Under the pieces are notes generated by a model. That model searched no databases and was not told the DNA's origin. It saw only the letters and a list, made by a program, of their open reading frames with translations. A stretch of 64,000 bases of DNA from a gamma proteobacterium HIMB55. GTDB lineage: Bacteria > Pseudomonadota > Gammaproteobacteria > Pseudomonadales > Halieaceae. Shown in pieces: positions 1 through 64,000 of the stretch (within the stretch, counting starts at the first letter, position 1; the number at the start of each line of letters is the position of its first letter). The stretch covers positions 1,198,035-1,262,034 of the forward strand of contig AGIF02000001.1 of assembly GCA_000227505.4 (NCBI GenBank), read 5' to 3'. The position numbers and the translations under genes are program-made.

Positions 1-1158
1 TAAACGGGATACCGAAGCGTCATCGTTAACCGCTACGATTAACACATCACCTAACTTTGCCGCAGATTCGAGATAGCTCACGTGGCCCGGATGAAGAAGG
101 TCGAAACATCCATTTGTCATCACAAGACGTTGATCATTGGCCTTAAGCTGGGAGACAGCGGAGATCAAATCCGCCTCCTCGACAACGCCAAACTCAGGTG
201 GCAGGTTAACCGCTAACTCGGCGTTAGCAGCCAGTGCAAGTTCGTCACGAGAAATCGAGGCGGTACCCACCTTCCCCACAACTAAGCCCGCAGCGATATT
301 CGCTAGGCGGGTGGCATGCTCAAGCGAGGTTTGACTCGCAATGCCCGCGGCAACCGCGGAAATGACCGTGTCGCCCGCCCCAGTCACGTCAAATACCTCT
401 TTGGCGAGTGCGGGTAGATGCAGAGGATCACCCTCTCTCGGCTGGAGCGTCATGCCACGCTCACTTCGAGTAACCAGGACCGCATCAAAGTCATAATCCG
501 TGCACATTGCTTTGGCGGCGTTACTGATTTTTTCGTCCGACTGATTACAGGCACCGGCAACAGCTTCAAACTCGGACATATTAGGCGTAATCATGGTCGC
601 ACCACGATACCGAGAGAAATTGGTCCCTTTCGGATCAACGAGACAGGGAATGTTTCGTTCGCGACAAACTTCGATCAAGGCCTCGATACGAGAAAGCGTG
701 CCCTTGGCGTAATCACTTAGCAGCACAACGTCGTGTTCGGCAACAAGATTGCTCACGTACTGGAGGAACATCTCATCGGCATAGTCATCAAGGGGTTGCT
801 CGAAGTCCATGCGAATGAGTTGCTGGTTCCGGCTCAATACTCGGAGCTTAACGATCGTTTCAGTCTCGCAAGGCATTACCGACCACCTGACACCGCGTTT
901 TTCTACCGCCGTTCGTAAGACCTTTGCATGCTCGTCGTCACCCGCTAGACCCGACAAGGTCGTTTCTACGCCCAGAGCCGCAAGATTCACCGCAACGTTA
1001 CCTGCCCCGCCAGGACGATCGTCAACTTCGCCCACATTGACCACAGGGACTGGCGCCTCTGGACTCATCCGCGAAGCACTACCATGCCAAAACCGATCCA
1101 GCATAACGTCACCGACCACAAGCACCTTAGCGTTCTGGAAATCTGGGATATTGGCCAT
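1..1158 (-). CDS. hldE: Bifunctional heptose-7-phosphate kinase / heptose-1-phosphate adenylyltransferase (3' end cut by window edge)
   Basis: This reading frame is open from an ATG at 1158 to the left edge, giving 386 codons. HldE phosphorylates D-glycero-D-manno-heptose 7-phosphate and later adenylylates the 1-phosphate, in the cytoplasm, to make ADP-heptose for LPS inner core. The N-terminal PfkB-type kinase domain shows the early GDVMLDRFWHG stretch, the RPGGAGNVAVNLAALG motif and the late DVTGAGDT anion-hole and catalytic-Asp motif. The second domain begins near residue 340 with TNGCFDLLHPGH, the HxGH nucleotidyltransferase signature. About 90 C-terminal residues should lie outside the window. 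It is the first of a run of LPS genes on the same strand. Confidence 0.95.
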   Translation of the reverse strand, partial: MANIPDFQNAKVLVVGDVMLDRFWHGSASRMSPEAPVPVVNVGEVDDRPGGAGNVAVNLAALGVETTLSGLAGDDEHAKVLRTAVEKRGVRWSVMPCETETIVKLRVLSRNQQLIRMDFEQPLDDYADEMFLQYVSNLVAEHDVVLLSDYAKGTLSRIEALIEVCRERNIPCLVDPKGTNFSRYRGATMITPNMSEFEAVAGACNQSDEKISNAAKAMCTDYDFDAVLVTRSERGMTLQPREGDPLHLPALAKEVFDVTGAGDTVISAVAAGIASQTSLEHATRLANIAAGLVVGKVGTASISRDELALAANAELAVNLPPEFGVVEEADLISAVSQLKANDQRLVMTNGCFDLLHPGHVSYLESAAKLGDVLIVAVNDDASVSRL

Positions 1159-1228
1159 GAAAAGATTCTCTACTCCTGTCAGGGCCGTCGAGAGGAAGGT
1201 CGCTGACTTATATGTTCTTGCGGTTAGT

Positions 1229-2278
1229 TTATTCGATATTAATTACGTTAGAGCCATCGTCCAAAACCTCTTCTAGAGCCGCTAATGCCTCAGAGGGTTG
1301 TATTCCTGCCATGCAGTTGAATGCGCCGGCACAGGTTGGGCGACGCTTACACGGGGCACAATCGAGGCCATGGTAAATCACTCTGACATTGTCACGACCT
1401 GTCTCCGTGTAGGGGCAGGTAGAACCAAATAAGGCTACCGTAGGTACGCCCGCTGCGATTCCCATATGTGTCAGGCCAGTATCTACACCAATAACCGCTT
1501 TTGCCTTGCTTACAAGACTGGCGCTAACACCCAGCGGGTGCGTTCCTACCCAGTTTTCGACTGTTAATCCCTCGAGCATTTTTGCTGCTTCTGCACGGTC
1601 AGCAGGACCACCCAGACAACCCACTGTATGACCCTTTTCGCAGAGCGACCGAATGAGTGAGCGCCAGTGCTCGGGAGTCCAATGCTTTTGGGGACGCGTG
1701 GTGAACGGCGCAATTGTGATGTAGCTACCCGGCTCGGCAACATTGGCAGCCCGTACGTGATCGTCATTCGTCAAGCCAAGCTTCATCTCGAACTGCTCAG
1801 TATCCCATCCGAGTTCCTGCGCTAACCCCAAATACTCTGAACTGATCCGAGACGTTATCTGTTTGGGATATCGCTTTGATAAAAACAACCCATTGGGTTC
1901 CTTCGATTTAAACCCAACACGGTCGCGACAGCCTGTTAACCAAGCGAGGAAGGCACTTTTTAGCAAGCCTTGAGCATCTACCACCAAATCGTAGTTGCGG
2001 GCTTGTAGCTCGCGTCGAAAACTTCTGACAGCCCTGAGGAGCGCAATTAAACGTTTCTCCTGCCACAAGGCTCGCCACTCCTGCCTAGGCCACAAAATGA
2101 CACGGCCAACCGACGGCATGCCGGCAATCAGCGGTCGAACCACGCCCTCAGCAAGCCAATCGATTTCCGCATCGGGATATCGACGCTTGCACGCCTCAAC
2201 AAGCGGAGAGGCGAAAACCACATCACCAATCGCACTCAAACGGATGATCAAAACTCGCTTTGGAAGAGTCGCTGACAT
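1229..2278 (-). CDS. LPS heptosyltransferase, GT9 family (WaaC/WaaF type)
   Basis: This 349-residue GT-B glycosyltransferase of family GT9 adds L-glycero-D-manno-heptose from ADP-heptose to the lipid A-Kdo core at the inner membrane. The N-terminus has the family signature RVLIIRLSAIGDVV followed by ASPLVEAC. The C-terminal nucleotide-sugar domain shows GVDTGLTHMGIAAGVPTVAL and a Cys-rich DCAPCKRRPTC segment typical of heptosyltransferases. Length matches the family. It lies 70 bp upstream of hldE and 7 bp downstream of the O-antigen-ligase-like gene, so the three are probably co-transcribed. Whether it is WaaC (first heptose) or WaaF (second) cannot be settled from sequence alone. Confidence 0.9.
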   Translation of the reverse strand: MSATLPKRVLIIRLSAIGDVVFASPLVEACKRRYPDAEIDWLAEGVVRPLIAGMPSVGRVILWPRQEWRALWQEKRLIALLRAVRSFRRELQARNYDLVVDAQGLLKSAFLAWLTGCRDRVGFKSKEPNGLFLSKRYPKQITSRISSEYLGLAQELGWDTEQFEMKLGLTNDDHVRAANVAEPGSYITIAPFTTRPQKHWTPEHWRSLIRSLCEKGHTVGCLGGPADRAEAAKMLEGLTVENWVGTHPLGVSASLVSKAKAVIGVDTGLTHMGIAAGVPTVALFGSTCPYTETGRDNVRVIYHGLDCAPCKRRPTCAGAFNCMAGIQPSEALAALEEVLDDGSNVINIE

Positions 2279-2285
2279 CGGTCAA

Positions 2286-3503
2286 TCAGTCGTTATCAAT
2301 GACCGGTAAAGGTGTCGGATAAGGGCAATCCCGATCGAGCGCTATGAGCAATGTAAAAGTCAGGAAGATTAAATTTCCACCAATGTAGCTATAAATCCCT
2401 ACCGCCGTACCAATCGGAAACACAGCGAGGATCGCTACCAAGGCGGCGACGGCAACAGGCATACGCTCGTCCGTTAAATAGCCCCAAAGCAAATACAGCA
2501 AAACTGCGTAGCCCAACAATCCTATGACACCGGTTTCCGCCATAATTTCCAGCAAGGTTAGGTGGGGATGCCAGGTTTCGGACACGCCCGTGCCCTGAAA
2601 AGCTTCCTGAGCCACGGCGAATGTACCAAAGCCTCGAATACCAACCCCTGTGAACCAATGTTCTTTGAACGCGACCCACGCACTCTCCCAAAGCTGAGGT
2701 TGATACAAAATCGATTGATAGCGAGCAGGCGCCTCAGCGATGGTGCTAACCTGCCCTGTAACAATCGATAAGTAGTACCCCACTAGCAAACCGATAATTC
2801 CGGAGATAACGAAGCCTGTAATCTGTCGCTTTGCGCCCACTTCGGGATGCCTCAATGCCAGCGTTGCCCATGCAGCAAGCCCAATGAGCGCAAGCACCGC
2901 TGATGATTGGTGGCTGCTCATCACAATTGCGGCGTATACAGGCAGCGATAAAATACCGATTCCGATACCTCCAGCACGCCGCAGAGCTTCCAGAAAGAAC
3001 GGTGAAAGGATTGCAATTGTGGCGCCATAGCCGAGCTGCAAGGACCCGGTGACTACCGCCCCAGACTCGCCCAGCTCAATAAGCGGATCCCCTAGCAGGC
3101 TGACGCCCGTCAATAACTGGATGAAACCATCGATCGCCCAAGCCACCAGCAAGATGCCCAAGAGCGACATAATCTGCTTAGCGTTCCCCTCCTCAAGCTT
3201 TGCACTCAGAACGACCCAAGCAGCAAGGCCATAGGCCGCAAAACGAAAAGCCGCAGACAAACCACGGTCAGGGTTAACGGACATAATGAGGCTAATGAAG
3301 CCGGGAATTGCGATACAGGCGAACAAAATTGCCGCGCGCTTCATACCGTCAGTAGATAGGACTGCTTTTCGATCGGTGAGCAAGCCGCCAATTGCGATAA
3401 CGACCATTAGCCAGATCAGCTGACGCGTGGCAACGCTCACCGCTAGGGAGAAAAAGAGAAATCCCCACATCAGTGGAGCTGGAATCAGGGTTTGCTGCGA
3501 CAT
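2286..3503 (-). CDS. O-antigen ligase-like / Wzy_C polymerase-family membrane protein
   Basis: This 405-residue hydrophobic protein has about ten to twelve predicted membrane segments and belongs by pattern to the WaaL/Wzy/RfaL superfamily, which joins polysaccharide to lipid A-core on the periplasmic face. The long periplasmic loop ends in a GVGIRGFGTF stretch followed by TWHPHLTLLEIMAETGVIG, matching the conserved H-x(n)-E-x-G region around the ligase catalytic His. It sits directly upstream of the heptosyltransferase, which fits LPS assembly. A Wzy polymerase or an exopolysaccharide ligase is the alternative, since these families share the fold. Confidence 0.85.
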   Translation of the reverse strand: MSQQTLIPAPLMWGFLFFSLAVSVATRQLIWLMVVIAIGGLLTDRKAVLSTDGMKRAAILFACIAIPGFISLIMSVNPDRGLSAAFRFAAYGLAAWVVLSAKLEEGNAKQIMSLLGILLVAWAIDGFIQLLTGVSLLGDPLIELGESGAVVTGSLQLGYGATIAILSPFFLEALRRAGGIGIGILSLPVYAAIVMSSHQSSAVLALIGLAAWATLALRHPEVGAKRQITGFVISGIIGLLVGYYLSIVTGQVSTIAEAPARYQSILYQPQLWESAWVAFKEHWFTGVGIRGFGTFAVAQEAFQGTGVSETWHPHLTLLEIMAETGVIGLLGYAVLLYLLWGYLTDERMPVAVAALVAILAVFPIGTAVGIYSYIGGNLIFLTFTLLIALDRDCPYPTPLPVIDND

Positions 3504-3651
3504 TATTGTGAGTTTTAGGCGCCTGGGCTTCCCGAAAATACGGGACTGAGGTTAACGAAATGCATGGCGCAACTCCAGCCAACACCCGTTAATAAGCCAA
3601 AAATCAACAATTTAACTTGCACCGCTGTTCGGCAACGTGTTTCATCGCGAC

Positions 3652-4302
3652 ATGCTGTTATCACACCAGAAAAAATTCCTGTTTATCCACATTGCGAAGA
3701 CAGGTGGTACAAGCGTTCGGTCGGCCCTTCAAAAGTATCGTTGGCGCGACCCCTACTACGCGCCCATCTGGCTTGCGAGCAAGCTTAGCGGAATGGCAAA
3801 CCACGAACTTGCGATAAAACTCCCGAGGCACTCTAAGGCGATTGCCGCCAAAGAAATGCTGCCACATGAGTTTTACGACTCGTTGTTTAAGTTTGCTTTC
3901 GTTCGCAATCCCTGGGATTTGCAAGTGAGTTCTTATCACCACATCCGGCGTGAGCGGCCTCAACTCATGAAGCCCAATGAAAGCTTCGCCGAGTTCCTGC
4001 ATCGTAAATTTGACCCGGATCGTGAGTGGCAATACCACATCGACACATCGATCACACCACAATCGAATTATCTGGTGGACCTCAACGGTGAACTCATCGT
4101 GGATTTCATTGGGCACTACGAAACGCTGCAGCAGGACTTTGATCACTGTTGCAAGACAATAGGGATTCCTAAAGTCGAGCTACCTCATAAAAGAAAAGCA
4201 GGTGATCGACTGGCTTATCGTGAGTACTACACGCCGGAAACTCAGGCGCTGGTGGAGAAAGCTTTTGCTCGAGATATCGAGCTTCTCGGCTACACGTTTT
4301 AA
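3652..4302 (+). CDS. PAPS-dependent sulfotransferase family protein
   Basis: This protein of about 216 residues resembles the Sulfotransfer_2 / heparan-sulfotransferase-like family, which moves sulfate from PAPS to a carbohydrate hydroxyl. The PAPS 5'-phosphosulfate loop is FLFIHIAKTGGTSVRSAL near residue 10, and the 3'-phosphate motif is FVRNPWDLQVSSYHH near residue 85. The ATG at 3652 is preferred because the PAPS loop then begins close to the N-terminus; a GTG at 3637 is possible. Neither has a clear ribosome site. It is the only forward-strand gene among the LPS-core genes, so the acceptor is plausibly an LPS or exopolysaccharide sugar, but that is inference. Confidence 0.82.
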   Translation: MLLSHQKKFLFIHIAKTGGTSVRSALQKYRWRDPYYAPIWLASKLSGMANHELAIKLPRHSKAIAAKEMLPHEFYDSLFKFAFVRNPWDLQVSSYHHIRRERPQLMKPNESFAEFLHRKFDPDREWQYHIDTSITPQSNYLVDLNGELIVDFIGHYETLQQDFDHCCKTIGIPKVELPHKRKAGDRLAYREYYTPETQALVEKAFARDIELLGYTF

Positions 4303-4491
4303 TTTTGCTCAAGTCATTGATCAGACATTAAATCGGCAAAGCCACTCTCGCTGGCTGACACAGTGTTACTTCTGGGACCCTCTTCTGTGGGGGCCAATTA
4401 CGCCAAAAAGAATCAAGGAGCGGGAGAATCTCTATGTCAATCGGAGCCCGATTGCCTGCATTTGGCTTGCGGGCTGATTTGGATTTACCGA

Positions 4492-5034
4492 CTAAGCTGA
4501 CGTTTTAGCAGCCTCTAGCGCTGCGTCTAGAAGACTGCTGACCTTAGTGCTCGCATTGTGAGGTCTTCCTTCCGTCACATGATAACGGTCAGGAACACCC
4601 GCCCTCTCCGCAGCGACCATATCCGAAACCTTGTCCCCGACCATAATCGAGCGAGCCAGATCAATATCGTGTTCGTTAGCGGCTTTTAACAACATGCCAG
4701 GCTCAGGCTTTCGCAAGTCCGACGCGACTCGGTAAGACTCTAAGTCTGCGTCTTCGAGATAAGGGCAGTAATACACCGCCGATAGTGTCACACCTTTTGC
4801 GGAAAGATCGGCTGTCATTGTCGCCGTCAGCGAGAGAAAGTCGTCCTCGGTGTAATACCCGCGAGCGATACCCGACTGGTTAGTAACCACGAAAAGCTTA
4901 AAACCAGCGTTCTGTAGCTGTTTCAAGCCTTCGACAGCATCCGGAAGATATTCAAAATCCTTCCATCGACCGACGTAGCCCGAATCAACATTTATGACTC
5001 CGTCACGATCTAAAAACGCAGCGGGCACCGACAT
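4492..5034 (-). CDS. gmhB: D,D-heptose 1,7-bisphosphate 7-phosphatase
   Basis: GmhB removes the 7-phosphate of heptose 1,7-bisphosphate between the two HldE reactions of ADP-heptose synthesis. This HAD-family protein of about 180 residues has FLDRDGVINVDSGYV at its N-terminus (DxD nucleophile and acid-base), VTNQSGIARGYY (motif II Thr, substrate loop), a Cys pair segment near YYCPY, RKPEPGML (motif III Lys) and MVGDKVSDMVAAE (motif IV Asp). The ATG at 5034 gives the usual MSVPA-type start; a TTG at 5046 would overlap the gmhA stop. It is translationally close-coupled to gmhA. Confidence 0.93.
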   Translation of the reverse strand: MSVPAAFLDRDGVINVDSGYVGRWKDFEYLPDAVEGLKQLQNAGFKLFVVTNQSGIARGYYTEDDFLSLTATMTADLSAKGVTLSAVYYCPYLEDADLESYRVASDLRKPEPGMLLKAANEHDIDLARSIMVGDKVSDMVAAERAGVPDRYHVTEGRPHNASTKVSSLLDAALEAAKTSA

Positions 5035-5042
5035 AAGAGGGC

Positions 5043-5612
5043 TCAATCGATCTCTAGGTGATGTTCAATAAGCGCACAGAGCAAATGTCCGATCACAATG
5101 TGCATCTCTTGAATTCGGGCGGTGACGTCCGAAGGAACAACAAGCGACAAATCAACGGCCTTATGAAGATCTCCGCCCGACTTACCGGACAAGCCAATGA
5201 CACGACTACCGTGCTCTCGCGCCACCTCAACCGCTTTTAAGATATTTAACGAGTTCCCGGAGGTTGAAATAGCAATCAAGACGTCACCCTCCTCCGCAAG
5301 CCCTTCGACCTGCCGACTGAATACCTGCTCGTACCCGTAGTCATTACCAATGGCGGTTAATGCTGAGGTGTCGGTGGTGAGGGCAATAGCGGGAAGCGAG
5401 CGTCGCTCCCCGACAAAACGGCCAATCAGCTCCGCCGCTATGTGTTGAGCGTCGGCGGCCGAGCCACCATTTCCACACAGATAGATTCGCTTGCCGGCTT
5501 GCAACGCACTAGCGCAAATTTGGCCAGCCTCAGCAATTTTTGGCTCAAGCGCCTCCATCGCTCTCGCGACTGAAATATGTTCTTCAAGTGTTTTGCGGAC
5601 TAAACCCTGCAC
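5043..5612 (-). CDS. gmhA: Sedoheptulose 7-phosphate isomerase (phosphoheptose isomerase)
   Basis: GmhA converts sedoheptulose 7-phosphate to D-glycero-D-manno-heptose 7-phosphate, the first step toward ADP-heptose. The SIS domain shows [20 protein letters not shown], the active-site Ser and His region, [17 protein letters not shown], and [11 protein letters not shown]. The frame is open further upstream to 5726, but the extra 38 residues are unlike the family. I chose the GTG at 5612, which has an AAGGGG ribosome site five bases upstream and gives 189 residues, close to the 192 of E. coli GmhA. The adjacent GTG at 5615 is the other candidate. Confidence 0.93.
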
Positions 5613-5827
5613 CACGTCCCCTTCATGTTTCCAATCTCTATAAGTCTGTGCTTCTTGCCCACCACTTCGAAGCTTTAGGCACCTATACCCATAGCCCAGA
5701 GATATTGCTGTTCTCTTATCGATCATTCAGGATCTGGCGTAGCGCTTTATTAAAAAACAGTCACTAGCCACGAACCTAAGCAACGAGATTAAGATTACCA
5801 CGGCCTTATCATCAGGAACGACCCTTC

Positions 5828-6262
5828 ATGAGTAACGATTACTATGTTGACCCCTCCCGGGAAAATTTTGACGCTTTCAAAGCATTAGACCGAAACACCC
5901 CGATTCTTATGCTTAACAAGCTTAAATTTTATGAGTACGCCAAATACGAGGCAGGTCACCCACTTGAGAACACACCCATGACGGGCGCCGAGGCATACGC
6001 CAACTACGGAAAAGACAGCGGCCCTATTTTCTCTCGTGTTGGTGGCTCGATCATTTGGCGCGGAAATTTCGAGGCTACGGTCATTGGGCCGACGGATGAG
6101 CTCTGGGACCAGGTTTTCATTGCGCGCTACCCAAGCGCAGGGGCTTTTTTGGAAATGGTGACTGACCCGGACTACCAACAAGCGGTAAAGCACAGACAGG
6201 CGGCCATACTCACATCGAGACTACAGCGGTTTGGAGAGCTCGAGCTTGGCGATACCTTTTGA
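5828..6262 (+). CDS. DUF1330 family protein
   Basis: This 144-residue protein matches the DUF1330 pattern, a small ferredoxin-like alpha-beta barrel family of unknown biochemical role. Visible family features are MLNKLKFYEYAKY near residue 30, the Tyr-rich EAYANYGKDSGPIFSRVGG stretch, WDQVFIARYPSAGAFLEM and the terminal DPDYQQAVKHRQAAIL block. An AGGAACG ribosome site lies before the ATG. It stands alone, divergent from gmhA. No function is claimed. Confidence 0.85.
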   Translation: MSNDYYVDPSRENFDAFKALDRNTPILMLNKLKFYEYAKYEAGHPLENTPMTGAEAYANYGKDSGPIFSRVGGSIIWRGNFEATVIGPTDELWDQVFIARYPSAGAFLEMVTDPDYQQAVKHRQAAILTSRLQRFGELELGDTF

Positions 6263-6398
6263 ACGAGATCAATGTCTTAAGTTTAAAGTCATCTCTGAAC
6301 ATTACGAATAAGGTTCGGACAAGTTGGGCCTTAACCTATGAATGACAAGTAAAAGGATGCTTGTAAGACCTAGGTCTAGACACCCGACTCGCGTTTGA

Positions 6399-6497
6399 CT
6401 AGTTATCGCGCTTCTCAAATCGCTCAGCGCGTTTCTCACCAATACGCTTGTAGGCGATTGGGATACAGAGGATAGCGATGACTAAGAGCGTCCACAT
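6399..6497 (-). CDS. 32-residue single-span membrane micro-protein
   Basis: This short frame begins with MWTLLVIAILCIPIAYKRIG and ends in a highly charged tail rich in Lys, Arg and Glu. One hydrophobic helix of about 15 residues followed by a positive tail suggests an inner-membrane micro-protein. It begins six bases after the stop of the YbjQ-type gene on the same strand, so it could be the last gene of the RidA-YbjQ unit. The start has no strong separate ribosome site. No family is recognised. Confidence 0.45.
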   Translation of the reverse strand: MWTLLVIAILCIPIAYKRIGEKRAERFEKRDN

Positions 6498-6502
6498 ATG
6501 CT

Positions 6503-6838
6503 TCAGTCTTCGCTCGGGCCAACGGCCGTACCCCAGGCAACCATCTCTGAAACGCCCTGAGTGATCATTGACGAGGCAAAGCGCACACCTACCACCATAT
6601 TGGCGTCTAAGCGTGCTGCATCCTCCTGCATGCGATAGATCGCCTCCTCGCGGGCATCAGCCATCAACTGGGTGTATGACTTCACCTCACCCCCGACCAC
6701 GTTTTTCAGAACGGCTGTAATGTCGCGTCCAATATTTCTTGATCGCGCTGTGCTTCCTCTCACCAAGCCCAGTGGTTTCATGCCCACAGGTACGGTTTCA
6801 ATACTGAGGAGCTGAATGCTTTTAGGATCGTTCATCAT
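6503..6838 (-). CDS. YbjQ/UPF0145 (DUF74) family protein
   Basis: This protein of 111 residues fits the YbjQ family, predicted to form ring-like pentamers and sometimes called heavy-metal-binding, with no proven function. Characteristic segments are PLGLVRGSTARSRNIGRDI, VGGEVKSYTQLM, and AREEAIYRMQEDAARLDAN followed by VVGVRF. The frame is open upstream to 7006, but that part overlaps the rid gene; the double ATG at 6838/6835 gives the family's normal start. The coding region begins four bases after the rid stop, indicating co-transcription. Confidence 0.85.
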   Translation of the reverse strand: MMNDPKSIQLLSIETVPVGMKPLGLVRGSTARSRNIGRDITAVLKNVVGGEVKSYTQLMADAREEAIYRMQEDAARLDANMVVGVRFASSMITQGVSEMVAWGTAVGPSED

Positions 6839-6842
6839 TCTT

Positions 6843-7367
6843 TTACCGTGTTTCAGGACGTTGTGGGAAAGCTGCAATGCACTCGACTTCGAGTGCGGCG
6901 CCAAGCGCGAGACCATTTGCACCGAGTGCTGATCTCGCGGGATAAGGTTTCGAAAAATACGTGGTGTAGACCTGATTAAACTCGCCCCACTGCGATACGT
7001 CCGCAAGGAAAACTGTGCACTTAACGACGTCGTTCATCGTTAAACCACGACGATCAATAATCTGCTTGATGTTATCCATAACTTGACGGGACTCGGGCTC
7101 GATACCACCGTCAACCAGCGCACCTGACTCATCAGTGCCAACCTGACCCGAGATAAACAATAACTCGTTGACACGCACGGACTCCGAGAACGGTAAATTT
7201 TGATTCGCCCCTGGGCCATCGTTAAAAAAAGTGGCCTGAGCGCTCACGAGTGATGTAGTTCCAAGCGATACGAGGCCCACTACTACTGACGAGAGCAGTC
7301 TAGAGGGATTTTTCAGATCTAGGCTACAACGAAGGTAGTTCAATCCTGATATTATCGCCGCCCGCAT
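6843..7367 (-). CDS. RidA/YjgF family deaminase with apparent export signal
   Basis: Rid proteins hydrolyse reactive enamine/imine intermediates such as 2-aminoacrylate. The core runs from FFNDGPGANQNLPFSE through LLFISGQVGTD, the PARSALG motif with the catalytic Arg, and EVECIAAFP with the supporting Glu, so the active site looks intact. Unusually, the core is preceded by about 43 residues containing LLSSVVVGLVSLGTTSLVSA followed by QA, which looks like a signal peptide with an AxA-type cleavage site. The ATG at 7367 is the best start that leaves the divergent lysE-type gene at 7378 free, but no ribosome site is obvious and the start is uncertain. Confidence 0.82.
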   Translation of the reverse strand: MRAAIISGLNYLRCSLDLKNPSRLLSSVVVGLVSLGTTSLVSAQATFFNDGPGANQNLPFSESVRVNELLFISGQVGTDESGALVDGGIEPESRQVMDNIKQIIDRRGLTMNDVVKCTVFLADVSQWGEFNQVYTTYFSKPYPARSALGANGLALGAALEVECIAAFPQRPETR

Positions 7368-7377
7368 AGAGGTAGTC

Positions 7378-7998
7378 ATGACGCCAGATCTCATTCTGCT
7401 TTTCATCCCAACGATCGCCGCGGTGTCTTTCACACCGGGTCTTTGTATGACCTTAGCATTTACGCTAGGCCTTTCAATAGGCTATCGCAGAACGCTGTGG
7501 ATGATGTGGGGAGAAATGGCAGGTGTTGCCACGGTATTTGGTGCCACGTTCTGGAGTCTGGGTTGGCTCTTGTCGCGGGACCCACTGTACTTTCAAGTGT
7601 TCTCGCTAATTGGCGGCGGTTACTTGATTTATCTCGCGCTCCTCATGTTTCGGGAAACACCCGAAACTATCGTCGCGAAAAACCTTGATCAGACCAGCGC
7701 CGCATCACTAATGGGGTTGGGTTACGTTACGGCTGTGAGCAACCCAAAAGGCTGGGCTTTCCTCATGGCGCTCTTACCTGGGTTTGTCGCCGCGGATGCG
7801 CCGTTAGGACCCCAGTTCGCCATTATGCTCGTGATCATGCTATCCACCGAATTTATATCAATGACCGCTTATGCAACGGGGGGTCAGTGGCTCGCACAAC
7901 GGCTCAGCAGCAACACAGGTTTATTCAGTGTCAACAAAATCGCCGCCAGCATGTTGCTACTTGCGGCTCTGTGGGTGTTATCGGGCGTCTTCGATTAA
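7378..7998 (+). CDS. LysE/RhtB family amino-acid exporter
   Basis: This 206-residue inner-membrane protein has about six hydrophobic segments and the LysE/RhtB layout: an N-terminal FTPGLCMTLAFTLGLSIGYR segment, a central loop with LDQTSAASLMGLGYVTAVSNPKGWAF, and C-terminal helices. Members export amino acids or related small molecules. An AGAGGT ribosome site sits just before the ATG. It is divergent from the rid gene with only about ten bases between starts, so the two may share regulation. The substrate is unknown. Confidence 0.88.
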   Translation: MTPDLILLFIPTIAAVSFTPGLCMTLAFTLGLSIGYRRTLWMMWGEMAGVATVFGATFWSLGWLLSRDPLYFQVFSLIGGGYLIYLALLMFRETPETIVAKNLDQTSAASLMGLGYVTAVSNPKGWAFLMALLPGFVAADAPLGPQFAIMLVIMLSTEFISMTAYATGGQWLAQRLSSNTGLFSVNKIAASMLLLAALWVLSGVFD

Positions 7999-8006
7999 CG
8001 CGAGGG

Positions 8007-8921
8007 TCAGTTGGTTTCCCCGATAAAGGCAGTAATTAGCGATACGAGCTCTTCAGGAATATCTTCCTGACAGAAATGCCCTACCCCCTCTACTTGGATC
8101 ACTCGCCCTTCAGGGTAAATTCCTTTGAAATCCGAAATGGCGTGATCTTGAGCAATCGCGTAATCCTTATCTCCTGAAACCAACATTGCAGGCTTTGATT
8201 TCAAAGCCTCCATGTCACCACTTTCCATGGTTTCAAAGACAAAGGGTAAGAATCGCCCGTAATGCACATCTAGCGGGAAATTAATCGCGCCAATGCACGA
8301 ATCCCGATCTGGGAAAGGCGTAGAGTAGGCGCGAATCCATGTGTCGTCGACGGCCGATGAATTCTGAAAGCCGATGATTTTCATAACCGACAGAACAGTG
8401 CTGCCCAGCTCCCCAAGGATGCCGTTTAACGTCCCTGCCTCCTCGTGCTTGGCAATCCATTCAAACCAAGGTGTGCGACCGCCAGCAGCCTGCCCACCAC
8501 CATACCCAAGCACGGTATTAGCAATGAACAATCGCTTTACCCTCTCGGGGTTTCTGACGGTAAAAGCCCCCGCCATTGGTCCACCCCAGTCCTGACAGAC
8601 AATCGTTATATCTTGCAAGTCGAGGTCTTCGACAAAGCGCTCTAGGTTCTCTACATGCGTCTGAAGTGTGTAAACACGGTCTTGAGGCGTTTCAGACTTA
8701 CCGAAGCCCATGTGATCAGGCACAACAACTCTGAAATTCTCAGACAGCGGTCCAATCATTTTGCGATAGAGGTAACCCCAAGTCGGCTCTCCGTGTAGGC
8801 ACAGAACAACCTCAGCGTCCTGAGAACCCTCGTCAACATAGTGCTGCTTAAACCCAGATGCCTCAGAGAACCTTGGAGCGAAGGGCCATGTACCATCGAA
8901 TGTTTCATTCGCATCGATCAT
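8007..8921 (-). CDS. Haloalkane dehalogenase-like alpha/beta hydrolase
   Basis: This protein of about 304 residues closely follows the haloalkane dehalogenase branch of alpha/beta hydrolases. It shows HGEPTWGYLYRKM (oxyanion-hole HGxP with the halide-side Glu), the nucleophile elbow CQDWGGPMAG with Asp rather than Ser, an acidic residue in SGDKDYAIAQ and the base in GVGHFCQED. An Asp nucleophile fits dehalogenases and epoxide hydrolases; the following Trp favours dehalogenase. The ATG at 8921 aligns with the family start; the longer frame to 8987 overlaps the divergent hydroxylase gene. Cytoplasmic. The natural halogenated substrate is not predictable. Confidence 0.83.
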   Translation of the reverse strand: MIDANETFDGTWPFAPRFSEASGFKQHYVDEGSQDAEVVLCLHGEPTWGYLYRKMIGPLSENFRVVVPDHMGFGKSETPQDRVYTLQTHVENLERFVEDLDLQDITIVCQDWGGPMAGAFTVRNPERVKRLFIANTVLGYGGGQAAGGRTPWFEWIAKHEEAGTLNGILGELGSTVLSVMKIIGFQNSSAVDDTWIRAYSTPFPDRDSCIGAINFPLDVHYGRFLPFVFETMESGDMEALKSKPAMLVSGDKDYAIAQDHAISDFKGIYPEGRVIQVEGVGHFCQEDIPEELVSLITAFIGETN

Positions 8922-8975
8922 CAAAAACGTGTCCAAAAGTGATAGCGTAGCCACCAGATTACTACTGAACCCGGT

Positions 8976-10001
8976 ATGAGTGTGCAAGGCGATTCAAATT
9001 TAACCCAGAGTTCGCGTCTATCGATTGGCGACTATATCCCCAACGCTTTTATCGAGTCGGACGAACATCGACTTGATATTCAGGTCAAAGCAGGCGAGCC
9101 CAACATCTTTGTCGTCATAAACCGCTCACACACGGCGCTGGCTCAGGGCGCTGCTAATCTCAAACTACCCTACCGGCACTTCGTGATAACAGAGGGCGCA
9201 ACCGGTCTTGAGCATTCGCGGCTGTTCGCTAGCGCTGAATTTAGCTCCCTGTTCCTTCATCCGTTGGTACCCCTGAGTGCATTTGTGACGGACGCAAACT
9301 TAAAAGTCGTAGATTTTGTAGACGCGCAAAATCTCGAGGAATTAGAAGCTGAAGTTGCGCAAATCATCGTTGTCCCGAGGAATCTCCCTGCCCCTGTACT
9401 CGTCATTCCGGACGCAATTGATGAAGCACTTGCTGAGGATTTAATTCATTACCTAGATGGTCGTGAAGATCATGGGTTCGTTGCTGACGGCGACTTCAAA
9501 CGTCGACTGCACATCCACCCCGATAGAGACCTTGAGCATCGGTTGGACGACAAACTCTGCAAGTCGGTTTTACCGGAAATCGAGAAAGTCTTTTACTCTG
9601 AAATCACGCACAGAGAGACTTACAAGATTTGTCGATATGATGGTACGAACAGCGGTAAGTTTGGGAAACACCGAGATACGATAGCTCCCCATCTGCACCG
9701 CCGTTATGCGATCACTTTGGTGCTCAATGACGATTACGAAGGGGGCGGGATTGCCTTTCCAGAGTACAACTCAGAAGTCCTTTCGATTCCAAAGTACGGC
9801 GCCGTGGTGTTTCCCGGCTCGCTATTTCATCAAGTAAACAACATTTCATCCGGCAGTCGATACGTGATCATAAGCTTTTTCTTCGGTGAGGCGGAGGCGG
9901 CAGTGAAGGAAGATAGTGAACGGTACCGTTTTACCGTCAAACGTAACGTCGAGGGCCTGACATTGACATCGCTAATGCCTAATCAAACGCTGAGTTCTTA
10001 G
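8976..10001 (+). CDS. Prolyl 4-hydroxylase-like 2-oxoglutarate/Fe(II) dioxygenase with redoxin-like N-terminus
   Basis: The protein has 341 residues in two parts. Residues 1-130 look like a peroxiredoxin-type alpha/beta domain (GDYIPNAF then PNIFVVINRS) without the usual redox cysteines. Residues about 140-330 form a P4Hc-type domain: the HxD iron ligands are in GKHRDTIAPHLHRRYA, a DDYEGGGIAFPEY stretch follows, the distal His is in PGSLFHQVNNI and the 2-oxoglutarate Arg is in SGSRYVIISFFF. Such enzymes hydroxylate prolyl or other side chains in proteins, in the cytosol here because no signal is present. The gene converges on a GT60-type GlcNAc transferase 34 bp away, which suggests a common target. 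Confidence 0.87.
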   Translation: MSVQGDSNLTQSSRLSIGDYIPNAFIESDEHRLDIQVKAGEPNIFVVINRSHTALAQGAANLKLPYRHFVITEGATGLEHSRLFASAEFSSLFLHPLVPLSAFVTDANLKVVDFVDAQNLEELEAEVAQIIVVPRNLPAPVLVIPDAIDEALAEDLIHYLDGREDHGFVADGDFKRRLHIHPDRDLEHRLDDKLCKSVLPEIEKVFYSEITHRETYKICRYDGTNSGKFGKHRDTIAPHLHRRYAITLVLNDDYEGGGIAFPEYNSEVLSIPKYGAVVFPGSLFHQVNNISSGSRYVIISFFFGEAEAAVKEDSERYRFTVKRNVEGLTLTSLMPNQTLSS

Positions 10002-10035
10002 CCACGGTGCGACACCGCATCCCAATATTCAGGGG

Positions 10036-10998
10036 TTATTCGCCCTGATACCTATAGTTTGGAAAAGCCTCTTTAAGTTCTTCGTGGATGCCAGCAAAAC
10101 GGTAGTACTCAAGTAGAGAACGTTCATACCCCATGCCGAACTTTTCACTGCACTCAGTCATCGAGTCCTGATAGACCGGATCGACCTGCTCCAACAAATC
10201 TAAACCCAACAAATATTTGGCTTTAGACCAGGAGGCCTTCGGCCAACCTGTCCGATTACTGTTACTGATGCGCTTTGCTTCATCGGGAATACGATCCCGA
10301 GAACCCGCGTAGTCGGTTGCAACGGCGTGTCTTGTGGGACAAAAAATATCGTAGCCATGGGTCCATAGTCGAACTGCGTACAAAACCTGCTCTTCCGCAT
10401 GCAGGCCAAAATCGAGCTCGGGATCATAGGGAAAGCGGCGGCGATCATCGCTTCGCATGAATAACATCGCCGCACTGATGCCAAATGAAACGATTGGCGC
10501 CTCTGGCAACGTGACCAATGAACCGTGGCTTTTGATCGCATCTGCGTCTACTTGTCGGTAGCGGTTCACATGACCAATCAAGGGAGCATGCTGCTCAGAA
10601 GTCATATTTTTGATGTTAATGGGGTAATGCGAGATCACCGCCCGCTCGTTGAGGGCAAGGGCGCTCTTTAGTTCCTCGATCAGAATCTCATCCCAACCGG
10701 CATAAAAACGTGAGTGACAGTCCAGCTGAAGAAAGTAATCCTCATCTTCCATGAGTGCTTCACATCGCGATCGCGCATAAATAGGGCCTCTCGCCTCCTC
10801 CACCGGAATTCGATCAAGTCGCACTTGTCGTGAGTCGCTTAAAGCCTGGTAGGAATGATCGTGAGCCAGTGCTTGAAGACAGATACCAAAGGTGAGTCGC
10901 TCTGGGTGAACTGCTTGTGCGAGTGCGTCCTCCACTGTGTCGATGACATCAGGATCTGAAAAACAGGCGATGGAGATGAAAATCTTCTGCTTAGCCAC
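10036..10998 (-). CDS. GlcNAc-transferase (GT60 / PF11397-like) acting on hydroxylated protein or glycan
   Basis: This protein of about 320 residues matches the family of Dictyostelium Skp1 hydroxyproline GlcNAc-transferase (Gnt1). Landmarks are KIFISIACFSDPDVIDTVED at the N-terminus, LTFGICLQ, GPIYARSRCEAL, the metal/nucleotide motif DYFLQLDCHSRFYAGWDE, a SFGISAAMLFM segment and HAEEQVLYAVRLWTHGYDIF. No signal peptide or membrane span is seen. The frame is open to 11064, but that overlaps the GST gene; a GTG at 10998 with GAGGT eleven bases upstream begins just before the conserved core. Family assignment is from remembered motifs; the acceptor is unknown. Confidence 0.8.
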   Translation of the reverse strand: MAKQKIFISIACFSDPDVIDTVEDALAQAVHPERLTFGICLQALAHDHSYQALSDSRQVRLDRIPVEEARGPIYARSRCEALMEDEDYFLQLDCHSRFYAGWDEILIEELKSALALNERAVISHYPINIKNMTSEQHAPLIGHVNRYRQVDADAIKSHGSLVTLPEAPIVSFGISAAMLFMRSDDRRRFPYDPELDFGLHAEEQVLYAVRLWTHGYDIFCPTRHAVATDYAGSRDRIPDEAKRISNSNRTGWPKASWSKAKYLLGLDLLEQVDPVYQDSMTECSEKFGMGYERSLLEYYRFAGIHEELKEAFPNYRYQGE

Positions 10999-11011
10999 TG
11001 ATTTTAAGACC

Positions 11012-11758
11012 TCAGCTTGTTTGCTTGCCGGCAATCGTGGCGTTAGACGCCATAAACGATCCACCCGCCGCGTAGCGCTTCTTGGTTTCCTCGCTCCACT
11101 GATCGACTTCGTCGGACTTCACGCCGTAAGCGAGACCGCGCATGACGCCAGCGCGTCCGTGAACGCGTTCTTTCCAAGCAAGCACATTGGGATGGAGCGT
11201 GATGTCAATCTTGCTCCACTTGTAGCCTCTGATCCACGGGAAAATAGCAATGTCCGCAATGGTCAGGTCGTCACCACAAACATAAGCTTTTCCCTGTAGC
11301 TGAGTATCTAGCACACGAAGTAATCGCTGCGCCTCAGTATTAAAACGATTTAGCGGATGGACTTTTTGTTCCTCGGGAATATCCGCCATGTAACGCGTAT
11401 AACTCAGTTTGTTACCAAACGTCGGTCCCAAGCACGCCGCCTGCCAAGTAAGCCACTGAAGAACGTCATACCGCGCTGCCCCCGTCGGGTACAAGGGACT
11501 CGGGAACTGCTCCCCTAGATATTGGAGGATGGCACAGCTCTCCATCATCCGAACCGAGCCATGAACGAGTCCCGGGATCTTCTGATTTGGAGAAACGGCA
11601 GTGAAGGCCTCGGAGAACTGATCACCACTCATGATGTCGACGGTGATGACCTCACGTTCAGGCAGTTGCACGCCGGCCTCGATCAACTCCTCGAGCATGA
11701 TGCTGACTTTCCAGCCGTTGGGTGTGGCCGCAGTCCAGAGCTGTAAAGCATCCGACAC
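11012..11758 (-). CDS. Glutathione S-transferase family protein (YfcG/Yghu-like)
   Basis: This 248-residue cytosolic protein has an N-terminal thioredoxin-fold domain (LQLWTAATPNGWKVSIMLEE, then SPNQKIPGLVHG and MMESCAILQYL, the glutathione gamma-glutamyl site) and an all-helical C-terminal domain (LTIADIAIFPWIRGYKW). The TPNGWK pattern is typical of Nu-class disulfide-bond oxidoreductase type GSTs. Start is GTG at 11758 with AGGAG seven bases upstream. It follows the DUF1993 gene by two bases, so the two are an operon. Confidence 0.9.
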   Translation of the reverse strand: MSDALQLWTAATPNGWKVSIMLEELIEAGVQLPEREVITVDIMSGDQFSEAFTAVSPNQKIPGLVHGSVRMMESCAILQYLGEQFPSPLYPTGAARYDVLQWLTWQAACLGPTFGNKLSYTRYMADIPEEQKVHPLNRFNTEAQRLLRVLDTQLQGKAYVCGDDLTIADIAIFPWIRGYKWSKIDITLHPNVLAWKERVHGRAGVMRGLAYGVKSDEVDQWSEETKKRYAAGGSFMASNATIAGKQTS

Positions 11759-11760
11759 TT

Positions 11761-12282
11761 TTAGGCTCCTACCTTCAGCGCGCCAAGGAAATCCATCTTA
11801 CCCAGCGGCACGCCATGTATGCGAAGCACATCGTAGGTAGTGGCTGAATGAAAATAGAAATTGGGAATCGAGAATGAGGTCAGGAAGGCGTTCGTTGTAA
11901 ACGGCATTTCTCGTTCACCCATTCTAAACACCATGGGGTTATCAGCGAGCGCATTAATCTCCTCTTTTGAGACACTTTCTAACTCGCTTATGGCCTCAGC
12001 AATCAGTGCCTTGCACTTCTCAAACGTCATTCCGCTCATCCGTGGTGGTGGCTCAAAGAGTCCCGCCTTCATCGCACGAATAGTACCCATAGAGTGATGC
12101 CACACCGAGATCACCTGAAAACTGAAGGGCAACATATCGTCCCGCAGTCGGTAGCGAACAAGCGCTTCCAAGTCGAGATCTGACTCTGCAGCATGATGCT
12201 CGGCTCGGTTCAGAATATTGCCTACAGCTCTTAATGTCCGTAGGTAGCTCCCAACACTGACCTCGTAGAATGAAAGTGACAT
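11761..12282 (-). CDS. DUF1993 family protein (DinB-like fold)
   Basis: This 173-residue protein fits DUF1993: SLSFYEVSVGSYLRTLRAVG at the start, LRDDMLPFSFQVISVWHHSM in the first third, and FLTSFSIPNFYFHSATTYDV followed by HGVPLGKMDFLG at the end. The family resembles four-helix DinB-like proteins and has no proven activity. An AGGAGG ribosome site lies seven bases before the ATG. It sits between the M24 peptidase and the GST, all on the reverse strand. Confidence 0.87.
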   Translation of the reverse strand: MSLSFYEVSVGSYLRTLRAVGNILNRAEHHAAESDLDLEALVRYRLRDDMLPFSFQVISVWHHSMGTIRAMKAGLFEPPPRMSGMTFEKCKALIAEAISELESVSKEEINALADNPMVFRMGEREMPFTTNAFLTSFSIPNFYFHSATTYDVLRIHGVPLGKMDFLGALKVGA

Positions 12283-12307
12283 TGAGGGTCCTCCTCTGTG
12301 GAATTAT

Positions 12308-13663
12308 TTAATGCTTTACCAAGTGAAGTAGTGTTTGTCGCCCCGCAAGATAATGCACCGCGGTGCCATCAAAAAAGGCACTTTGCTCCAATTTCATCTG
12401 AGCGCGCTCCCCGCCCCACTCAGGAATATTTACTGTGACGTTGCCCTCGATTGCATAGCCAGTCATTGGGTGCAACGGCCAATCCCCTCGACCAACTGTC
12501 GGTCCTTGGTTGTCCCACATCCCAATCGTTGGACCTGGCGCATGACCAAAAACCCCCAAAGGATGGGTATAGATCGCATGTGTTATACCTGCCTTCTTGA
12601 GCGACTCTTGCGCCGCGGCCAGTATCTCGTTGCCTGTGCGGCCAGCCTTAAACTCATCCGTGAGCATGTCCTGCCACCGATTCCCAACGGACATAGCTGC
12701 GTTCAAGCCTGTGGGCGCTTCTGACTCTCCCAACTTTAAGACGTAGCCCATCTCCTGTGTGTCGGTACAAAGACCTAAGTAACAAAGACCCACATCGGTA
12801 TGAAGGAGGTCCCCCCGCCTAATGATCGAGTCCGGTGAGCCGTCTCCCAAAAAGGGTGCGTTCTCTCCAAAACCAGCCCCCTGCCACTGACGGTTCACAT
12901 CCGGATGGAACCAAGGCTCCAAACCCTCCTCTTCAAACCGTGTGCGAATAAACCAGGCCACATCTCCCAGGGTTGTTACTCCGGGGGTTATCACCTCGCT
13001 ACTAAAGGCGCGCGCAATGGTCTCCCTGGCTATCCCGACCGCCCGCTGCCAGACCTCAACCTCGCGCTCGAGCCGCGTCTCCATCCAGCGAACGACCAGA
13101 GCCTCTGAAGACACAATACGATCGCTAAAATCTGAACCTACAGCCGTTGCCAGCTTCTCGTAGAGACTGTGGCTTAAGCCGTCGGCAACCGGCCACATAT
13201 CGCTCGTGTTAACACCAATACGTTGTGGATTTCTCGCACGAATGACCTCGCCCAGTCGCTCCCATTGCGCATCCAAATCACCGCCTTCCCACGCCGCGTC
13301 GTAAAGTGATCCAAGGGGATAACGGCTGACTGTTAATCTCTCGACACCCTGCTCGCCGCGATCGAAAAACACGAGCATAGTGGTTCTACGTGCTGTGAAT
13401 CTTGGCTTAGGCACTAAAGACAAAAAGACGGGGTCGTCGTTGTATTCCCGCGCGATAACAAGCCACATATCAAGCCCTGCTTCACGCATCAGGCCAGGCA
13501 GTAGTGTGTCCAGTCGCTCTTCAACGATGGCGTTTTGAATGGCTGGTCGATGTTCGAAGGGTTCAACTGCGAGTGTCTGGGCTTGCGAAATCGAAGCGGC
13601 CAGCAGTGTCCCAGTTAGAACAATCATCACTCCAGCAAGTTTCTGCATCACTTTCAGATTCAT
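12308..13663 (-). CDS. Exported M24 family metallopeptidase (Xaa-Pro aminopeptidase-like)
   Basis: This 451-residue protein has an N-terminal signal peptide (KLAGVMIVLTGTLLAASISQ then AQT) and is probably periplasmic. After a creatinase-type N-domain, the pita-bread domain shows metal ligands in HTDVGLCYLGLCTDTQE (Asp), THPLGVFGHAPG (His), AIEGNVTVNIPEWGG (Glu) and the last Glu in MKLEQSAFF. The usual Asp-Asp pair spacing appears stretched, so it may be a divergent member or act on a non-Pro substrate. A GGAGG site lies five bases before the ATG. The DUF1993 and GST genes follow it within 30 bp. Confidence 0.87.
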   Translation of the reverse strand: MNLKVMQKLAGVMIVLTGTLLAASISQAQTLAVEPFEHRPAIQNAIVEERLDTLLPGLMREAGLDMWLVIAREYNDDPVFLSLVPKPRFTARRTTMLVFFDRGEQGVERLTVSRYPLGSLYDAAWEGGDLDAQWERLGEVIRARNPQRIGVNTSDMWPVADGLSHSLYEKLATAVGSDFSDRIVSSEALVVRWMETRLEREVEVWQRAVGIARETIARAFSSEVITPGVTTLGDVAWFIRTRFEEEGLEPWFHPDVNRQWQGAGFGENAPFLGDGSPDSIIRRGDLLHTDVGLCYLGLCTDTQEMGYVLKLGESEAPTGLNAAMSVGNRWQDMLTDEFKAGRTGNEILAAAQESLKKAGITHAIYTHPLGVFGHAPGPTIGMWDNQGPTVGRGDWPLHPMTGYAIEGNVTVNIPEWGGERAQMKLEQSAFFDGTAVHYLAGRQTLLHLVKH

Positions 13664-13852
13664 TTAAACCTCCGTATCGAGCACATCAAATGCACAAACC
13701 AATTTCTCTTGCCAACTCAACGGCAGTGGCAAAGTCTGCGCCCAGACGTGATTACAGGGTGATGACAAAGAGTCCCGAAAAATCCATAAATGCGCCACCG
13801 ATATCTCAGCCTCAACATTGAAGACTCAAAAATTAACGCCAGCTGCTGAATC

Positions 13853-14374
13853 TCACGCCTCTTCGATGAAACTTTGCCAAACTCCCATGACTTTTCCGGG
13901 TTCCCAAATCTTATCCATGTCAGCTTTTGCAGATTCTTTTGACCAACCCAAGCGCTCTACCCGATATTTGTAAAAAAACGCGGAAACACGCATGTTGGCA
14001 GCGCAATGCACCCAGACTCGCTCATCGTCGCAACTCTCAAAGGTTTCGATGAAGCGTTCAAAATCATCTCTCGTTGGATTGGTGAAGACGACCGGCAAGT
14101 GAAAATATTGGATGCCTAGCGCCTGTAAAAGCTCGTCCTCATTGCCCAATGCGTTTTCGTGGCTTTTAGGCGCGAGATTAATAATCGTCGTATAGCCCGC
14201 CTCTTTGATGAGACCTAACTGCTGCTCTGTGGGCTGACCCGAGGTCGCAACACGTTCGTCAAGCTGTACAAAGTTGAAGATATCGCTGAGATCCCGCGTG
14301 TTACCAGACCACCCTAGTCGCTTGCGAACTCGGGTAGCGTAGTACCCAATAACTGTATTGAACGTGTTTGCCAT
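13853..14374 (-). CDS. Protein tyrosine phosphatase-like (DSP/beta-lactamase-hydrolase-like) protein
   Basis: This protein of 173 residues has a Cys-based phosphatase loop, VHCAANMRVSAFFYKY (CX5R: Cys, Ala, Ala, Asn, Met, Arg), and the upstream VATSGQPTEQQLGLIKEAGY segment seen in the DSPn/BLH-like phosphatase group. The first Met at 14377 is a TTG; the ATG at 14374 sits behind a GGGGGG run and is preferred. It is a single gene, cytosolic. Substrate is unknown; related proteins include kinase-phosphatase regulators and detoxification enzymes. Confidence 0.8.
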   Translation of the reverse strand: MANTFNTVIGYYATRVRKRLGWSGNTRDLSDIFNFVQLDERVATSGQPTEQQLGLIKEAGYTTIINLAPKSHENALGNEDELLQALGIQYFHLPVVFTNPTRDDFERFIETFESCDDERVWVHCAANMRVSAFFYKYRVERLGWSKESAKADMDKIWEPGKVMGVWQSFIEEA

Positions 14375-14507
14375 CAACCCCCCAGAAACAAATTTGCATC
14401 TTTTCTTGGTTACCCCGACAGGCGGCCTCTAACACCTGCAAAAACCCTAGCTCTCCGCAATTACGGGGTTATGAATTAACCCTCGCTGCTGCAGGACTCT
14501 CTTCCAA

Positions 14508-14846
14508 TTAGAGCGTCACTGGGAGTGGTTTGTTAATGGGCTGCGTGAGAGTAGCCGGATCTTCAGCAAAACCGATAATCGCGCTGAAGCCATCACTCTT
14601 CTCGCGATGCGCGAAGCCCTTCTGGCCAATGATCTTGGTTCCAGCACCACAGGCGTAAGAGGTACCCTTTTCAACATCAAAAATAGTCAGCACGCCACTG
14701 GTGACAAAGGTCAGTGAATCGAAGTCGTGCCAGTGCGCTTCATTTTCCTCAGCGGGAAAATCGAACTTGTGCGCGGTGTAGCCCGCGGCCTCGCACTGCG
14801 CGTAAGCATCTGCCTCGTCGATAAACGTACTCAAACGATCGTCCAT
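14508..14846 (-). CDS. Small single-domain cupin protein
   Basis: This 112-residue protein looks like a lone cupin beta-barrel. The first cupin motif is represented by HWHDFDSLTFVTSGVLTIFD (metal-type His pair and later Glu replaced by other residues), and the second by AGTKIIGQKGFAHREKSDG with a conserved His. An AAGGAGATCC ribosome site precedes the ATG. It is monocistronic, upstream of a region divergent to the dioxygenase gene. Function is unknown; small cupins often sense or bind a metabolite. Confidence 0.72.
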   Translation of the reverse strand: MDDRLSTFIDEADAYAQCEAAGYTAHKFDFPAEENEAHWHDFDSLTFVTSGVLTIFDVEKGTSYACGAGTKIIGQKGFAHREKSDGFSAIIGFAEDPATLTQPINKPLPVTL

Positions 14847-15020
14847 GTCTGGATCTCCTTATTCGTATGCTCTGCAAACCAGCCCAACAAACTCGCCACG
14901 TGACCAAGCTTGTCAGACACTTTACGTTTTAGCAGTTTGGCACATTCAACACACCATTAACCACTCTCGCCAAATGAACGTTGCCTTTGGAAAACGTTCG
15001 ATCTAACTTTGCTGAGAATA

Positions 15021-15971
15021 ATGTTAATAAATAGTGATGCTATGTCCGCCTTCGAAGCACCCCGAGCGCCAGAGGGCAAAGACGCCGGTTACACGGCCTT
15101 TGACCTTCACCCCTCAACCCCCATCATAGGCGCTGAAATTCGTAATCTTCGCCTCTCCGATGTTAGCGAGACAACTGCGGAACAACTCCGACACGCATTG
15201 TGGCGTTATGGCGTTCTATTCCTGAGCGATCAATTCCTTAGTCATGAAGAACTCATAGCAGCAGGTCGTTTATTTGGCCCTGAACTCGAACAACATACGT
15301 TTGGGAAAACACTCAAAGACGAGGGCTACCCCGAAGTCTTGGTGATCGAGCAATTCGAATCTGATCGCGCAAAGACCACCACGGACATTTGGCACCATGA
15401 TGTGACGGGACGTAAAAACCCCAATCTTGTGTCTGTACTTCAAGCCACTGAAGTTCCATTCGGTGCAGACACCATGTGGTCCAGCGCCAGCGCCGCCTTT
15501 GAATGGCTTCCCGACGCACTGAAACGGCTTTTCCTCGAGCTCGACATCGAACACGACGCGGTCTACATGGCATTACGACATGACTTTGGATCTAGCGAGG
15601 TGCTTTCCGCCTTATTTGACATGGATGAGAGCAGTACCCACCCCGCCGTTATTCGTCACCCCGAGACCGGTCAACTCTGTCTGTTTGTCGGTAATGGCTA
15701 TGTAAAGCGAATTAAGGGCTTCTCAGCTGAGCAAAGCGAACAGCTGATAAAACTGGCCATTGACCAAATCAAGATTCCGGAGCTCCAAGTGCGGCACAGT
15801 TGGCAACCAGGTGACATCGCGATCTGGGATAACCTAGGAACGGTGCACTACGGCGTTGCCGGAGATCTGCGGAACCGTAAACGTCTGCTTCATAGAGTCG
15901 CGGCCTGGTCACCTGAGGTGCAACCCTCACTGAACCGGGAAGAAGCATTATCGGAACTGGACAATCGGTAA
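15021..15971 (+). CDS. TauD/TfdA family 2-oxoglutarate dioxygenase
   Basis: This protein of about 316 residues belongs to the taurine/2,4-D dioxygenase family, which hydroxylates organosulfonates or related substrates so that sulfite (or another group) is released. The HxD iron ligands are in TTDIWHHDVTG, the distal His is in NLGTVHYGVAG and the 2-oxoglutarate Arg in KRLLHRVAAWSP; WRYGVLFLSDQF near residue 60 is also typical. Starts at TTG 15009, ATG 15021 and ATG 15042 are possible; none has a strong ribosome site. Its stop overlaps the soxC-like start (TAATG), so the products probably work together on sulfite-yielding substrates. Confidence 0.87.
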   Translation: MLINSDAMSAFEAPRAPEGKDAGYTAFDLHPSTPIIGAEIRNLRLSDVSETTAEQLRHALWRYGVLFLSDQFLSHEELIAAGRLFGPELEQHTFGKTLKDEGYPEVLVIEQFESDRAKTTTDIWHHDVTGRKNPNLVSVLQATEVPFGADTMWSSASAAFEWLPDALKRLFLELDIEHDAVYMALRHDFGSSEVLSALFDMDESSTHPAVIRHPETGQLCLFVGNGYVKRIKGFSAEQSEQLIKLAIDQIKIPELQVRHSWQPGDIAIWDNLGTVHYGVAGDLRNRKRLLHRVAAWSPEVQPSLNREEALSELDNR

Positions 15972-17296
15972 TGGCTTCGACACGACTCATCTCGGCGCCA
16001 GAAGGACACCTGACGGAGGATACGATTAGAAATACGCCCGTCAGCCGTCGTCAGTTGATGGGGTTGGGGGTCTTTTCCGCCCTTAGTTACGGACTTTCAG
16101 CACCCAGTTCAGCGGCGGTTAGCAACACCACCAGCCACCTGAGGCCGTGGATGACCTCGCCCGGTAACCCCGTGGCAATGACACCCTACGGTCAGCCCTC
16201 GCAACACCAAGAGGGCTTAGCTCGGATTACACGTCCGAGTCTCTCTCCACTACCACAGAATTCAGCCTCCTTCGCTCCATTGCAGGGCATGATGGGCATC
16301 ATCACACCCTCAGGTCTTCACTATGAACGGCATCACAGCGGGTGGCCTGATATTGATCCACGGCAACACGAATTACTGATCTCAGGCCTCGATAACAGCT
16401 TCGTCGCAAAGCCCAAAATTTTTTCACTCGAGGACCTACAGCGCCTTCCCAGTGTTTCGCGTATCCATTTTATTGAGTGCAGTGGTAATACCGGCTCAGA
16501 GCGAAAAGGCGTTGCAGCGTCAACGGTTCAGTACACTCATGGACTTCTCTCCTGCTCAGAATTCACAGGGGTGCCTCTACGTATGCTGCTCGAGGCTTGC
16601 GGCGCGGATTTAGAGCGAGGTAAGTACATCCTTGCAGAGGGCGCCGATGCTGCGGGCCTTACACGCACCATTCCGATGAGTATGGTGCTAAGCGATGAGG
16701 TCTTAGTTGCCTATGGGCAGAACGGTGAGTACCTGCGCCCCGAGAACGGTTACCCCTTGAGGTTGGTCGTCCCCGGTGCCCAGGGTGTTTCGTGGGTTAA
16801 ATGGCTTAAGCGAATTGAACTGGGGGATAAGCCCTACGGTGCAAGAGACGAGGCCATTCACTACATCGACCCGATGCCCAACGGTACACATCGCCAATAC
16901 ACCTCGCTGCAGGAAGTGAAGTCCGTCATTACAAGCCCATCGGGTGGACAGACACTTTACGGGCGCGGGTACACAAAAATTACAGGGCTTGCCTGGTCGG
17001 GGCGTGGGAAAGTGAAGCATGCAGATATCTCCACCGACGGTGGAAGGTCCTGGCGAGAAGCGAGATTTTCTGGAGAAGTACTTTCTAAGTCTCTGACGCG
17101 ATTCGAGTTTGACTGGGAGTTCAACGGTCAAGAGGCCATCATCCAGAGTCGCGCCACCGATGAGACAGGACATGTCCAGCCCACCTACGCGCAATACCGC
17201 GCCGTTAGAGGTAATGAGTCGCTGTATCACAACAATGCAATCCAATCCTGGGGAATCGATGTGAATGGCGAGGTGAGTAATGTCCAGATCGCATAA
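15971..17296 (+). CDS. soxC: SoxC-like molybdenum sulfite dehydrogenase, Tat-exported
   Basis: This 441-residue periplasmic enzyme of the sulfite oxidase family oxidises sulfite (or Sox-bound sulfane sulfur) and passes electrons to a cytochrome c. The N-terminus carries a twin-Arg signal (SRRQLMGLGVFSAL). The molybdopterin domain shows HFIECSGNTGSERKG with the Mo-ligand Cys, then GVPLRMLLEACG and VPGAQGVSWVKWLKRIEL; the C-terminal dimerisation domain includes GLAWSGRGKVKHADISTDGG. It overlaps the dioxygenase before it and the cytochrome after it. No soxXYZAB genes are seen here, so sulfite oxidation is the more likely role. Confidence 0.9.
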   Translation: MASTRLISAPEGHLTEDTIRNTPVSRRQLMGLGVFSALSYGLSAPSSAAVSNTTSHLRPWMTSPGNPVAMTPYGQPSQHQEGLARITRPSLSPLPQNSASFAPLQGMMGIITPSGLHYERHHSGWPDIDPRQHELLISGLDNSFVAKPKIFSLEDLQRLPSVSRIHFIECSGNTGSERKGVAASTVQYTHGLLSCSEFTGVPLRMLLEACGADLERGKYILAEGADAAGLTRTIPMSMVLSDEVLVAYGQNGEYLRPENGYPLRLVVPGAQGVSWVKWLKRIELGDKPYGARDEAIHYIDPMPNGTHRQYTSLQEVKSVITSPSGGQTLYGRGYTKITGLAWSGRGKVKHADISTDGGRSWREARFSGEVLSKSLTRFEFDWEFNGQEAIIQSRATDETGHVQPTYAQYRAVRGNESLYHNNAIQSWGIDVNGEVSNVQIA

Positions 17297-17987
17297 ATTA
17301 GGGCGCATCACCACGCTTTTTCTGTGTTCCCTGCTCCCGCTCTTGTCCCATAGCGACTCTGACCGTGAAGCTATTGCCGGGAATGACAGTTTTGATTCGA
17401 TCGGCAGAGCAGTCACACCCACAGAGCTCGCCGACTGGGATTCAAACATTCGAGATGATTTTCAGGGCTTGAAATCGGGCAGTGGGTCAGTGCTACAGGG
17501 CAAAACGCTTTACGAAGAGCAATGCTTATCCTGCCACGGATCATCGGGAAGCGAGGTCATTGTTTTCTCGCCGCTCGTTGGAGGATTCACCAAAAAAGAT
17601 GTAGAGACCGGCGTGGTGAAAGCCTTTGAGCCACCCATCAGTGCCGCTCCTTCAACCCTTATGCGAGTCCCTACCCTCGCGACCATCATGGACTACATTG
17701 GTCGCGCGATGCCGTGGGATAACCCAAAGTCGCTCACGAGCGACGAGGTATATGCACTGACCGCCTACATCCTCCACCTTGGCGGCTTGGTTGAATCTGA
17801 CTTTGTCTTGTCCGACAAAAACGTGCAAACGGCGCAGTCACAACTTCCCAACCGAAATGCGTTCAGCAGTGATCATGGTCTGTGGCCCGGTGAATCGTCT
17901 GCAACAGGCGGCATGGGTAATGGTCTACAGCCCGATATAACGCCCATTCGGTGCATGAACAACTGCAATCCAAAAGACGCGCTTTAG
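17280..17987 (+). CDS. SoxD-like periplasmic cytochrome c, electron acceptor for SoxC
   Basis: This 235-residue protein has a signal peptide (TTLFLCSLLPLLSHSDS) and one c-type heme site, CLSCHG, near residue 80. A probable axial Met lies in IGRAMPWDNPKSL, followed by the DEVYALTAYILHLGG helix typical of class I cytochromes. It is shorter than the two-heme SoxD of chemolithotrophs and matches the single-heme partner of sulfite dehydrogenases. Its start lies 17 bases inside the soxC-like gene, implying translational coupling. A Cys pair near the C-terminus (RCMNNC) is of unknown role. Confidence 0.85.
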   Translation: MSRSHKLGRITTLFLCSLLPLLSHSDSDREAIAGNDSFDSIGRAVTPTELADWDSNIRDDFQGLKSGSGSVLQGKTLYEEQCLSCHGSSGSEVIVFSPLVGGFTKKDVETGVVKAFEPPISAAPSTLMRVPTLATIMDYIGRAMPWDNPKSLTSDEVYALTAYILHLGGLVESDFVLSDKNVQTAQSQLPNRNAFSSDHGLWPGESSATGGMGNGLQPDITPIRCMNNCNPKDAL

Positions 17988-18006
17988 ACGCAGAAGGTAT
18001 CGCTAG

Positions 18007-19278
18007 ATGAGTGGTGATAAGCAGCAAAAGATGTGGTTGTGGCCCATCCTCATCCTTACACTTCTGACCCTACTCAATATCCTCAGTCTCACTGACCGCT
18101 TTCTCATTGCAGCGTTTGGCGCACAAATCACCGCTGAGTTGAATCTCAGCAATCAACAGTTTGGCTTGCTGACGGGTTTTGGGTTTGTTCTATTTTACGC
18201 TGTCGCTGGCCCTTTTATGGGAATCCTTGCCGATCGCTTCGGCGCAAGTCGCTTGCTCGGCATCGGCATTCTGCTGTGGAGTGCAATGACAGCGCTTACG
18301 GGACAAGCGAAGAGTTTTGTCGGCGTTATGTTGCCACGTGCCTTTGTCGGAATCGGCGAGGCCACTCTCAACCCTGCTTCCTCAGCGATTTTGTCAAAAA
18401 CCTTTGATCAGCAACACCGTGCCACCGTGCTCGGTCTGTATTTTATGGGCGGGCATATTGGTATCGCGCTTTCCTACCAAATTGGCGGAATAGCGGGTAT
18501 TGATTGGCGGCAGGCCTTTATGGCGCTGGGAATAGCAGGACTAATACTAGCTGTATTACTGATGATTCTTGCGAGATCTAACCCTGCCGCGTTCGGCGAG
18601 GACACATCGACTCAGACAACGAGTTCAAACGCGTCTCTGGGCGAGCTTGCAAGTACATTGAAAGACCACTTGGTGCACAACCCGACACTGCGTTTAGCCA
18701 TATTGGGTATGGCCTTAGTTCACCTCATCTACGCCGAGATACAGTTCCTGCAACTTTGGCTGGTGTCAGAGCGTGGTTTTAGCCCCCAAGAGGCCTCAGG
18801 CCTTTATGGACAGGTATATCTACTTACCGCACTCCCTGCCTCTATCCTCGGGGGTGTCGCCGCCGACTGGCTGGCTAAACGTGCTGGATTCAACCGAGCC
18901 TCATTTATTTTCGTCGTGATCCTATTGACCCTACCCTTCGTGGTCTTATTCAGATTCTCTGAACCTGGATCAACGTGGTTCCTGGTGGGCATGATTGCGA
19001 GCATCACACTGTTCACACTTCCATACGGAGCGATGATCTCAACGATTTTAGATGAGGTACCTGAGAATATTCGAGCGTCGACCACCGCTATGACGATGTT
19101 CGCGGTAAACGTGCTCGTCATTGGGCTCGCCACCTACGGCTTGGGGCTCGCTTCTGATCTTTTTGCAAATATGGGGCGCGACGAGCCCCTAACAGACTCG
19201 TTACTCATTCTAGACGGCTTACTCGTGCTTTCGCTTTTTGCGTACGGGCGCCTTCACTCGCGTCTTAATCAATCCTGA
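18007..19278 (+). CDS. Major facilitator superfamily transporter
   Basis: This 423-residue inner-membrane protein has the usual twelve hydrophobic segments. The loop 2-3 motif reads GILADRFGASRLLG and helix 4-5 has PRAFVGIGEATLNPASSAIL, a pattern common in the sialate/organic-anion type of MFS carriers such as spinster-like and glucarate-like families. It lies 20 bp after the cytochrome gene in the same operon as the dioxygenase and SoxC-like enzyme, so it may import the sulfonate or export the product. Substrate is unproven. Confidence 0.88.
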   Translation: MSGDKQQKMWLWPILILTLLTLLNILSLTDRFLIAAFGAQITAELNLSNQQFGLLTGFGFVLFYAVAGPFMGILADRFGASRLLGIGILLWSAMTALTGQAKSFVGVMLPRAFVGIGEATLNPASSAILSKTFDQQHRATVLGLYFMGGHIGIALSYQIGGIAGIDWRQAFMALGIAGLILAVLLMILARSNPAAFGEDTSTQTTSSNASLGELASTLKDHLVHNPTLRLAILGMALVHLIYAEIQFLQLWLVSERGFSPQEASGLYGQVYLLTALPASILGGVAADWLAKRAGFNRASFIFVVILLTLPFVVLFRFSEPGSTWFLVGMIASITLFTLPYGAMISTILDEVPENIRASTTAMTMFAVNVLVIGLATYGLGLASDLFANMGRDEPLTDSLLILDGLLVLSLFAYGRLHSRLNQS

Positions 19279-19280
19279 TG

Positions 19281-19763
19281 CTAAGCCGCTTTTCGCAGTT
19301 TCACGATCTGAATCGTGACGCCAATGAGATACAGCGCCAAAAATGCGAGGTGGAAACCCTGTAGAACCGGCGAGTCAAACGAGTCGATAAACGGGTCGCC
19401 AACAGGTAGTCGCCGCAGAAAGTCTGTAATCGCGGGAATCATATGAAAGAGAATCGTTGCGCTGTAAGCGATCGCCTGGAAGTACTTTGATGCAGCCCCG
19501 AAGATATGGAAGCGCTCAAGCAAGAAACCACCGAGAGCGGCACCCAGAGTCAATAACGCGAGGATGTGGGCGATACCGAATCCACCTTGGTTGTATATGC
19601 CAAGCGCGGATCCCGCGACAATCACCGTAACCAGAAGATAGGCGCCACCCAGTTGAGTTGAGGCCTTGATCACCCCATGTCGTGAAATAGCACCGGCTGC
19701 CAGCAGTAGTGCCGCTATACCCATAATTGTGTGAAACCACCCTAGCAATGTCATTGCTGGCAT
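19281..19763 (-). CDS. Four-to-five-span membrane protein of unknown function
   Basis: This 160-residue protein has hydrophobic stretches near residues 5-25 (LLGWFHTIMGIAALLLAAGA), 38-58, 62-82, 95-115 and 130-150, with a basic C-terminus. The pattern resembles small membrane proteins annotated as DUF2306-like, but I cannot confirm a family. Its stop lies two bases from the converging MFS gene. It is followed on the same strand, 50 bp upstream, by another small membrane protein gene. Confidence 0.7.
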   Translation of the reverse strand: MPAMTLLGWFHTIMGIAALLLAAGAISRHGVIKASTQLGGAYLLVTVIVAGSALGIYNQGGFGIAHILALLTLGAALGGFLLERFHIFGAASKYFQAIAYSATILFHMIPAITDFLRRLPVGDPFIDSFDSPVLQGFHLAFLALYLIGVTIQIVKLRKAA

Positions 19764-19812
19764 ATCTTCCCCCAGTTGTTCGTTTGTTTATTCTGAAACC
19801 CTTACTGCCTAG

Positions 19813-20079
19813 TTAAGGCTGCGAAAACTTATGGATCAGCGCCAAGATAAGGCTTCCAAACGCTGCATAGGCAAAATTGGACCCTACACGCCCCCAATCC
19901 AATCCTGCGTACTCGATCCAGTAAATGACACCGATCCCCACGGGCATGAACCCAATGAAAAATCGCTTCATGTCCTGCGACGTGTCCTTGAACTCACCAG
20001 CTGCCCAGAAGATAGGGATGTACAGCGTGATTAAACAGATCACTGACAGCGCAAAATACGAGTAGCCGGGTAAAGTCAA
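19813..20079 (-). CDS. Three-span membrane micro-protein of unknown function
   Basis: I place the start at a TTG at 20079 because AAGAGG lies seven bases upstream and the product then begins in front of the first membrane helix; the open frame continues to 20151. The roughly 88-residue product has three hydrophobic segments: FALSVICLITLYIPIFWAAG, FFIGFMPVGIGVIYWIEY, and AYAAFGSLILALIHKF at the end. It probably forms a unit with the membrane-protein gene downstream at 19281-19763. No family recognised. Confidence 0.6.
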   Translation of the reverse strand: MTLPGYSYFALSVICLITLYIPIFWAAGEFKDTSQDMKRFFIGFMPVGIGVIYWIEYAGLDWGRVGSNFAYAAFGSLILALIHKFSQP

Positions 20080-20310
20080 AACGCATCCTCTTAGGACTTC
20101 GAGCGATTCTAAAAGTCGATATGTGCAAGGCTCGACAAGAGTACCTCGCACAAGACACTACTGCCACCATAGCTGGAACTTGCACACCGAAGTCTTGTGA
20201 GTCGATATGAAAAAGCGCACTCTCTGCGGAGATGTTATCCAGCGCAGCCCATCAGACGGCCCTCAAAGCTCGTGCTGGCGCGCATTTAGAGTCTTGCGGG
20301 GAGAAAGTTT

Positions 20311-20841
20311 ATGGAACTGATCTATCAATCGCAGAACAGTCAGCAAACGCTCAGAGAGGCCATTGAGGAATACCATCGTTACTTGACGCATATCGGTCGA
20401 AAAATACTGACCGATTCGTCAGACGCCGAAAATCCAGTATGGCTTTATCACGACGCGACACACGCGATTTTTGGTCATGACACCACCATCGAGGGTGAAG
20501 CGACCCTCGACTTTTGGGTGTTTTTTGGTAGTGATTTTTCTTGGAAAGTACTCTGGGAATATCAGCAGATTCCCGAGATCAAAGAACTAAGCCGTGCCGT
20601 TGTCGGCCAACTTGGCATCAGCTTTATTCCCAAGCTTTACTGGCGCAATCGAAAGGCGCTTTGGCAGGTGATAAAGAACACACGCAAGATGCACAAGAAG
20701 TGGCCTTTCGAACCACCTACTGAGTTTTTGGACCGCACGCTCGCTGACCTGCGACAAGAGTTTGGCATAACCCTACTCACATCCGAGCAGCGCACTCCCA
20801 GTCAAGTCACTCACTTCGACTACTCGATTGTCAGCGCCTAA
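20311..20841 (+). CDS. COQ4-like protein (ubiquinone-biosynthesis scaffold family)
   Basis: This 176-residue protein shows the COQ4 signature HDxxHx(11)E: WLYHDATHAIFGHDTTIEGE, where the first His-Asp, the next His and the last Glu fit the zinc motif. Eukaryotic COQ4 organises the coenzyme Q complex and has been linked to decarboxylation of ring intermediates; bacterial relatives are less studied. There is no signal peptide. A GGGGAGAAAG ribosome site precedes the ATG. It stands between a small membrane gene pair and an esterase-type gene, with no ubi genes nearby, so the role in quinone synthesis is an inference. Confidence 0.72.
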   Translation: MELIYQSQNSQQTLREAIEEYHRYLTHIGRKILTDSSDAENPVWLYHDATHAIFGHDTTIEGEATLDFWVFFGSDFSWKVLWEYQQIPEIKELSRAVVGQLGISFIPKLYWRNRKALWQVIKNTRKMHKKWPFEPPTEFLDRTLADLRQEFGITLLTSEQRTPSQVTHFDYSIVSA

Positions 20842-20894
20842 CCACTTAGACAGCTGCTACCTCACCACTTAGAAGGTTGCTAGATAGAGGGCTG

Positions 20895-21854
20895 CTAGAC
20901 AGCAAACCGGTCGTAAAAATCGGCGTAGTGCTCGAAGGTAAATTGCCGCGCCGAGGCACCAATTTCTCCCCCGTCTCCGATGTATTCAAAGGCATGGTAG
21001 CAACCCTCGAAAATAGTGCTGACAACCTCAACACCGTCAGCCGCTAAGCGCCCAACGTAGGTTTGAGTTTCCCAATAAAAAGGATCTTTATCGCCCACGT
21101 ACGTAATTGTGGGAGGCAATCCTGCATAGCTACTCGCACGGGCAGGAACCGCATACGCGTTCAGCTCTTCTTTTCCCCGTCGCACATCTTTCAGATACGC
21201 CCCCCAACCAATTCGATTGAGCCCGGTATCCCAAACGGGTGGATCAATATCGCGCTTGGGATCACTTGGTTGGGTCTCATCGATCATGGGATAAAAAGGC
21301 ATCTGAAATGCAAGAGACACGTCACCCGTATCGCGTGCCTTCAGTGCCACAGCAGCGGTTAAGCCGCCCCCCGCACTATGGCCTCCAATCATGAATCTAT
21401 CGGTACAGCCGAGACTATCGGCGTTATCGCGCGCCCAAATAAGGGCGTCGTAACAATCCTGAAAACCACCAGGGTAAGGTCGATGCTTCGCTTTTCTATA
21501 ATCAGGCGCGACAACGACGCAAGGTCGGGTCTCGATAAATTTCTTGATTAGTTCAGCCGAGCCCTCGGGCACTCCCATGACGTAGCCGCCTCCATGGAAG
21601 TAAACAAGGCAGGGCAAAGGGCCCTCGCTATGTTGAGGCCGATAAATTCGCGTTCGGATACTGTATCCGTCGAGACTGCTGGCAATGTTGACCGTGGAGC
21701 ATTTGAGCCCCTCGATATCCTTTCCCATCTCTTTGCGCCGGACCCAGTCCACGAGTCGAATAAAACCGGGAATTTTCATGAGACGGGCCATGCGTCGCAG
21801 ACCGGGAACCTGACTTTGTAAGTCTGGATGAAATTCATCGTCTCTAATATGCAT
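20895..21854 (-). CDS. Hormone-sensitive-lipase-type alpha/beta hydrolase (esterase)
   Basis: This 319-residue enzyme has the HSL-family oxyanion motif YFHGGGYVMG, the nucleophile elbow IGGHSAGGGLTA with Ser, and the acid/base pair in YVGDKDPFYWET (Asp) and EGCYHAFEY (His). Members hydrolyse short-chain esters or carboxylates in the cytosol. The first about 60 residues form a variable cap. It is monocistronic, converging on the COQ4-like gene. Substrate unknown. Confidence 0.9.
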   Translation of the reverse strand: MHIRDDEFHPDLQSQVPGLRRMARLMKIPGFIRLVDWVRRKEMGKDIEGLKCSTVNIASSLDGYSIRTRIYRPQHSEGPLPCLVYFHGGGYVMGVPEGSAELIKKFIETRPCVVVAPDYRKAKHRPYPGGFQDCYDALIWARDNADSLGCTDRFMIGGHSAGGGLTAAVALKARDTGDVSLAFQMPFYPMIDETQPSDPKRDIDPPVWDTGLNRIGWGAYLKDVRRGKEELNAYAVPARASSYAGLPPTITYVGDKDPFYWETQTYVGRLAADGVEVVSTIFEGCYHAFEYIGDGGEIGASARQFTFEHYADFYDRFAV

Positions 21855-22105
21855 GACAGCCCCTCTCTACGGTCCCTCTCTAAAGCCCCATTCTCGTTAC
21901 TACTGTGCTCCGCTTGCGCAGCCTACGCTGATGCACGGCTTGCACCTCACAATTCTCCATTCCCAAAATCGTGGTCGCTGGAAATATCGCTGTGTCGAAT
22001 CCACAAGGCTATCCTCAGTGAGCGCCAAGCGTAACTCAAACTTGCATTCTCGTTCGGCGGCGGACATCTTTACGTTTCTTTAATAACAATCACAAGAGAA
22101 ATAGG

Positions 22106-22885
22106 ATGTCCGAGTTTCCGCTTCCCAATGTATACACCGATTTATCGGGTCAAGTCGCTTTCGTAACAGGCACAACATCAGGCCTTGGCAAACGTTTTGC
22201 CAAAGTGCTCGCCGCCTGCGGTGCCAAAGTAGCGCTAACCGGTCGCCGGGTCGAACGCTTGGAGGCGCTCGCTGATGAGATTAGAGCGGATGGTGGTGTC
22301 TGCGAGCCCATTCCGCTCGACATGACCTCTCGAGAGAGTATCCGGGCGGCACTTTCAGAGGCGGAAGAAAAACTCGGAACCATCCAGATCTTGATCAATA
22401 ATGCAGGCATTCCAGACGCTGAACGTGCCATCAAAATGTCTGACGAATTGACCGACGCAGTGTTCGATACGAACTTAGTCGGACCGTGGGTATTGTCCTG
22501 CGAAGTGGCACGCAAACTCATCGAACAAAAGCTGCCGGGCAGAATCGTCAATATCGCCTCGGTAGCTGCTTTCAGTATCACTGGTGCCGTCGCAACCACA
22601 CTCTACTCAACCACAAAAAGTGCCGTTGTGCGTATGACCGAGTCGCACGCGATGGAATGGGCGCGCAATCACATAAACGTCAACTGTATCGCGCCGGGTG
22701 CGTTCTCCAGCGAGATGATGGATGGCATGTTGTCCCGAGTGGGAGACATCTCACAAGGCTTCCCACGGAAGCGCATTTGCGACCCAGCGCAAATGGACAG
22801 CACTCTGCTCTTTTTAGTGTCCCCCGCCTCAGAATGTGTAACTGGCACAGTGATTAAGATCGATGATGGACAGGGGCCACGCTAA
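22106..22885 (+). CDS. Short-chain dehydrogenase/reductase (first of a pair)
   Basis: This 259-residue classical SDR has the cofactor motif VTGTTSGLGKRFA, NNAG in ILINNAGIP, the Ser of IVNIASVAAFS, and the active-site TTLYSTTKSAVVRM with Tyr and Lys. The C-terminal segment IKIDDGQGP is typical. The ATG is preceded by AGAAATAGG. Its stop overlaps the start of the next SDR (TAATG), so the two are co-translated and likely act in one pathway on a small ketone or alcohol; the substrate cannot be named. Confidence 0.92.
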   Translation: MSEFPLPNVYTDLSGQVAFVTGTTSGLGKRFAKVLAACGAKVALTGRRVERLEALADEIRADGGVCEPIPLDMTSRESIRAALSEAEEKLGTIQILINNAGIPDAERAIKMSDELTDAVFDTNLVGPWVLSCEVARKLIEQKLPGRIVNIASVAAFSITGAVATTLYSTTKSAVVRMTESHAMEWARNHINVNCIAPGAFSSEMMDGMLSRVGDISQGFPRKRICDPAQMDSTLLFLVSPASECVTGTVIKIDDGQGPR

Positions 22886-23610
22886 TGAGTTTAGTGAATG
22901 CACTCGATTTCTCGGGGAAGAAAGTTCTCGTCTGTGGAGGCTCGGATGGCATTGGCTACGGTGTGGCTACCGCTTTTTTTGAAGCAGGCGCAGAGGTAGC
23001 AATAACGGGCACACGATCAGCTGATAACTACGATAACGACTTCAGCAACTTCACCTACCATCAATTGGACGTCCAGGACCCTGATGCTATTACCGCGCTT
23101 GCTGGCAAATTTAGTGAACTGGATGTCATGGCGAATTGCATCGGCTCGGTCTTGTGGAAAAAGAAGGAATTCGAGCGCGCAGGCTTTGAGAAGATCATCA
23201 ACATCAATCTGACCGGTGCTATGCAGCTTTGTACGGAGTTCTATCCACTTCTGCGCGCAAACCATGGCTGTATCGTCAACATTGATTCTGTCGTGACGAT
23301 CAGTGCTGCGCTCAACAATCCGGCATACAGCGCCAGTAAAGCGGGCCTTGTTCAGTTAACTAAAGCCCTCGCAAAGAAATGGGGTCGCACGGGGGTTAGG
23401 GTCAATAGCGTCGCGCCGGGAATGGTCCCAACCAAGCTCACCGTCAATCAATCGGGTGAGGAAAACGAGGCGATGTTTAGCCAGACAAATCCCATACCAA
23501 GGTTTGGGCGCCCCGAGGATATTGCGGGAGGCGTCCTCTTTCTCGCCTCCCCCCTCGCGGCTTACGTGACAGGGCAGCAAATTGTGGTCGATGGTGGCCT
23601 AACGCTCTAG
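22885..23610 (+). CDS. Short-chain dehydrogenase/reductase (second of a pair)
   Basis: This 241-residue SDR begins KVLVCGGSDGIGYGVATAFF, the NAD(P) motif with Cys replacing Thr before GG. The NNAG position reads ANCIGS, unusual for classical SDRs. The catalytic Ser is in IDSVVTISA and the Tyr-Lys pair in NPAYSASKAGLVQL. IVVDGGLTL ends the protein. It overlaps the preceding SDR gene by one base. Substrate unknown; the altered NNAG motif makes it a divergent member but the catalytic residues are present. Confidence 0.92.
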   Translation: MSLVNALDFSGKKVLVCGGSDGIGYGVATAFFEAGAEVAITGTRSADNYDNDFSNFTYHQLDVQDPDAITALAGKFSELDVMANCIGSVLWKKKEFERAGFEKIININLTGAMQLCTEFYPLLRANHGCIVNIDSVVTISAALNNPAYSASKAGLVQLTKALAKKWGRTGVRVNSVAPGMVPTKLTVNQSGEENEAMFSQTNPIPRFGRPEDIAGGVLFLASPLAAYVTGQQIVVDGGLTL

Positions 23611-23670
23611 CCTGTTAAGACTGATACTGCTTACGGTTGAGTCTTCAGCCCTCTAGTTAACTAGTAAGCG

Positions 23671-24123
23671 TTATCCCATGAAATTGCGTAACGCGTACGA
23701 GCCCAAGGTCTCAGCAACGACAGTTCCATTGGTATCGGTTAGCACTGCTTTTTGCTGAAAGTCGTAGCGCCCTGTCTCCTCAAGCTTGGCGTTCATTTCA
23801 AGACCCTGCTCAGCGCTAAAATAGGCAGTTGCCGTGATGTCGGTCATCGCCGGTGCTTTGAAATCGATCTTAAGGTCACGAACGACGGGCTGGAACTTAC
23901 GGGGATTATCGAGATATCTCGCAGTGATAAGCCCGCCCAAAAACTCGCCTAGTGAGAAGAGTACGCCTGCGTGCATGATGCCAATGTGATTGCCGGCCTC
24001 TTTGCTATTGGGAATGGTCGCCTTGAAAACGCCGTTTTCTGCCTCGAGCACAGAAAGCCCCAAAAATTCGTAGATTGGGCAGTTCTTCTTCGCCCCAGCT
24101 TCAAACGCCACTAAGTCCATCAT
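23671..24123 (-). CDS. DUF4442 / hotdog-fold thioesterase-like protein
   Basis: This 150-residue protein has a hotdog fold pattern close to the PaaI/YiiD-type DUF4442 family: the central helix HIGIMHAGVLFSLGEFLGGL with an HAG motif, followed by LKIDFKAPAMTDITATAYF. Family members hydrolyse acyl-CoA or acyl carrier derivatives, but this branch is poorly characterised. A GAGGAATAA ribosome site precedes the double ATG. It is a single gene converging on the SDR pair. Confidence 0.8.
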   Translation of the reverse strand: MMDLVAFEAGAKKNCPIYEFLGLSVLEAENGVFKATIPNSKEAGNHIGIMHAGVLFSLGEFLGGLITARYLDNPRKFQPVVRDLKIDFKAPAMTDITATAYFSAEQGLEMNAKLEETGRYDFQQKAVLTDTNGTVVAETLGSYALRNFMG

Positions 24124-24297
24124 TTATTCCTCTTTTTAAGCACGTTCTCTCAGCGCAGTTCCCGCTCTTCACAGGTATCACGCACGCGTTGCAGGTTCGC
24201 ACGTCGATAGTCCAGATGACAACTCTCTGCGAGTGCATAGGCCCATAAAATCCCCTATGGTTAGTGGGTCTAGAAGAATAACAACGTGGTACCCAAC

Positions 24298-25041
24298 ATG
24301 AGCCGCTACGGCACAACACCCGGAAGACCTGAGGAATACCGCCAAGGTAACGAGCGGGCGGTAAAACCGAAAGACGCCGCAACACTCATCATTGTTCGAC
24401 AAGGCGATGAGCCGCGCTTATTGCTCGGCAAACGATCGCTAAAGCACAAATTCATGCCAGGTAAGTTTGTGTTCCCGGGTGGTCGACTTGATTTAATCGA
24501 TCAGCGACTCAAGCTACCCAACGAGCTTGCGCCACCCGTTATGCAGCGATTGAGGAAACAGACTCAGAGGCAAGTGACCGATGCGAAACTCAAGGGCCTC
24601 GCGCTGGCTGCAGTGAGGGAAACCTTCGAGGAAACGGGTCTCGTTGTTGGTACGCCCACTTCTGATACCGTCAGAACCTCCAACGTCGGGTGGCGAGACT
24701 ACTTGTCGCATGGCGTTCTTCCACCTCTAGAGTCGATGGACTTTATTGCTCGGGCCATAACACCGCCCTATCGCACCAGACGCTTTGATACACGATTTTT
24801 CATGGTCTTTGACGACGTTATTCACTCAGATCCAAGTACCTTGGAAAGCGCCACAGGAGAGCTTCTTGACCTGCATTGGCTAACGCTCGACGAGGCCCGA
24901 CAAACCGATTTGCCCGCGATAACGCGCATGGTGATCGATATCGTGGAAGAGCGGTTAGCGAAGTCTCGTGAAGCGCAACTGAGACAGCCAGCGCCGTTTG
25001 TGCGATCACTTTATAAACAATGGGTTACAGAGGAATTGTGA
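24298..25041 (+). CDS. NUDIX hydrolase
   Basis: This protein of about 247 residues resembles NUDT7/NUDT19-type CoA or nucleotide-sugar NUDIX hydrolases. Key segments are LLLGKRSLKHKFMPGKFVFP, GGRLD, and the NUDIX helix AAVRETFEETGLVVG with the Glu pair; a large insert of roughly 30 residues separates the GG and RE parts, as in NUDT19. The ATG at 24298 is chosen over a GTG at 24286. It precedes the molybdenum oxidoreductase by 76 bp on the same strand. Confidence 0.82.
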   Translation: MSRYGTTPGRPEEYRQGNERAVKPKDAATLIIVRQGDEPRLLLGKRSLKHKFMPGKFVFPGGRLDLIDQRLKLPNELAPPVMQRLRKQTQRQVTDAKLKGLALAAVRETFEETGLVVGTPTSDTVRTSNVGWRDYLSHGVLPPLESMDFIARAITPPYRTRRFDTRFFMVFDDVIHSDPSTLESATGELLDLHWLTLDEARQTDLPAITRMVIDIVEERLAKSREAQLRQPAPFVRSLYKQWVTEEL

Positions 25042-25117
25042 CTTCAAGGGATGGAAGAAGTGCTTAGCGTCCACTAATGTTGTACTCGAGCCAAAAATAA
25101 TAATTACGAGCAATAAC

Positions 25118-27394
25118 GTGATAAAAAAAGCCGGCGATCGCCCATCACAGTTTCACTATCGGACCTGCCATCTCTGCGAGACCATGTGTGGTATCGAAGT
25201 TGAGCACGATGGACAAAGCATTATCGCGATTCGCGGTGATAAAAACGATGTCTTGAGCAAAGGCAATATCTGCCCCAAGGCCACGGGCCTACAGGATATT
25301 CATACCGATCCTGATCGGCTTCGTAAGCCGCTAATCCGTGAAAGGCGAGACCCGTCCAAAAAGAGTCATGAGGACAGCTGGCGAGAGGCTGATTGGGCGG
25401 AGGCCATTAATTTTGCAGCAGAGGGTATTGCCACCATACAGCGACAGCATGGTACGGGCGCAGCGGGCTCCTACTGCGGGAGGAGCACGGCACACAATAT
25501 AGGCGCCCTCCTCGGTGTTAATCTGCTTCGCAAAGGCCTCGAGACTCGTCACATCTACACGGGATCGACCTGTGACCAGGTACCCCATAACTTTGCCTGG
25601 CACCACATGCTGGGACATCAGTTCTTTGCCACTGTCCCCGATATCAACCGCACCGATTACTTCTTGATGTTGGGAACCAACCCAAAAATCTCGAATGGCG
25701 CCATGATGTCGACGGGTGCGAATGTGCACAAAAAGCTGAACGCTATTCGGGAGCGCGGCGGCAAAGCAGTACTTATCGACCCACGGTGTAATGAAACTGC
25801 GCCCTACTGCGATGAGCATCACTTCATAAAGCCCAATACTGATGCCCTGCTTCTTATGGGACTCATTAAGTCGGTCATCGACAACCAACTTGCCGATCTT
25901 GGACGACTTGCGCCCGATATCGTTGGGTTTGATCAGATTGAGATGATGATTAAGGGCTTCGAGCTAACCGACATCGCGGCGGCAACGGGCATCTCGGTCG
26001 AGACAATTGAACGATTAGCACGCGAATTTGCAAGCGCCGAAAAGGCAGTTTGCTATGGACGGACTGGGGTGTCGATGGTCGAGTTTGGCGGCCTTTGCCT
26101 TTGGCTGATCATGGTACTCAACATCATTACGGGTAATCTCGATAAACCCGGGGGCATGATGTTCCCACGCAATGCCATCGACTCCTTACCTGCCACCAGC
26201 TCGAGCTACGACCGTTACCGATCGCGTATCCGACAAAGACCCGAGTTTGGCGGTGAATTCCCGATGGCGATTCTTGGCGATGAAATCCTGACTCCCGGAG
26301 AGGGTCAACTTAGGGCATTAATCGCGCTCGCGGGCAATATGGTGCTCTCGATGGCCGATGGAAATCATACCGAGCATGCACTTTCTAATTTAGAGTTTAT
26401 GGTCTCAATCGACCCCTATCTCAACGAAACCACACGGTTTGCTGACGTGATACTGCCGCCTGCGGGTCCCTTTGAAAAACAGCATTACGATCTGTTCTAC
26501 CACACATATGACACCATCAATTGGGCGAAGTATTCGCCCGCGCTCTTTAAGCCAAACGGCAAGTTGTACACCGATTACGAGATCATTAGCGAGCTAATGG
26601 AAGGTATCCGGGCAAAGCGCGAGGACTCACTCGTTAACCGGTTGAAGATTCGCGTTACCGGCTGGCTATCGCGAAAGCTGCTTAGTGTGGATCGTATTAT
26701 CGATCTTGGACTCCGTTTTGGCCCGTATGGTTCCGGTCTTAACCCGTTAAACAAACACGGTTTGAACCTCACGCGACTCAAACAGCAGCCACACGGTGTT
26801 TTCCTTGGAGAACTAAAACCCTGCCTACCAAAGCGGCTATTCACACCCGACAAAAAGATACAGCTCGCGCCCGAGCCGATGTTGGAGGACTTACCGCGCC
26901 TAAAGGCCCATCTCGACGGACTTCTGGGTCAAGCTCAAGAAATCGACACACTGCAGATCATCAGTCGTCTAACCAACAGAACGCTCGGGTGGATGCACCA
27001 TAGCCATCGACTCATTAAGGGGCGAAATCCAGTTGAGCTCATCATCCACCCTGAGGATGCAGAGGTTCGGGGAATATCTTCAAACAGCATCGTCAACATC
27101 TCAACCGAGCGCGGCAGCATTGACGTTCCTGTGCAGATCAGCGATGAGATTATGCTAGGCGTGGTCTGTCTGCCGCACTTATGGGGCCACAACCGCTCTG
27201 GCACTCGCCAACGCGTGGCGAATGCCTCACCCGGGGCGAGCTATAACGATCTGATGGGTGTCTCAGCCATTGACGAATTGACTGGCAACGCAATTTTCAA
27301 CGGGGTTCGTGTTCTTGTAAGGCCCGTGAGCTTTCGGGAGACGCCGGAACGTATTCATGTTGATGAGAAAACCGAAGAGTTTAGCGTTCAGTAA
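25118..27394 (+). CDS. Molybdopterin oxidoreductase, cytoplasmic (CISM / formate dehydrogenase-like superfamily)
   Basis: Starting from the GTG at 25118 the protein has 758 residues. Residues 17-52 carry a [4Fe-4S] site, CHLCETMCGIEV then GNICPKA (C-x2-C-x3-C-x27-C). A Cys in TGSTCDQVPHN near residue 152 sits where the Mo ligand is expected. The central domains run through the TNPKISNGAMMS and PGGMMFPRNAI stretches, and the C-terminal molybdopterin-dinucleotide domain contains IIHPEDAEVRGI and PHLWGHNRSGT. No Tat signal is seen, so it is probably cytoplasmic, unlike most respiratory relatives. The start is uncertain since no ribosome site stands out. The exported protein gene 27 bp downstream is probably in the same operon. 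The substrate is unknown. Confidence 0.85.
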   Translation: MIKKAGDRPSQFHYRTCHLCETMCGIEVEHDGQSIIAIRGDKNDVLSKGNICPKATGLQDIHTDPDRLRKPLIRERRDPSKKSHEDSWREADWAEAINFAAEGIATIQRQHGTGAAGSYCGRSTAHNIGALLGVNLLRKGLETRHIYTGSTCDQVPHNFAWHHMLGHQFFATVPDINRTDYFLMLGTNPKISNGAMMSTGANVHKKLNAIRERGGKAVLIDPRCNETAPYCDEHHFIKPNTDALLLMGLIKSVIDNQLADLGRLAPDIVGFDQIEMMIKGFELTDIAAATGISVETIERLAREFASAEKAVCYGRTGVSMVEFGGLCLWLIMVLNIITGNLDKPGGMMFPRNAIDSLPATSSSYDRYRSRIRQRPEFGGEFPMAILGDEILTPGEGQLRALIALAGNMVLSMADGNHTEHALSNLEFMVSIDPYLNETTRFADVILPPAGPFEKQHYDLFYHTYDTINWAKYSPALFKPNGKLYTDYEIISELMEGIRAKREDSLVNRLKIRVTGWLSRKLLSVDRIIDLGLRFGPYGSGLNPLNKHGLNLTRLKQQPHGVFLGELKPCLPKRLFTPDKKIQLAPEPMLEDLPRLKAHLDGLLGQAQEIDTLQIISRLTNRTLGWMHHSHRLIKGRNPVELIIHPEDAEVRGISSNSIVNISTERGSIDVPVQISDEIMLGVVCLPHLWGHNRSGTRQRVANASPGASYNDLMGVSAIDELTGNAIFNGVRVLVRPVSFRETPERIHVDEKTEEFSVQ

Positions 27395-27421
27395 TGCACA
27401 CCTTTTGGGGGTAGTAAGGCA

Positions 27422-28891
27422 ATGTTGAGGAAGATCCTGACAGTAATCGTTGTATTGGGTGCTATTGGCTACCTCACTGGTTTGCGCGCCTGCCAGCAAG
27501 TGCCAGCCGCGATCGGAGCCGCCTCGGAGCCCAAGTCATTGCCTATCATAAGCCATAACCAACACCCCCATTTGGCCGAATCCCAGCGCTCGTCAATGCA
27601 CGGTGGTGCCCATAATGGGGACATCAACTCCTATCCCGGACCACTAGGCCGCAATACGACCGCGAAGCACCGAAAGTTCAGCAATATTATCGGCGTCGCT
27701 CCAAATATCTCCTTTGATTCGCAAGGACGTCTAATCACCGTGAGCATCAAGCTCAACAGCATTGAGTTGCACTTGCTCGATCCTGAAACACTCGAAACGA
27801 TTGCAATGCTCGAGCTACCCCCTAAAGCCAGTCCCTCGGACAACAGTGGTGGTGGCTACTTCCATATTGATGCAAAAGACCGTGTTTTGCTGGCTCCAGC
27901 CAACGATACGCTCTCAATCTACGAGATTGCGGAATCGCCGGAAGGCCCCAAATGGCAGCTGGCGCAGCAATACGATATCGCTGGACTCTTGCCCGAGGGA
28001 GTCAATATCCACGACGTAATTCCGGACTGGGAAGGTAACCTTTGGTTCGTCACGGGTGGGGCTTACCTTGGCTATCGTGACGAAAATACAGGGAAGTTTT
28101 ATACCTACGAACTTCCTTCGAAGGGCGAAACTATCCAGAACTCATTCGCCGTCGATGAAGAAGGCTTATATGTCGCGTCGACCGACGCTATTTATCAGTT
28201 TCAGATAAACCCTGAGACTAAAGAGCCTTACTACACATGGCGGGAAGACTACGATAACGGTGCGTTGCAAAAGCCAGGCACCCTCTCCCACGGCTCTGGG
28301 ACCTCGCCAACGCTAATTGGCGATGATCTCGTCGCGATCGCGGACGATGGCGACCCGTTCACGAATATTGTGGTCTACAAAAAGTCAGCGTCCACTGAGG
28401 GTGAGCGGCTCATTTGCAAGGTCCCGCTTTTCGGAGAAGGCAAAAGCGCGACCGAGAATTCACTCTTGGTGTATGGCAACGCCATGGTCGTGCAAAACGA
28501 TTACGGCCACGTCTACACAGGTAACGCTCTGAAAACATCACCTGGCATCATGCGGGTTGATGTGCGTGAAGATCGAAGCGGCTGCGATGTCATTTGGCAC
28601 AACGAAGCGTTTCTCTCGCAATCTCTTCCCAGGCTTTCTACCAAGACTGGCTTGCTCTATTTCTACACCTTCCAAAAACAGGCGCCAGATGACTTTTTTG
28701 GTGGCTGGTATTTGAGCGCCGTTGATTGGGATACGGGTGAGGCACTGTGGGACCGGCTGATAGGTCGTGGGACGGGTTCGATGATCGACACCCTTTCAAG
28801 CGTTACCGCGCCTATCGTCTTAGGCCCAAATGGGGCTGCCTACGCGGGCATCCGAACCGGTGTCATCATGGCTAAAGACGAGGTCCAATGA
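27422..28891 (+). CDS. Exported beta-propeller-like protein of unknown function
   Basis: This 489-residue protein starts with a hydrophobic signal or anchor segment (ILTVIVVLGAIGYLTGL) ending near a Cys at residue 24. The rest is rich in short beta-strand repeats with Trp/Tyr-Gly patterns: LHLLDPETLETIAMLELPP, WEGNLWFVTGGAYLGYR, VDWDTGEALWDRLIGRG, as in PQQ-like or SMP-30-like propellers. A GGGGGTAGTAAGGCA site precedes the ATG. It follows the molybdenum oxidoreductase by 27 bp and overlaps the 3' end of the converging amidohydrolase gene by 20 bp. No catalytic motif recognised. Confidence 0.7.
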   Translation: MLRKILTVIVVLGAIGYLTGLRACQQVPAAIGAASEPKSLPIISHNQHPHLAESQRSSMHGGAHNGDINSYPGPLGRNTTAKHRKFSNIIGVAPNISFDSQGRLITVSIKLNSIELHLLDPETLETIAMLELPPKASPSDNSGGGYFHIDAKDRVLLAPANDTLSIYEIAESPEGPKWQLAQQYDIAGLLPEGVNIHDVIPDWEGNLWFVTGGAYLGYRDENTGKFYTYELPSKGETIQNSFAVDEEGLYVASTDAIYQFQINPETKEPYYTWREDYDNGALQKPGTLSHGSGTSPTLIGDDLVAIADDGDPFTNIVVYKKSASTEGERLICKVPLFGEGKSATENSLLVYGNAMVVQNDYGHVYTGNALKTSPGIMRVDVREDRSGCDVIWHNEAFLSQSLPRLSTKTGLLYFYTFQKQAPDDFFGGWYLSAVDWDTGEALWDRLIGRGTGSMIDTLSSVTAPIVLGPNGAAYAGIRTGVIMAKDEVQ

Positions 28892-30038
28892 AGGCTTTGA
28901 AGTTGTCGGTGTAGAACTTTTGCCTTACCGGCTCACCAACACCGTCCATTGTGCGCTCAAAACGCGCGATTGGATCGTCAGAGCCCTCATGATGTGGGTA
29001 GTCAGATGCAAACATCAGCATGTCCTCCGCACCGCTCTTGAGGAGCCAGCCAATATCCTCGCCGGCGAAGGGCGTCAGCTTGATATGTTTGAGCACGTAG
29101 TCCGAGGGCTGCATTTTCACTTGCGATAGGTCTTGCAGTCGTCTGAAGGCTTTGAACGATTGATCAAGCTGCTTCATCCACGAGATGATCCATGAGGCGC
29201 CAAGCTCGACAACCGCCACTCGCAAGCGAGGAAAGCGCTCAAAGACCCCATCGAAGATCATCGTTGCCAAAAAGAGCTCTGCGTTGTATTGAATCGACAT
29301 ATAGGCGAGTGCATCGCGAGGCGCATCCGCTTCTTTATGGGCGGGAACACTCCCTCCATTATTGTAAAACGAGAGCGGTACAGGGTCCCAACCGCCGTCA
29401 GTACCCACGTGAATCGTTACCGCAAGCTCTGCATCCTGAATTCGCGCCCAGACAGGATCGAAATCTGGATGGGTAAACGCGCGGGTACCTGCAGGTGCGA
29501 CTGTATCGATCATAATCACTGAGAAGTCTTGAGTGATTGCTGACTCCACATGTTCCAAGGCAGCTTCAGGCCCAAAGCGAAACGGCACATAGGCCGCGGG
29601 CAACATGCGCTTATCGGCCTCACAGAAGTAATGAAGCCCCCGATTTAACGCCTCGACGGATCCTGAAAACACGTCAGGCTGCGTCGCGCCCTGTACCTGA
29701 TCGAAAGATGTTGTGGGGAAGACAATGTGTCCGTCAAAACCTAATAAGTCGTTAATACGCTTACGCTCATCACGATCGAATGCGCCCAGACTGACAAACC
29801 CCTTCTGCGCCATGGACATGAAGGAGGCTTCAAGCTCTGCAAGAAGCTGAGGATCTGCTTGTCGCTTATGGTAGGCCTCGAGCGCCTGCTCTGCCTTTAC
29901 TAAGGCCTCAGGATGTTTTGCTCCAAGAGGCGTAATGAAGGGTTTGGTTTTCTTATCCGCAAACTCTGAAAGCCAGTAAGCGGGCTCCATCATGTGAGTG
30001 TCTGCATCGAAGATATGATCTCTGTGGGCATAGGTCAT
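28872..30038 (-). CDS. Amidohydrolase family protein (PF04909-like)
   Basis: This 388-residue TIM-barrel enzyme of the amidohydrolase_2 group begins with the metal motif FDADTHMMEP. Further ligands are suggested by TIHVGTDGGWDP, a region WIISWMKQLDQSF, and the final MFASDYPHHEGSD with the catalytic Asp. The family contains decarboxylases such as ACMSD-type and hydrolases, so the reaction could be decarboxylation or hydrolysis. An AGGGATTCAGC site precedes the ATG. It stands alone on this strand. Confidence 0.87.
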   Translation of the reverse strand: MTYAHRDHIFDADTHMMEPAYWLSEFADKKTKPFITPLGAKHPEALVKAEQALEAYHKRQADPQLLAELEASFMSMAQKGFVSLGAFDRDERKRINDLLGFDGHIVFPTTSFDQVQGATQPDVFSGSVEALNRGLHYFCEADKRMLPAAYVPFRFGPEAALEHVESAITQDFSVIMIDTVAPAGTRAFTHPDFDPVWARIQDAELAVTIHVGTDGGWDPVPLSFYNNGGSVPAHKEADAPRDALAYMSIQYNAELFLATMIFDGVFERFPRLRVAVVELGASWIISWMKQLDQSFKAFRRLQDLSQVKMQPSDYVLKHIKLTPFAGEDIGWLLKSGAEDMLMFASDYPHHEGSDDPIARFERTMDGVGEPVRQKFYTDNFKAFIGPRL

Positions 30039-30271
30039 GGCAGCTGAATCCCTTGGCTCATTGCCTCACTAACATACAAGCAAACAGAGTTACTGCAAAA
30101 CCCACAGGTCCTCCTTCACTAATTAACCGTGCCCACATACTTTTCTTAGAGATGCACCGATCACACTGTTTCTCGCGAATTTGTGAATTCAGCCAATAGG
30201 TTTAACCAGCAAGCGTCCAGCGTTTGCAGTGATACCGTGGCGCGGTAAGTCGAGCAAATGCCGGTACTACG

Positions 30272-30676
30272 CTAATCATTCGCCCGCAAATACTTCACCA
30301 TGGCCTTTTCATGTGCGCGATCACGTAGCCTAAAAACCGCGATTACGTCGCGAGGGAACAAGTTTTCTCCATTCGAAATGTGTAAGCGAGATTTACCGGG
30401 AATGATGTAACGAGAGAGGCGACCGATGTCCTGATTTCTGGGGTGCATAGGTCGGTCTAGGACAAGCAGGAAACTTCCTTGGTCTTTGGATCGGATAATG
30501 ACGGATTGTCTGTCACCATCACTGAAATTCTTGTACTCGAAGTCATAAATTCCAGATAAGCGCTCTAAACCAAGCGCCGAGTATCGATCAGGCACTCTTA
30601 CAGGTTCATCCGCAGCAGTGCTCGCCTGGGCAAGAAGCTGTAAAAGGGTTAGGACAACAAAGAGGGCATTCCGCAT
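30272..30676 (-). CDS. Exported hypothetical protein
   Basis: From the ATG at 30676 this gives about 134 residues with a signal peptide (NALFVVLTLLQLLAQAST then AADEPV) and a periplasmic domain containing YDFEYKNFSDGDRQSVIIRS and a LLVLDRPMHPRNQ stretch. The latter resembles the DUF6491-type exported proteins, but this is a weak impression. The frame continues to a GTG at 30703. No partner gene adjoins it. Confidence 0.6.
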   Translation of the reverse strand: MRNALFVVLTLLQLLAQASTAADEPVRVPDRYSALGLERLSGIYDFEYKNFSDGDRQSVIIRSKDQGSFLLVLDRPMHPRNQDIGRLSRYIIPGKSRLHISNGENLFPRDVIAVFRLRDRAHEKAMVKYLRAND

Positions 30677-30790
30677 CGCAGCACCAGATCGAACTCTGAT
30701 CACTACGCTACAGAGTTCGGTGATGCGAGACCACGTTATTCAGCGGCCACCGTTATCTAATTCGAGAAAATGGGTCAATGGGAGCAATTA

Positions 30791-30840
30791 TATTTGGTAG
30801 GTAACTACTGCTGACGGATGACTGGGATAGCACCCCGGGG
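30791..30840. repeat. 50-bp direct repeat, left copy
   Basis: This segment begins TATTTGGTAG and ends in a GC-rich CACCCCGGGG. It recurs at 32210-32259 in the same orientation with three differences, all in the second ten bases; the last 30 bases are identical. After this copy CACCCC can pair with a following GGGGTG. The two copies bracket about 1.4 kb holding the gene at 31132-31980. Confidence 0.9.
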
Positions 30841-31131
30841 TCTTAGGGGTGTTGGTGCGTGAGTTTTTGTCACTTATTGCTCGTATCTAAGAATAATGAT
30901 CTAGACTTCGTCCAGGAGTATCGTCGCAGGATGAAAATGAAAAGGCGATTTTAAAACTTGCTCGCAATGTTTCTGTCGCTACTCAATAGCGCTGTTTGGA
31001 TACCGGCGTTCTGGGTGCTTCTTCGACTTCAGTGGACTTGGGATAGAGACAAGTCTTCGGCGCTTCTTGAGTAAGTTGAGTCACAAAATGGAACCGTTTC
31101 TAACGATCCAATTACATAATTTGGTGATGCG
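30841..31131. other. Intergenic stretch inside the repeat-bounded island
   Basis: Between the left repeat and the membrane-protein gene lie 291 bases with low-GC patches. A weak 35-codon frame is listed separately at 30967-31074. No tRNA, recognisable family or strong promoter was seen. Confidence 0.5.
30967..31074 (+). CDS. Possible 35-residue membrane micro-protein
   Basis: An ATG frame of 35 residues begins MFLSLLNSAVWIPAFWVLLR and ends in a charged tail (WDRDKSSALLE). It has one hydrophobic segment and lies 57 bases upstream of the island gene on the same strand. It has no convincing ribosome site, and frames of this size arise by chance, so it is listed only as a candidate. Confidence 0.2.
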   Translation: MFLSLLNSAVWIPAFWVLLRLQWTWDRDKSSALLE

Positions 31132-31980
31132 ATGAAAAAACCAGAAAAGCTACGTCTATTTTGGGTGCTGTTTTCGCTTTTTGGCCTTTTGATTGTTCAT
31201 TGGGTCAGTCCAGACGGGCTTCTCGCAGTGGCCGGCCTGACGCATTTGTCATTTGCCGCCATATTTGACGATGGCGTTAGGCCCTTTCTCATTATTGGAT
31301 TGATTTTGTTAGTGATCTTATGGGAGCCAAAGTTTCAAAAGGGTCTTGGGGATGCTGCTGAGCAACTGGGGATGCGATACCAGTCAGAATCGAACCATGT
31401 GATCACAATGATGACAAACCCCTGGATCGCGCTGTCACAGCCTGATAACGAAGGTGAGCGACTATCGGCCACGGATATATTTTTTCAGGGTGAGTGGCCC
31501 GCTATTTTTAACTTTAGTTTTTCTGTTTCATCAATGTTTTTTGCCAGCAATGCAATGGTCTTTCGTCAGACGGTCTTCTGCTTTAAAAATGATCGGCCAA
31601 TTCCAAAATTTAGACTCATTAAGGAAGCTAATATCGAGACGTATTGGGTGGTCAAGGACGCGTTAGGGGCCCTCAATCGTATGCGTGAATTAGAGGCCGA
31701 AAACATAAATAAAGATGGCGTCCTATTTGACCGCAAATACCACATCGAGGGAGAAAATGAGCAAGAAGTTGGTGATTTCTTTGCAGCGGTTGATAAAGAC
31801 GCGGTCAACCTGAAATTCCCTGTAACCCTGGTGGTCGAGGCCACAGAGCACTTCATGATTTTTTATCATGTGCAGCGTATTTTTACTTTAAGGCGGTCAT
31901 TTTCGGGAACAAATATCAAAGAGGAACATGAGCGCTGTCAGAGGCTGCATATGCTGTTAATGGGCGAAGAGACTCGTTAA
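31132..31980 (+). CDS. Two-span membrane protein of unknown function, low-GC
   Basis: This 282-residue protein has two N-terminal membrane segments (LFWVLFSLFGLLIVHWVS and FLIIGLILLVILW around residues 8-65) and then a cytoplasmic or periplasmic domain of about 215 residues rich in Phe, Lys and Glu. The domain has no signature I recognise. Codon use is AT-richer than neighbours, with many AAA, TTT and ATT codons. It is the only substantial gene in the repeat-bounded island. A TTTGGTGATGCG stretch precedes the ATG. Confidence 0.7.
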   Translation: MKKPEKLRLFWVLFSLFGLLIVHWVSPDGLLAVAGLTHLSFAAIFDDGVRPFLIIGLILLVILWEPKFQKGLGDAAEQLGMRYQSESNHVITMMTNPWIALSQPDNEGERLSATDIFFQGEWPAIFNFSFSVSSMFFASNAMVFRQTVFCFKNDRPIPKFRLIKEANIETYWVVKDALGALNRMRELEAENINKDGVLFDRKYHIEGENEQEVGDFFAAVDKDAVNLKFPVTLVVEATEHFMIFYHVQRIFTLRRSFSGTNIKEEHERCQRLHMLLMGEETR

Positions 31981-32209
31981 AAACCCAGACTGTGGATGAC
32001 GCGTGCTCGTCGATATGTGAAGTCACCGACGCCTCCTCCAGGAAGCTTTCAGGTAGTGCTGATTCGAGCATCTATCCAACTTCCTTAGATCGCTGCGCAG
32101 GATTTTTTGCACTGTCGAGTGATGTTTTCTAAGAGTACGGCTTGAGAGGTGTAAATATCTGGGCATTAAAAATAGCGTACCTCACAGTTTTAAGAATCAC
32201 CCTCGAATG
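31981..32209. other. Gene-free stretch before the right repeat
   Basis: These 229 bases carry no frame of note on either strand and no clear terminator for the island gene. Base composition stays AT-rich. Confidence 0.5.
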
Positions 32210-32259
32210 TATTTGGTAGATAACGATTGCTGACGGATGACTGGGATAGCACCCCGGGG
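32210..32259. repeat. 50-bp direct repeat, right copy
   Basis: This is the second copy of the repeat at 30791-30840 (47 of 50 bases equal by eye). It is followed by GGCTTTTTGC, so the GC-rich end could act as a weak forward terminator. It lies about 190 bp from the CCA end of tRNA-Cys. Confidence 0.9.
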
Positions 32260-32401
32260 GGCTTTTTGCAGGGCACAACAGTTACATTCTAGTACCTCTA
32301 AATAAACTAAGCGTTCTGAGCCCCACTACCTATTCGGTACAACCTTGGGCTCTAGCTCTTCAATTGAGGACTTTGAATACGAAACTTGGGGGAGACGAAA
32401 C

Positions 32402-32436
32402 AAAAAAACAAAGCAAACCATTGGTTTTATTGCTTT
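32402..32436 (-). terminator. Rho-independent terminator of tRNA-Cys
   Basis: Read on the reverse strand, an AAACC/GGTTT and AAAGC/GCTTT stem with a small bulge is followed by a run of seven T. It lies directly downstream of tRNA-Cys. Confidence 0.7.
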
Positions 32437-32450
32437 ATATATAAATTAAA

Positions 32451-32524
32451 TGGAGGCTCGGGTCGGAATCGAACCGGCGTAGACGGATTTGCAATCCGCT
32501 GCATCACCACTCTGCCACCGAGCC
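32451..32524 (-). tRNA. tRNA-Cys (anticodon GCA)
   Basis: The reverse strand folds as a cloverleaf: acceptor GGCTCGG pairs with CCGAGCC, the anticodon loop reads TTGCAAA with anticodon GCA, and the T arm carries GGTTCGATTCC. The CCA end is encoded. Length is 74 bases. It is upstream of the low-GC island and near the right repeat; a terminator lies just past it. Confidence 0.97.
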
Positions 32525-32599
32525 ATAGAGGAGCCGCAGCTCCGAAGAAGCGCGAAGTATACAGACTTCGCTTAGATTGTCATCACAGGGATCGTGTTT

Positions 32600-32968
32600 T
32601 TAACCGGCGAGGCGGCGCTGATAATTACCCTGAGTGCGGCGCGCATGGGCAATCCATTGATCCTCAGTGCAACGGGCCGCATGTGCCGAAGAAATCTCCG
32701 CTGAATCAATGCCAAGCTTTAGAGCCATCGGGAATTGATCAGGTACCAGACTTCCCGCGGCGCGAATGTGCCCAGTGTAGCCTCGCAACCTAAGCTGTCT
32801 GCCTAGCGTGAGGAAGCGACCGTCCGCACAGCCACCAAAAACAATTCGAATAGCCGGAGCGTCAAGCAAGCCATCCAATTCAACAGGATCGATTGCAGCG
32901 TCAATATCGGTGAATTCCAACGCCTCGCTGTCTTCGAATCGACCATCGCTGTTAATAACAATACTCAT
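32600..32968 (-). CDS. DUF934 family protein, sulfate-assimilation associated
   Basis: This 122-residue protein is a DUF934 member, a family found next to cysI and cysH in proteobacteria. Typical stretches are RIVFGGCADGRFLTLGRQLR, RAAGSLVPDQFPMALKLGID and the end HARRTQGNYQRRLA. The gene overlaps the cysH stop by four bases (ATGA), so it is the last gene of the cys operon. Its biochemical role is not established. Confidence 0.9.
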   Translation of the reverse strand: MSIVINSDGRFEDSEALEFTDIDAAIDPVELDGLLDAPAIRIVFGGCADGRFLTLGRQLRLRGYTGHIRAAGSLVPDQFPMALKLGIDSAEISSAHAARCTEDQWIAHARRTQGNYQRRLAG

Positions 32969-33729
32969 GCCACGTACTCCGAACTCGCAATGATATTTGG
33001 CCGATTATGAAGGCCACACTCTAGCTTCTGTTGACTACGCCAACGCCCTGCTCTCTGATCCTCACCGTCTTTGATAGCGCTTGTGCACGGCTGACAGCCA
33101 ATTGAAGGAAAACCTTTGGCTACCAGAGGGTGCTCAGGTAGCGCATGTTCAGCCTTGTAAGCAGCGATGTCACTGTGGGACCAATTGGCAAGCGGGTTCA
33201 ATTTCAACTTGCCGCGGGCTTCATCAACCTCGACCATGGCAATCGATGATCGAGTCATAGACTGAGATCGTCGCTGGCCGGATATCCATGCATCGTTCAT
33301 GCGTAGATGTCGATCGAGAACTGACACCTTTCGTAGCTGACAGCAGCTGTCAGGGTTGCTGAGGTGCAATCGGCGGCGTGCGTCGAGTCTCTTTTCTGCG
33401 ATTGGGTCTACCGATGCACTGCGCACGTTTTTCAGGCCCAGTTTCTCCACCAGTTGATTGCGATGGACAAGCGTCTCAGGGAAATGAAAACCCGTATCGA
33501 GGAAGATCACCTGCGCGTCAGGCTTGATCATACTCACCATATGCAAAAGCACCGCGCTATCCGCACCAAAGCTTGATACGAGTGCAGGATTCTTTACGAA
33601 GGCGTCACCGCATAAAGCTCGCTCAAGTGCCTCTTGCGTAGACAACGCGCCCCATGCATCACCCAAGCGGCTTGCGATGGAGTGGAGACGTGTCAACTCG
33701 ACCTGACTAAGCTGCCTGATCGACGACAT
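32965..33729 (-). CDS. cysH: Assimilatory adenylyl-sulfate (APS) reductase, 4Fe-4S type
   Basis: CysH reduces activated sulfate to sulfite in the cytosol. This 254-residue enzyme has LVSSFGADSAVLLHMV (nucleotide loop), IFLDTGFHFPET, and the Cys pairs PDSCCQLRKV and IGCQPCTSAI that bind a [4Fe-4S] cluster in the APS-specific class, plus the catalytic Cys in KLECGLH. Cluster cysteines point to APS rather than PAPS as substrate, so assimilation here would not need PAPS. It overlaps cysI upstream and DUF934 downstream. Confidence 0.93.
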   Translation of the reverse strand: MSSIRQLSQVELTRLHSIASRLGDAWGALSTQEALERALCGDAFVKNPALVSSFGADSAVLLHMVSMIKPDAQVIFLDTGFHFPETLVHRNQLVEKLGLKNVRSASVDPIAEKRLDARRRLHLSNPDSCCQLRKVSVLDRHLRMNDAWISGQRRSQSMTRSSIAMVEVDEARGKLKLNPLANWSHSDIAAYKAEHALPEHPLVAKGFPSIGCQPCTSAIKDGEDQRAGRWRSQQKLECGLHNRPNIIASSEYVA

Positions 33730-35359
33730 AAAGCGCCTCCTGAAACGGCGCTGTACCCAGACGTTTTACAGCAGCAACAAAGGTTTCGTCCTTGCTTTGT
33801 CGCAGAGCGAGGTAAGCATCAATCAAACGATCGAGCGCAGGCATCAGCTCATCGACGCTAAAGCCTCGACCCATTTTTTCGCCAATAGCTGCGTCATTCC
33901 CAGCGCTGCCTCCCACCGTGATCTGATAATTTTCAACACCTGCTTTATCAAGACCAAGGATCCCCACATGACCAACGTGATGGTGCCCACACGCATTAAT
34001 ACAGCCGGAGATCTTAATTTGCATATGCCCTATTTCGGCTTCCCGGGCTGCGTAACGAAGTGCAATATCCTGCGCAATCGGAATTGAACGTGCCGTTGCT
34101 AAGGCACAGTAATCCATACCTGGGCAGGCGATAATGTCAGAGATAAGTCCTATGTTCGCCGTAGCGAGGTCGATCGCTTTGAGCGTTCTATAAATTCCTG
34201 GCAGATCAGCCTGCGGGACGTGAGGCATGACAATATTCTGCTCGTGACTTATGCGTAGCTCGTCGTGCGCGAATCTCTCAGCGAGGTCCGCAATCGCACG
34301 CATCTGCTCTGAGGTTGCGTCTCCCGGCGTATCACCATGACCCTTGAGGCTGATGGTCACACTGGCGTAGCTCGGGTGCTTGTGTGCCGACACGTTTCGC
34401 TCTACCCAGTCACGAAATCCGCTGTCGGTATCTAATGCGTCGAAGTATGCGTCCTGCGATTTTTCGACGTAATGAGGGGCTTCAAACCCCTTCTGGATAT
34501 CACCCAGCACCGCAAGATCTTGACCATTGAAGACCTTGCGTAATCGCTGAAATGCCTCGTCAACTTTCGCACGGAACACATCGATACCCATGGCGCCAAC
34601 TGTAATTTTGATTCGCGCCTTATATTTGTTGTCACGACGACCAGCGAGGTTATACACCGACAAAACAGCTTCGAGATACGGAAGAAGGTCCTCCGCAGGC
34701 AGACGGTTCACAAGTTCCTGCCCAATAACCGGTGTTCGACCTAATCCGCCTCCAACGAACACTTTAAAGGCGATGCGTCCCTCGTGCTCAACGAGCTGAA
34801 GTCCGATATCGTGTGCCCGAATGACTGCCCGATCCTCCGCTGCCCCTGTGATAGCGATCTTGAACTTTCGTGGAAGGAACTGAAACTCGGGGTGGTCAGT
34901 GGACCATTGCCGGATCAACTCCGCATAAGGTCTTGGGTCAGCAACCTCATCAATAGCCGCGCCTGCAAACTGATCGGTTGTTACATTCCGGATGGTGTTT
35001 CCACTCGTTTGGATCGCGTGCATATCCACATCAGCAAGCGCATCTAAAATATCGGGCGTGTCGATCAAACGCGGCCAGTTGAACTGAATGTTCTGGCGTG
35101 TCGTGAAATGTCCGTAGCCCTTATCCCACTTGTCAGCAATGAAGGCTAGCTGACGCATTTGACGGCTAGAGAGCGTGCCATAGGGAATAGCTATGCGAAG
35201 CATATAGGCGTGCAATTGGAGATAGACGCCATTCATCAGTCTCAACGGCTTGAACTCATCCTCGGTTAGCGCCCCTTCAAGGCGACGTTTCACCTGATCG
35301 CGATATTGGTCTACTCGCTCGCGAACAAACGCGCGGTCAAATTCTTGATAGCTATACAT
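33707..35359 (-). CDS. cysI: Sulfite reductase hemoprotein subunit
   Basis: This 550-residue siroheme and [4Fe-4S] enzyme reduces sulfite to sulfide with six electrons. The N-terminal half has RLMNGVYLQLHAYMLRIAIP and a GYGHFTTRQNIQFNW motif; the cluster/siroheme cysteines are in IACPGMDYCALATARS and ISGCINACGHHHVGH (CX5C and CX3C). No flavoprotein CysJ lies nearby, so the electron donor is probably ferredoxin or another protein. Its ATG overlaps the DUF2849 stop (TAATG) and its end overlaps cysH by 23 bases. Confidence 0.94.
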   Translation of the reverse strand: MYSYQEFDRAFVRERVDQYRDQVKRRLEGALTEDEFKPLRLMNGVYLQLHAYMLRIAIPYGTLSSRQMRQLAFIADKWDKGYGHFTTRQNIQFNWPRLIDTPDILDALADVDMHAIQTSGNTIRNVTTDQFAGAAIDEVADPRPYAELIRQWSTDHPEFQFLPRKFKIAITGAAEDRAVIRAHDIGLQLVEHEGRIAFKVFVGGGLGRTPVIGQELVNRLPAEDLLPYLEAVLSVYNLAGRRDNKYKARIKITVGAMGIDVFRAKVDEAFQRLRKVFNGQDLAVLGDIQKGFEAPHYVEKSQDAYFDALDTDSGFRDWVERNVSAHKHPSYASVTISLKGHGDTPGDATSEQMRAIADLAERFAHDELRISHEQNIVMPHVPQADLPGIYRTLKAIDLATANIGLISDIIACPGMDYCALATARSIPIAQDIALRYAAREAEIGHMQIKISGCINACGHHHVGHVGILGLDKAGVENYQITVGGSAGNDAAIGEKMGRGFSVDELMPALDRLIDAYLALRQSKDETFVAAVKRLGTAPFQEALYVVDQAA

Positions 35360-35670
35360 TAGGCAGCAACCTCAGCACCCTGAACAGTCTGCTTGCCATG
35401 AAAATAGTTGCTGGGACCTTTGTGTCGAAAGCCTTCGCGATAATGTCTCGGCGCAGTAAGCGCACCTTCTGTAACTTCCGCGAGATACGCACCTACAACA
35501 TCCGCCTCGTTAAAGGCTGCAGCTAACTCAGACTCGGCCTCCTCAAGAATCGCAAACACCTTTGCCGCACTTAGCTCTGCTGACCATCGATGTGAGGCGT
35601 CGAGATAAACAACCTCGCCCGACAATAGATCGTTCGCCGTGATCACAACGGGCGCTTTAATACGTGCCAT
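35359..35670 (-). CDS. DUF2849 family protein of the cys operon
   Basis: This 103-residue protein matches DUF2849, found between cysG and cysI in several proteobacteria. It begins KAPVVITANDLLSGEVVYL and has a helical middle (SAAKVFAILEEAESELAAAF), with HYREGFRHKGPSNYFHG toward the end. AGGAGG precedes the ATG. It overlaps cysG by 14 bases and cysI by one, so it is translated with them. No activity is known. Confidence 0.9.
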   Translation of the reverse strand: MARIKAPVVITANDLLSGEVVYLDASHRWSAELSAAKVFAILEEAESELAAAFNEADVVGAYLAEVTEGALTAPRHYREGFRHKGPSNYFHGKQTVQGAEVAA

Positions 35671-37060
35671 GAGAAACCTCCTGTAACGCGGGTGTCTTTA
35701 CAGTATTTGCAACCCGCTCGTTTCCGATACCCACAAAAATGATGAGAGGACCATTCCAATTATCGTCATCTAGACGTTGGGCAAACTCTGAAAGGGTCGA
35801 TGTGAATCTGCGCTCTTCCGGTCGAGAAATATTCTCAACGCAGGTGATGACTAGATCGGTATCAGCGCCAGCCATCAACAAGCGCCCCTGAAGAAAGGTC
35901 GCTGATTTACGCCCCATGTATATGGCAAGTGCTTGACCCGACCTTACTAACTGCCGCCAATCATGCTCTGCATAACCTTTGGCATCGTGTGCCGTCATAA
36001 AGGTAATACTGGAGTTTCGATCGCGACGCGTTAGCGACTGCTTAAGACTGGCTGCACCTGCGGCAGCTGACGTAATACCGGGAACAACCGTGCTGTCAAT
36101 GCCGGCTTCAGCGAGGGCTGCGAGCTCCTCGTCCAAGCGTCCAAAGACCGAGGGATCTCCGCCTTTCAGGCGAACAACTTTCCAACCGGCGAGGGCCTCT
36201 CGGACTAAGTACTCGTTGATCTTGTCTTGCGTTACTTGCGCGCCAAAGCCCTTCTTTCCAACGTCGATAAACTTAGCTTCACGCCGTGCGAGTTCAAGCA
36301 CGCCTTTACCGACAAGGCGGTCATAAATGATGACCTCAGCCTCATGAATATGCCGACGCGCCTTCAGGGTAAGCAGCTCAGGGTCGCCTGGACCCGCACC
36401 AACGAATGCCACAGAGCCTGCCTCTGGTTCTGCCTCTAGGTGTTGCGAGAGTAATGCTTCGAGACTCGCTTTGATGACTTCATCGCTGCCAGCTGCTTGT
36501 ATTCGCTCAGGCTTGAAAAACGCTTTCCAAAAATTGCGACGTGGTAATCCCTCCGGTAGCGCTCTGACCTTTGAGCGAAATGCGTTGGCCAGCCGCGCGA
36601 AGCGACCTAGTTCCGCAGGCAACATTGCCTCGACGTCTGCTTTAATTTGACGTGCTAGCACGGGCGCAGACCCTTCTGTACCAATAGCAACGACAACAGG
36701 ATCGCGATCGACAATCGCGGGCGTAATAAAGTCACATGCGTCTGTTCGGTCGAGGACATTCACGATAGCACCGGCTGAGCGTGCCATGTCGGCAAGCGCG
36801 TCATTAATCGAGTCATCGGCATGGGCGGCGTAAAAGAGTGTTGCTTCCTCGAAGTCCTGTGCACTGGGCAAGCCCGAGCGCAAATCGATCAGACCCTGCG
36901 CCGCCCAACCTTGCGCTTCCACACTTGGTGTATCGGCAAAGACCATCACGTTAGCAGCGGTCTTAAGAACACCGCGGCACTTGGCATCAGCCATTTGCCC
37001 GTGCCCTACCACCACAATCTTGCGGTCTTTTGTTGCCACGAATATTGGAAGGAAATCCAT
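35657..37060 (-). CDS. cysG: Siroheme synthase (CysG-type)
   Basis: CysG makes siroheme from uroporphyrinogen III for sulfite reductase: two methylations, an NAD-dependent dehydrogenation and iron insertion. This 467-residue fusion has an N-terminal Rossmann domain (IVVVGHGQMADAKCRG; the usual GGG is altered to GHG) and a C-terminal methyltransferase domain beginning VAFVGAGPGDPELLTLKA, with VVRLKGGDPSVFGR and VVPGITSAAAGAASL. It is the first gene of the cys operon, opposite to the Lrp-type regulator. Confidence 0.95.
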   Translation of the reverse strand: MDFLPIFVATKDRKIVVVGHGQMADAKCRGVLKTAANVMVFADTPSVEAQGWAAQGLIDLRSGLPSAQDFEEATLFYAAHADDSINDALADMARSAGAIVNVLDRTDACDFITPAIVDRDPVVVAIGTEGSAPVLARQIKADVEAMLPAELGRFARLANAFRSKVRALPEGLPRRNFWKAFFKPERIQAAGSDEVIKASLEALLSQHLEAEPEAGSVAFVGAGPGDPELLTLKARRHIHEAEVIIYDRLVGKGVLELARREAKFIDVGKKGFGAQVTQDKINEYLVREALAGWKVVRLKGGDPSVFGRLDEELAALAEAGIDSTVVPGITSAAAGAASLKQSLTRRDRNSSITFMTAHDAKGYAEHDWRQLVRSGQALAIYMGRKSATFLQGRLLMAGADTDLVITCVENISRPEERRFTSTLSEFAQRLDDDNWNGPLIIFVGIGNERVANTVKTPALQEVSHGTY

Positions 37061-37135
37061 ACTCTCGCCATCCTAAATTTGAGGCGCGATATTAGGACTA
37101 AATTCTGCTGGAATGTCCTTATAACCAAAAAATAA

Positions 37136-37146
37136 GGAAATTTTCC
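37136..37146. promoter_or_regulatory. Inverted repeat in the cysG / Lrp-type regulator gap
   Basis: GGAAA-T-TTTCC is a perfect 5-bp inverted repeat in the 145-bp divergent region. AT-rich dyads here could be sites for the divergent Lrp/AsnC-type protein. This is a guess from position. Confidence 0.35.
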
Positions 37147-37205
37147 CGTCTGAGATTGTATTATTAGTAAATATTCCTGATAAAGGTGATTTTGAGGAAC
37201 AACCA

Positions 37206-37658
37206 ATGATGGATACCACAGACAAAGCCATTCTTAAGCTTCTTCAGACCGATTCGAGTCTGTCATTGGACGATATCGCGATCCGCGTCGGCGCCTCGAA
37301 AACGCCGATATGGAACAGAATAAAGCGCCTCAAAGAATCGGGTGTGATTAAGCGCGAAGTCGCCATTATCGACGCTGAATCTGTGGGCCTCGACACCTGC
37401 TTTTTTGTATTGGTAAAAACAAGTGAGCATGACGCCGTTTGGCAATCAACATTCCTCGAGGCCTTGCGAGCAAGAAAAGAAGTTGTTGAAGCTCATCGCC
37501 TTGCGGGAGAGGTCGACTACCTATTAAAGGTACGAGTTGCCAATGCGAGAGCCTACGATCAGTTCTATCAAGGACTCATCGCGGACGTAAAAGTGTTTAA
37601 CGTCACCGCCTTGCTATCGATGGAAGAGTTAAAGTTCACGACCGCGCTACCGCTGTGA
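37206..37658 (+). CDS. Lrp/AsnC family transcriptional regulator
   Basis: This 150-residue DNA-binding protein starts MMDTTDKAILKLLQTDSSLS, with helix-turn-helix DDIAIRVGASKTPIWNRIKRL and the C-terminal RAM ligand domain (EAHRLAGEVDYLLKVRV). Regulators of this type sense an amino acid or related small molecule. It is divergent from the cysG operon with 145 bp between starts, so it may control sulfur assimilation as well as itself. GAGGAACAACC precedes the ATG. Confidence 0.92.
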   Translation: MMDTTDKAILKLLQTDSSLSLDDIAIRVGASKTPIWNRIKRLKESGVIKREVAIIDAESVGLDTCFFVLVKTSEHDAVWQSTFLEALRARKEVVEAHRLAGEVDYLLKVRVANARAYDQFYQGLIADVKVFNVTALLSMEELKFTTALPL

Positions 37659-37811
37659 CATCAAACATGTGCTGTGCGCGATGTGATCACCTTAACCAAG
37701 GCACTGCTCAAAAAAATCTGACTACCGTGTGACACTTGTGTAGGTGGAGGTTGACGCCCTTGCGGGGACTGATTTGGCTTCCGAGCTTAATGCCCACTTA
37801 CTGCCAAGCTT

Positions 37812-38084
37812 CTAAGCGTCGTGGGAACTGTCACTCTCCGAACCTATGCCCTCGCTTTCAAGCACCACTGGTATCCCACCAAGCGTGAACCCACAAGTCT
37901 GACACACAGCTATGTCCTTAAGACCCCTGCGAGTCATCTCAGGCAAGCCTTGCGTATCACAATTTGGGCACACGACCTCAGACTCGAGCCGTGACGAAAA
38001 AATTCCGACAGCGATCCAAAGGGCTAAACCCGCAAAAATCAAAATGATGAAGAGATCGGTTGAAAGGTAAAACACGGCGCTCAC
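37812..38084 (-). CDS. Single-span membrane protein with two CxxC motifs
   Basis: This protein of about 90 residues has one membrane helix (FIILIFAGLALWIAVGIF) followed by a small domain with VVCPNCDTQ and VCQTCGFTLGG, a possible zinc ribbon. Start is uncertain: GTG at 38084 is preferred because it begins just before the helix; the frame is open to 38132. It follows a micro-protein gene by 135 bp. No function assigned. Confidence 0.55.
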   Translation of the reverse strand: MSAVFYLSTDLFIILIFAGLALWIAVGIFSSRLESEVVCPNCDTQGLPEMTRRGLKDIAVCQTCGFTLGGIPVVLESEGIGSESDSSHDA

Positions 38085-38219
38085 ACGATTACTCGGTATC
38101 GTGGCAGTTTGCCTCAAATACGCCCTTAGCACACGCTCAGAAGGTTTTGGGAGCGAGTGAAGTCGCTCAGTACGCCGGCTTGAGAAACTTCCGGAGCCAG
38201 AGATGGCTTATAAGAGCGA

Positions 38220-38318
38220 TCACTGCCGCCCTTTGAATTCCCCCGCCCATACACAAAGCCAAGCAAGAAACGCAGCAAGTGACATACCGCCGAAAAATAG
38301 CAATGTACCTACATCCAT
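38220..38318 (-). CDS. 32-residue single-span membrane micro-protein
   Basis: The frame begins MDVGTLLFFGGMSLAAFLAW and ends WAGEFKGRQ. It has one hydrophobic helix with a Trp/Cys end and a short basic tail. CTGAGGGCTGAGCC upstream offers a good ribosome site (GAGGG). Such proteins often stabilise membrane complexes. It is followed by the CxxC protein gene on the same strand. No family recognised. Confidence 0.5.
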   Translation of the reverse strand: MDVGTLLFFGGMSLAAFLAWLCVWAGEFKGRQ

Positions 38319-38407
38319 GGCTCAGCCCTCAGATGTAAAACCATGCTTTACAGATTAGGGCTCAGAAAAACATAGACAAGTTACAAAGCTAATATCTGTG
38401 AACTCGC

Positions 38408-38803
38408 TCAACTTTGGGGGGGCAAACTCTGAAATAAGCCGCAGGCGCCAATGAAAGCCAGAACAGTACCAGAACTGTTGACCAAAATAGCCGACAGCCA
38501 GGTCCAGACTGACTGATAGAGCTGTAAGTCATTGAAATTCAATACGTGTTTTAGAACACCGTTATACCCCATCAGCACGACTGCAATCGCCATTAAAAAT
38601 CGATAAATGACTTTTTGCTCCAACATGGCAGTGGCAACGAATAGCAAATAGGTTGTCATTCCAACGACCCCAAACACCGCATCTGTGGGCGCCCATGCGG
38701 CATCGCCATCTCGCAGGGCCACCAGACTCGCGACGTTATAAAGCAAACCCGCTACGCAGTAGGCCATCTGTAAAAAAACTAGTCGATTTAGCGTTAATGA
38801 CAT
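38408..38803 (-). CDS. Small membrane protein of unknown function
   Basis: The 131-residue product from the ATG at 38803 has about four hydrophobic segments (FLQMAYCVAGLLYNVASLVA, VVGMTTYLLFVATAML, FLMAIAVVLMGYNGVL and the terminal ILVNSSGTVLAFIGACGLF). The frame is open to 38869, but the longer version adds a charged non-helical tail. It lies about 80 bp downstream of the SrkA-type kinase gene and may be its partner. No family named. Confidence 0.6.
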   Translation of the reverse strand: MSLTLNRLVFLQMAYCVAGLLYNVASLVALRDGDAAWAPTDAVFGVVGMTTYLLFVATAMLEQKVIYRFLMAIAVVLMGYNGVLKHVLNFNDLQLYQSVWTWLSAILVNSSGTVLAFIGACGLFQSLPPQS

Positions 38804-38884
38804 CTTAAGCACCCCCGAATACTGCAAGCGTTTCCACTCGTTTTTTGTGGCGAGATCAAACGTTACCAAGGTGATGCAGCAGAC

Positions 38885-39859
38885 TCAAAGCAGGCGTAGA
38901 GGTGCTTCATTCATCGCCGCCAATTGCTCACGCAACTCTAGAATGTGATCTGACCAAAAACGCCCTTGACCGAACCACGGGAAAGCCTTGGGGAATGCGG
39001 GATCGCTCCAACGTTCTGCCAGCCACTTAGCGTGATGCATGATCCTCAGCGTGCGCAGGGCTTCAATCCAATTTAGCTGACGCGGATCGAAATCATGAAA
39101 CTCCTCATACCCCTCAACAAACTCGCTAAGCTGGCGCTCTTGGTGGTGACGCTCACCACTCAAAAACATCCACACATCCTGAATGGCAGGCCCCATGACA
39201 CAATCGTCAAGGTCTACAAAGTGGGCCGTGTCATCGCGCCACAGTATATTCCCTGAGTGGCAATCGCCGTGGATACGCTGCATATCCTCTAGGCCCATAC
39301 CTGCAAGGATTTCAGTCGCCACCGCATCGCAATCGGCGGCTAGAGTGCGATAGGCAGTTCCCAGCTCGATCGGCACGAACTCGTCTTGAACGAATAGGCG
39401 CGATTCTGTCGCCATGCGCTGAGCACTGATATCGCGGCGGTGTTTGAAATCGCTAGTTGAGCCGATGCGATGTATACGCCCCAGTGTTTGTCCCAAGCGA
39501 TAAATATGATCGAGGTTATCCAATTCGGGCGGATGCCCTCCCCGTCGCTCGAAAACACTAAAGCGCTGACCATGGGCGTGATGCAGTGTTGCCCCATTGA
39601 TTTCTAGGGGCGCTACAACAGAGATTTCGTGCTCAACCAATTCCGCTGAGAACGCATGCTCCTCAAGGATCTGTTCGTCGCTCCAACGCCCTTCCCGGTA
39701 GAACTTAGCAATAACGGGGGTGCCACCCTCAATGCCGACCTGATACACCCTGTTCTCGTAACTATTGAGTGCCAGCAAGCGTAGGTCGCTAACCAAGCCG
39801 GTGCTTTCGATACAGTCCACGACGCGGTCGGGCGTAAGTGAGTCATAGGGATGCGACAT
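38885..39859 (-). CDS. SrkA/YihE-type stress response kinase
   Basis: This 324-residue kinase-fold protein resembles E. coli YihE (SrkA), which phosphorylates proteins at Ser/Thr and counters stress-induced death. It has VIAKFYREGRWSDEQI with the nucleotide Lys, HGDCHSGNILW as catalytic loop and HFVDLDDCVMGPAIQDVW as the metal loop. The length matches the family. It is upstream of a small membrane protein on the same strand. Confidence 0.9.
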   Translation of the reverse strand: MSHPYDSLTPDRVVDCIESTGLVSDLRLLALNSYENRVYQVGIEGGTPVIAKFYREGRWSDEQILEEHAFSAELVEHEISVVAPLEINGATLHHAHGQRFSVFERRGGHPPELDNLDHIYRLGQTLGRIHRIGSTSDFKHRRDISAQRMATESRLFVQDEFVPIELGTAYRTLAADCDAVATEILAGMGLEDMQRIHGDCHSGNILWRDDTAHFVDLDDCVMGPAIQDVWMFLSGERHHQERQLSEFVEGYEEFHDFDPRQLNWIEALRTLRIMHHAKWLAERWSDPAFPKAFPWFGQGRFWSDHILELREQLAAMNEAPLRLL

Positions 39860-40072
39860 CGGCGGCGTTGAACCTTTTTTATCGTAGTTGGGAGTCTACC
39901 AGTTGCAACTTCCAACCTGTCCCATTCTGTCTCCAGATTTTATATAAGAATTTTCGGCGCAGGGTTTTCCAAAACAAGGCATCATTAAATGGCAAGATGA
40001 TTTTCAAAGGATCGACTTGATCGCGAGACGTGTGCTGCGACTGATGGCCGAATCAATAGAAGGACCTAGTGG

Positions 40073-40771
40073 ATGTTATTGGATCACGTTGTATTATTCG
40101 TGGACGACCTCGACGACGCAGTGAGTATATTTTCGTCGTATGGCTTCACCGTGACGCCCGGTGGAATCAATGGACCTACGCACAACGCACTGATTGCGTT
40201 TGAAAATGAGACCTATATCGAGCTGATCGCACTCCAAAAACGAACAATGCGACGGCTCTTCAAGTTGATGCGTCGCTCAGGTCTGCTGCGCCTCCGCAGT
40301 TTGGTGAAAACAGACCTAAACAATCGTCTCTTTGGTTGGTTTAGTAAACCGCAAGGTTTCCAGGATATTTGTTTTCGAGCCACATCGCTTGAGGAGGTTT
40401 CGAAAGAGTGCCAAGCGAGCGGCGTACTCCTCACACCCATCATCCCCTTCAATCGGCATCGCCCTGATGGTATTACGGTATCTTGGTACCTGGCCGGTAC
40501 TATTAGTGACGCGGAGCCGTTCTTTATTGAGGACAAAACACCGATTCTTCTTCGCATCCCTGATGGGGCGGCCCGCATCCATGATAATGGCGCGCTAGGT
40601 ATCACTGAGATAGAGACCAAGGTTCCGCTTAGCTTTTCGGTCGCCAATGCGTCAATAAGCGACAACTCGAGCGTTCGCGGCAAATTTGGCATCTCCATCA
40701 AAACCGCTTCATCTGCGCGAGACCTAGATTTACCGAGCAGCTATTCTGCCAATATACGATTAATCAATTGA
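40073..40771 (+). CDS. Glyoxalase-fold (VOC, Glyoxalase_3-like) protein
   Basis: This 232-residue protein begins LLDHVVLFVDDLDDAVSIFS, the first VOC half with a His, then GVTFTPGG-like TVTPGGINGPTHNALIAF and a Glu in ENETYIELIAL. Metal-binding His and Glu positions fit the Glyoxalase_3 subgroup. The reaction is unknown. AGGACCTAGTGG precedes the ATG. It is followed 83 bp on by a DUF938 methyltransferase gene. Confidence 0.78.
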   Translation: MLLDHVVLFVDDLDDAVSIFSSYGFTVTPGGINGPTHNALIAFENETYIELIALQKRTMRRLFKLMRRSGLLRLRSLVKTDLNNRLFGWFSKPQGFQDICFRATSLEEVSKECQASGVLLTPIIPFNRHRPDGITVSWYLAGTISDAEPFFIEDKTPILLRIPDGAARIHDNGALGITEIETKVPLSFSVANASISDNSSVRGKFGISIKTASSARDLDLPSSYSANIRLIN

Positions 40772-40854
40772 ATCACTGTTATCCAAATGTCGGCATGGAT
40801 AATCTCACCAGCTTTTCGTCAGAAACCGAAGCAGACAATCACTGAGGTCCAAAT

Positions 40855-41451
40855 ATGCAAGGCTATTCACCGGCTGCAGACAATAATAAATCGGCGATTC
40901 TTTCAGTTCTGACAAACTATCTATCTGATGGTGATCATATATTTGAGATTGGCAGTGGCTCAGGTCAACACGCCATCTACATGGCCGCAGCCCTGCCACC
41001 GATTCAATGGCAACCCAGTGACCGAGCAATCACCCTAACCGCACTTAGCGCGAATATCCGTGAGTACGGGACGCCGAATGTGCAACAGCCCATTGAACTC
41101 GATCTCGCAAAACCGCCACTAGCACTACTCAAGGGCGTGCAATGTGTTTACGCCGCGAACGTGATGCATATCGTGAGCGAGCCGCTCGGAGCCAACCTCA
41201 TAGAATTAGCAGCGCAGAGCCTTTTAAACGACGGTTATCTCGTGCTCTATGGGCCTTATCGGTACGGAGGGAAATTCACCACGGAGTCCAATAAAAACTT
41301 TGATGGATGGCTGAAAGACCGAGACTCAGCCAGTGGCGTCAGAGATTTCGAGTGGGTTGAAAGGCTCGCTAGTGAATGTGGTCTTACCCTCATCGAAGAC
41401 CACGCCATGCCGGCCAATAATCAGTGCCTCGTCTTTAAGAAAGGCCTGTGA
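40855..41451 (+). CDS. DUF938 SAM-dependent methyltransferase-like protein
   Basis: This 198-residue protein is a DUF938 member. It starts MQGYSPAADNNKSAIL, and the SAM-binding loop is IFEIGSGSGQHAIYMA; LVLYGPYRYGG and SGVRDFEWVERLA follow as in the family. TGAGGTCCAAAT precedes the ATG. It lies on the strand facing the enoyl-CoA hydratase. Acceptor unknown. Confidence 0.88.
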   Translation: MQGYSPAADNNKSAILSVLTNYLSDGDHIFEIGSGSGQHAIYMAAALPPIQWQPSDRAITLTALSANIREYGTPNVQQPIELDLAKPPLALLKGVQCVYAANVMHIVSEPLGANLIELAAQSLLNDGYLVLYGPYRYGGKFTTESNKNFDGWLKDRDSASGVRDFEWVERLASECGLTLIEDHAMPANNQCLVFKKGL

Positions 41452-41476
41452 GTCGCTGCGGTAAATGAGGCGCTCG

Positions 41477-42274
41477 CTACTTATTCTTATAGACAGGCTT
41501 ACGCTTCTCAATGAAAGCACGCATGCCCTCTTTAAAGTCCTCAGTGCCAGAGCACATGATCTGGTTTCGGTTCTCAATGGCCATCGCAGCCTCAAGGCTC
41601 GCGGCGTCGATCGCCATATTCAGACCCTCTTTCGTCATCCGAAGGCCGATTGGCGACGCAGCTAATAGGTCATCAACGTAGCCCTGGGCTGTGCTCTCGA
41701 GCCGATCGTCCGGTACCACCTCACTCACCAGACCCGTAGCCAACGCACGCTGTGCGTTCACAAAGCGTCCGGTCATCATCATTTCAGCTGCCACACTGAC
41801 ACCCACAAGGCGTGGCAGGAAGTAGCTCACACCCATATCGCAGGAAGATAAACCCAACCTGATAAAAGCTGAATTCATTTTCAGACTCTCGCCCGCAATC
41901 TTGATGTCAGTTGCGAGTGCAAAAGCAAAACCGCCACCGCTCGCCGCGCCCTGAAGACAAGAGATAATCGGTTGAGGGCAACGGCGCATGCGAACGTAGA
42001 CGTCAGCAAGATGTCCTTGGAAGCCGAAACCGCCACCAAATGGCGCGTCTTTAAGGCCCTCATGATCTTTAATATCAAGCCCTGCACAAAATGCGCGGCC
42101 AGCGCCGCGCATAACGACGACGCGGCACTCTCGATCTTGAAATAGGTTCCCAAAGTAGTCTCTGAGCTCAGTCGCCATTTTTGTGTTGATGGCGTTAAGA
42201 CTGTCGGGGCGATTGAGTGTTAACCAGTGCGCGGCACCGCGTACATCCACAGTGATCGTTTCATAGTCGTACAT
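41477..42274 (-). CDS. Enoyl-CoA hydratase/isomerase family protein
   Basis: This 265-residue crotonase-fold protein has AGRAFCAGLDIKDHEG, the oxyanion loop QGAASGGGFAFALATDI and the helix RLGLSSCDMGVSYFLPRLVG. The usual catalytic Glu sites are partly replaced (Asp in CDMG), so it may be an isomerase or another crotonase reaction. The ATG at 42274 has GGGGAG seven bases upstream, better than the frame start at 42289. Single gene. Confidence 0.88.
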   Translation of the reverse strand: MYDYETITVDVRGAAHWLTLNRPDSLNAINTKMATELRDYFGNLFQDRECRVVVMRGAGRAFCAGLDIKDHEGLKDAPFGGGFGFQGHLADVYVRMRRCPQPIISCLQGAASGGGFAFALATDIKIAGESLKMNSAFIRLGLSSCDMGVSYFLPRLVGVSVAAEMMMTGRFVNAQRALATGLVSEVVPDDRLESTAQGYVDDLLAASPIGLRMTKEGLNMAIDAASLEAAMAIENRNQIMCSGTEDFKEGMRAFIEKRKPVYKNK

Positions 42275-42477
42275 ACTGACGCTCCCCAAAACTGATAATT
42301 TTTCATAGTGTGATTCTTGTCGTTTGCGATATCAATCGACTCCCGGGCCAAATTTTCCGCTAGGGCACGAAGTGCTATGAGGTTCGCATCACAGCACTGA
42401 AAAAGGCCACTAGAAGGAATTCCAGTTTCTGATAGGGTTTCTCGTATACATAACGGAAATTTAGGAGTGAAGCGGTA

Positions 42478-42633
42478 ATGCAATTAAGCAGCGAACAACC
42501 TAGCGAGGAGCGCCGAAAAGGCGAACGCCGCCAAGGCGAGCGGCGACAAGGTGATAGGCGCGAAACACCTCGGGACACACCAGATCGTCGAAAGGAAGAA
42601 CGACGTAAAGGAGACCGGCGGGCCGGAGAATAA
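42478..42633 (+). CDS. 51-residue Arg/Glu-repeat micro-protein
   Basis: The frame from the ATG at 42478 gives 51 residues, MQLSSEQPSEERRKGERR then repeats of (E/D)RR(Q/K)G units, a break PRDTPDRR, and a second set EERRKGDRR. More than half the residues are charged. AGGAG lies ten bases before the ATG. The DNA itself is a degenerate tandem of about 15 bases. It could be a nucleic-acid or polyanion-binding tail-like protein, but no homology is known to me. It precedes the exported protein gene by 44 bp. Confidence 0.6.
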   Translation: MQLSSEQPSEERRKGERRQGERRQGDRRETPRDTPDRRKEERRKGDRRAGE

Positions 42634-42677
42634 GTAATACTTAGCGCGATAAACTTGATTCGCAGACGGGGATTCCC

Positions 42678-43268
42678 ATGCCAATTCCGAAACCAAACCA
42701 TAGCGGACGTGCTGGAGGCGTAAGTCTTTCTGTAATGATGCTTAGAGGGTTCTGTGCGTTGTCGCTGAGCTTATCGCCGGTTACGACCGCAGCCGATGTT
42801 GCAGGTGCCTCAGCAATGGTACGCACAGGGGCCGAAAGCCTCGGTAACCTCGCTCAATACCCACCAGAGAAGCGGTTATTGACGATCTCCACCTCAGAGA
42901 CAGGGCAGCCAATCCTGACACCTCAATCACTGGAGGTGAATTCGGGACGCTACTACAGGCTGACGATCGATTGTCCTGATGTAAAAGGCGACCTCAGCGG
43001 ATGGCGGGTAGAAATGCCTCAGCTTCTCAACAATGCGCATTTGAGACTCGTCGCTGTGGGCGATATCGAAATTCACCTTCAGGGTCTAAGCTTCAATGCG
43101 ATTGAATGCGATGAGATTGGTTCAGCATCAGTAAGTTTCGTTCCCATTAAGCCTGGTAACTATCCGCTCTACGTGGGTAACGTGCCACTCTCAGTGGGGC
43201 GCCCTATGGGGGAGGCTGGGGTTCAAAAAGCAGGTAACTATGTGATCTCTGAGATCAAGGTTCGATAA
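42678..43268 (+). CDS. Exported protein with beta-rich (cupredoxin-like?) domain
   Basis: This 196-residue protein has a signal peptide near residues 20-40 (LRGFCALSLSLSPVTTAA). The mature part has strand-rich stretches LEVNSGRYYRLTIDCPD, LRLVAVGDIEIHLQGLSF and SFVPIKPGNYPLYVGN, like a cupredoxin sandwich, but I see no full copper ligand set. Function unknown. It is the last forward gene before the sarcosine oxidase operon. Confidence 0.65.
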   Translation: MPIPKPNHSGRAGGVSLSVMMLRGFCALSLSLSPVTTAADVAGASAMVRTGAESLGNLAQYPPEKRLLTISTSETGQPILTPQSLEVNSGRYYRLTIDCPDVKGDLSGWRVEMPQLLNNAHLRLVAVGDIEIHLQGLSFNAIECDEIGSASVSFVPIKPGNYPLYVGNVPLSVGRPMGEAGVQKAGNYVISEIKVR

Positions 43269-43433
43269 TCCGCCAATAGAATCGGAAAAAAGTTTTGGGC
43301 TGAGACATCGGTCGCCACGAGCTTGAGCACCGAGTCTCAGATAGATCACCAACCAGCTAGCGGCGCCCTTAGTTGTGCCCTCGAGGAACATGTGATTCGC
43401 CAGTGACAGCCTCAGCCGCAGGTACTCCGAGAA

Positions 43434-43547
43434 TCATGCTCTCTGATCCACCCGCACTTTGCATCGCCTCCGAACCTTGCTAGGCAGAGGCTTGAAAGAT
43501 TCAATTGGAAGAAGCCCCTCGGTTACGAAGCGCTCTTCGATAGTCAT
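43434..43547 (-). CDS. Possible 37-residue ORF coupled to soxG
   Basis: An ATG frame overlaps the soxG stop by four bases (ATGA) and encodes 37 residues beginning MTIEERFVTEGLLPIESF, ending in a basic tail (KVRRRCKVRV). The arrangement would permit translational coupling, but short size and lack of homology keep this doubtful. A second 22-codon frame starts at its stop in the same ATGA way. Confidence 0.25.
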   Translation of the reverse strand: MTIEERFVTEGLLPIESFKPLPSKVRRRCKVRVDQRA

Positions 43548-44191
43548 GACTCGATGGCTAGACCGTATTCTTGGCTAGCGTCTTGAATCCATAGCCAGAC
43601 GTAATCTGCAAAACTACGACGTACCACCAGCTCAAATTCAGACTCGCCAGTGCGCCGAATCACAGCCCCCGCCTTAGCGAATACAGTTGAAACAACTTTG
43701 CCTACTGGGAACTCTGAATCATGCAGATCAACCGGAGTCGACTTCTTGAGCATATCGACCACATGTTTGCCACGCAGCTTGTAGACCGTCATACCACCGC
43801 TTCCATTGACCAGTGAGTGATGACCGTTCATCTCAGCCCGGAAACGCGTTTCAAGGTCAAACACCCGATCGTTTGGAAGCGATATCAGCCACTCATCGGG
43901 AGCGATCCATCGGACAACCAAGTCACCCTGCTCAACACTGGTGAGAGGATTCAGTGGAAGCGTCACACCCAAAATTGACTGAGCAACAGCGATCAATGGC
44001 GAGTTCGGGTCGCAGCGTAGAGTAAGGTGGCCCAAAAGGCCTGCTTCGCTAAAAATGACACCTGCATCAGTACTAGATTGCCCGACGATATCGGTCAATC
44101 CCACATGGTGCAGCGGTGATTCACCAGGCACACCTGCATCAGAACCGGGCACCTGATTCATAATCGCAACAGCGCTATTCGTTTCAGACAT
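43544..44191 (-). CDS. soxG: Sarcosine oxidase gamma subunit
   Basis: The gamma subunit of heterotetrameric sarcosine oxidase completes the complex that oxidises sarcosine to glycine and folate-bound formaldehyde. This 215-residue protein has GLTDIVGQSSTDAGVI, the GGMTVYKLRGKHVVDMLKK segment and VRRSFADYVWLWIQDA, typical of the family. The ATG at 44191 has GGGAG upstream and overlaps the soxA stop by eight bases. It ends the canonical soxBDAG order. Confidence 0.9.
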   Translation of the reverse strand: MSETNSAVAIMNQVPGSDAGVPGESPLHHVGLTDIVGQSSTDAGVIFSEAGLLGHLTLRCDPNSPLIAVAQSILGVTLPLNPLTSVEQGDLVVRWIAPDEWLISLPNDRVFDLETRFRAEMNGHHSLVNGSGGMTVYKLRGKHVVDMLKKSTPVDLHDSEFPVGKVVSTVFAKAGAVIRRTGESEFELVVRRSFADYVWLWIQDASQEYGLAIES

Positions 44192-47100
44192 TTTGGCGCT
44201 CTCCCGTAGGGTCAAAGAAGACCGGGCTGCAAATTTCAGCTTCTATAACGCGGCCATCGGCCAGTGGGTAATAAACTTTTTCACCCATGCGATCCAGCCC
44301 CCCTTTCACAAGAGCCATGGCAATACTGTGACCGAGATTGGCACTCCAGTAGCTCGACGTAACGTGGCCCACCATCGGCATTGGAATCGGTGCCTTTGGA
44401 TCGAATACACCCTGAGCGCCTTCCGGTAGAACAACCTTAGGATCTGTCGTTTTAAGACCAACTAGCTGCTTACGGTTTTCGCGAACACAATCTTCACGAG
44501 CCATACCGCGCTTACCAATAAAGCTAAACGGCTTCTGCTGCGAGACTGCCCAACCCATCCCCAGGTCATAGGGATGCACAGAGCCGTCCGTATCCTGTCC
44601 TGCGATGATGAAGCCCTTCTCTGCACGAAGAATATGCATGGTTTCTGTACCGTACGGCGTCAGATTGTACTTCTCGCCTGCTTCGAACAATTTTTCCCAT
44701 ACATGCAGGCCAAAGTTGGCCTGTACGTTGATCTCGAACGACATTTCACCCGTGAATGAAATACGGAACACGCGTGCCGGAACACCTGCAACCGTCATTT
44801 CACGCCAATCCATGTAACCGAAGTTCTCTGCGGAAACATCATAATCAGTCAATTCCGCAATGAGCTTGCGGCTATTAGGACCTGAGATGGTCATGGTCGC
44901 CCAGTGATCCGTGACCGTATTGAAGTACACCTCCAACTCTGGCCACTCAGTCTGATGGTAAAGCTCAAGCCATTCGTAAACGCGAGCGGCACCGCCCGTG
45001 GTAGTTGTCATGATGAAGTGGTTATCACCTAAACAGGCCGTAACACCGTCATCGAAGACCATGCCATCCTCACCACACATCAATCCGTAACGACACCTAC
45101 CGACAGCAAGTTTAGCCCAGGCGTTGGTGTAAACACGGCCCAGGAATTCGCGCGCATCTTTACCTTGGATATCGATTTTGCCTAGTGTCGACGCATCCAA
45201 AATGCCGACTGACTCACGCGTTGCAAGACACTCACGATCAAGTGACTGCTGCATCGTCTCGCCGGCTTTAGGGAAGTACCACGGACGTTTCCACTGACCC
45301 ACATCTTCAAACTTAGCCCCGTTTGCAACGTGCCATGAGTGCATCGCAGTGAAACGCTCAGGATCAAACAACTCACCGCGATCACGACCCACAATGGCAC
45401 CAAACGAAACAGGTGTGTAGTTAGGTCGGAACATCGTTGTTCCTGTCTCCGGGATCGTTTTTCCAAGCGCTCTGGCCGTAATCGCCATACCATTAATGTT
45501 GCCCAACTTGCCTTGGTCTGTGCCAAAACCCATTGCTGTGTAGCGTTTGACGTGCTCGATTGACTCGAAACCTTCACGGCAAGACAGCTCGATACCGGCT
45601 GCTGTCACGTCGTTCTGATAATCGACGAACTGTTTAGGCGCTCGCGCCGTGCGCTTAATGTGCGGCACGTGGAATAGCGTCATCGCTGCATCCTGCGCAC
45701 ACGCTTCTGTGGCAGGAAGGACAACGTCAACGACAGATTTATCAAGTGCTTCAATGGCTGTCTTAGCAGCTTCAATACCCTGGGCAATCGCACCGGCGGT
45801 TGTGTATTCGCCATTTGCAGCACCTGCTGTGAGGCGCTTCTCGACCGTAGGGCCTGCGAGGAAACCAAGAATCTCTTCATTCCATACAGGGCGGCTACCA
45901 CAGTGTCCTGCAAGGTGAATCACCGGACTCCAACCACCACTACTGGCAACACTGTCAGCACCTAGTTTCGTGACAGAACCAGTGACCATGTCTCCATCAG
46001 CACTGATCGGCGCCACAGAAACACCCGTTACACGTTTAGAGCCTGCGACATCGATAACGGCGGAGCCCGTGATGACGTTAATACCAAGATCTGCTGCTTT
46101 TGAAACACACGCGCCCTTCGGGCTCTGACGCGTATCAACAATGGCAACAACTCTTCGACCCGCTTCATGCCAATCGAACGCTGCCTGATAGCCGCCGTCA
46201 TTGGTTGTCATCAGAACAAGTTCGTTACCGGGTACAACACCGTAACGATTGATATAGGTTGATACCGCGTTGGCCACCATGCAACCGGGGACATCGTTGT
46301 TACCAAACACCAATGGCCGTTCGTGCGCACCGGTGGCGAGTACAACCCACTTCGCCCGAACACGATGGAGGCGCTGACGAACCTTACCGCTTGGCGCTTT
46401 ATCAGCAATGTGGTCGGTACAACGCTCATGAATAGTAAGGAAATTGTGGTCGTGATAGCCGTTAACCGTTGACCGTGGCAGTAACATCACGTCGTTGTTT
46501 GCGGCTAATTCGTCAACACTGCTCTTAACCCACGAATCCGCGGGTTCACCATCGAGTGTCTCTTTGGTGCTCAACAGGCTCCCGCCAAACTCTGACTGCT
46601 CATCAGCGAGAATAACGCGAGCACCTGAGCGGGCCGCAGTAAGTGCTGCGGCAAGACCTGCCGGCCCTCCACCCACAACAAGTACATCGCAGTGCTGGTT
46701 AACTTTGTCGTATAGGTCTGGGTCAGTCTCACGCGATGTGCGACCAAGACCTGCGGCCTTACGAATAAACTTCTCGTACGTCTCCCACATGTTTCCCGGG
46801 AACATGAACGTCTTGTAGTAGAAGCCTGGAGGCATCATCTTGCCGCCGACTTTGCCCACATAGCTCATTAAGTCGGTATCAACACTGGGCCAACCGTTGA
46901 CCGCGCCTGAAACAAGACCGTCGAACAGTTCCTGCTGAGTCGCTCGAACGTTTGGCACCTGAGTTGCTTCTGTGGAGCCCAACTGCATTATTGCATTTGG
47001 CTCTTCAGCGCCTGCCGCCATGATGCCGCGCGGTCGGCTGTATTTAAAACTACGACCTACGACATCAATGCCATTTGCTAACAGGGCTGAAGCGAGCGTA

Positions 47101-47201
47101 TCACCGTCATAGCCCTGAAATGTTTTTCCGTTGTAAACAAACGACATCGATTGATCACGGTTGATGCGGCCACCCGATGGGAGGCGATTTTTCTGTGACA
47201 T
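44184..47201 (-). CDS. soxA: Sarcosine oxidase alpha subunit
   Basis: This 1005-residue subunit has a ferredoxin-like N-domain (SMSFVYNGKTFQGYDGDTL), a pyridine-nucleotide and FAD region with VLVVGGGPAGLAAALTAARS near residue 175, and a C-terminal GcvT folate domain (DASTLGKIDIQGKDA, then IAGQDTDGSVHPYDLG). It transfers the oxidised methyl to tetrahydrofolate. Length matches known SoxA. It lies between soxD and soxG. Confidence 0.96.
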   Translation of the reverse strand: MSQKNRLPSGGRINRDQSMSFVYNGKTFQGYDGDTLASALLANGIDVVGRSFKYSRPRGIMAAGAEEPNAIMQLGSTEATQVPNVRATQQELFDGLVSGAVNGWPSVDTDLMSYVGKVGGKMMPPGFYYKTFMFPGNMWETYEKFIRKAAGLGRTSRETDPDLYDKVNQHCDVLVVGGGPAGLAAALTAARSGARVILADEQSEFGGSLLSTKETLDGEPADSWVKSSVDELAANNDVMLLPRSTVNGYHDHNFLTIHERCTDHIADKAPSGKVRQRLHRVRAKWVVLATGAHERPLVFGNNDVPGCMVANAVSTYINRYGVVPGNELVLMTTNDGGYQAAFDWHEAGRRVVAIVDTRQSPKGACVSKAADLGINVITGSAVIDVAGSKRVTGVSVAPISADGDMVTGSVTKLGADSVASSGGWSPVIHLAGHCGSRPVWNEEILGFLAGPTVEKRLTAGAANGEYTTAGAIAQGIEAAKTAIEALDKSVVDVVLPATEACAQDAAMTLFHVPHIKRTARAPKQFVDYQNDVTAAGIELSCREGFESIEHVKRYTAMGFGTDQGKLGNINGMAITARALGKTIPETGTTMFRPNYTPVSFGAIVGRDRGELFDPERFTAMHSWHVANGAKFEDVGQWKRPWYFPKAGETMQQSLDRECLATRESVGILDASTLGKIDIQGKDAREFLGRVYTNAWAKLAVGRCRYGLMCGEDGMVFDDGVTACLGDNHFIMTTTTGGAARVYEWLELYHQTEWPELEVYFNTVTDHWATMTISGPNSRKLIAELTDYDVSAENFGYMDWREMTVAGVPARVFRISFTGEMSFEINVQANFGLHVWEKLFEAGEKYNLTPYGTETMHILRAEKGFIIAGQDTDGSVHPYDLGMGWAVSQQKPFSFIGKRGMAREDCVRENRKQLVGLKTTDPKVVLPEGAQGVFDPKAPIPMPMVGHVTSSYWSANLGHSIAMALVKGGLDRMGEKVYYPLADGRVIEAEICSPVFFDPTGERQNV

Positions 47202-47215
47202 GATTCGCTTCTCCC

Positions 47216-47512
47216 CTAGACCTTACCTGCCGAAGTAACCACCGATGGCTGCTCGCCAACCTTATAAACTTCTTTGATCTCGTAGGTAACGGTATCGCGC
47301 GTTACGTTGAAGAACTTGCGACAACCTGCGTTATGAACCCAGAGTTCATGGTGCAAACCACGAGGGTTTTTTCGAAAGTACAGGTAATTACCCCATTCCT
47401 CATCGGAAAGTGCTTCAGGATCCAGGGGGCGTGCTATGTGAGCCTGGCCTTTTACGTGAAACTCTTCCTCTTCACGGTGCTCACAGCAGTGTGGACAATA
47501 AATATGAAACAT
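47216..47512 (-). CDS. soxD: Sarcosine oxidase delta subunit
   Basis: This 98-residue protein begins MFHIYCPHCCEHREEEEF and has Zn-binding Cys/His in CPHCC and HNAGCRKFFN. It is the small structural subunit of sarcosine oxidase; unrelated to the SoxD cytochrome of sulfur oxidation. It follows soxB by 12 bp. An AAGGGG ribosome site precedes the ATG. Confidence 0.95.
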   Translation of the reverse strand: MFHIYCPHCCEHREEEEFHVKGQAHIARPLDPEALSDEEWGNYLYFRKNPRGLHHELWVHNAGCRKFFNVTRDTVTYEIKEVYKVGEQPSVVTSAGKV

Positions 47513-47524
47513 TGCATCTACCCC

Positions 47525-48778
47525 TTAGTGAGCTACACCAGCTGCGCCATGCTCGTCGACAAGGGCGCCTGTGTGGAATCGGAACATCGAGAAAGGTTTG
47601 GCCAATGGGTGCATCTCACCCTTGGCGAGCGAGGCCGCAAACACATGTCCAGAACCCGGCGTTGCCTTAAAGCCACCGGTTCCCCAACCGCAGTTGAAGT
47701 AAAGGTTCTGAATAGGCGTCTCACTGAGAATCGGGCAAGCATCAGGACAGGTATCGACAATGCCACCCCACTGACGGTTCATGCGCACGCGACTAAAGAT
47801 TGGGAATAGCTCGAGAATGGCTTGAACTGTGTGTTCAATCGTTGGGAACGAGCCACGCTGACCGTAACCGTTGTACCCATCGATACCCGCCCCGATAACT
47901 AGGTCTCCTTTATCGGACTGGCTTATATAGCCGTGCACGTGGTTAGACATGACAACCGTATCGAGGATCGGCTTGATGGGCTCAGAAACAAGTGCTTGTA
48001 ACGGGTGCGATTCAAGCGGCAATTCAAAACCACCCATGGCTGCGATAACACTGGAGTTGCCGGCAGTCACAGAACCCACACGCTCAGCACGAATGTCACC
48101 GTAGCGGTTCGTCTTAACGCCAACACAAGTACCATCTTCGATAATGAGGTCAGTCACTTCTGTCTGCTGAAAAATGTCCACGCCATGCGCATCCGCTCCA
48201 CGTGCATAGCCCCAAGCAACCGCATCGTGACGCGCAACACCCGCACGCGGCTGCCAAGACGCGCCCAATACGGGGTAACGGGTATTTGCAGAGCAGTCCA
48301 TATGCGGAACAATCTCTTGAACCTGCTTCGTATCGAGTGCCTCACTATCGATACCATTCAGACGGTTGGCGTTAACACGCCTATGGATATCACGCATGTC
48401 CTGAAGCGTATGACCGAGGTTCAACACGCCACGCTGCGAGAACATCACATTGTAGTTAAGGTCTTGTGACAGACCTTCCCACAGCCTCATAGCGTGCTCG
48501 TAAAGATGGGCCGCCTCATCCCATAGATAGTTCGACCGCACGATCGTGGTATTACGGCCCGTGTTACCACCGCCTAAGTAGCCTTTTTCGACTACCGCAA
48601 CGTTAGTCACACCAAATTCTTTTGCGAGGTAGTACGCAGTTGCCAAACCGTGACCACCACCACCGATGACGATGACGTCATATTTCTTCTTAGGTGTTGG
48701 ATTGCGCCATGCGCGCTGCCAGTTCTCATGATGGCTAAGACTGTGTTTGATCAGCCCAAAACCAGAATAGTGCTGCAT
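47525..48778 (-). CDS. soxB: Sarcosine oxidase beta subunit
   Basis: This 417-residue FAD/FMN subunit oxidises the N-methyl group of sarcosine. It shows [20 protein letters not shown], the [16 protein letters not shown] loop and [14 protein letters not shown], where the His carries FMN in related enzymes. [19 protein letters not shown] is the C-terminal active-site loop. GGGAGCTGGTCGC precedes the ATG. It starts the soxBDAG operon. Confidence 0.95.
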
Positions 48779-49140
48779 GCGACCAGCTCCCTTTAAATGT
48801 TGCGCAGTCTAAAGCCGCCCAAAAATGAATGTGTTATCTGTGTGCTGGGTAGTCCAAACAGACCGCTTTGAATTTCCGCCAACGTTATAAATTTTTGTTT
48901 TAGCGCCTCACCCCGTGCTGCCTCTCATCTTCTAAATGATGGGCAATTTCGCGCGCGATTGTGACACATAGGCCCTCGTAAAAACCACGCTTTATACTGA
49001 TTCCAGAGCCTAAATTTAGGTAGAAATTAACAAGTTTGGATTGAGGATATTCAGGGGGAATACGTAGCTATCTACAACGCTATTGCCACAAGCAAAAATC
49101 ACCCGAAATCGGTACGAACTTCAACGCGATGCGAAGCAAC
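48779..49140. other. 362-bp intergenic region upstream of sarcosine oxidase
   Basis: This region holds the presumed promoter of soxBDAG. I see no frame or RNA of note. AT-rich tracts near 48830-48910 could hold regulator sites. Confidence 0.5.
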
Positions 49141-50100
49141 TCATCCCCATAAATCGGTCGATAAGTATTTCAATCCCGAGTCACAAATAATCACCGCAAT
49201 GGTACTTCCGCTCATAGGCGCCTCGAGTAATTTCATCGCAGCTGCAACATTCGCACCCGCTGAAAACCCGCCAAAAATCCCCTCAAGACGTGCTAAATCC
49301 CGGGTCACGTCAGCCGCGTGTTCCCCTGAGACTTGCAGGTAACCGTCAATGACTGATGTATCCAGAAAGGCAAGATCAGACTTGGAGTAACCACCACCTT
49401 GGATTGGATGATTGGGGTTTTGAGCTGCCTCCCCCGCCAGCACTGCAGCGCCCTCAGGCTCGACGATAAAGCACTGAATGGCTGGGTTACGCTCTTTTAA
49501 TGCGCGCGAGACGCCAATGAATGTCCCGCCAGAGCCAAGAAAATCGACAAAACCATCTAGCTTGCCCTCAGTACCGTCCCAAATTTCGGGACCCGTGGTC
49601 GAATAATGCGCCTGCCAATTCCCAGCTCGCTGGAATTGGTCTGCTCTAAACGCAGTTCGCTCCAAGGTTATCTGCTCAGCCACCTTCTCGACTAATGCTA
49701 AGTCTGCGCCTGATACCTGACCGGGTTCAGAGTCAGGCATTTGATCAACCAATATCACTTCAGCACCAAGTGCCCGCATCATTCGCACACGTTCCTCCGA
49801 GTTACCAAGAGACATGACAGCAACAAAGGGATACCCCTTGATGCCGCACACAATCGCAAGACCGGTGCCCATATTGCCTGAGGTCAACTCGACGACGGTT
49901 TGGCCGGGCTTCAATTCTCCGCTCGCCTCGGCAGCCTCAATCACCCCAAGAGCGGCGCGATCCTTTTTTGAAAACCCCGGATTCAGATAGTCGAGTTTGG
50001 CCACAAGGCGACCCTCGACCCCGTAGGCACGGGTGAGCCGATCGAGACTAACAAGTGGTGTGCCGCCAATAACATCAATGACGGAGGACGCTAACCGCAT
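49141..50100 (-). CDS. PLP-dependent cysteine synthase family protein
   Basis: This 319-residue fold-type II PLP enzyme of the cysteine synthase / CBS family has DYLNPGFSKKDRAALG (PLP Lys), ELTSGNMGTGLAIVCGIKG (phosphate-binding), DFLGSGGTFIGVSRALKE and GIFGGFSAGANVAAA. Members add sulfide, thiols or other nucleophiles to O-activated serine. The LTSGNMG and GSGGT motifs are variants, so it may use a nonstandard donor. AGGAAACACCT precedes the ATG. It is alone on this strand, divergent from the TonB receptor. Confidence 0.88.
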   Translation of the reverse strand: MRLASSVIDVIGGTPLVSLDRLTRAYGVEGRLVAKLDYLNPGFSKKDRAALGVIEAAEASGELKPGQTVVELTSGNMGTGLAIVCGIKGYPFVAVMSLGNSEERVRMMRALGAEVILVDQMPDSEPGQVSGADLALVEKVAEQITLERTAFRADQFQRAGNWQAHYSTTGPEIWDGTEGKLDGFVDFLGSGGTFIGVSRALKERNPAIQCFIVEPEGAAVLAGEAAQNPNHPIQGGGYSKSDLAFLDTSVIDGYLQVSGEHAADVTRDLARLEGIFGGFSAGANVAAAMKLLEAPMSGSTIAVIICDSGLKYLSTDLWG

Positions 50101-50369
50101 AGGTGTTTCCTGCTGGGATGATTTTACTTTTTGGCATTCAATCAGACTGTCCTAGCAAAGCCCAGCAGGAGATGAAGAAAGCCCAGCGAGGGATGGAAAA
50201 ACAATCCCGAGTTTTGGGTCCTTGAAATTGCTACTATTCATAACATCGCAACGATGGCGCCCGACTGTAACCTTCGCCAATGAACACCAAGCTGCATCAC
50301 ACAGGATTAAAACGGCTAGAAGTAATAGCCGGTACCTGCCTGCGCCTCAATGATTACAAAGTTTTCTCA

Positions 50370-52295
50370 ATGAGAGCCTGTATTGCTTGGCGTCCATTGA
50401 CCCCGCGTACACTTGCTGATGTTGTTGCCCGAAGTGGCTTAACAATCTTGCTATTGAGCATGTCACTCGCAGCCGCGGATTCGGCTCAGCTTGAGGAAGT
50501 GCTCGTCAGCGGAGTGGCAGATCCGCGTATGGGCACACTTCTCACAAGTACCGAAATACGTACCACCTCGTTAGAAGAGCAAGTCACCCTCCCTCTCTCC
50601 GCCGGTTCGCTGGCAGATGCACTCCCTGGAGTTTCATTGAATGGACAAGGGGGTTTATTCCAAAGCTATAGCATGCGCGGTTTTAGCCGATGGAGAATCC
50701 GAACGGAAATCTCGGGTGTACCCATCCTAACGGATCGACGCGCCGGCAATTCGCTATCGTTTTTGCCCCCAGAGCTTATGGACACTATTCAGGTGAATAT
50801 GGGTCCAGCCTCTAGTCTCTATGGCTCAGGTGCTATGGGTGGCGTCATGAACGTCTCACTGCTCGATCCCACTGAAACGTCCGTAAGCGTAAGTGGCTCA
50901 TCCATGGGGAATGCTCATGAGGTCTCGCTAAAAACACCCGTCAATGAATCCATCTCTGTGGTAGGCAGCATTCGCGAAGCCTCTAATGGCAAATCGGGTG
51001 GCGGCATGCCATTGAATACACGTTTCGAGCAATCAGCCTTGTACCTTCGCAACAAGTTCTTCTTCAATGACACAGAAGTTTCGACGGAAGTGCTCGTTAG
51101 CAATGGCGACGATATTGGAAAGAGTTCAGCACTGTTCCCAAATCTGCGAGCAACTCACTACCCTCACGATAATCACAGGCTTATCAACTTCCGAGCTACC
51201 ACTCCTAATAAGTGGTTTCTTCAGACCTATGCCCACCAACAGGATTGGGCTTCGGTGACACTTCGCGACAGTGGTATCAAAAACACGAGCGATTATTCAA
51301 GCATGACGATAGGCGGATTACTCTCCCGCATCTCACAGTCTGACCAGTCCACTCAACGTTACGGGCTTGATGTTACGCGCCGGTACGGTGTTGATATCAG
51401 GGAAAGTACAGCGGAGTCCGAAGCTGAGCTCGCGTCCCAAAATGTCGTTAATGATGGGACAGAGTGGACCGCTGGACTGTTCTGGGAGCGCACTTGGTAT
51501 CTAAATGGCCTCTCTTTACAGGGCGGTTTGCGCGCTGACAGAGCCGGGGCACAAGCCGCCTCTAGCACCACGAATCAGTCAGACATTAACTTGCAACTGA
51601 AAGCTAACTGGCAACCGAACTCAGCATGGGGTCTGACCCTAGAACTTGGTTCGGCCTATCGTCTTCCTACCTTAAGCGAGCTGTATTTTGAGGGTGAGAC
51701 TCCGCGTGGACGCTTAGTGGGGAACGATGCCTTAAAGAGTGAGGAAACGGTGGGTGCTCAACTCACGCTTCTATACGACGTTGGTGACACGGTATTTGAG
51801 ATAGCGGCCTCGGCCAACCGAGTGGATCAATATATAGAAAGAATCTTGCTCTCTGACGGTCTTGAGTCCTACAGAAACCTAGAATCCGGTGATCTTTGGG
51901 GCATCGATGGCCAAATTCAGCGACGAGACAACAACATAGAACACACACTGTCGTGGCAATGGCAGCAGGGTGAGTCATCTACGGGCGAGACGATCGCTGA
52001 CTTACCCCCACCGAGTGTTCGCTATGTCACGGTATGGCGGCGTTCACACTACGCACTCGGAATGGACCTACGATACCGATTTTCTCGCAACAGAGCCGGT
52101 CCAGGCGAAATAGCGCTAGCCAGTGCTGCGATTCTCGGGGTGTCAGCTGAATGGATGATTAATCCCGAATGGACTGTGAAAACATCCATTACTAATGGTT
52201 TGAACAAAAATTATCGAACAAGCGCCACCCAACAAGCACCTTTTGATATGGGGCGCGCAATCAATGTGAAAATTGACTGGCGCCCGTACCCGTAA
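50370..52295 (+). CDS. TonB-dependent outer-membrane receptor
   Basis: This outer-membrane barrel has a signal peptide (GLTILLLSMSLAAADSA), a TonB-box-like stretch (LEEVLVSG), a plug domain with LPLSAGSLADALPGVSLNG and MGPASSLYGSGAMGGVMN, and a C-terminal barrel ending in a TonB-receptor strand (DMGRAINVKIDWRPYP). The ATG at 50370 places the signal normally; the frame is open to an ATG at 50280. Size of 641 residues is typical. Substrate (metal chelate, vitamin or organosulfur compound) is unknown. Confidence 0.9.
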   Translation: MRACIAWRPLTPRTLADVVARSGLTILLLSMSLAAADSAQLEEVLVSGVADPRMGTLLTSTEIRTTSLEEQVTLPLSAGSLADALPGVSLNGQGGLFQSYSMRGFSRWRIRTEISGVPILTDRRAGNSLSFLPPELMDTIQVNMGPASSLYGSGAMGGVMNVSLLDPTETSVSVSGSSMGNAHEVSLKTPVNESISVVGSIREASNGKSGGGMPLNTRFEQSALYLRNKFFFNDTEVSTEVLVSNGDDIGKSSALFPNLRATHYPHDNHRLINFRATTPNKWFLQTYAHQQDWASVTLRDSGIKNTSDYSSMTIGGLLSRISQSDQSTQRYGLDVTRRYGVDIRESTAESEAELASQNVVNDGTEWTAGLFWERTWYLNGLSLQGGLRADRAGAQAASSTTNQSDINLQLKANWQPNSAWGLTLELGSAYRLPTLSELYFEGETPRGRLVGNDALKSEETVGAQLTLLYDVGDTVFEIAASANRVDQYIERILLSDGLESYRNLESGDLWGIDGQIQRRDNNIEHTLSWQWQQGESSTGETIADLPPPSVRYVTVWRRSHYALGMDLRYRFSRNRAGPGEIALASAAILGVSAEWMINPEWTVKTSITNGLNKNYRTSATQQAPFDMGRAINVKIDWRPYP

Positions 52296-52366
52296 TTAGA
52301 ACTTTTCCCTTCCTTATTGGGCGACACGAGCAGTCCACCCTGGGCTCTAGAAGCTACCAACAGCCC

Positions 52367-55300
52367 TCAGAGCCCAATAGGGTCTCCCGCTGTCCAGGGA
52401 GCCCCGGCTTCTTGGAGCTCCGTTTTCAAAGCGGGAATCTCATTCTCTATCAACGCATTCAAACGATCTTTTGCCGGTTCAAAAGCGCCCCGCGCATACT
52501 CGACACTCTGACGATGGCTCGGTGTGGGTCCATAGCTTGAGTTGGATACCCCACGCATCGCATGTCCAAGCCAGGTTGTCACGCTTGTGGGGCCGTAACC
52601 TCCAATCCCCTCTTGCATGCTGTTACCAAAGATAACTTCTTCAATGTCGAACAAGGCAGCCTTGATTGCAGCGATCTTAGTGCCAGCACCCGGTACCGAC
52701 GTTTGCATACGGGACATCATAGTTCCTAGGTCCGCGAGTTCCTTTCGTGCTGCTTTGATTGCGTAGCGTGCCGCCTGAGACTGACCATACAGCTCACTGA
52801 GCTCGTTATTAAAGGCTTCCATCTCTGCAAGCGTCGCCCCCGTCAGAGACCCTTCGCGCAATTGATTAACCCCAAAGCTTACGGGACCAGCGAGACGTCT
52901 CTGTTCTCCCCCCTCGGTCACAACCAACTCGGCACTGTAAGTGCCGGGAACCACCATAAATCCAGAGGGCGAGTCGCCACGCCAATTCTTACCCGTTTGG
53001 ACCGGACCGAGATACGAACGCCGCAGATCCCATGCCACACGGTTTAGCCCCTTGCTATTACTCGCAGCGACACGACGCAACACAGTCCCGGATGCGTCAG
53101 AAACCACTAACTCAACCTTAGGTTTTGTCTCTCGTGCTTCGGCAGTGACAGTGTCCCAGCCTGGAAAGGTCACGGATTTACCCGCCTTCTTGGCCTTTTT
53201 CTCAGCCGCTTGGCGAACCTGCTTCTGAGTCTTGAAGCTGTCAGTCAGATAGTAGGTAAACACTGAGCCAAATGGAGGGTTCTCAGCAACGTAAAGAGAA
53301 TCGCCTTGCGAACCCTTAGGCCGGTAACCTAGTGGACGCTTTTGGAAATACCAATGCGCATCTCGCGGCTCGAACAATACAGCTTCCTGCTCGAAGGTAT
53401 CAGCATCCATCGTCCTAAGCGCAGTGTAATCATCGAGCACAAAGAAGCCACGACCGAAACTTGCGGCCACAAGATCGTTCTCTCGGCGCTGAATTTGAAT
53501 GTCGCGTACAGATATTGTCGGCATGCCACCCGCGAGCTTGTGCCAGGAATCGCCTGAATCGAGCGTTGCGAACACACCAAACTCGGTCGCGGCGAACATG
53601 AGCGATGCGCGCTCATGGTCTTGCACGAGTCTCCAAACAAGGTGCTTGTCTGGAATGCCGTCTGTAATCATTTTCCAACTACGGCCACGGTTTTTACTCA
53701 CTAACAAATACGGCGTGAAATCACCGTACTTGTGGTTATCCAAAGCAACGTAAACCGTGTCTTCATCGTGCAAGTCGGCACGTATGTCGTTCACAAAGGC
53801 GGTATCAGGAACACCGGGTAATGAGCCAACATTTACTGTCCGCCAGCTACCACCGTCATCTTGTGAGATATGAATCTGACCATCATCTGAACCGGCGTAA
53901 AGTAACCCGGCCTTGATTGGCGACTCAGCAAGCGACGTGATCGAGTTGTAATTCGACATGGCATACATGTCCCAAGGCGAATCCCAACTTTGAGTGTCTC
54001 CCATGATGGGCATTGCAAAGCGCTCTTCATTGCGCGTCAGGTCACCCGAGATAGCCGTCCAGCTGTCTCCGCGGTCTTCCGACTTCCATACACGCTGAGA
54101 CGCAAAGTAGAGTCGCGAAGGCTTATGTGGGCTGACCAGAATGGGCGCATCCCAGTTGTAGCGCTCTGGAGGTTCGCCCGGTCCCGCCTGAGGCTGGATA
54201 TAGACCGTCTCACCCGTGCGACGATCAATCCGCGTAAGGTTGCCCTGCTGAGACTGCGCGTAGACGATATCGGGATTGCCGGGCTCGGTTGCGGGCTGAT
54301 GACCATCACCACCTAGAATGACAAACCAATCTGCCGTTCGAATGCCACTGACGTTATCGGTTCGCGAGGGACCACCTTGTGTGTTGTTATCCTGAGTGCC
54401 GCCATAGATATTGTAGAAGGGCTTGGCGTCATCAAGTGCCAGCTTGTAGTACTGCGTGACAGGAAGATTTTGCATGTACCGCCAGGTAGCACCTAAGTCG
54501 AAGCTCTCGTAAACGCCACCATCGGTACCCATCATAATGTAATCAGGATCAGCTGGGTCAAACACAATCGCGTGCATATCGCCGTGCTGGTTGGGGTGCT
54601 CCATATACGTAAAGGTCTTGCCACCGTCGGTCGACTTTTGGACGGTTGGACCCACTAAGTAGAGCCAGTCGAAATGGTGCGGACTCGCAAAAATCTCCTG
54701 ATAGTAATGTGGCCCAGTACCACCACCAACGGCGTCCGCTCCCTTAGTCCAGCTTGCCCCTCGATCATCCGATCGCCAAACACCGCCTTCTCTGCGATTG
54801 AGCTCGATCGCTGCATAAACAACGTCGGGGTCCTGAGGAGAGATAGTCAGACCAATCTTGCCCATATTGCCCTTGGGAAGACCCGTCTCTAGACGCTGCC
54901 ATGTCTCTCCACCATCGGTCGACTTGTGGACACCGCTCTCGGGACCACCACCCATGTAGGCGGCGACGGTACGATGGTGCTGCCATGTGGCTGCGTAAAG
55001 AACGTCAGGATTAGAGGGATCCATAACGATATCGGTGACACCGGTCCACTCGCCGGCGCTCAATACGTTACGCCAAGTCTCGCCACCGTCGCTTGTCTTG
55101 TAGAGGCCGCGCTCACCGCCCGGGGTCCAAAGTGGTCCCTGCACTGCAGCCCAGACCACATCCGAATTATTGGGGTGTACCAAGATAGTGGAGATATGCT
55201 GAGACTCCTTAAGTCCCATGTTTTCCCACGTAGCGCCTCCATCATCGGAGCGGTAAATCCCGTCACCAAAGCCAACGTGGCGTCCGCCAACGTCCTCACC

Positions 55301-55630
55301 TGTACCAACCCAAACAGTATTAGGGTTGGAGGGGTCCACCGTGACGTTGCCGATGGAGTAGGAACTCTGCCCATCGAAGATCGGTGTCCAAGACACCCCT
55401 GCATTGTCAGTCTTCCAGACACCGCCTGAGCCTACCGCCACGTACCAGACGCTCGAGTCTTCAGGATCCCAATCGATGTCCGAAATGCGGCCCGACATGA
55501 ACGCCGGACCTATGTTCCGCCATTTGAGACCGCTTAAGTCCATCGTACCGTCGTCAGCGACAGCTGTGAAAGGTAGTGTAAGAGTGAGTGACAGTGCCGC
55601 AACAAGCGCTGTGTAAAGCCCCCTAGCCAT
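52367..55630 (-). CDS. Large exported BNR / Asp-box repeat propeller protein
   Basis: This 1087-residue protein has a signal peptide (LYTALVAALSLTLTLPFTAV). It carries many Asp-box repeats (S-x-D-x-G-x-x-W), for example SDDGGATWENMG, STDGGETWQRLE and SEDRGDSWTAIS, typical of sialidase-like or VPS10-type propellers, followed by a helical C-terminal third of about 300 residues rich in Ala/Lys. The ATG at 55630 has GGGAG seven bases upstream. Such proteins are common in marine bacteria, without known reaction. It faces the TonB receptor. Confidence 0.8.
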   Translation of the reverse strand: MARGLYTALVAALSLTLTLPFTAVADDGTMDLSGLKWRNIGPAFMSGRISDIDWDPEDSSVWYVAVGSGGVWKTDNAGVSWTPIFDGQSSYSIGNVTVDPSNPNTVWVGTGEDVGGRHVGFGDGIYRSDDGGATWENMGLKESQHISTILVHPNNSDVVWAAVQGPLWTPGGERGLYKTSDGGETWRNVLSAGEWTGVTDIVMDPSNPDVLYAATWQHHRTVAAYMGGGPESGVHKSTDGGETWQRLETGLPKGNMGKIGLTISPQDPDVVYAAIELNRREGGVWRSDDRGASWTKGADAVGGGTGPHYYQEIFASPHHFDWLYLVGPTVQKSTDGGKTFTYMEHPNQHGDMHAIVFDPADPDYIMMGTDGGVYESFDLGATWRYMQNLPVTQYYKLALDDAKPFYNIYGGTQDNNTQGGPSRTDNVSGIRTADWFVILGGDGHQPATEPGNPDIVYAQSQQGNLTRIDRRTGETVYIQPQAGPGEPPERYNWDAPILVSPHKPSRLYFASQRVWKSEDRGDSWTAISGDLTRNEERFAMPIMGDTQSWDSPWDMYAMSNYNSITSLAESPIKAGLLYAGSDDGQIHISQDDGGSWRTVNVGSLPGVPDTAFVNDIRADLHDEDTVYVALDNHKYGDFTPYLLVSKNRGRSWKMITDGIPDKHLVWRLVQDHERASLMFAATEFGVFATLDSGDSWHKLAGGMPTISVRDIQIQRRENDLVAASFGRGFFVLDDYTALRTMDADTFEQEAVLFEPRDAHWYFQKRPLGYRPKGSQGDSLYVAENPPFGSVFTYYLTDSFKTQKQVRQAAEKKAKKAGKSVTFPGWDTVTAEARETKPKVELVVSDASGTVLRRVAASNSKGLNRVAWDLRRSYLGPVQTGKNWRGDSPSGFMVVPGTYSAELVVTEGGEQRRLAGPVSFGVNQLREGSLTGATLAEMEAFNNELSELYGQSQAARYAIKAARKELADLGTMMSRMQTSVPGAGTKIAAIKAALFDIEEVIFGNSMQEGIGGYGPTSVTTWLGHAMRGVSNSSYGPTPSHRQSVEYARGAFEPAKDRLNALIENEIPALKTELQEAGAPWTAGDPIGL

Positions 55631-55803
55631 GAGTATGCTCCCATTCCTGTAATGCTCTGAGGTTAGCACTCCTTGCTGTCAGCTGGCACTTTTTCCAAAC
55701 ACAGATGAGCTGTTTTCCCGCGTAGCCCCCTTGCAAAGATCAAACTGTGAGACCATGTCCAGATAGAAGCGGTTTGAGTGGTTACTTCGAGGGAGGGTTT
55801 TAA

Positions 55804-55902
55804 ATGCATAAGGCAGCCAGAATTCTCCTAAATCTGATGCGACTGGATGTCGCATTAGGCCTAGCCCTCTTTGCTTGGGTCCTCTGGCTTGAGTTTGGGT
55901 AA
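55804..55902 (+). CDS. 32-residue membrane micro-protein, first of an overlapping pair
   Basis: The frame starts MHKAARILLNLMRLDVALGL and continues to a Trp-rich hydrophobic end (LFAWVLWLEFG). GAGGGAGGG lies before the ATG. The stop overlaps the next start (TAATG), which is typical of a real operon. One membrane helix. No family recognised. Confidence 0.55.
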   Translation: MHKAARILLNLMRLDVALGLALFAWVLWLEFG

Positions 55903-56024
55903 TGACGGGAGTTGGCGTCGCACTGGGTGCAGTTGGTTTTGTTATGACTGGCGAACCGTTATGGATTGCCGCGGGAGCAGCGGCAGGCGCGACGCTCGAG
56001 TGGTTGCAACGCTCAAAGAGTTAA
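55902..56024 (+). CDS. 40-residue membrane micro-protein, second of an overlapping pair
   Basis: The frame starts MTGVGVALGAVGFVMTGEPL and continues through an Ala/Gly-rich helix (WIAAGAAAGATLEW) to a basic end (QRSKS). It overlaps the previous micro-gene stop by one base. Two Gly-rich hydrophobic segments suggest membrane packing. No family recognised. Confidence 0.5.
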   Translation: MTGVGVALGAVGFVMTGEPLWIAAGAAAGATLEWLQRSKS

Positions 56025-56070
56025 GCCAACTGCTACATCAGCAGCATCGTTTCAGATCAGAGCATTGATC

Positions 56071-58524
56071 CTAAGCCTTCACACGCCCACTTTTGGAATC
56101 ATAAAAAGGCGCTAAAGAAGCCTCAGCCGCGTATCGCACGCCTGCAACTTCGATCTCGTATTTGCCTTCTTTAATAAATTCGGGTGTCACGCCGCCCGGA
56201 TTATTGACGTAGCCCATGCCTAGTGCTCGGCCTACGGTATGCCCATACATTCCCGATGTAAGGTACCCGACTTGTTTGCCGTCTCGCCAAATAGGTTCGT
56301 TGTGGTGAAGCAACAGTTCCGGGTTGTTGAGTGCGAACTGCACTAATCGCTTCTCTACTCCGGACTCACGTTGTGCGAGCAGAGCGTCTCGACCGATGAA
56401 GCCCCCGGGCTTATCCCATGCAACCACAAAGCTCAAACCTGCCTCGAGCGGTGTCTCCTCGTCGGTTATGTCGTGTCCCCAGTGCCGGTACCCTTTCTCC
56501 AGCCTCAGTGAATTCATCGCGTGGAATCCGGCATGCACGAGATCAGGTCGGATTGAAAGAAGGCGATCGTAAACATGACGCGCGAAGTCGGTCGGCACGT
56601 ACAGCTCCCATCCCAATTCACCAACGTAGGTGATTCGAGAAGCCCGAATGCGTGTATAGCCGATCTCAATTTCACGGGAGGTGCCAAATGGGAAAAGCTC
56701 ATTAGAGAGACATTCACCACTGACTTCTTCCAAGAGCGCCCTAGAATTCGGGCCCATAATCCCAATCACCGAGTATGCTGAAGTCATATCTGTGACCGTG
56801 GCGTGGGCATCCGACGGAATATTTGCTCTGAGCCAGCTCAAATCACGCACTTGTGTTGCTGGTGTAGAGACGATCAAAAACTCATCGTGGCTCAGTCGTG
56901 TAACTGTCAGATCCGCCTCGATACCGCCTCGCTCATTCAGCCACTGGGTATAAACAATCTTACCTATGGACACTGCCACGTTGTTTGCGCAGATCCGACT
57001 TAGCACGCGCTCGGCATCAGATCCCTGCACTAAAAACTGCGTGAAAGAACTCTGATCGAAAAGCGCTACATCTTCGCGGACCGCTTTATGTTCAGCAGCC
57101 GAATACGCAAACCAGTTTTGTCGTCCGTAACTGTATTCGTAGCTAGGCTCGACACCCTGGGGCGCAAACCAGTTCGGACGCTCCCACCCTGCTAGCTCAC
57201 CAAAGCAGGCATTCTTAGTGACAAGACGCTCATGCAGCGGTGATTTTCGAACTTGCCGCGCTGTTTCGAACTGCCGAAACGGCCAATGCATCGCAAACAA
57301 AAGCCCAAGCCCCTCTTTCGTTCGGTCGTGGAGATAGCTGGCGGTGTTTTGGAACGGCAGGTTTCGCCGCAGATCGACATCCCACAAATCCATTGGTGGA
57401 TGACCATCAACAATCCAATCAGCTAGAACCTTGCCTGCGCCACCTGCAGACTGAATACCAATCGAATTAAACCCTGCGGCCACGAAGAAGTTTTTGAGAT
57501 TGGGCGCTTCCCCCAGGTGATAGCGATCGTCTGGCGTAAAACTCTCGGGACCGTTAAAAAAGAGCTGAATACCCGTCTCTGACAAACTGGGGACACGTTT
57601 TAATGCCATCTCCAAAATCGGCTCGAAGTGCTCCCAATCATCGGGCAATTGATCGAAGCAAAAGTCCTCTGGAATACCCCCCATCCCCCATGGCTTTGCA
57701 ATCGGCTCGAAGCATCCCAGCAATAACTTTCCAGCATCTTCCTTGTAGTAAGCGCAGCCATCTGGATCACGAAGCACTGGCGTATCAGAAGTCATCCCCT
57801 CCATGGGTTCAGTGACAATATAGAAGTGCTCGGCACCATGAAGCGGTACATCGACACCCGCCATGGCACCAATGTCTCTCGCCCATAGACCGCCACAATT
57901 CACCACGAATTCAGCGCTGACATCACCTCGGTCAGTTCGTACGCCTACAGCCCGCCCATCCTCAACCTCGACACCCCTTACTGTTACGCCCTCAAAAATT
58001 TGGGCACCACCCATTTTTGCGCCTCTAGCCAGCGCCTGAGTGGTATCGATCGGGTTAGTTTGACCGTCTCTGGGGAGATGCACTGCACCCACGACATCAT
58101 CAACATTGAGCATTGGCCAAAGCTCCAGTGCCCGCTCAGGTGAAATGACATCAACGTCAAGGCCGAAACACCTCGCCATTGAAGCGCCCCGTTTTAGCTC
58201 CTCAAACCGCTCCTGATTCGTCGCGATGCTTAGCGATCCACGCTGCTGATAGCCGGTCGCCTGCCCGGTCTCTATTTCCAGATTTTCATAAAGCCCGGTG
58301 GTGTATTGCGCGAGTCGTGTAAGGTTTTGCGTTGCTCGAAGCTGTGCCACCAGTCCCGCTGCATGCCACGTGGTGCCGCAGGTTAATTGCTTGCGTTCAA
58401 GTAAAATAACGTCACTAAAGCCACGCTTTGTTAGATGGTAAGCAACGCTACAGCCAATGATGCCACCGCCAATGATGACAACCTGCGCGTGTGTGGGAAG
58501 TTTTTGCGTTGATCCTTGCGTCAC
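56071..58524 (-). CDS. Dimethylglycine dehydrogenase-like FAD/GcvT fusion enzyme
   Basis: This 817-residue flavoprotein demethylates dimethylglycine or a related N-methyl compound and transfers the C1 unit to tetrahydrofolate. The FAD domain begins VVIIGGGIIGCSVAYHLTKRG and has CGTTWHAAGLVAQLR, with the His that carries FAD. The C-terminal half is GcvT-like (DQSSFTQFLVQGSDA, then EIGYTRIRASRITYVGELGW). Start GTG at 58524 has AAGGG seven bases upstream. Its substrate could also be sarcosine. It lies 7 kb from soxBDAG. Confidence 0.9.
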   Translation of the reverse strand: MTQGSTQKLPTHAQVVIIGGGIIGCSVAYHLTKRGFSDVILLERKQLTCGTTWHAAGLVAQLRATQNLTRLAQYTTGLYENLEIETGQATGYQQRGSLSIATNQERFEELKRGASMARCFGLDVDVISPERALELWPMLNVDDVVGAVHLPRDGQTNPIDTTQALARGAKMGGAQIFEGVTVRGVEVEDGRAVGVRTDRGDVSAEFVVNCGGLWARDIGAMAGVDVPLHGAEHFYIVTEPMEGMTSDTPVLRDPDGCAYYKEDAGKLLLGCFEPIAKPWGMGGIPEDFCFDQLPDDWEHFEPILEMALKRVPSLSETGIQLFFNGPESFTPDDRYHLGEAPNLKNFFVAAGFNSIGIQSAGGAGKVLADWIVDGHPPMDLWDVDLRRNLPFQNTASYLHDRTKEGLGLLFAMHWPFRQFETARQVRKSPLHERLVTKNACFGELAGWERPNWFAPQGVEPSYEYSYGRQNWFAYSAAEHKAVREDVALFDQSSFTQFLVQGSDAERVLSRICANNVAVSIGKIVYTQWLNERGGIEADLTVTRLSHDEFLIVSTPATQVRDLSWLRANIPSDAHATVTDMTSAYSVIGIMGPNSRALLEEVSGECLSNELFPFGTSREIEIGYTRIRASRITYVGELGWELYVPTDFARHVYDRLLSIRPDLVHAGFHAMNSLRLEKGYRHWGHDITDEETPLEAGLSFVVAWDKPGGFIGRDALLAQRESGVEKRLVQFALNNPELLLHHNEPIWRDGKQVGYLTSGMYGHTVGRALGMGYVNNPGGVTPEFIKEGKYEIEVAGVRYAAEASLAPFYDSKSGRVKA

Positions 58525-58662
58525 AAAGAATCCCTTCGACAGTTATTTGCAAACGCTGATTTAGCGTAATCAATGCTTAAAAGCTCGGTCTGCAAGAAGT
58601 TAACCAGTTAAGAAAACCTTACGCCACCTCGAATTAATGACGCGAATCACGAGGGTGTAGGC

Positions 58663-58715
58663 AAAAAAGGGCCCTTCTGGGTCCATTTCAAATTTTGGCG
58701 GAGAAGGAGGGATTC
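58663..58715 (-). repeat. Partial copy of tRNA-Ser 3' end and terminator
   Basis: The 26 bases at 58690-58715 are identical to those at 58876-58901, the tail of tRNA-Ser including the CCA triplet. The adjoining terminator-like GGACCC/GGGCCC hairpin with T6 (one mismatch) is also repeated from 58849-58871. It is a duplicated tRNA tail 186 bp from the intact gene. Confidence 0.85.
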
Positions 58716-58719
58716 ATTC

Positions 58720-58742
58720 GAGCGGCGCTGCCTTCGCCGCTC
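58720..58742. repeat. Perfect 8-bp hairpin between the tRNA-Ser tails
   Basis: GAGCGGCG pairs with CGCCGCTC around a seven-base loop. The stem lies in the spacer between the two tRNA-Ser tail copies. Confidence 0.75.
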
Positions 58743-58780
58743 TCACCCCTCCGGGGCGCTCCGCCTAGCGGCTCCGCGTG

Positions 58781-58805
58781 CAAACTCTGCCGCTGGCAGA
58801 GTTTG
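58781..58805. repeat. Perfect 11-bp hairpin between the tRNA-Ser tails
   Basis: CAAACTCTGCC and GGCAGAGTTTG are exact inverse complements with a three-base GCT spacer. It could be a transcript-stabilising or REP-like element. Confidence 0.8.
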
Positions 58806-58848
58806 TCGAACCAGAGGATTCGTCCACACCGCCTACCCCTACAAAATC

Positions 58849-58871
58849 AAAAAAGGGCCCGTCTGGGCCCT
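58849..58871 (-). terminator. Terminator of tRNA-Ser
   Basis: On the reverse strand, GGGCCC-AGAC-GGGCCC is followed by six T. It lies 12 bases past the CCA end of tRNA-Ser and is a strong rho-independent terminator. Confidence 0.85.
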
Positions 58872-58881
58872 CTTTAAATTT

Positions 58882-58969
58882 TGGCGGAGAAGGAGGGATT
58901 CGAACCCTCGATACGTTGCCGTATACACACTTTCCAGGCGTGCGCCTTCGACCACTCGGCCACCTCTCC
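58882..58969 (-). tRNA. tRNA-Ser (anticodon GGA)
   Basis: The reverse strand folds with acceptor GGAGAGG against CTTCTCC, a D arm GTGGCCGAGTGGTCG, an anticodon loop CTGGAAA with anticodon GGA, a long variable arm (GTGTATACGGCAAC type) and a T arm GGGTTCGAATCCC. CCA is encoded. Length 88 is normal for serine tRNA. Its 3' end and terminator recur at 58663-58715. Confidence 0.97.
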
Positions 58970-59039
58970 GTGGCGGCGGAGTCTAGCACAGGGCTTGGCG
59001 CTACGGGGTAATACTGGGGTCAAATGGATTTAAAAAACC

Positions 59040-59429
59040 TCAAGCAACCAATAAAAATGCGCTGACCAAGATCGTGCCGAGAGTGCCTAACATTGATAGT
59101 GGCCGAAGAATCATGGGCAGGCTTCTTGTCGTGATCATCAGGTAGTGCACAACGCGTGAAACCAGTAACACACCACCTAAAGAGTACATTGCTGTATCGG
59201 ACAGACCGTTAAGGTCATTTAACAAAAGCAATACCAGCGCAATTGGAACCTGCTCGATAAAGTTTCCGTGCCCTCTTATGCGATTCAATAGCTCTTTATC
59301 GCCGCCATCGCCTAGGCTGATATTGTTCGAGAAGCGGTAGCCGCCAACGCGAAGCGTAAAGATAACGTGAAGTACAGCAAACACAGCCGTAATCGACATG
59401 GTTGGCTCGAGATTAAGCAACGTTGACAT
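59040..59429 (-). CDS. MAPEG family membrane protein
   Basis: This 129-residue membrane protein of the MAPEG family (glutathione-transferase-like eicosanoid enzymes and relatives) has four helices and the signature RIRGHGNFIEQVPIALVLL, with FTLRVGGYRFSNNISLGDGG before it and SRVVHYLMITTRS after. GGAGTATTTTC precedes the ATG. Bacterial substrates are unknown. Confidence 0.9.
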   Translation of the reverse strand: MSTLLNLEPTMSITAVFAVLHVIFTLRVGGYRFSNNISLGDGGDKELLNRIRGHGNFIEQVPIALVLLLLNDLNGLSDTAMYSLGGVLLVSRVVHYLMITTRSLPMILRPLSMLGTLGTILVSAFLLVA

Positions 59430-59531
59430 GAAAATACTCCAATGAATGAGTAGGCGCGGGCCCTAGACCAAAGCCCGCAAATTACACAAAAAAATAGAAG
59501 GTGAGTTGGTTGAGCCTTGGGGCTATCCGCA

Positions 59532-61439
59532 CTACGCGGCTTCTGCCGCCTTCTGACCGGGTAAGGCCACGCCACCGCTCGTGAGGTAGCTGCCCAAAGG
59601 CTTGTTACCCAGTGCCTCGGATGCTCCCTTCCCGCCATCCCAGGCCATCTCGCCCGAGATATAAACGCTATCCACAATACCTTCAGGTCGATTAACCATC
59701 TGCTCGTGCTCAAAAATCTCACGATGCACCAGAACACGCGTCTGATCCGGCTCCCAACCATCCAATGCTTGATGGTTTATCAAAACCATATCCGCACGCG
59801 CACCTATTGCGAGACTGCCAGCATCAAGGCCAAACGTTTCCGCTGGGTCTTTGGTAAGACGCTTAACCACCTTGGCTACCGTGTCATCGCCATGTTCCTT
59901 CGCCAATTTCAAGGACATAAGATTGCTATCGAAGAACGCCATGTTAGTAATGTGCGCACCCGAATCATTAAATCCAGGCAAAGTGTTTTCATGGAGCAGG
60001 AATTCGAGAGTCGAGCGATTGCCCGCGTTTGCGACGTCAGCGTAGAACCGGAAGCTTTTGTCGTAAGTGCGGAGCATATGCAATGCAAAGTCTGCATCGT
60101 CTCGGAGTTCGCCTTCTATCTTCTCGAAGGCTTCTCGCTCTGAGTCAGAGCGTACGGCAGTCTCGTCGCCTCCCTTAAACTTCTGCGCGCGCGTCATCAC
60201 ATCGGCAAAACTTTCGCCGTCCCAATCGGCACAAGGTGCGCCATCAAAAATGAGCTTTTCTGGTTCACGAATCACCAAACTATCGGGCAGCCCTCTCGCT
60301 GCCTTCCAGCTTGCAAAGTCATCACCTGTGCGTCCGTGACGCCATTCTTTGCGGAAGCGCTCAACCCACTCAGGATCGTGCATCAAACGCTGACGGCCCT
60401 CGTAGTCATCGTATTCGAGCGCAATGAGCTCAGCCGTAGAGGTTAGCTCCTCAAATAACGGGCTGACGATACCGTCAGACCAAACTCGAAAATTCGTGCC
60501 CAGCGCCTGGAAATGCAGACGTCCGTCCATGAGCTTGCTGTTAAGCAGCTTGGCCACACCAAGAAACAGCTTTGAGGAATTCGGCGCGGCGGTCATCTCC
60601 ATGGCAGACAACGCCGATGTCTTGAGGGGCTTGCCGAAAAGACGACCGCTGGTGAGCGTAAAGTAGAACAGCGCTTTTAGACGGTTCTCAATGATCGGGG
60701 TGGTTTGCCAAACCCGATCATATTTTCGAACCACTTTTAAGAGCCGTCGCAACTCACTGAAAGAAGCAAACTGGGTAGGTATACGCTTGTCTGTATGCGG
60801 GTCATTGGACAGATAGTGGAACGGTAGCCCGTCAGTGCTCAACCCGAGATAACCCATCTGCATGGCGCCCTCGAGTATCTGCTCCATTTTTTGAAGCTCG
60901 TTCTCGGTGGGTGCGCGACTAATACTGGCGTCGAGTCCCATGACCTCAATGCGCAGCATCGAGTGCGGAACGAACGCCGCAATGTTCGGACCTAAATTGA
61001 GATTTTCAAAGTGCGCTAAGTAATCCTCAGGATTATTCCAGGTCATCGCCTTGGCACACTTCCTTAAGACCGCTTTCGGTATGTTCTCGACGCGAGTGAA
61101 GCAATCTACGATCGGCTCCTGCCCATTTGTCTCCTGGGGGCCAAAACACGTACCCAAGCTACAGTTACCCACCAAAACAGTCGTCGTGCCGTGTCGCACT
61201 ACTTCGTCAAGCGCAGGCGCCACCTCTACTTCCAAATCAAGGTGCGTGTGAATATCGAGCATGCCTGGAATCAGCCACTTGCCGGATGCCTCGACACAGT
61301 GTGTAGCTTCAGATTTTGGAAGGCTTGCTCCTCGAGCGGCAACTACGCCATTAGCAATTGCGATGTCCTCAACACGACCCGGCGTCCCCTCGCCGTCGTA
61401 GACTTTTGCACCCGTGATTAAAAGATCCCACTGCGCCAT
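59532..61439 (-). CDS. N-acyl-D-amino-acid deacylase-like amidohydrolase
   Basis: This 635-residue protein resembles the D-aminoacylase branch of amidohydrolases. It has LIPGMLDIHTHLDLEVEV (HxH), VGNCSLGTCFG with a metal Cys, LSTDGLPFHYL, and FNDSGAHITNMAFFD with a catalytic Asp. ARADMVLINHQ and GEMAWDGGKG close the beta-sandwich domain. AAGGGCAGGGTAACC precedes the ATG. It may hydrolyse N-acyl-D-amino acids or dihydro-pyrimidine-like substrates. A lone gene. Confidence 0.87.
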   Translation of the reverse strand: MAQWDLLITGAKVYDGEGTPGRVEDIAIANGVVAARGASLPKSEATHCVEASGKWLIPGMLDIHTHLDLEVEVAPALDEVVRHGTTTVLVGNCSLGTCFGPQETNGQEPIVDCFTRVENIPKAVLRKCAKAMTWNNPEDYLAHFENLNLGPNIAAFVPHSMLRIEVMGLDASISRAPTENELQKMEQILEGAMQMGYLGLSTDGLPFHYLSNDPHTDKRIPTQFASFSELRRLLKVVRKYDRVWQTTPIIENRLKALFYFTLTSGRLFGKPLKTSALSAMEMTAAPNSSKLFLGVAKLLNSKLMDGRLHFQALGTNFRVWSDGIVSPLFEELTSTAELIALEYDDYEGRQRLMHDPEWVERFRKEWRHGRTGDDFASWKAARGLPDSLVIREPEKLIFDGAPCADWDGESFADVMTRAQKFKGGDETAVRSDSEREAFEKIEGELRDDADFALHMLRTYDKSFRFYADVANAGNRSTLEFLLHENTLPGFNDSGAHITNMAFFDSNLMSLKLAKEHGDDTVAKVVKRLTKDPAETFGLDAGSLAIGARADMVLINHQALDGWEPDQTRVLVHREIFEHEQMVNRPEGIVDSVYISGEMAWDGGKGASEALGNKPLGSYLTSGGVALPGQKAAEAA

Positions 61440-61531
61440 GGTTACCCTGCCCTTTACGTAATTGTTATGAGGGAAATATAACGCTTTTTAAGCCCGCTTG
61501 ATAAGGCTGCAGCGGCACTGACCGCGCCAAT

Positions 61532-62284
61532 TTACTGCTCAAACAGACGAGTCACAGAGGGGGAAGTTTGGATGGACGATCGCCAAGGCGAAATATCGAT
61601 GCCGCCGCGGCGCTGAAAAAAGCCTACAACCTGAAGTGAATCGGGTTTTAGAGCACTCTCTAGGCGCGAATAAAGGTCCTCTACACACTGCTCATGGAAA
61701 CCCTGATGGTTACGAAGGCTCTCGATGCACCTACCTATAACTACAGCGTCAAATTGTGCTTCACAAACATCAATCATAAGTGTCGCCCAATCGGGTTGAG
61801 ACGTAACGGGGCACAACGATCGAAAACCTAACGATGTAAATCGCTTGGTCGGCTGGTCAGCTGAGCTAAAAGGCTCCACCGCCTCAATCAAGCACGAACT
61901 CTTCTGAAGCGCTTCAAAGGTTTGAAGCTCAAGCTTAACGCTCGCTTCAGTAAGTGCAGAGAGATCCCGCTCGATGCAGACCACTGCATCGGTATCGGTG
62001 GCAAACGTATGTGCGTTCAGAGAGTTCAAATAGAGCTTAAGGGACTTGGATTCAACGGTATTGGGGCTCGAAGCCGGGATGATCAGCGCACCCGTTGCGT
62101 AGCGAACCTCACCTGAGTTCAGCAACCAGCTCAACTCATAGCAGTGCCATACATCATAGCCACTAGTCAGCTTAGTCGAGGGTTGAGCAATCTGGGAACG
62201 CCCTCGTCCCCGGTCTATTGCCTCCAAAACCTCGGGCGCGTAAATCTCCGGGGCGGCAACTACACTTCCTAAAACACCTGCCAA
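61532..62284 (-). CDS. queF: NADPH-dependent 7-cyano-7-deazaguanine reductase
   Basis: QueF reduces preQ0 to preQ1 in queuosine synthesis. This 250-residue long-form protein has the NADPH motif ESKSLKLYLNSLN, the catalytic Cys in RSLCPVTSQPDWATL, LRNHQGFHEQCVEDLYSRL and GGIDISPWRS near the end. The start is TTG at 62284, because no ATG or GTG is in frame nearby; the start is weak and the N-terminus may be longer. It follows the ABC permease gene within 3 bp. Confidence 0.92.
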   Translation of the reverse strand: MAGVLGSVVAAPEIYAPEVLEAIDRGRGRSQIAQPSTKLTSGYDVWHCYELSWLLNSGEVRYATGALIIPASSPNTVESKSLKLYLNSLNAHTFATDTDAVVCIERDLSALTEASVKLELQTFEALQKSSCLIEAVEPFSSADQPTKRFTSLGFRSLCPVTSQPDWATLMIDVCEAQFDAVVIGRCIESLRNHQGFHEQCVEDLYSRLESALKPDSLQVVGFFQRRGGIDISPWRSSIQTSPSVTRLFEQ

Positions 62285-62286
62285 GA

Positions 62287-63060
62287 TTAGGTTCTCAGTC
62301 TCGTGCCAGTCCCCAGAAGGTGCATTGCGTAAGCAAAAGACCCGATGGTAAGCGCCGCTAGCATGGTAAAGGACACGGTGATGTCTACGTCACTCACGCC
62401 CAAGACGCCATATCGAAAGGCGTTAACCACGTATACCAACGGGTTGATCTGCGAGATGCTAGCCCAGAAATCGGGCAGTAGATCGAGCGAATAAAAAACG
62501 CCACCGAGATAGGTCAGCGGCGTTAGCACGAAGGTAGGCACGATATTGACGTCATCGAAGGTGTTGGCAAAGACAGCGTTAATAAGCCCCAGCAGCGAGA
62601 ACGAAATCGAGGTCAAAGTGACGACACCAATCACCACGAGCCAGCTGTGAATATCGAGCTTGGTGAAGAACAGCGCCACCGAAGTCACGATAATGGATAC
62701 CAGAATGCCTCGGGATACACCGCCCGCAGCGTAGCCCAATACGATCACGTACGTCGGTGTGGGCGATACCAATAGCTCTTCAATGCTGTTGTTAAACTTC
62801 GCACCAAAAAAAGAGCCCACTACGTTCGCGTAGGTGTTCGTAATGATGGCCATCATGATCAGGCCCGGCACGACAAATTCCATGTAACTAACGCCGCCCA
62901 TAGTGCCAATACGCTTGCCAATCAGGGTCCCAAAAATCAAAAAATACAGAGACATCGTGATAGCTGAAGGCAACAGGGTCTGTGTCCAAATGCGGAGGTA
63001 ACGACGCACCTCTTTTCGCATGATGGTTAAAAAAGCGATCCACTGCTCATAGGGGCTCAT
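62287..63060 (-). CDS. ABC-2 type transporter permease (YadH-like)
   Basis: This 257-residue inner-membrane protein has six spans and the ABC-2 pattern VVPGLIMMAIITNTYANVVG and LTPLTYLGGVFYSLDLLPDF. It pairs with the ATPase, whose stop overlaps its ATG (ATGA). The combination matches the YadGH-type exporter of unknown substrate. Confidence 0.92.
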   Translation of the reverse strand: MSPYEQWIAFLTIMRKEVRRYLRIWTQTLLPSAITMSLYFLIFGTLIGKRIGTMGGVSYMEFVVPGLIMMAIITNTYANVVGSFFGAKFNNSIEELLVSPTPTYVIVLGYAAGGVSRGILVSIIVTSVALFFTKLDIHSWLVVIGVVTLTSISFSLLGLINAVFANTFDDVNIVPTFVLTPLTYLGGVFYSLDLLPDFWASISQINPLVYVVNAFRYGVLGVSDVDITVSFTMLAALTIGSFAYAMHLLGTGTRLRT

Positions 63061-63974
63061 GATGCGCCCTCCAGGACGTTTACAAACATCCTTTCAAGTC
63101 TGTTCTCTTTGTTGCGCATACTGACAACCGATACACCGAGCTCACCCAAAGCAGTGAATACACGAGCAAGCTCCTGCCCTTTTTCAATTTCAACCTCTAG
63201 ACACTGAGGTTCGACCTGCCGAACTTGGTACCCCGGTATGGAGATACCACTGGGCAATTCCTCTTGCGTATCGAGGAGGAATGTCTCGCTGTTGAGGCCA
63301 CGCAGCAAATCTCTGATCGCACCGTCGGTAACGATTTTTCCTTGGTTAATGATACCTACGTTGCGACACAACATTTCTGCCTCTTCGAGGTAGTGGGTTG
63401 TCAAGATGATGGTTCGACCCTCGTCGTTAGTTTCGCGAAGGAAATCGTACATGCTGCGGCGCATTTCAATATCAACACCTGCAGTCGGTTCGTCCAAGAT
63501 CAGTACACGGGGCTCATGCACTAGCGCGCGAGCGATCATCAGTCGACGCTTCATACCCCCGGATAACATGCGCATCTGAACGTGTTGCTTGTCCGCAATA
63601 CCCAGTTTTTCCAGGTAGTATTCGGCGCGCTGGCGTGCAAGTCCGATGGGGATGCCGTAGTAGCCCGCCTGATGAATCAAAACGTCCTCAACTTTTTCGA
63701 AGACGTTAAAATTAAATTCCTGTGGAACGATGCCGATTTGCTTCTTGGCGAGTGAGAAATCTTCATCAATATCAATGCCACAGATTTTCACAGAGCCGCC
63801 GGATTTCGACACCAGAGAGCTCACAATACCAATCGTGGTCGACTTCCCCGCACCATTCGGTCCTAAGAGTGCATAAAAGTCGCCCTCCTCAACCTTAAGA
63901 TCGATTCCTTTTAGTGCCTGAAAACCATTTGCATAGGTTTTCTGGAGATTCGAGATTTCTAAGGCCGCCGGCAT
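63057..63974 (-). CDS. ABC transporter ATP-binding protein (YadG-like)
   Basis: This 305-residue ATPase has Walker A LLGPNGAGKSTTIG, Q-loop IVPQEFNF, signature MLSGGMKRRLMIARALVH, Walker B VLILDEPTAGVD and H-loop ILTTHYLEEAEM. It powers the ABC-2 permease encoded just downstream. C-terminal part of about 80 residues is variable. The ATG at 63974 gives the usual N-terminus. Confidence 0.95.
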   Translation of the reverse strand: MPAALEISNLQKTYANGFQALKGIDLKVEEGDFYALLGPNGAGKSTTIGIVSSLVSKSGGSVKICGIDIDEDFSLAKKQIGIVPQEFNFNVFEKVEDVLIHQAGYYGIPIGLARQRAEYYLEKLGIADKQHVQMRMLSGGMKRRLMIARALVHEPRVLILDEPTAGVDIEMRRSMYDFLRETNDEGRTIILTTHYLEEAEMLCRNVGIINQGKIVTDGAIRDLLRGLNSETFLLDTQEELPSGISIPGYQVRQVEPQCLEVEIEKGQELARVFTALGELGVSVVSMRNKENRLERMFVNVLEGAS

Positions 63975-64000
63975 GAGGGCTCCGCTACAAAATGGAGCGC

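Follow-up and report, generated by a model that had tools for sequence, protein, structure and literature searches.

A hydroxylase and a GT60-type glycosyltransferase, side by side or fused in some marine bacteria, suggest an unstudied two-step protein modification

In the 64,000-nucleotide stretch of DNA analyzed here (the window), a gene for a 341-aa protein that joins a redoxin-like part to a 2-oxoglutarate (2OG)/Fe(II) oxygenase (HYD; open reading frame at 8976..10001, plus strand) faces a gene for a 320-aa GT60-type glycosyltransferase with a GTG start (10036..10998, minus strand). Both open reading frames lie where the sequence-only reading had placed them, convergent and 34 bp apart. 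The pair, found side by side or fused in some marine bacteria, suggests that these organisms modify proteins in two steps by a route so far unstudied. We moderately favor, as the best explanation, peptidyl hydroxylation by HYD followed by O-glycosylation of that hydroxyl by the GT60 protein. The two proteins very probably share a pathway, and a polypeptide is a likely acceptor; the chances that the sugar is GlcNAc are about even, and those that the hydroxylated residue is proline fall slightly below that. Attachment of a sugar to a residue that was first hydroxylated is known in protists, plants, and animals; the two-step chemistry is thus already known, and what would be new here is its bacterial version. 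None of the titles and abstract openings listed in our searches of open-access papers named a pairing of hydroxylase and GT60 enzyme in bacteria. Should the proposal be right, bacteria too possess hydroxylation followed by glycosylation, possibly as an O2-dependent switch.

Close HYD homologs were found in 12 of 140 genomes of the family, and in all 12 a convergent GT60 gene adjoins HYD, with gaps of -16 to 112 bp. Five more distant gammaproteobacterial MAGs also keep the pair, in two other gene surroundings (the locus is damaged in one of them, L091), with 44-50% identity to HYD and 48-55% to the GT60 protein. The co-occurrence in relatives expected by the sequence-only reading was thus borne out. 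Since dS was saturated in seven of ten comparisons, dN/dS is given for the remaining three: it was 0.06 for GT60 between the window and genome G103 (262 codons), while the comparison of relatives L082 and L084 yielded 0.32 for HYD and 0.17 for GT60. GT60 is therefore under purifying selection, and this low ratio of 0.06, together with the convergent recurrence in 12 of 12 genomes, takes the pairing beyond chance. Chance neighborhood was rejected on that recurrence and on the presence of the pair in other surroundings. Being convergent, the genes do not form an operon, and their layout does not imply that they are expressed together; a scan for promoters and terminators gave no signal above shuffled sequences.

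The genes that flank the pair in the window are a haloalkane-dehalogenase-like gene (8007..8918, minus strand), divergent from HYD and a conserved neighbor, and a glutathione-S-transferase-like (GST) gene (11012..11758, minus strand), upstream of GT60; we place both outside the system. Because the whole neighborhood of the pair is conserved within the genus, the 12 genomes cannot be counted as independent of one another, which is what would be seen if HYD and GT60 had stayed neighbors by common descent only and served unrelated processes. The trees, in which the pair clade is a single clade for each protein, fit such an account as well. For both proteins, the fused forms are separate from those of the pair in the trees. 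On the side of a shared pathway, identities between sequences of one protein rise and fall with those of the other (r 0.98; 66 pairs, 12 sequences), although any co-inherited genes would be expected to show this. We nevertheless regard mere common descent as highly improbable: the pair persists in two other surroundings at about 50% identity, GST, DUF1993, and FkbM genes come and go around it across relatives while the pair itself stays, and the two domain types are joined once more in fusions. An FkbM methyltransferase is part of the GT60 protein in some relatives; FkbM as a fixed component was rejected, there being no PF05050 match in the window's own genome (G000). A viral source of the pair was likewise set aside, as the HYD alignment gave 38 pattern matches in viral contigs, none of them confirmed. 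In L092, L093, and L094, a protein rich in Pro and Thr, whose start looks signal-like by eye, is encoded divergently from HYD, and as a substrate it is a lead only; no relative of it was found in G000, G058, G070, G071, G083, or G098 or in the genomes of L090 and L091.

The active site of 2OG/Fe(II) oxygenases, HxD...H...R, is complete in HYD. The Fe(II)-binding motif H232-R-D234 (9669..9677, plus strand) is invariant in all 17 rows of the HYD alignment, and the distal iron-binding H285 (9828..9830, plus strand) and R295, the presumed ligand of the 2-oxoglutarate carboxylate (9858..9860, plus strand), are found in every one of the 16 rows that reach their columns, the L091 row ending early. 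All four residues had been picked out from the letters alone, and all are present and aligned. The window protein itself matched no Pfam family at E<=0.1, 2OG-FeII_Oxy included; each of its three scanned fused homologs matched PF13640 at 1.3e-12 or better. NCBIfam models of the PRK05467/PiuC type were matched at up to 3.1e-10, under their curated cut-offs (39.9 versus 143 bits). A single-sequence search of the PDB returned PiuC (6.7e-7) and LH3 (1.5e-3), and the HYD profile matched LH3 (3.3e-7), PiuC (1.1e-6), and prolyl 3-hydroxylase 1 (3.2e-4), with mimivirus-type lysyl hydroxylase chains also among the matches; the 11 PDB sequences that the profile matched at E<=0.1 included neither a PHD nor a PhyA chain. 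By sequence, HYD appears nearer to LH3 and PiuC than to the prolyl hydroxylases PHD and PhyA.

In the AF2 model of HYD (pLDDT 84.8), residues 138-316 (9387..9923, plus strand) are predicted to form a double-stranded beta-helix that resembles that of peptidyl hydroxylases. The highest VIA score of this catalytic domain was obtained with Pseudomonas putida P4H (Z 17.9, rmsd 2.8, 163 residues aligned, 14% identity), with PHD2 (Z 17.7), SnoN (Z 17.2), and LH3 (Z 16.1) in further rows; DdPhyA was at Foldseek rank 50. The small-molecule enzyme SnoN is about as close in predicted fold. The sequence-only reading had called HYD prolyl-hydroxylase-like; the P4H/PHD-like fold upholds this, while prolyl specificity does not follow, the profile being nearest to LH3 and PiuC. 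An LH3-like lysyl hydroxylase whose hydroxylysine is glycosylated by GT60 would be a variant that overlaps the best explanation. The strongest PDB match of the HYD profile is to LH3, which also has the highest identity to HYD of all VIA rows (24-25%) and, according to PDB molecule names, combines hydroxylation and glycosylation itself; yet prolyl hydroxylases take the top VIA rows, with LH3 close behind, and the GT60 enzymes known to us act on Hyp or Thr/Ser, which counts against lysine. On balance, we consider lysyl chemistry a serious but unlikely variant. LH3/PLOD and the mimivirus L230 lysyl hydroxylase-glycosyltransferases combine both activities on one polypeptide, as the bacterial fusions described below would; the glycosyltransferase part of LH3 is from another family, and LH3 works in the secretory pathway. 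PiuC/PKHD-type hydroxylases are the closest named bacterial oxygenase family, from which HYD differs by scoring far under the model cut-offs, by its extra N-terminal domain, and by its GT60 partner. P. putida P4H is a bacterial protein hydroxylase that acts on EF-Tu (PMC7864055); the part of that report available to us mentions no glycosyltransferase alongside it, whereas HYD has GT60.

Residues 13-135 of HYD (9012..9380, plus strand) correspond to a redoxin-like domain, recognized through fused homologs. In hhalign, the N-termini of the pair clade and of the fused forms aligned at 84% (E 7.4e-6); PF00578 (AhpC-TSA) was matched in the fused homologs L098 (E 9.6e-12) and L095 (E 5.9e-6), with no such match in L102, and a profile of fused-form N-termini matched PDB peroxiredoxins (E 1.2e-3). 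The redoxin-like N-terminus that the sequence-only reading had remarked on thus appears to be real, supported via these homologs. There is no cysteine, and hence no peroxidatic cysteine, in residues 13-135, so this part of HYD is not an active peroxiredoxin. As a trait of the pair alone the domain was rejected, since it also reaches into stand-alone HYD-like proteins of the phylum. Twenty stretches were fetched from 17 of the 18 HYD-bearing phylum genomes, and HYD was called in 12 of them, the other eight being uninformative on this domain; in seven of the 12 the match extends into the N-terminal domain, and in none was GT60 found within 4.5 kb of HYD.

These 18 genomes were the ones with HYD-like proteins among 397 phylum genomes sampled besides the window's. 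PF11397 was present in one of the 18, on a different contig; overall, 28 of 398 phylum genomes contained it, 26 of which were not among the HYD bearers. Among 369 genomes sampled from the class, HYD was detected at E<=1e-10 in the window's genome and two others and GT60 in the window's genome and three others, with the window's genome as the only overlap; no partner gene was seen in the short stretches fetched from those two HYD and three GT60 genomes. We conclude that the HYD-like and GT60 families are mostly separate across the phylum, which counts against the favored explanation.

Assignment of the second protein to the GT60 type, as first read from its sequence pattern, was confirmed by its match to PF11397 (E 9.9e-47; 160.5 bits against a curated cut-off of 21). 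No PDB sequence was matched at E<=1. The AF2 model (pLDDT 93.4) has a predicted GT-A fold of the polypeptide GalNAc-transferase (GT27) type: its 29 best VIA rows are all polypeptide GalNAc-transferases, at Z 20.2-23.0 and 12-17% identity, and the next row has Z 16.6. The DxH motif D93-C-H95 (10714..10722, minus strand), which we take to be the metal/nucleotide-sugar site, has invariant D and H in alignments of 13, 23, and 57 rows. At T228 (10315..10317, minus strand; position read from the 23-row alignment), the pair enzyme departs from the type: all 10 pair rows have Thr in a C-terminal column that is His in 57 of 57 other bacterial GT60 open reading frames. By profile and modeled fold, we class it as a GT60-type enzyme that departs at the C-terminal His, and its activity is a predicted one. 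Polypeptide GalNAc-transferases carry a lectin domain (PMC8724618); unlike them, the GT60 protein of the pair has none.

Of the GT60 relatives, 80 of 226 were kept from a genome scan and 80 of at least 588 from a scan of viral contigs. GT60 genes outside the pair were surveyed at 65 distant loci; the pair loci (L081-L094 and L096) were deliberately excluded, and no GT60 was called in six (L097, L099, L111, L113, L125, and L133). Genes were called as longest open reading frames, a procedure that errs in GC-rich DNA. Of 64 GT60 open reading frames, the 57 shorter than 1500 aa were scanned, with all 99 listed immediate neighbors and 97 of 115 sampled distal genes (three giant frames and the final 15 of the list being excluded). 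PF13640 occurred in three of the 57 and in two of the 99, counts that leave out seven longer frames, five fused giants included, and an oxygenase in L126 that lies outside the 99; the distal table covers families with at least two members, so that a single 2OG match among the 97 is possible. PF13640 genes adjoin GT60 in L117, L126, and L160.

Other associations of GT60 would suit enzymes that tailor a small molecule, a lipid, or a cell-surface glycan, HYD hydroxylating a metabolite or sugar, GT60 adding a sugar to an envelope polysaccharide or natural product, and FkbM methylating a sugar. Besides the FkbM-GT60 fusion and the similarity of HYD to SnoN, Methyltransf_25 is matched in 14 of the 57 other frames, sulfotransferase, fucosyltransferase-like, and epimerase genes occur near other GT60s, viral contigs hold at least 588 GT60 relatives, and in G063 an AMP-binding/carrier protein shares its slot with HYD relatives. 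This account is nonetheless rather doubtful, as the top structural group of GT60 consists of polypeptide GalNAc-transferases alone, HYD has its sequence relatives in LH3 and prolyl 3-hydroxylase, whose substrates are proteins, and the scanned genes flanking the pair are the dehalogenase-like and GST-like ones. The pair might instead mature a short ribosomal peptide in the manner of RiPP enzymes. PqqD, a peptide-recognition domain, accompanies GT60 and/or 2OG domains in G112, G053, and G019, and is found in two of the 57 frames, and PqqD-like frames (judged by eye) adjoin GT60 in Nostoc L117; the window's own genome gave no PF05402 (PqqD) match at E<=0.001, and we judge such maturation improbable.

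In the two-step modification that we favor, HYD and GT60 would act one after the other on a shared target. With O2, 2-oxoglutarate, and Fe(II), HYD would hydroxylate a protein or peptide on a side chain, that of proline or, nearly as likely, of lysine. To the hydroxyl so formed GT60 would then attach a sugar in alpha linkage, probably a HexNAc such as GlcNAc. Where GT60 carries FkbM, a methyl group is probably added too. The cysteine-free redoxin-like domain would probably serve binding or dimerization.

This order of steps, in which a GT60-type transferase acts after a 2OG hydroxylase, is that of the Skp1 pathway of Dictyostelium and Toxoplasma, in which the PHD-type prolyl hydroxylase PhyA acts with the GT60 GlcNAc-transferase Gnt1. 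The pair could tentatively be viewed as a bacterial counterpart, in which O2-dependent proline hydroxylation on a cytosolic protein is capped by GT60 with a HexNAc (methylated in relatives), so that the level of O2 or 2-oxoglutarate is written onto a protein as a sugar; it would have been assembled more than once, once as a giant multi-GT60 polypeptide. We hold this view to be unlikely. The bacterial pair differs from the Skp1 pathway in that HYD finds no PHD/PhyA chain by sequence in the PDB and has a redoxin-like domain and in that the GT60 protein lacks the otherwise invariant His; Skp1 is not known from bacteria.

In five alphaproteobacterial MAGs, both domains occur in a single open reading frame of 1806-2456 aa with three to four GT60 domains. 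These giants (L095, L098, L102, L110, and L124) join the GT60 domains to redoxin-like and 2OG regions, as assigned by Pfam in the first three and by local models in the last two. L103 and L132 encode GT60-2OG fusions with no redoxin-like match. PHYa-Gnt1 gene fusions of protists (PMC6437050) are a parallel to these alphaproteobacterial hydroxylase-GT60 fusions. If the pair works as proposed, the bacterial fusions offer single proteins for testing hydroxylation-dependent glycosylation.

The sequence-only reading placed a prolyl-hydroxylase-like gene and a GT60-type glycosyltransferase gene 34 bp apart in convergent orientation, and the ORF coordinates bear this out. The hydroxylase-like protein (HYD), in which a redoxin-like part precedes a 2-oxoglutarate/Fe(II) oxygenase, is encoded at 8976-10001 on the forward strand, and the glycosyltransferase (GT60) at 10036-10998 on the reverse strand. 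The latter assignment was confirmed by a Pfam match to PF11397 (E 9.9e-47); a search of the whole HIMB55 genome returned two matching stretches within one ORF, making GT60 the sole PF11397 gene found there. HYD matched no Pfam family at E<=0.1; NCBIfam PiuC-type models matched it below their cut-offs (best, 3.1e-10), and its best PDB sequence matches were PiuC and the lysyl hydroxylase LH3. The pair lies between a haloalkane-dehalogenase-like gene on the HYD side and GST-like, DUF1993 and (labelled by eye) M24-peptidase-like genes on the GT60 side. The dN/dS ratio of GT60, calculated against genome G103, was 0.06. Since inspection by eye revealed no N-terminal hydrophobic stretch in either protein, the pair likely acts in the cytosol.

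Predicted structures (AF2; pLDDT 84.8 for HYD and 93.4 for GT60) were compared with known ones using VIA, which only re-ranks Foldseek's hits, and a common fold does not establish function. The HYD catalytic domain matched P. putida P4H (Z 17.9, rmsd 2.8, 163 residues aligned), PHD2 (Z 17.7; 3.0, 182), SnoN (Z 17.2; 3.0, 183), PiuC (Z 16.5; 3.2, 159), and LH3 (Z 16.1; 2.6, 157; 24% identity). The predicted fold is thus peptidyl-hydroxylase-like, with a small-molecule enzyme, SnoN, among the matches, and because the Z scores of these rows differ by no more than about 2 units, it leaves the type of target residue unspecified. In the case of GT60, the 29 best rows were all polypeptide GalNAc-transferases (Z 20.2-23.0), and the next was B4GALNT1 (16.6).

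Recurrence in relatives, on which the sequence-only reading had made its case depend, was observed within the family. HYD matches were present in 26 of 140 family genomes and GT60 matches (E<=1e-3) in 17; close homologs were found in 12 (>=68% identity) and 13 (>=64% identity), respectively. In all 12 genomes with a close HYD, a convergent GT60 adjoins it with gaps of -16 to 112 bp, a count that includes G074, whose GT60 is an 84-residue fragment at a contig end. In G103, which has the remaining close GT60, the contig stops where HYD would come next. The surroundings are less constant: GST and DUF1993 are absent beside the pair in G058, G064, G067, and G103. The dehalogenase gene occurs in 21 of 57 genus genomes, 12 of them with the pair; G087 is cut at a contig end beside it, and seven (G059, G073, G077, G084, G088, G104, G108) have other neighbors. 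In G063, a different cassette (L063:935-9005) lies between the same GST and dehalogenase genes, and codes for a TPR protein, two HYD-like proteins (a Pfam oxygenase match in the second only), a 978-aa AMP-binding/PP-binding protein, a 365-aa protein with no Pfam match, and a cupin/JmjC protein.

G092 and G058 encode 571-aa proteins in which an N-terminal FkbM methyltransferase (PF05050; 2.5e-18 and 5.1e-18) is fused to a C-terminal GT60. The same N-terminus was found in G071 (by blastp) and was also read in G070, and in G083 and G098 it is cut by contig ends. G098 contains, on contigs C69 and C82 (L054, L053), both a truncated FkbM-GT60 and a plain GT60 adjoining HYD, which would mean two gene copies or mixed strains. 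FkbM methylation as a fixed component was ruled out, since a PF05050 search of the whole HIMB55 genome gave no match.

A species-genome scan with the GT60 alignment, of which the best 80 of 226 relatives were kept, extended the pair beyond the genus. The nearest loci among these (L090-L094; 48-56% GT60 identity) have HYD adjoining GT60 convergently, in varying surroundings: genes labelled by eye as XseA and others are common to L090 and L091, and L092-L094 have a Pro/Thr-rich protein. In L091 HYD ends early and GT60 is split over two ORFs; we therefore conclude that this pair is decayed or misassembled. The Pro/Thr-rich protein, divergent from HYD (L092:about 5100-5650, L093:2467-4362, L094:2772-4649), has a signal-like start and PPPGGTTT-type repeats, and may be a substrate, though only within this subclade.

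Fusions were found in Rickettsiales or Alphaproteobacteria, where single ORFs of 1806-2456 aa carry three to four GT60 domains and a HYD-like region (L095:4024-9442, which reaches the contig end; L098:8003-14032; L102:8003-14248; L110:7019-13120; L124:6938-14308). All three scanned with Pfam (L095, L098, L102) contained PF11397 and PF13640; AhpC-TSA was additionally matched by L095 and L098, and another oxygenase family, PF13661, by L098 and L102. These giants are apparently multi-step glycosylation enzymes on one chain. GT60-PF13640 fusions with no redoxin match occur in L103 and L132, a PF13640 gene adjoins GT60 in cyanobacterial loci L117, L126, and L160, and a PF13640 protein lies within the GT60 cluster of G112.

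In the HYD tree (36 rows, three very long), the five fused rows form one clade (100/100), and so do the 16 pair rows (88/91 with stand-alone HYD-like rows counted, 100/100 against fused rows alone); the stand-alone rows are placed weakly beside the fused ones (85/39). In the GT60 tree (104 rows), the 17 pair rows likewise make up a single clade (100/100), which has a long branch and is separate from the fused domains. The pair and fusion linkages would therefore be either independent or very old.

Several results count against the two-step reading given below. HYD-like proteins (E<=1e-15) were present in 19 of 398 phylum genomes, and among the 18 besides HIMB55 only one has a PF11397 gene, on a different contig. 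PF11397 itself occurs in 28 of the 398, 26 of which are absent from the HYD list (shared handles suggest that the same genomes were sampled). Among distant GT60 loci, PF13640 was found in 3/57 GT60 ORFs under 1500 aa and in 2/99 immediate neighbors, and was not among the families listed for 97 distal genes, where one hidden hit is possible. The 57 exclude seven longer ORFs, among them the five fused giants, and the 99 exclude the L126 oxygenase, so the first two figures are low. Among 369 genomes sampled from the class, HIMB55 alone had both genes. The HYD-GT60 link is thus a trait of certain lineages and does not hold for the two families as a whole. Pair-clade GT60s also differ in a C-terminal His: invariant elsewhere (57/57 in alignment A3), it is Thr in 10/10 pair rows of alignment A7, and the residue after it is acidic except for a Gln in L091. 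In polypeptide GalNAc-transferases, a His at the matching position binds the metal, so metal use may be altered or lost in the pair clade.

The best-supported reading is a two-step modification, in which HYD would hydroxylate a side chain of a polypeptide and GT60 would then attach a sugar to the new hydroxyl. The analysis establishes which families the two proteins belong to, their folds as predicted, the conservation of the oxygenase residues, the repeated linkage of the genes, and purifying selection on GT60. We infer a shared substrate, a polypeptide acceptor, alpha-HexNAc, and a role for the redoxin-like domain. In the literature, protist Skp1 is described as hydroxylated on proline by PhyA, with glycosylation continuing from there (PMC7864055, PMC6437050), EF-Tu as a target of a bacterial prolyl hydroxylase (PMC7864055), and recognition of the GT60 family as having drawn on Dictyostelium among others. 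Among the papers listed by searches of open-access literature, no title or abstract opening names a bacterial hydroxylase-GT60 pair.

Elsewhere, GT60 lies among PqqD, 2OG oxygenase, methyltransferase, and sulfotransferase/DUF5672 or O-FucT-like genes in G112 (L059:8549-19428), G053 (L062), and G019 (L060:8995-11567; with a GT60-PqqD fusion), and these loci look like peptide-modifying clusters. Viral contigs (L161-L240) yielded at least 588 GT60 relatives; among the 80 loci kept, a local model placed a 2OG oxygenase-like gene near GT60 in two (L175, L221).
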